Source: Acidimicrobiales bacterium
GTDB lineage: Bacteria; Actinomycetota; Acidimicrobiia; Acidimicrobiales; CADCSY01
Assembly (NCBI GenBank): GCA_030447125.1
Contig: JAUJLZ010000036.1
Location: 1 to 12,093, forward strand
Direction of reading: 5' to 3'
DNA: 12,093 nucleotides
Each line of letters begins with the position of its first letter. Position 1 is the stretch's first letter. Positions 1 through 12,093 of this stretch are shown piece after piece. The position numbers and the translations under genes were made by a program. The notes under the pieces were generated by a model, which was not told the DNA's origin, did no database searches, and worked only from the letters and a program-made list of their open reading frames with translations.

Positions 1-44
1 CTGCTTGGTTCGTTTGGTAGCCGAACAACGTCGCCACGAATCAC
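1..44 (-). CDS. MazF/PemK-type toxin, N-terminal fragment (cut by window edge)
   Basis: Only the first 14 codons are inside the window, starting at a GTG (44-42). They read V-I-R-G-D-V-V-R-L-P-N-E-P-S, which matches the start of MazF/PemK endoribonuclease toxins (RGDV-x-x-x-x-L/P). MazF toxins cleave mRNA in single-stranded regions and inhibit translation. The GTG overlaps the TGA of the upstream antitoxin as GTGA, the coupled arrangement typical of type II toxin-antitoxin pairs. The catalytic region lies outside the window, so whether the toxin is intact cannot be judged. The short fragment plus its position behind a ribbon-helix-helix gene makes the family call likely but not certain. Confidence 0.6.
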   Translation of the reverse strand, partial: MIRGDVVRLPNEPS

Positions 45-286
45 TCGACCTGGGCAGAAGGTGCTAGGGAGTCCAACAGCCGGGTGACGGGCGCCTTCTC
101 CTGTTGATCCCTTTCGTCATGGCCCAACGCCTCGACCTCGGCCATCAGTGCCTCGCGCCTCCGGCGATCCGCAACTTCGATCAGCGCCTCGCGGATGGCC
201 TGACTCCGGTTCAGTCCACCGCTTCGCTCCAAATAGCGCAACGCTTCGTCCGACTCCTCGTCGGACCGATACGAGATAGTGGTCAT
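41..286 (-). CDS. Ribbon-helix-helix (CopG/MazE-like) antitoxin
   Basis: This 81-residue protein starts at ATG 286-284. The N-terminus (TTISYRS, residues 2-8) fits the DNA-binding beta-strand. Residues 10-23 (ESDEALRYLERSGG) and 26-44 (NRSQAIREALIEVADRRRR) fit the two helices of the ribbon-helix-helix fold, with the conserved N-R-S-x-A-I-R-E-A pattern. The acidic tail (about residues 47-81) would wrap the toxin. Antitoxins of this kind neutralise the toxin and repress their own operon. The next gene is a MazF-like toxin overlapping by 4 nt. A longer reading from 451 exists, but its extra N-terminal part is Arg/Ser-rich and unlike the family, so the ATG at 286 was chosen. No clear Shine-Dalgarno sequence precedes it. 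Confidence 0.8.
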   Translation of the reverse strand: MTTISYRSDEESDEALRYLERSGGLNRSQAIREALIEVADRRRREALMAEVEALGHDERDQQEKAPVTRLLDSLAPSAQVE

Positions 287-289
287 CAG

Positions 290-308
290 CGAAACTGTCG
301 CACGAAAC
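290..308. promoter_or_regulatory. Direct repeats upstream of the antitoxin start, possible operator
   Basis: CGAAAC occurs twice, at 290-295 and 303-308, spaced 13 bp start to start and lying just upstream of the antitoxin ATG. Ribbon-helix-helix antitoxins commonly bind short repeated half-sites at their own promoter, so this could be an autoregulatory operator. The repeat is short and could be chance. Confidence 0.25.
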
Positions 309-350
309 GTCAGACGGAGAGACGCTGGTCCCCTCCAGAACGAGCGATAG

Positions 351-515
351 CATGCCGCTTCTCGTCCCACCACAGGACTCTTCGGGAAGCGAGGCGATCC
401 TCGGTGGCTGAACCTCGACCACGACGACTTCGACCTGGACCTGGTGGCCACCCACGCCCGCTACGTGCTCGACACCCGCCACCGCCTGTCGGGCGAGCAG
501 GTGGAGCACCTCTGA
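351..515 (+). pseudogene. 3' remnant of a nucleotide-sugar dehydrogenase (UDP-sugar dehydrogenase C-terminus)
   Basis: The frame is closed upstream by TAG at 348-350 and ends at TGA 513-515. From about 411 it reads NLDHDDFDLDLV (411-446), then THARYVLDTRHRL (450-488), then the ending VEHL (501-512). This closely resembles the extreme C-terminus of UDP-glucose/GDP-mannose/UDP-ManNAc dehydrogenases, where D-H-x-x-F-D is followed by a V-x-D-T-R strand near the stop. No start codon or NAD-binding/catalytic domain is present, so roughly nine tenths of the gene is missing. These enzymes make uronic acid sugar nucleotides for surface polysaccharides, which fits the glycan genes downstream. The call rests on about 35 recognisable codons. 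Confidence 0.55.
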
Positions 516-570
516 GGCTCTCACGCCACCTGCGGTCCCCCATAGGAGCGCGCGGCAGCCAGGGGCGCCG

Positions 571-1686
571 GTGAGGGCACAGGGACCGGTCGAGCGACAC
601 CTCCGGGCCCTCGCCTCGTACGGGCTGCCCGGCACAGGTCTCGGCTTGCCCGAGGCGCCCCTTGCCGACGACAAGTGGCAGGAGGTGTTGCACGGGTGTG
701 CTGAGCAGCGGCTACTCGGGCACCTCTGGAGCGCGGTGGCGGCCGGCGACCTCCCCACCACCTCACTGCAACGAGGCCAGGCCAAGTCCCTGGGCCTTCA
801 GGCGCTTCGTCTCTGCCTGCGCCTGGAGCAGCACCTCCTCACCGCCGTCGACGTGCTCGACCACGCTGGCCTCGATCACCGGGTACTCAAAGGGACGGCC
901 CTGGCCCACACCGCCTACCCCAGCCCGTCCCTGCGCCATTTCCGCGACATCGACCTGCTCGTCACCTCCGAGCAGTTCGCCGCCGTCGTCGACGTCCTGC
1001 TCGATATCGGCTACCACCGCCCCTGGCCGGAACCCCGCCCGGGGTTCGACCGCCGCTTCGGGAAGGGAGCGACCCTCGTGGCCCCCCAGCGTCACGAGCT
1101 GGACCTCCACCGCACGCTGGTCGACGGGCCGTTCGGGCTCAGCATCGACCTGCGCACCCTGTGGGCCCGGCCGCGTAACTTTCTGCTCGCCGGACGCACC
1201 TTGCGGGCCCTGCCCGTCGAGGCCATGGTCGTGCACGCCTGCTACCAGGTGGCGATCGGCGATGATCCGCCCCGGCTGGCAGCCATGCGCGACCTGGCCC
1301 AGCTCTTGCTCACCGTCGAGCACGATGGCTCGGCGGTACACGAGCTCGTGCTCGGCGGAAAGGCAGAGGCGGTGCTGGCCCGGGCCGTGGAGCTGACCTG
1401 GCAGGCCTTTGCCCTCGAACCCGACGAGCTGTCCCGGTGGGCCCAGTCCTACACACCCTCGGCCCGGGAGCGATGTCTCCTGGCGACCTACAGCGCAGCC
1501 CGGAGGAGCTTCGCCACCCAGTCGCTGGCCTCGCTGGTCACCATCCCCGGCGTGGTCGCCAAGGTGGAGCTGGCGCGGGCCCTGGCCCTGCCGAGTAGCG
1601 AGTTCCTGGCCCGCCGGGAAGTCTCTCGTTTGGACTGGTGGCGGCGGGGACGGCGCTCGGCTCTCGGCTCTCGGCGCCATCGATGA
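571..1686 (+). CDS. Nucleotidyltransferase family protein (PF14907-type), lasso-cluster accessory
   Basis: This is a 371-residue protein starting at GTG 571, preceded by AGGGG at 561-565. The middle carries the family's signature: LKGTALAHTAYP (residues 106-117) and FRDIDLLV (124-131). The D-x-D of the latter is the expected metal-binding pair of a DNA polymerase-beta-like nucleotidyltransferase fold. ELDLHRTL (176-183) fits the third acidic strand. The rest is helical and less conserved, and the last 20 residues are Arg-rich. Proteins of this family accompany PqqD, B2, cyclase and kinase genes in paeninodin-type lasso clusters, where their reaction is not established to my knowledge. Here it is the first gene of the + strand run, with a 91-nt gap before B1. 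A role in nucleotidylating the peptide or its phosphate is speculation. Confidence 0.8.
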   Translation: MRAQGPVERHLRALASYGLPGTGLGLPEAPLADDKWQEVLHGCAEQRLLGHLWSAVAAGDLPTTSLQRGQAKSLGLQALRLCLRLEQHLLTAVDVLDHAGLDHRVLKGTALAHTAYPSPSLRHFRDIDLLVTSEQFAAVVDVLLDIGYHRPWPEPRPGFDRRFGKGATLVAPQRHELDLHRTLVDGPFGLSIDLRTLWARPRNFLLAGRTLRALPVEAMVVHACYQVAIGDDPPRLAAMRDLAQLLLTVEHDGSAVHELVLGGKAEAVLARAVELTWQAFALEPDELSRWAQSYTPSARERCLLATYSAARRSFATQSLASLVTIPGVVAKVELARALALPSSEFLARREVSRLDWWRRGRRSALGSRRHR

Positions 1687-1718
1687 CCAGGGTGCGAGCC
1701 GTGGCGGCAGTAAGGGTT

Positions 1719-1727
1719 TGCTAGCTT
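1719..1727 (+). promoter_or_regulatory. Possible extended -10 element before B1
   Basis: TGcTAGCTT (1719-1727) has an extended -10 TGn plus a TAnnnT hexamer (TAGCTT, 1722-1727). It lies in the 91-nt gap between the nucleotidyltransferase and B1, about 50 nt upstream of the B1 start. The -35 position (around 1699-1704) is poor. It could allow separate expression of B1-B2-D. Confidence 0.2.
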
Positions 1728-1777
1728 CGGAGCACGGTCGGCGACGTGGCTGCCGGCAGCGCCGGTTGGAGGCGAAG

Positions 1778-2038
1778 GTGAAGCTTGAGTTGCGAGCCGA
1801 CAAGGTCGTATGGCGGGCCCTCGACGACGAGGTGGTTGGGCTCGACCTGGAAGCGTCGCGGTACTTTCGGCTCAACGCCAGCGGCGCCTTCCTCTGGCAG
1901 CAGGTGAGCGAGGCGAAGACCCAGGACCAGTTAATCGACGCCCTGGTCGAGACCTACGGCATCGGTCGTGACCAGGCGACCCGGGACGTCCACGACTTCG
2001 TTTCCATGCTCAGCGACCGACAGTTCCTCCAGGATTGA
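1778..2038 (+). CDS. PqqD-like RiPP leader-binding protein (lasso B1)
   Basis: This is an 86-residue protein. The start is GTG 1778, chosen because a strong Shine-Dalgarno GGAGG (1768-1772) sits 5 nt upstream. Longer upstream readings in this frame (from 1409) lie inside the nucleotidyltransferase gene and are not family-like. Residues 10-35 (VVWRALDDEVVGLDLEAS then RYFRLNASG) give the beta-hairpin typical of PqqD/RiPP recognition elements, including 'LDLE...YFRLN..G..LW'. Residues 46-86 form the helical half. Stand-alone PqqD proteins bind the leader of the precursor and present it to the B2 peptidase and cyclase. It is immediately followed by B2, with the B1 stop TGA (2036-2038) overlapping a TTG that may be a coupled start. 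Confidence 0.9.
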   Translation: MKLELRADKVVWRALDDEVVGLDLEASRYFRLNASGAFLWQQVSEAKTQDQLIDALVETYGIGRDQATRDVHDFVSMLSDRQFLQD

Positions 2039-2087
2039 GGCGAACACGTCCCCGTCACCGCGGACTGCTGACCGCCGTCGAGGCCCG

Positions 2088-2549
2088 TTGGCGGCCGCCG
2101 CCAGGTTGCCGGCGGGCGACCTGCTCAGCATCGCCCGGGTGCTCGTCGTCACCACGCTCGTCGAGGTGGCCATCCGCACCGTCCCCCTTCCCCGGGTGGC
2201 ACGATGGTTGGCCGTCCCCCTCGACACGGTTGATGCCCGCCCGGCGGCACCGGCGGCCCCGCCCTCGCCGGCCTTCGACCGTTACGAGCTGCGACGCCTG
2301 CGTGCGGCGAAGCGGGTGATGGCCCGTTGGCCCTTCGGGGGAGGGCCCTGCCTGCGCCAGTCCCTGGTGGTCGGTTACCTGCTCAGGTCGCGTCACCCCG
2401 TCCTGCGCTTGGGCGTGGGCAGCGTGGACGGAACGGTCATGGCCCACGCCTGGATCGAGGTCTCGGGCACGAGCATCGGGGGCCGCGACTGGCTCTTGCC
2501 CCTGTTCACCGGCCCCGTCGACCACGGTGGAGAGCCGAGGCACGCATAG
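2088..2549 (+). CDS. Lasso peptide leader peptidase B2 (transglutaminase-like), 5' end uncertain
   Basis: This transglutaminase-core-type cysteine protease removes the precursor leader. From TTG 2088 it is 153 residues. GGGPCLRQSLVVGYLLR holds the catalytic Cys (Cys88) at the head of a helix, MAHAWIEV holds the His (His120), and GGRDW supplies a candidate Asp (Asp134). The order Cys...His...Asp is that of PF13471 proteins. GAGG (2080-2083) lies 4 nt before TTG 2088. However, the TTG at 2035 overlapping the B1 stop opens another frame reading LTAVEARWR, which looks like a natural N-terminus for this family. One missing base near 2089-2103 would join the two frames. Either the gene starts late at 2088 or the sequence carries a one-base deletion in a GC-rich hairpin there. 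Confidence 0.82.
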   Translation: MAAAARLPAGDLLSIARVLVVTTLVEVAIRTVPLPRVARWLAVPLDTVDARPAAPAAPPSPAFDRYELRRLRAAKRVMARWPFGGGPCLRQSLVVGYLLRSRHPVLRLGVGSVDGTVMAHAWIEVSGTSIGGRDWLLPLFTGPVDHGGEPRHA

Positions 2550-2621
2550 GCTGTCCGGCGACTCCTCAGTGGTGGCACCCCAACGCGGCCGGGGAGGACC
2601 GGGGACTCTCAGAAGGGCACC

Positions 2622-4475
2622 GTGAGCGAGCAGGCCAAGAAAACCCTCAGCGTCGAGCAGCTGTTGCGCCCGGAGCCCTCACGGCGGCTGCGCCGGCTGC
2701 CCCGCCTGGTCGCTCGGGCCATGAGCCTGGCCTGGCACGCTGCCCCCCGCGAGCTGGTCACCTCAGGGGCTCTCCAGATGGCGGCGGGCGGAGGCGTGGC
2801 CGTGCAACTCCTCGCTGGCCGCGAAGTCCTCCAGCGGGTCCTGGAGTCGGGCGAGCAGGGGAGCTTCGCCGCGGTCTTACCCGTCCTCGCGCTCCTGGCC
2901 GTGGTCACCGCCCTGGTGACGTTCGCCAACCTGGGCCGGATCGAGCAGCAGCGGATCCTGTCCGAGCTGGTGGGCCGTTACTCGGTGAACCAGGTGCTGG
3001 AGGTGGCGACCTCGGTCGATCTGCTGGCCTACGAGCGGCCCGACTTCCACGACCGCCTCCAGCGGGCACAGCTCAACGCCCAAATGCGACCGGCCCAGAT
3101 GGCCACCGGGGTGCTCGGCGTCATCAGCGCCCTGTCCGCCATCGTCGGTATCGGTGCCGCCCTGCTCTTCCTCCAGCCCGTGTTCCTCGCCTTGGTGCTG
3201 GCGGCGTACCTCCCCGCCTGGTATGCCACCACCCGAGCGAGCAAGTTGGTCTACCGCTTCTCGGTGGAGCAGACCGAGCGCGACCGACGCCGTGCCTACC
3301 TGTTCAGGCTCCTGTCCGGCAAGGAGCAGGCCAAGGAGATCCGGGCTTTCGGCCTGGCTGGCTTCCTGCGCGAGCGCCACGACCGGCTGTACGACGAGAA
3401 GATCGCCGACCTGCGCACGATGGCCAGGCGCCGGCTGCGCCTGGGCCTATTGGGTGGGCTGGCCACCTCCAGCCTGACCGCCGCCACCATCGCCGTCCTG
3501 GTGTGGTTCGTGACCACCGAGCGGATCTCCCTGGCATCGGCGGGCGCCGCCGTGGGGGCCATCGTCCTGCTCGGGCAGCGACTGAGGGGCCTCTCCTCCA
3601 GCACCGGCTCGCTCTACGAGAGCTCGTTATTCCTTGAGGACTTCACCACCTTCGTGGAATGGGTGCCCGAACTCATCGCTGCCCAACCGACAGCGGAGCC
3701 GCCCGAGGGCTTCTCCACCCTCACGGTTGACGACGTCGCCTTCACCTACCCCAGCCGCGAGGTACCCAGCCTGCGGGGGGTGTCCCTGCAGGTCCGGGCT
3801 GGGGAGATCATCGCTCTGGTGGGTGAGAACGGCTCGGGCAAGACCACCCTGGCCAAGCTCCTCGCCGGTCTCTACGCCCCTGACCGGGGCACCATCCGCT
3901 GGGACGGGGTCGACACCGCCGGCTACGACCAGGACCGGCTGCGGGCCTCGGTGGCGGTGATCTTCCAGGACTTCGTGCAGTACTACCTCACCGCTCGCGA
4001 GAACATCGCCATGGGCCGCCACGAGCACTACGACGACATGGACAGGATCGTCCAGGCCGCCCGCCAAGCCGGCGCCCACGAGTACCTGGAGTCCCTCGAC
4101 AAGGGGTACGAGACCCGCTTGGGGCCGGAGTTCTTCGGCGGCAGCGACCTCTCCGTGGGCCAGTGGCAACGGGTCGCCCTGGCCAGGGCCTTCTTTCGCG
4201 ACGCCCCCTTCATCATCCTCGATGAGCCCACCGCCGCCCTCGACCCCCGGGCGGAGTCGGAGCTCTTCGACAGCATCCGCACGCTGTGCGCCGGTCGGGC
4301 GGTGCTGTTGATCTCCCATCGCTTTTCCAGCGTCCGTTCCGCCGACCGCATCTACGTGCTGCGAGACGGCGAAGTGGCCGAGCACGGCACCCACAGCGAC
4401 CTCATGGTCGCCGACGGCCTCTACGCCGAACTGTTCAAGCTCCAGGCCTCGGCCTACGTCGAGGCACAGGCATGA
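2622..4475 (+). CDS. ABC exporter with fused permease and ATPase (lasso D)
   Basis: A 617-residue half-transporter with a membrane domain (about residues 45-345) followed by a nucleotide-binding domain. The start is GTG 2622 with AGAAGGG at 2611-2617 upstream. The ATPase motifs are complete: Walker A GENGSGKTT (401-409), Q-loop FQDF (448-451), signature SVGQWQ (511-516), Walker B IILDE (531-535) and H-loop His566. There is no N-terminal C39 peptidase domain, consistent with leader removal by the separate B2. The Q-loop context FQDFVQYYLTARENI resembles exporters commonly found in lasso clusters. It lies 72 nt after B2 and probably works as a homodimer exporting the mature peptide, conferring immunity. 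Its stop overlaps the next start as ATGA. Confidence 0.9.
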   Translation: MSEQAKKTLSVEQLLRPEPSRRLRRLPRLVARAMSLAWHAAPRELVTSGALQMAAGGGVAVQLLAGREVLQRVLESGEQGSFAAVLPVLALLAVVTALVTFANLGRIEQQRILSELVGRYSVNQVLEVATSVDLLAYERPDFHDRLQRAQLNAQMRPAQMATGVLGVISALSAIVGIGAALLFLQPVFLALVLAAYLPAWYATTRASKLVYRFSVEQTERDRRRAYLFRLLSGKEQAKEIRAFGLAGFLRERHDRLYDEKIADLRTMARRRLRLGLLGGLATSSLTAATIAVLVWFVTTERISLASAGAAVGAIVLLGQRLRGLSSSTGSLYESSLFLEDFTTFVEWVPELIAAQPTAEPPEGFSTLTVDDVAFTYPSREVPSLRGVSLQVRAGEIIALVGENGSGKTTLAKLLAGLYAPDRGTIRWDGVDTAGYDQDRLRASVAVIFQDFVQYYLTARENIAMGRHEHYDDMDRIVQAARQAGAHEYLESLDKGYETRLGPEFFGGSDLSVGQWQRVALARAFFRDAPFIILDEPTAALDPRAESELFDSIRTLCAGRAVLLISHRFSSVRSADRIYVLRDGEVAEHGTHSDLMVADGLYAELFKLQASAYVEAQA

Positions 4476-5524
4476 ACGCTGCCTTCCCAACGTTCCTCCT
4501 GAAGAGCCCTCTCGGGCAGGTCCTGCGGCCCGAGTTCCAAGCCGGGCTCGTCATCGGCCTCTTGGGGCTGGGCCTCGTCCTCCTGGCCGGTGCCCTACTC
4601 CGGCTCTCCTCGGGGCAGGGTCGTCCTCTCCCCGTCGCTGGACTGGTCGTCGTCGGCGCCGGCGTGGCCGCCCTCGCCCAGACTGACCTTCTCGCCGACA
4701 ACCTGGCCCTGGGCCTGGGCGCACTGGTCCTCGGCGGCCTGGTCGCCGACATCTCCCGTGCGGGGTGGCCGGCGACCGTGCTCCTGGCCGTGCCCGGCGC
4801 CTGGTTGACGGCCTTTGCCACCGATCTGCCTGAGGGAACCTGGATTCGTGTTGCGGTCCTGGCTGGCGTAGTCGGCGGCGGGACCCTGCTGTCCGACTTC
4901 GACGCCCGCTGGGGTCGCCGGGGCCTGGCCCCTGTGCTCTTGGCGGTGTCGATCCTGGGAATCTACGCCACCGTGCCCAGCACCGATCAGGCGCTGGTCC
5001 TGGTCGGCCTGGCGCTGCCTCTCGCCCTCACCTCGTGGCCATGGCCGGTGGCGTCTCTCGGAGTGGCCGGGTCGCTGGCCAGCTCCGGGCTGGTGGCCTG
5101 GACGATCGCGGTCGGCGGCGCCGGTCGGACCAGCTCGATCGTCGGTGGCCTGGCGTGCCTGGGCCTGCTCGTCCTCGAACCCGTCACCCGGGGCATTCGG
5201 AGGGACCGGCCCAGCGCCCTCGAGCTGCTGATCTCTCCCCGGCCCCGGTCGGTGGTAGTGATCGCCCTCGCTCACCTGGTGGTGGTGTACGTGGCTTCCC
5301 GGGTAGCCGGGTTGCGGGCGACCGTGGCAGAGGCGACGGTAATCCTCGCCGTCGAGGTCACCGTGGTGCTCGCCGTCCTGGCTCTCGGGTCTGCCGCCGC
5401 CCGAAAGCGCAGGCCCGAGTGGGACGAGGGCGATCGGGCCATCTCGCATTCCGGCCCGGAGGCGAGCAAAGATCGCGTCATCGAGAAGGCCGAGACGGCC
5501 GAGACGGCAAGGAGCGCCGGGTGA
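4472..5524 (+). CDS. Unrecognised polytopic membrane protein (about 11 TM segments)
   Basis: I do not recognise this family. The ATG at 4472 overlaps the exporter's TGA (ATGA), giving 350 residues. Hydrophobic stretches lie at about 22-44, 53-72, 77-94, 99-117, 125-140, 152-168, 173-190, 195-216, 222-238, 258-280 and 286-306. The last 40 residues are charged and soluble (RKRRPEWDEGD at 311-321), probably cytoplasmic. Loops are short and I see no catalytic motif. The context is between a peptide exporter and sugar-handling genes. This would suit an O-antigen ligase/polymerase-like or glycan-transport helper, but no signature of those families is visible, so the role is open. Translational coupling to D implies co-expression. 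A strong hairpin overlaps its stop codon. Confidence 0.75.
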   Translation: MNAAFPTFLLKSPLGQVLRPEFQAGLVIGLLGLGLVLLAGALLRLSSGQGRPLPVAGLVVVGAGVAALAQTDLLADNLALGLGALVLGGLVADISRAGWPATVLLAVPGAWLTAFATDLPEGTWIRVAVLAGVVGGGTLLSDFDARWGRRGLAPVLLAVSILGIYATVPSTDQALVLVGLALPLALTSWPWPVASLGVAGSLASSGLVAWTIAVGGAGRTSSIVGGLACLGLLVLEPVTRGIRRDRPSALELLISPRPRSVVVIALAHLVVVYVASRVAGLRATVAEATVILAVEVTVVLAVLALGSAAARKRRPEWDEGDRAISHSGPEASKDRVIEKAETAETARSAG

Positions 5525-5539
5525 GGCGCCCGGCGCTCC
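5511..5539 (+). terminator. Strong hairpin straddling a stop codon (terminator or attenuator-like)
   Basis: GGAGCGCCGGG (5511-5521) and CCCGGCGCTCC (5529-5539) are perfect reverse complements, 11 bp, with a 7-nt loop TGAGGCG that contains the membrane protein's stop. There is no U-tract, only TTGGGG downstream. It could terminate or slow transcription before the aminotransferase, or hide a GTG start at 5521. Confidence 0.5.
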
Positions 5540-6377
5540 TTGGGGAGCCCCGGTCTTCGCCGCCCAGGGCCTCCCATTTGCTCGTCCCTTCACGCCGCCG
5601 CTGGCCGATGTCGTCCGCCGGTTGGAACCGTCCTACCAGGACATGCTGACCAACGGACCCCTGGTCCGAGAGCTGGAGCACCAGGCCACCGGCCGGCTGG
5701 GGGTCAACCACGTCGTCGCTGTCTCGTCGTGCACCGTTGGGCTCGTACTCACCCTCCAGACACTCGAGCCCTCCGGCCCGGTGCTACTTCCCAGCTTCAC
5801 GTTCTCAGCCGCAGCCCACGCCATCGCCTGGAACGGACTGCGGCCGTTGTTCGACGAGTGTGGGCTCTCCTCGTTCCAGGTGGACGCCGACGACCTCGCC
5901 CGGCGGACAGACGGCGCCGGGGCCATCCTCCCCACCCAGGTCTTCGGTGCTCCCTGCGACACCGAGCGCCCGGAAGCGCTGGCTCGCTCCGCCGGCATCC
6001 CCCTGGTGCTCGATGCCGCCCACGCCCTTGGTGCCTCCCACAACGGCCGCCCCGTCGGCAACTTCGGTGCGGCCGAGGTGTTCAGCCTGAGCCCGACCAA
6101 GCTGGCGGTCGGCGGTGAAGGCGGGCTGGTGGCCACGGCCGACGCCACCCTAGCTGCGCGGCTGCGGATCGCTCGCGACTACTTCTTCCCCCCGGTGCAC
6201 CGCCAGCAGGCCTATGCCCACCTCGAGCTTGCCCACCTGCCGGTCACGGACGACGTCGCCCGCCGGGTAGTGAGCCTGTCGATCTTCGCCCGTCTGGCGC
6301 CCGGCGCCGTCGACCAGGTGGTCGAGGTGCTGGCGGGTTCGCACGCCCCCGCCGACGAGGTCGCCGCGCTCCCATGA
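5521..6377 (+). pseudogene. DegT/DnrJ/EryC1/StrS-family sugar aminotransferase, damaged (lost start and internal deletion)
   Basis: PLP-dependent sugar aminotransferases of this family make amino sugars on nucleotide carriers. The readable frame contains APVFAAQGLPFARPFTPP from about 5547, then SYQDMLTNGPLVRELE (from 5631), HVVAVSSCT, LLPSFTFSAAAHAIAWNGL, LDAAHALGA and the PLP-lysine motif SLSPTKLAVGGEGG with Lys at 6099-6101. Two defects are visible. First, this frame has no ATG/GTG/TTG before TTG 5622, well inside the conserved N-terminus. A GTG at 5521 overlapping the previous stop reads RRPALLG one frame away, so one base seems missing near 5541-5552. Second, ARLRIARDY runs directly into FFPPVHRQQAY (junction about 6177-6186). 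In full-length relatives about 100 residues separate these elements. The product is therefore about 275 residues instead of about 370 and probably inactive. Confidence 0.7.
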
Positions 6378-7540
6378 GCGAGGCCACCTCTTTAGCCGAC
6401 CCCACATCGCGCCCCGTTGGCCCGAGCCATCCCCTGCGGGTGCTGTGGTTGATCAAGGGTTTGGGACCTGGAGGGGCCGAGCACCTGCTGCTCTCCACCG
6501 CCGGGGTAGCGGACGCCCAGCGCTTCCGCTTCGAGATCGCCTACCTGCTGCCCTGGAAGACGGCGTTGGTGGAGCGGCTGGCCCAGGCAGGGGTGCCGAG
6601 CCGCTGCCTCGACGCTCCCAACGAGTGCAACCCGGCCTGGGCCCTGCGGTTGCGCCGCCTGCTCCTCGAAGAGCGCTTCGACGTGGTGCACGTCCACTCG
6701 CCCTACGTCGCCGGTGTAGCCGAGCTGGTCATGCGCTCGCTTCCCCCCGGCCGCCGGTCGCCCATGGTCACCACCGAGCACAACGTGTGGTCGTCCCACC
6801 CTCTTCCGACCCGTGTGCTCAACACCGTCACCTTCCCGCTGGCCCGGGCCCAAGTCGCGGTGTCAGGGTCGGTGCGCGACTCCATCCCCCGGCCCCTGCG
6901 TCGAAGGGTCGAGGTGGTGGTCCACGGTGTGGACGTGGAGGCCATTCAGGAGAGACGAGACGACCGCGGGCGCATCCGCGCCGAGTTGGGCGTCGGCGAC
7001 GACGAGGTGGTGGTGTGCACCATCGCCAACCTCCGCCGCCAGAAGGGCTACCCCGACCTCCTCGCCGCCGCCCGGACCGTGCTCGACGCCGGGGAGCCGG
7101 TGTTGTTCGTCATCGTGGGCCAGGGGCAGCTGGAGGGGGAGATCCGCGAGCGCCACCGCCAGCTCGGCCTCGGCGACCGGGTGCGCTTCCTCGGCTACCG
7201 CCAGGACGCCGTCAGCGTTCTCGCCGGCTCCGACGTGTTCGCCTTGGCCTCGATCCACGAGGGGTACCCCATCGCCGTCATGGAGGCCCTGTCCATGGGT
7301 GTGCCCATCGTGGCCACCAGCGTAGGAGGAGTCCCCGAAGCGGTCCGTCCGGGGCTCGATGGTTTCATCGTGCCGCCTGGTGAGCCCGGGGCCCTGGCCG
7401 AGGCCATCCTTCGCCTGGTCACCGACGCCGACATGCGCAAGCGGATGGGCGAGGCAGGCCGGGCGCGCAGCGGGCGCTACGACATCTCCCGAGCCGTCCG
7501 CCGCCTCGAGGAGATCTACGTAGACTTGGCCGCTCAGTGA
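6374..7540 (+). CDS. GT4-family glycosyltransferase
   Basis: This is a complete 388-residue retaining GT-B glycosyltransferase. The ATG at 6374 overlaps the previous TGA. The N-terminal acceptor domain starts at LRVLWLIKGLGPGGAEHLLL (21-40), with the typical GPGGAE loop. VVHVHSP (104-110) and TTEHNVWSS (133-141) are further family landmarks. The C-terminal donor domain has HGVD (184-187), NLRRQKGYPDLL (219-230), FLGYRQD (272-278) and the E-x7-E motif from Glu296 to Glu304 in HEGYPIAVMEALSMGVPIVAT. No signal peptide or membrane span is seen, so it is cytosolic or membrane-associated. The donor and acceptor cannot be told from sequence. Neighbours (sugar aminotransferase, PglK-like ABC) suggest assembly of a lipid-linked glycan or decoration of the cluster product. 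Confidence 0.9.
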   Translation: MSEATSLADPTSRPVGPSHPLRVLWLIKGLGPGGAEHLLLSTAGVADAQRFRFEIAYLLPWKTALVERLAQAGVPSRCLDAPNECNPAWALRLRRLLLEERFDVVHVHSPYVAGVAELVMRSLPPGRRSPMVTTEHNVWSSHPLPTRVLNTVTFPLARAQVAVSGSVRDSIPRPLRRRVEVVVHGVDVEAIQERRDDRGRIRAELGVGDDEVVVCTIANLRRQKGYPDLLAAARTVLDAGEPVLFVIVGQGQLEGEIRERHRQLGLGDRVRFLGYRQDAVSVLAGSDVFALASIHEGYPIAVMEALSMGVPIVATSVGGVPEAVRPGLDGFIVPPGEPGALAEAILRLVTDADMRKRMGEAGRARSGRYDISRAVRRLEEIYVDLAAQ

Positions 7541-7550
7541 GAGCAGTGAT

Positions 7551-7579
7551 TTGGCGGCGGACGAGTCGACCCGTAACGT
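7551..7579 (+). promoter_or_regulatory. Candidate housekeeping promoter before the PglK-like transporter
   Basis: TTGGCG (7551-7556) and TAACGT (7574-7579) are separated by exactly 17 nt, a good match to a primary sigma-factor promoter. Transcription would begin near 7586. That would place the ATG at 7580 outside the message and favour ATG 7640 as the start. It lies in the first real gap after a run of overlapping genes. Confidence 0.45.
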
Positions 7580-7639
7580 ATGACGGCGTCCCCGGGACCT
7601 CGTTCGGGCGAGCCTCTCTTCCATGATCGCTCCTCGAGC

Positions 7640-9433
7640 ATGACCACGTTCCTGCGACGAACCTTCTCGATCCTCGACCGCCCGGCCCGGCTCCGGTTCC
7701 TCCTGTTCGCCCTGGTGTCGGTGTTCGTCGCCGCCCTGGAGGCCGTTGGGGTGTTCCTCGTCCTGCCCCTGACCCAGCTCTTGGTGCTCGTTCCCGAGGA
7801 GCCGCTCCCCCCCACGGCGCGCTTTCTGGAGGGGTTCACGGACATCTCGTCGAACAACCAGGCGGCTGCCATTCTCGCCGGTCTGGTCCTGCTCACCTTC
7901 ACGGTCAAGGCGGTGGCAGCCGTCATCCTGTTGCGCTGGGGCATCGGGACCTCGCTCAAGCAAGAGGCCCGCATCGCCCGCCGGCTCTTCGCCAGCTACC
8001 TCCGGGCACCGAGGTCCTACCACCTCAGGCGGAACTCCTCCCAGATCCAGCGCACCCTGAACGAGTCCCTGCTCCTGCTGTTCCGACGAACGGTCCCCAC
8101 CGTCATGGCCGCCGCCGCCGACTGTGTGGCGCTGATCGCCATCGCCACCGTCATCGTGATCAGCGATCCGGGAGTTGCCCTGGTGGCCATCGGCTACTTC
8201 TTGGTCGTCGGGGTCGGCTACCAGCGCCTCATCGGCGGGCGCCAGCGGGTGGCGGCAAAACAGGTCCACCAGGAGGTGGCCGAGCGCTACCGGCAGGTGC
8301 AGGAAGCGGTGCGGGCCACCAAGGAGCTGGCCGTCCTGCATCGCGAGGACTTCTTCGTCGAGCAGTTCTACGAGACCAAGCTGGAGCTGGCCGCCGCCCA
8401 GCGCCAACTGGTGGTCTTCCAGCTCATGCCCCGGCACTTCCTCGACCTGACCTTCCTGTACGGGGCGACCATGCTGGCCGGGTATGCCTTCGCCACCCGC
8501 TCACCGGCGGAGGCCCTGGCCGTCGTGGGGCTGTTCCTGGCCGCCGGCTTCCGCCTCGTCACGCCCCTCAACCGGGTCATGAGCACCTTCACCTTGGCCC
8601 GCTCCGCCCAACCGGCCCTCGACCAGGTGATGGAGGACACTGCGCTCCTCGATGCGCTCGGTCATGCCCGAGACGACGACGTGTCAACTGAGCCCCTCGA
8701 TCCCTGCGCCATCGAGCTGGTCGACGTACGGTTCCGCTACGACGGCACCGACGAGGACGTGCTCCACGACGTGTCCCTGAGCATCGGGCCTGGTGACGAT
8801 GTGGGCGTCGTGGGTTCCTCGGGCGCGGGCAAATCGACGTTGCTCGACGTGCTCCTGGGCCTGCTCGAGCCCCAGTCGGGAGTCATCACGGTCGACGGGC
8901 GGCCCATGAGTATCTGTCGGACCGGCTGGCAGCTCTCGATCGGCTACGTCCCCCAGGACATCGTGCTGATCGACGACACCATCCGGGCCAACATCGCTTT
9001 CGGCATCGCCACCGACGACGTCGACGACGGTCAGCTCCGCGAGGCGATGGGCCTGGCCCAGATCGACGCATTCGTGGCCACCCTCCCCGCCGGCCCGGAC
9101 ACTACGGTGGGCGAATTCGGGGTTCGCTTGTCCGGCGGGCAGCGCCAGCGCCTTGGCCTGGCTCGGGCGCTGTATCACCGTCCCAGCGTGCTGGTGCTCG
9201 ACGAGGCCACCTCGGCCCTCGACTCCGAGACCGAAGCACGTATCGTCGCCACCATCGCCTCCCTGCGCGGGTCGCTGACCATCATTACCGTGGCTCACCG
9301 GTTGAGCACCCTCAAGCACTGCGATCGGATCTACTTCCTGCGCGAGGGCCAGGTGGCGGCCGTCGGCGACTTCGACCAGCTCATGGCCCAGGAGCCCGAC
9401 TTCGCCCAGCTGGTATCGCTGGCCCAGCTGTAA
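7640..9433 (+). CDS. ABC transporter, PglK-like flippase/exporter (permease plus ATPase)
   Basis: The protein has 597 residues from ATG 7640. An ATG at 7580 would add 20 residues that are not family-like and precedes the likely transcription start. The permease domain spans about residues 15-335, with hydrophobic segments near 20-50, 77-100, 155-195 and 270-305. The ATPase has Walker A GSSGAGKST (392-400), Q-loop PQD (438-440), signature LSGGQRQR (497-504), Walker B VLVLDE (517-522) and H-loop His553. The N-terminal organisation and VEAVGVFLVLPLTQ-like stretch (read here as LEAVGVFLVLPLTQLL) resemble PglK-type transporters that flip lipid-linked oligosaccharides. It directly follows the glycosyltransferase, supporting glycan export. 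A second peptide exporter is the alternative. Its end overlaps the convergent cyclase gene by 53 nt. Confidence 0.85.
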   Translation: MTTFLRRTFSILDRPARLRFLLFALVSVFVAALEAVGVFLVLPLTQLLVLVPEEPLPPTARFLEGFTDISSNNQAAAILAGLVLLTFTVKAVAAVILLRWGIGTSLKQEARIARRLFASYLRAPRSYHLRRNSSQIQRTLNESLLLLFRRTVPTVMAAAADCVALIAIATVIVISDPGVALVAIGYFLVVGVGYQRLIGGRQRVAAKQVHQEVAERYRQVQEAVRATKELAVLHREDFFVEQFYETKLELAAAQRQLVVFQLMPRHFLDLTFLYGATMLAGYAFATRSPAEALAVVGLFLAAGFRLVTPLNRVMSTFTLARSAQPALDQVMEDTALLDALGHARDDDVSTEPLDPCAIELVDVRFRYDGTDEDVLHDVSLSIGPGDDVGVVGSSGAGKSTLLDVLLGLLEPQSGVITVDGRPMSICRTGWQLSIGYVPQDIVLIDDTIRANIAFGIATDDVDDGQLREAMGLAQIDAFVATLPAGPDTTVGEFGVRLSGGQRQRLGLARALYHRPSVLVLDEATSALDSETEARIVATIASLRGSLTIITVAHRLSTLKHCDRIYFLREGQVAAVGDFDQLMAQEPDFAQLVSLAQL

Positions 9434-10619
9434 GTCCCAAGCTCTCCTCCCGCGTGCCTGAAGGCTGCTGCGCCAGCCACGCTGCCTGGAGTAGGGCACT
9501 GGTGCCGGCGTTGGGCACCGGCGCCCGCCACTCCTCGCCCAGCCGCTCCGGGTCGACCAGATCGGCGTCCACCCCGCTCCCGTCCCAGGTGCGGACGAAG
9601 TCGCGGCTGTAGCGGCTGAAGACGACGCCGTTGAACGCGACCTTGTCCTGTCGCCTGATCACTTCAGGGGGAAGGAGATCGCCGAACAAGGCCGCCATGG
9701 CTGCCCGTCGGCTGGTGAAGCCGAGGCGACCGGCCAGGGGGCGAAGCGACTCGATGAAGACGGGATCGAGGAGGGGATGGACCGCGTACACGTCGGCCTC
9801 CTCGGCCAGCAGCGCCATCGTGCGGCTCCCGTACACCCAGGCCCGGCGCACGAGCAGCCGGCGCGCTCCCCCGATCCAGCTGAAGGGCTCGTCGAGGTCG
9901 TCGACCACCAGGGCCTCGACGAATGCCGCCCTCGCCTCCGGACGCAGCCACGGCTGAGGAGTGCGGGCGGTCCTCTTGCGCCGCAAGCGGGACCGGCGGA
10001 GCGGCCGGGGGCCGATCGACTCGGCCAGGAGCCGCGCCATGGGACGCCCGGGTCGTAGCTTGCCGGCCAGGGTGTGCTTGAGCGGGGTGACCCGACGGAT
10101 GCCGAAGACCTCGTCACCACCCTCGCCGTCGACGAGGGAACCACCGGCGGCGACATCGAGCAGGGGCAGGCGCCCGTACGCCGGCGGGGGCCACACCAGC
10201 CCGTGCCGACGCAGGACGGTGCTAGCCACGGGCCCCACCAGATCGAGCTCGGTGTCGAACGGGAGCCGGACCCACTCTTCGACGCCGAGGTGGCGGACCA
10301 CCAGCTCCTGCCAACGGGACTCGTCCGTCTCCGGATGCTTGGGATAGCGCTTGGTCAGCGCCACCGGAAGGGGCAGACCCTCACGCCGGGCCAGCGCCAC
10401 GACCAAGGCCAACATCGCCGAGGAGTCCCGGCCGCCGGAGAAGGCGACCACGCATGGGGTCCGCTGGAGCGCTGGCAGGAGGCTGCGCTCCAGCGCCTGG
10501 CGGGGCGAGCGGGCCCGCTCCAACTCCTCAGCCCACACCTCGTCAGCGAACACCTCGGCAGGGCGGCTCCCTGTCTCGTGGCCCGGCACCCACCCGGCGG
10601 CGACCTCGAGCGGGGCCAT
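9381..10619 (-). CDS. Lasso peptide macrolactam synthetase (asparagine-synthetase-like cyclase C), lacking the N-terminal glutaminase domain
   Basis: This enzyme should adenylate the core Asp side chain and close the ring with the core N-terminal amine. From ATG 10619 it has 412 residues: PP-loop FSGGRDSSAML (60-70), DGEGGDEVFG (164-173) and HPLLDPVFIESL (281-292), all typical of the Asn synthetase C-terminal domain. RQDKVAFNGVVF (323-334) resembles the R-x-x-K-x-x-F stretch near the end of lasso cyclases. Most cyclases are near 600 residues with a Gln-amidotransferase-like front, which is missing here: only about 55 residues precede the PP-loop. An ATG at 10679 gives 20 more residues, but it would overlap the divergent kinase start. 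MAPLEVAAGW at 10619 looks like a natural beginning. A stand-alone role in sugar or amino-acid amidation is the alternative. Confidence 0.78.
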   Translation of the reverse strand: MAPLEVAAGWVPGHETGSRPAEVFADEVWAEELERARSPRQALERSLLPALQRTPCVVAFSGGRDSSAMLALVVALARREGLPLPVALTKRYPKHPETDESRWQELVVRHLGVEEWVRLPFDTELDLVGPVASTVLRRHGLVWPPPAYGRLPLLDVAAGGSLVDGEGGDEVFGIRRVTPLKHTLAGKLRPGRPMARLLAESIGPRPLRRSRLRRKRTARTPQPWLRPEARAAFVEALVVDDLDEPFSWIGGARRLLVRRAWVYGSRTMALLAEEADVYAVHPLLDPVFIESLRPLAGRLGFTSRRAAMAALFGDLLPPEVIRRQDKVAFNGVVFSRYSRDFVRTWDGSGVDADLVDPERLGEEWRAPVPNAGTSALLQAAWLAQQPSGTREESLGLTAGPAIPAGRSRAPGP

Positions 10620-10648
10620 CCGATAGAGGCGAGCCGACACCACCGGCG

Positions 10649-10670
10649 AGTCTAGATGAGCTGCTACCTT
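10649..10670. promoter_or_regulatory. Divergent promoter region between cyclase and kinase
   Basis: The 49-nt gap holds two candidate -10 elements: TAGACT on the - strand (10654-10649) pointing at the cyclase, and extended -10 TGcTACCTT on the + strand (10662-10670) pointing at the kinase. The -35 regions are weak. If the + strand element is real, the kinase TTG at 10669 lies inside it and the true start is slightly downstream. Confidence 0.25.
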
Positions 10671-11652
10671 GCCGCCCATCCCGCTCGAGGATCACGACAT
10701 TCCCCTGTACGAGCTGCACGGCCTGCGACTCCGCTCCGAGGTCCCCCTGGCCGGCTTCGCCCTCGGGACCGGGAGCCACGATGTGGTCGTCCGGGTGCGA
10801 GCGGTGCGAGCGGTGCCTGCGGGCGCGCCGCGGGGCGAGGTCATCGTCGACAACGTCGCCTCCGGGAAGCGCTGGTACGTGGCTTGCGACGACGGGGAGC
10901 GCTTCACGCTGCGGGTGCCCGGGATCTGCGACTTCGTCATCGCCTCCGACCTCACCTCGGTGGCGTGCCATCCGGCGCCGGGTACCGACCTCGGCCTGGT
11001 GTCGGTGCTCGTGGCCGGGCTCGTCGTCGCCTTTGTGCTCTCCCTCGCCGGCCAATGCGTGCTCCACGCCAGCGCCGTGGAGGCCGACGGCGGATTGATC
11101 GCCTTCACCGGTCACTCGGGGGCAGGGAAGTCCACCATGGCGGCACTGGCGTGCGGTGCCGGAGCGCTCTTGGTGACCGACGACCTGCTACGCCTGGATG
11201 TGGGAGAGGCGATCTACTGCGTGGGCGGGGGGCCCCAGCTCAGGCTCCGGCCCAAGGCCCGGTCGGTGGTCGGTCACTTCGCTGATCGGCCCGGCGTCTC
11301 GGAGACCGCCGACGGCCGCCTGGCGCTAGCACCAGCGACGTCTCCAAGGCGACGAACGCCACTCAGGTGCATCGTTGTGCCGCGGCCGTCCCGCGATGCC
11401 ATCGTGGTCAGCGTGCGCCGGCTGCGACCCGCCGACGCCGTCTTCCGGCTGGCGGGATTTCCCCGCATCCTCGGCTGGCGCCGCCAATCGATTTTGCGCC
11501 GCCAGTTCGAGGTGCTGACCTGCCTGGCCGCCCAGGTGCCCCTTGTCGAGGCCGACATCCCGTGGGGGCCCCCGTTCGACCCCGGAATCGTCCCCTCCCT
11601 ACTGCAGCTCCTGGCCGAGGAGGCGACGTCGGAGCGTCCACCTTGCACATGA
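10669..11652 (+). CDS. HPr-kinase-like kinase of lasso cluster (precursor Ser kinase candidate)
   Basis: The protein has 327 residues from TTG 10669, the only conventional start upstream of conserved sequence (a TGA closes the frame at 10657). YELHGLRLRSEVPLAG (14-29) is the usual N-terminal strand region of lasso-associated HPr-kinase homologues. LHASAV (132-137) precedes Walker A TGHSGAGKST (147-156), and VTDDLLRLD (169-177) supplies the acidic pair of the HprK/P-loop kinase fold. Homologues in paeninodin-type clusters phosphorylate the C-terminal Ser of the precursor. The precursor found just downstream ends in Ser, which fits. The gene is divergent from the cyclase and convergent with the precursor gene. 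The exact N-terminus is uncertain because a possible -10 element overlaps the TTG; a non-standard start at ATT 10699 behind GAGGA is conceivable. Confidence 0.85.
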   Translation: MPPIPLEDHDIPLYELHGLRLRSEVPLAGFALGTGSHDVVVRVRAVRAVPAGAPRGEVIVDNVASGKRWYVACDDGERFTLRVPGICDFVIASDLTSVACHPAPGTDLGLVSVLVAGLVVAFVLSLAGQCVLHASAVEADGGLIAFTGHSGAGKSTMAALACGAGALLVTDDLLRLDVGEAIYCVGGGPQLRLRPKARSVVGHFADRPGVSETADGRLALAPATSPRRRTPLRCIVVPRPSRDAIVVSVRRLRPADAVFRLAGFPRILGWRRQSILRRQFEVLTCLAAQVPLVEADIPWGPPFDPGIVPSLLQLLAEEATSERPPCT

Positions 11653-11659
11653 GGGGAAA

Positions 11660-11696
11660 ACGAGAAAGGACCGGGCGGACCCGGCCCTTGTCTCGT
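11660..11696. terminator. Bidirectional hairpin terminator between kinase and precursor
   Basis: ACGAGA-AAGGACCGGG (11660-11675), loop CGGA (11676-11679), CCCGGCCCTT-G-TCTCGT (11680-11696). The stem has 15 pairs with one A-C mismatch (11670/11685) and one bulged G (11690). It begins 8 nt after the kinase stop and ends 12 nt before the precursor stop on the opposite strand, so it can serve both genes. U-rich tracts are weak, as is common in high-GC actinobacteria. Confidence 0.75.
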
Positions 11697-11707
11697 TCTC
11701 GTCAAGG

Positions 11708-11839
11708 TCAGGAGAACGTGAGGTCCTCCTGTGGCGTCCCCGCAGGAAAAGCGTCGTCGGTTCTGTCGCCAACCATGGAGGCTTGGGTGAGCCCGGCGAC
11801 GGACCCGGCATCGGTCAGGCTTGGTGAACGGTACTCCAT
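11708..11839 (-). CDS. Lasso peptide precursor (A), predicted
   Basis: This is a 43-residue peptide from ATG 11839-11837, with AGGGGA about 10 nt upstream. The leader (residues 1-19) reads YRSPSLTDAGSVAGLT from Tyr3, matching the lasso leader pattern Y-x-x-P-x-L-x-x-x-G...T: Tyr3, Pro6, Leu8, Gly12, Thr18. Thr18 is the penultimate leader residue required by B2. Cleavage after Gln19 frees a 24-residue core beginning ASMVGDRTDD. Ala1 and Asp9 would form a nine-member ring. The tail reads AFPAGTPQEDLTFS and ends in Ser. Ring size, the AF after the ring Asp region, the acidic tail and the terminal Ser recall paeninodin. A reading from 11896 adds 19 Arg/Pro-rich residues that are not leader-like. 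The gene is convergent to the kinase and transcribed alone. No mass data are available; the call rests on motif and context. Confidence 0.85.
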   Translation of the reverse strand: MEYRSPSLTDAGSVAGLTQASMVGDRTDDAFPAGTPQEDLTFS

Positions 11840-11902
11840 GTCTTTCCATCCCCTTGGTTCGGGGCCCGCCGCGCGAACCCGTGGACGTTCCTGCACAGCA
11901 AA

Positions 11903-12093
11903 TCACGTTTGCGCCCTCTGACGCAAGTACCTGATCGCCTGCCAGCAGCGCTCACTTGATCTCCCGGACGAGCACGAATGCCTCGGCCGCCAGACACCCG
12001 ACCGCACCTGGGCGGCTGGGCGCTCGCGCACGGGGCGAGTGATCATGCCCGCCTGGCAGAAGCGACAGCCCCGGGTGCAACCCCGAAAGACCT
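11903..12093 (-). pseudogene. Truncated B12-binding radical SAM protein (TIGR03960-like), 5' part outside window
   Basis: Reading in from the right edge, the frame gives VFRGCTRGCRFCQAGM followed by ITRPVRERPAAQVR (down to about 12002). CTRGCRFC contains the CxxxCxxC cluster-binding cysteines, and the surrounding residues match the TIGR03960 group of YgiQ-like, B12-binding-domain radical SAM proteins. After QVR the frame continues as unrelated Ser/Arg-rich sequence to a TGA at 11905-11903, so nearly all of the SAM barrel is absent. This family is normally found in translation/ribosome-related neighbourhoods, not in lasso clusters. I therefore read it as a chromosomal gene broken at the border of the lasso locus. 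The part outside the window may be longer or also decayed. Confidence 0.65.

Follow-up and report, generated by a model that had tools for sequence, protein, structure and literature searches.

A probable precursor gene of a kinase-type lasso peptide on an Acidimicrobiales contig

Lasso peptide precursors have a leader of the form YxxPxL...G...T and a core that begins with Gly or Ala and has Asp or Glu at positions 7-9. Some are accompanied by a kinase that phosphorylates the C-terminal Ser and a nucleotidyltransferase that places hexose onto the phosphate, according to the accessible portions of two reviews (PMC9266682, PMC8498205). The kinase BsfK, in the available part of PMC10368454, phosphorylates core Ser3 and has the motif H148-G163-G166-G168-K169-S170-D186-D187. 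Published lasso clusters already include examples in which kinase, nucleotidyltransferase and adjoining glycosyltransferase genes occur together (accessible portion of PMC7533575). Here we analyse a stretch of 12,093 nucleotides from an Acidimicrobiales contig, called the window in what follows. We conclude, with a probability of about 0.92, that positions 11708-11839 of its minus strand are the precursor gene (A) of a kinase-type lasso peptide.

The ORF has 43 codons, with its ATG at 11839 and its stop at 11710-11708, and its translation, MEYRSPSLTDAGSVAGLTQASMVGDRTDDAFPAGTPQEDLTFS, divides into the leader MEYRSPSLTDAGSVAGLTQ and the core ASMVGDRTDDAFPAGTPQEDLTFS. A sequence-only reading of this DNA had interpreted it as a lasso precursor, and our analysis supports that interpretation. 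The leader residues it listed, Tyr3, Pro6, Leu8, Gly12 and Thr18, are present exactly in the translation, as are the N-terminal Ala and Asp9 that it gave for the core, and the product fits the lasso precursor pattern (YxxPxL...G...T leader, Ala1, Asp9). Absent from that reading were the C-terminal Ser, a cyclase without the N-terminal amidotransferase-like domain, and a family with a conserved 24-residue core. Features of the window are collected in Table 1.

Table 1. Features of the precursor gene and its neighbours in the window
Feature	Coordinates	Strand	Basis
Nucleotidyltransferase N	571..1686	+	PF14907 98.5 bits, cut-off 31.2
B1 / RRE, PqqD domain; gene start upstream of given coordinates	1829..2038	+	Domain profile match
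B2 leader peptidase ORF; true start probably internal	1968..2549	+	NF033537 57.2 bits, cut-off 33
ABC exporter, assigned D	2622..4475	+	Domain profiles, position after B2
GT4 glycosyltransferase, possible tailoring or glycan gene	6374..7540	+	Domain profiles
Second ABC transporter	7580..9433	+	Highest NCBIfam score with HepA family model, well under cut-off
Lasso cyclase C, Asn-synthase domain only	9381..10679	-	Domain profile, structure matches
HprK-like lasso kinase K; H133, G148, G151, G153, K154, S155, D171, D172	10669..11652	+	Profiles, aligned motif
Terminator-like hairpin between convergent A and kinase genes, U-run on A side	11666..11689	-	Folding and terminator scan
Lasso precursor gene A, 43 aa	11708..11839	-	Translation, relatives, profile scores
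Core peptide, 24 aa, ASMVGDRTDDAFPAGTPQEDLTFS; predicted ring Ala1-Asp9 and predicted modified Ser24	11711..11782	-	Translation, family counts
Leader peptide, residues 1-19, end Thr-Gln (Thr at -2), predicted cut site	11783..11839	-	Translation and relatives
Purine-rich stretch GGGGATGGAAAG, ribosome-binding-site position	11842..11853	-	Read directly

The frame of gene A also offers an upstream GTG start, giving a 62-aa form. This form is disfavoured: GGGGATGGAAAG lies just 5′ of the ATG, and the relatives mostly begin a few residues before Tyr. Beyond the stop, the hairpin and its U-run fold at -33 kcal/mol (z -5.13). The terminator scan gave two terminator-like matches against 0.5 expected, with a match at 11689-11666.

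An ORF this short, in GC-rich DNA, could fit the leader pattern by chance alone, and its scores lie under the curated NCBIfam precursor cut-offs (15.9 bits against 19 for lasso_leader_L3, NF033521; 17.9 bits against 33 for lasso_cyano, NF033528), which are a database criterion and not a defining trait of the lasso class. We reject this explanation, which we consider extremely improbable, because of the shuffles and a held-out profile. The profile was built from eleven relatives, excluding the window ORF and its close relative P0002. It scored the window ORF (62-aa form) at 54.1 bits and the next ORF of the window at 1.5 bits; the best score among 17,866 ORFs from 100 dinucleotide-shuffled windows was 9.4 bits. 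The leader-plus-core pattern had no match in 300 dinucleotide shuffles. The existence of a 95% identical relative and the terminator-like hairpin after the stop also speak against chance, as do the related loci, where leader-pattern ORFs adjoin the same kind of genes. In 72 of 79 related loci such an ORF is found no more than 1.5 kb from the cyclase match; the density is 0.39 per kb inside that distance against 0.013 per kb farther off. The sequence-only reading had set its case against two possibilities, that related clusters lack a homologous short ORF with the same leader and that a better precursor lies elsewhere. Short ORFs fitting the same leader pattern were found beside homologous cyclases in those 72 loci, and neither the leader pattern nor the held-out profile found a second, better precursor in the window.

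A direct search found one protein, P0002, 95% identical, which keeps the whole leader and differs at core residues 3 and 7 alone. A further search, by a 13-sequence profile, matched 185 proteins at E<=0.01, 120 of them listed, and among the matches listed several from Amycolatopsis, Prauserella, Pseudonocardia, Actinophytocola and Haloechinothrix are named lasso RiPP precursors by NCBI. The claim that such a gene is missed by ordinary gene calling therefore holds in general only in part. We examined 121 sequences: the window's, P0002 and 119 others among the matches listed (185 in all). The leader pattern fits 120 of the 121, the exception being P0236. Core position 1 in these 120 is Gly (101) or Ala (19), Asp9 is present in all 120, and the core has 24 residues in 110; a C-terminal Ser is found in 115 and the ending DLTFS in 90, while core residues 2 and 3 are variable. 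Because the search profile is biased toward similar cores, these counts describe the family and do not prove constraint. Among leader-pattern ORFs near cyclases, 78 of 90 end in Ser.

In a sample of 396 genomes from Actinomycetota, the phylum of genome G003 (which holds locus L012), only G003 matched at E<=1e-8, so the family looks uncommon in this phylum, on a first-pass screen that may miss some members. A plasmid of Paracoccus sp. MC1862 (L088) encodes the core GNSRGSALDNTFQAGTPVSQLTFS, followed downstream by PqqD, B2, a 632-aa cyclase, a serine kinase and an ABC protein. This cluster is flanked by genes for a nucleotidyltransferase, glycosyltransferases, an O-antigen ligase, a sugar transferase and a GNVR protein. 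A conjugative Nostoc plasmid (L089 9989-10135, plus strand) encodes an LTFS-tail precursor with the core GLKDGSALDKDFPTGTPRGKLTFS; no lasso enzyme genes are listed within 10 kb of it in a gene table that is incomplete. The two plasmid cores agree in their length of 24 residues, in Asp9, in GT at 15-16 and in the LTFS tail. The 24-residue core of the family is more uniform than would be required by a kinase that is said to read little beyond the C-terminal Ser (accessible portion of PMC8498205). Provided that this constancy is genuine and does not just reflect the search, it suggests a common target or partner. Our literature search, made mostly among papers open without subscription, found no published account of an LTFS-tail core family across phyla, and no lasso-peptide paper on the DLTFS motif as judged by title; the accessible portion of PMC5974421 had nothing on the subject.

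Other arrangements of leader-pattern ORFs were seen in the related loci. Tandem, different precursors occur at L025 9594-9916 and likewise in L028, L030, L045, L050, L056 and L058; one precursor of each pair has a DLTFS tail and the other ends in YS or FS, with two cyclases per locus. L002 encodes two precursors (1655-1825 and 2001-2174, plus strand) that end in RLSF, not LTFS. The core of the first has Ala1, Gly5, Asp9 and PAGT13-16 in common with the window's; the second is similar, with AQ beginning after the Thr. Seven tandem small ORFs of L076 (6364-7113, minus strand) combine lasso-type leaders with very short cores; a single-domain cyclase lies about 3 kb away. Very short leader-pattern precursors of 31-39 aa (e.g. 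...VEDLTETIIIVAQGETS) adjoin single-domain cyclases at L039 11164-11259, L040 6151-6442, L053 11169-11264, L071 5009-5110, L077 11176-11295 and L079 6206-6313. No tblastn match to B2 was found at these six loci, and these precursors may represent a separate class of peptide that shares this leader and cyclase.

The window contains every enzyme gene that had been claimed to lie beside A (B1, B2, C, D, kinase and nucleotidyltransferase), with one reservation about C. B1 scores 61.3 bits against PF05402 (cut-off 23.4) and falls below cut-off with two lasso-specific models (47.1 bits of 70 and 41.5 of 80). The ABC exporter is taken as D because it comes after B2. The reservation is that no GATase domain was matched by domain profiles across the 432 aa of C; a control cyclase (L012 13879-15807) does match GATase_7. 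This N-terminal amidotransferase-like domain is common in other C proteins, and it is not needed for the class definition. A shorter start near 10619 would give a C protein of 412 aa, the form used in database entry P0003. C scores 27.2 bits with the nearest lasso/macrolactam model (cut-off 300), and its relatives are nearly all in Actinomycetota records. Structure comparison with Foldseek was weak (top match TM 0.37), and a second comparison gave synthetase-domain matches. C may be a minimal lasso cyclase; no published account of single-domain lasso cyclases as a class was found in the same largely non-subscription literature.

The third catalytic residue of B2 is Asp. Cys103 and His135 are kept in 46 of 46 B2 sequences, and the window has Gly at a position occupied by Asp in 40 of the 46, with an Asp three residues on. 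The absence of the usual Asp would suit a real lasso precursor stranded in a decaying, non-working cluster, its product not made or incompletely tailored. So would two damaged genes. The DegT/DnrJ aminotransferase at 5622-6377 (plus strand) is without about 100 internal residues, its two parts matching 2po3 residues 48-229 and 326-379, and the missing stretch is either an in-frame internal gap or an assembly fault. At 12002-12091 (minus strand) a TIGR03960 radical-SAM fragment (profile positions 258-287 of 605) breaks off about 160 bases upstream of A, as though the cluster had been inserted into or next to a radical-SAM gene; the window ends there. We consider decay very unlikely. Neither damaged gene belongs to the lasso core; the reading frames of A, B1, B2, C, D, K and N are uninterrupted, and K retains its invariant residues and B2 its Cys and His; and the B2 proteins of L002, L062, L055 and L061 likewise have Gly in the Asp column. 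The left edge of the window (41-286, minus strand) has a weak MazE-like antitoxin match, 17.0 bits against a cut-off of 65.

In an alignment of 59 kinase sequences (the window's and those of 58 loci), H133, G153, K154, D171 and D172 are invariant; 57 of the sequences have G148, 54 have G151 and 52 have S155. The spacing of this motif is the same as in BsfK. A His just before the P-loop was also considered as the catalytic His and rejected: that pattern matched 2 of 58 loci, and the aligned invariant His is 133. Sequence comparison of K with solved structures stayed at chance level (best match 1ko7, an HPr kinase, E 0.87).

Since BsfK acts on core Ser3, a ring residue, core Ser2, is an alternative site in the window peptide, and the same catalytic motif in BsfK (available part of PMC10368454) lends this some weight. 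Core residues 2 and 3 vary across the family, however, and the terminal Ser recurs both in the family and in ORFs near cyclases at the frequencies given above (115/120 and 78/90), so we regard the ring site as unlikely. By analogy with the described lasso kinases, K very probably phosphorylates Ser24. The presence of a kinase and a nucleotidyltransferase in one cluster suggests both phosphate and hexose on the C-terminal Ser; for the hexose we see an even chance.

The product of gene A, read as the precursor of a kinase-type lasso peptide, would be processed as follows, on the pattern described for paeninodin and pseudomycoidin (PMC9266682, PMC8498205); the genes and their conservation are observed, and the steps are predicted from those systems. 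B1, the RRE protein, would bind the YxxPxL leader, and K would phosphorylate Ser24 of the linear precursor. B2 would remove the leader by cutting behind Gln19 (Thr at -2). C, with its single domain, would adenylate Asp9 and link it to the Ala1 amino group so that the tail is trapped, and D would export the product. N may put a hexose on the phosphate. A specific product was said to be predictable, and exact masses could indeed be computed: 2509.107 Da unmodified, 2589.073 Da with one phosphate and 2751.126 Da with phosphate and one hexose.

The cluster has further neighbours. The best solved-structure matches of the second ABC transporter are multidrug-type transporters. Polysaccharide-type genes near the family, in the window, at L025 and on the Paracoccus plasmid, are suggestive only. 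We put forward, as a rather unlikely proposal, that the GT..xLTFS peptides are one near-constant lasso family, spanning at least three phyla, partly plasmid-borne and using two cyclase architectures, whose C-terminal Ser phosphate anchors a longer glycan built by the neighbouring genes. If this were true, the cluster would make a lasso-capped or lasso-anchored polysaccharide and not a free antibiotic. The gene sets concerned would be GT4, DegT and the second ABC transporter in the window; a pyruvyl transferase, a GHMP kinase, an SIS/HAD protein and a GT4, the sugar-type genes seen beside the Amycolatopsis L025 cluster; and the O-antigen ligase, sugar transferase and GNVR protein of the Paracoccus plasmid.

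The association was counted in a tblastn neighbour table of 79 loci, ten of them with DLTFS precursors (L001, L012, L025, L028, L030, L032, L045, L050, L056 and L058); L049, with an ELTYS tail and a 25-residue core, was counted among the other 69. Matches to the window's GT4 were found at 7 of the 10 against 18 of the 69, to the nucleotidyltransferase at 9 against 25 and to the kinase at 10 against 48. Amycolatopsis, Pseudonocardia and Prauserella are one family. The link between DLTFS and GT4 is not independent evidence, because 8 of the 10 loci belong to these genera and resemble one another in gene order, and some of the contigs are short. GT4 genes also adjoin the cyclase at L047, whose precursor is without a DLTFS tail. 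No polysaccharide gene set was found in the ORFs scanned at L012 and L049 (8 of 16 and 4 of 8 called ORFs), which gave only nucleotidyltransferases, a longer cyclase, a sulfotransferase and a hydrolase. Neither the window's ORF 4286-5524 (a membrane protein, trimmed) nor DegT was matched at E<=1e-4 in any of the 79 loci.

The window had been called paeninodin-type. The kinase motif and the C-terminal Ser fit that type as it is described in the reviews, but the cyclase has a single domain. Paeninodin, from Paenibacillus dendritiformis, likewise combines lasso genes with an HprK-like kinase bearing His-Lys-Asp-Asp and a core that ends in Ser (accessible portions of PMC9266682 and PMC8498205). 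Compared with this description, the window is probably actinobacterial, its cyclase has a single domain, and K lies head to head with C, between C and A. Pseudomycoidin, from Bacillus pseudomycoides, also has a kinase (PsmK) and a nucleotidyltransferase (PsmN) in one lasso cluster, as given in the same portions of those two papers. GT4, DegT and the second ABC transporter are extra in the window, PsmN being compared by description. The bsf cluster of Bradymonas sediminis has the same kinase motif and spacing and the set A, B1, B2, C, D, kinase and nucleotidyltransferase; BsfA, unlike the window's A, has a C-terminal Asp and Ile at -2, and it receives its phosphate on core Ser3 (available part of PMC10368454). 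The NCBI-named precursors of Amycolatopsis and Prauserella have, like the window's, a 24-residue core, Asp9, GT at 15-16 in nearly all and a DLTFS tail, and the loci seen also have a short cyclase, a kinase and a nucleotidyltransferase nearby. They differ from the window in sequence (about 44-49% identity between precursors), and seven of their loci hold a second, different precursor alongside.
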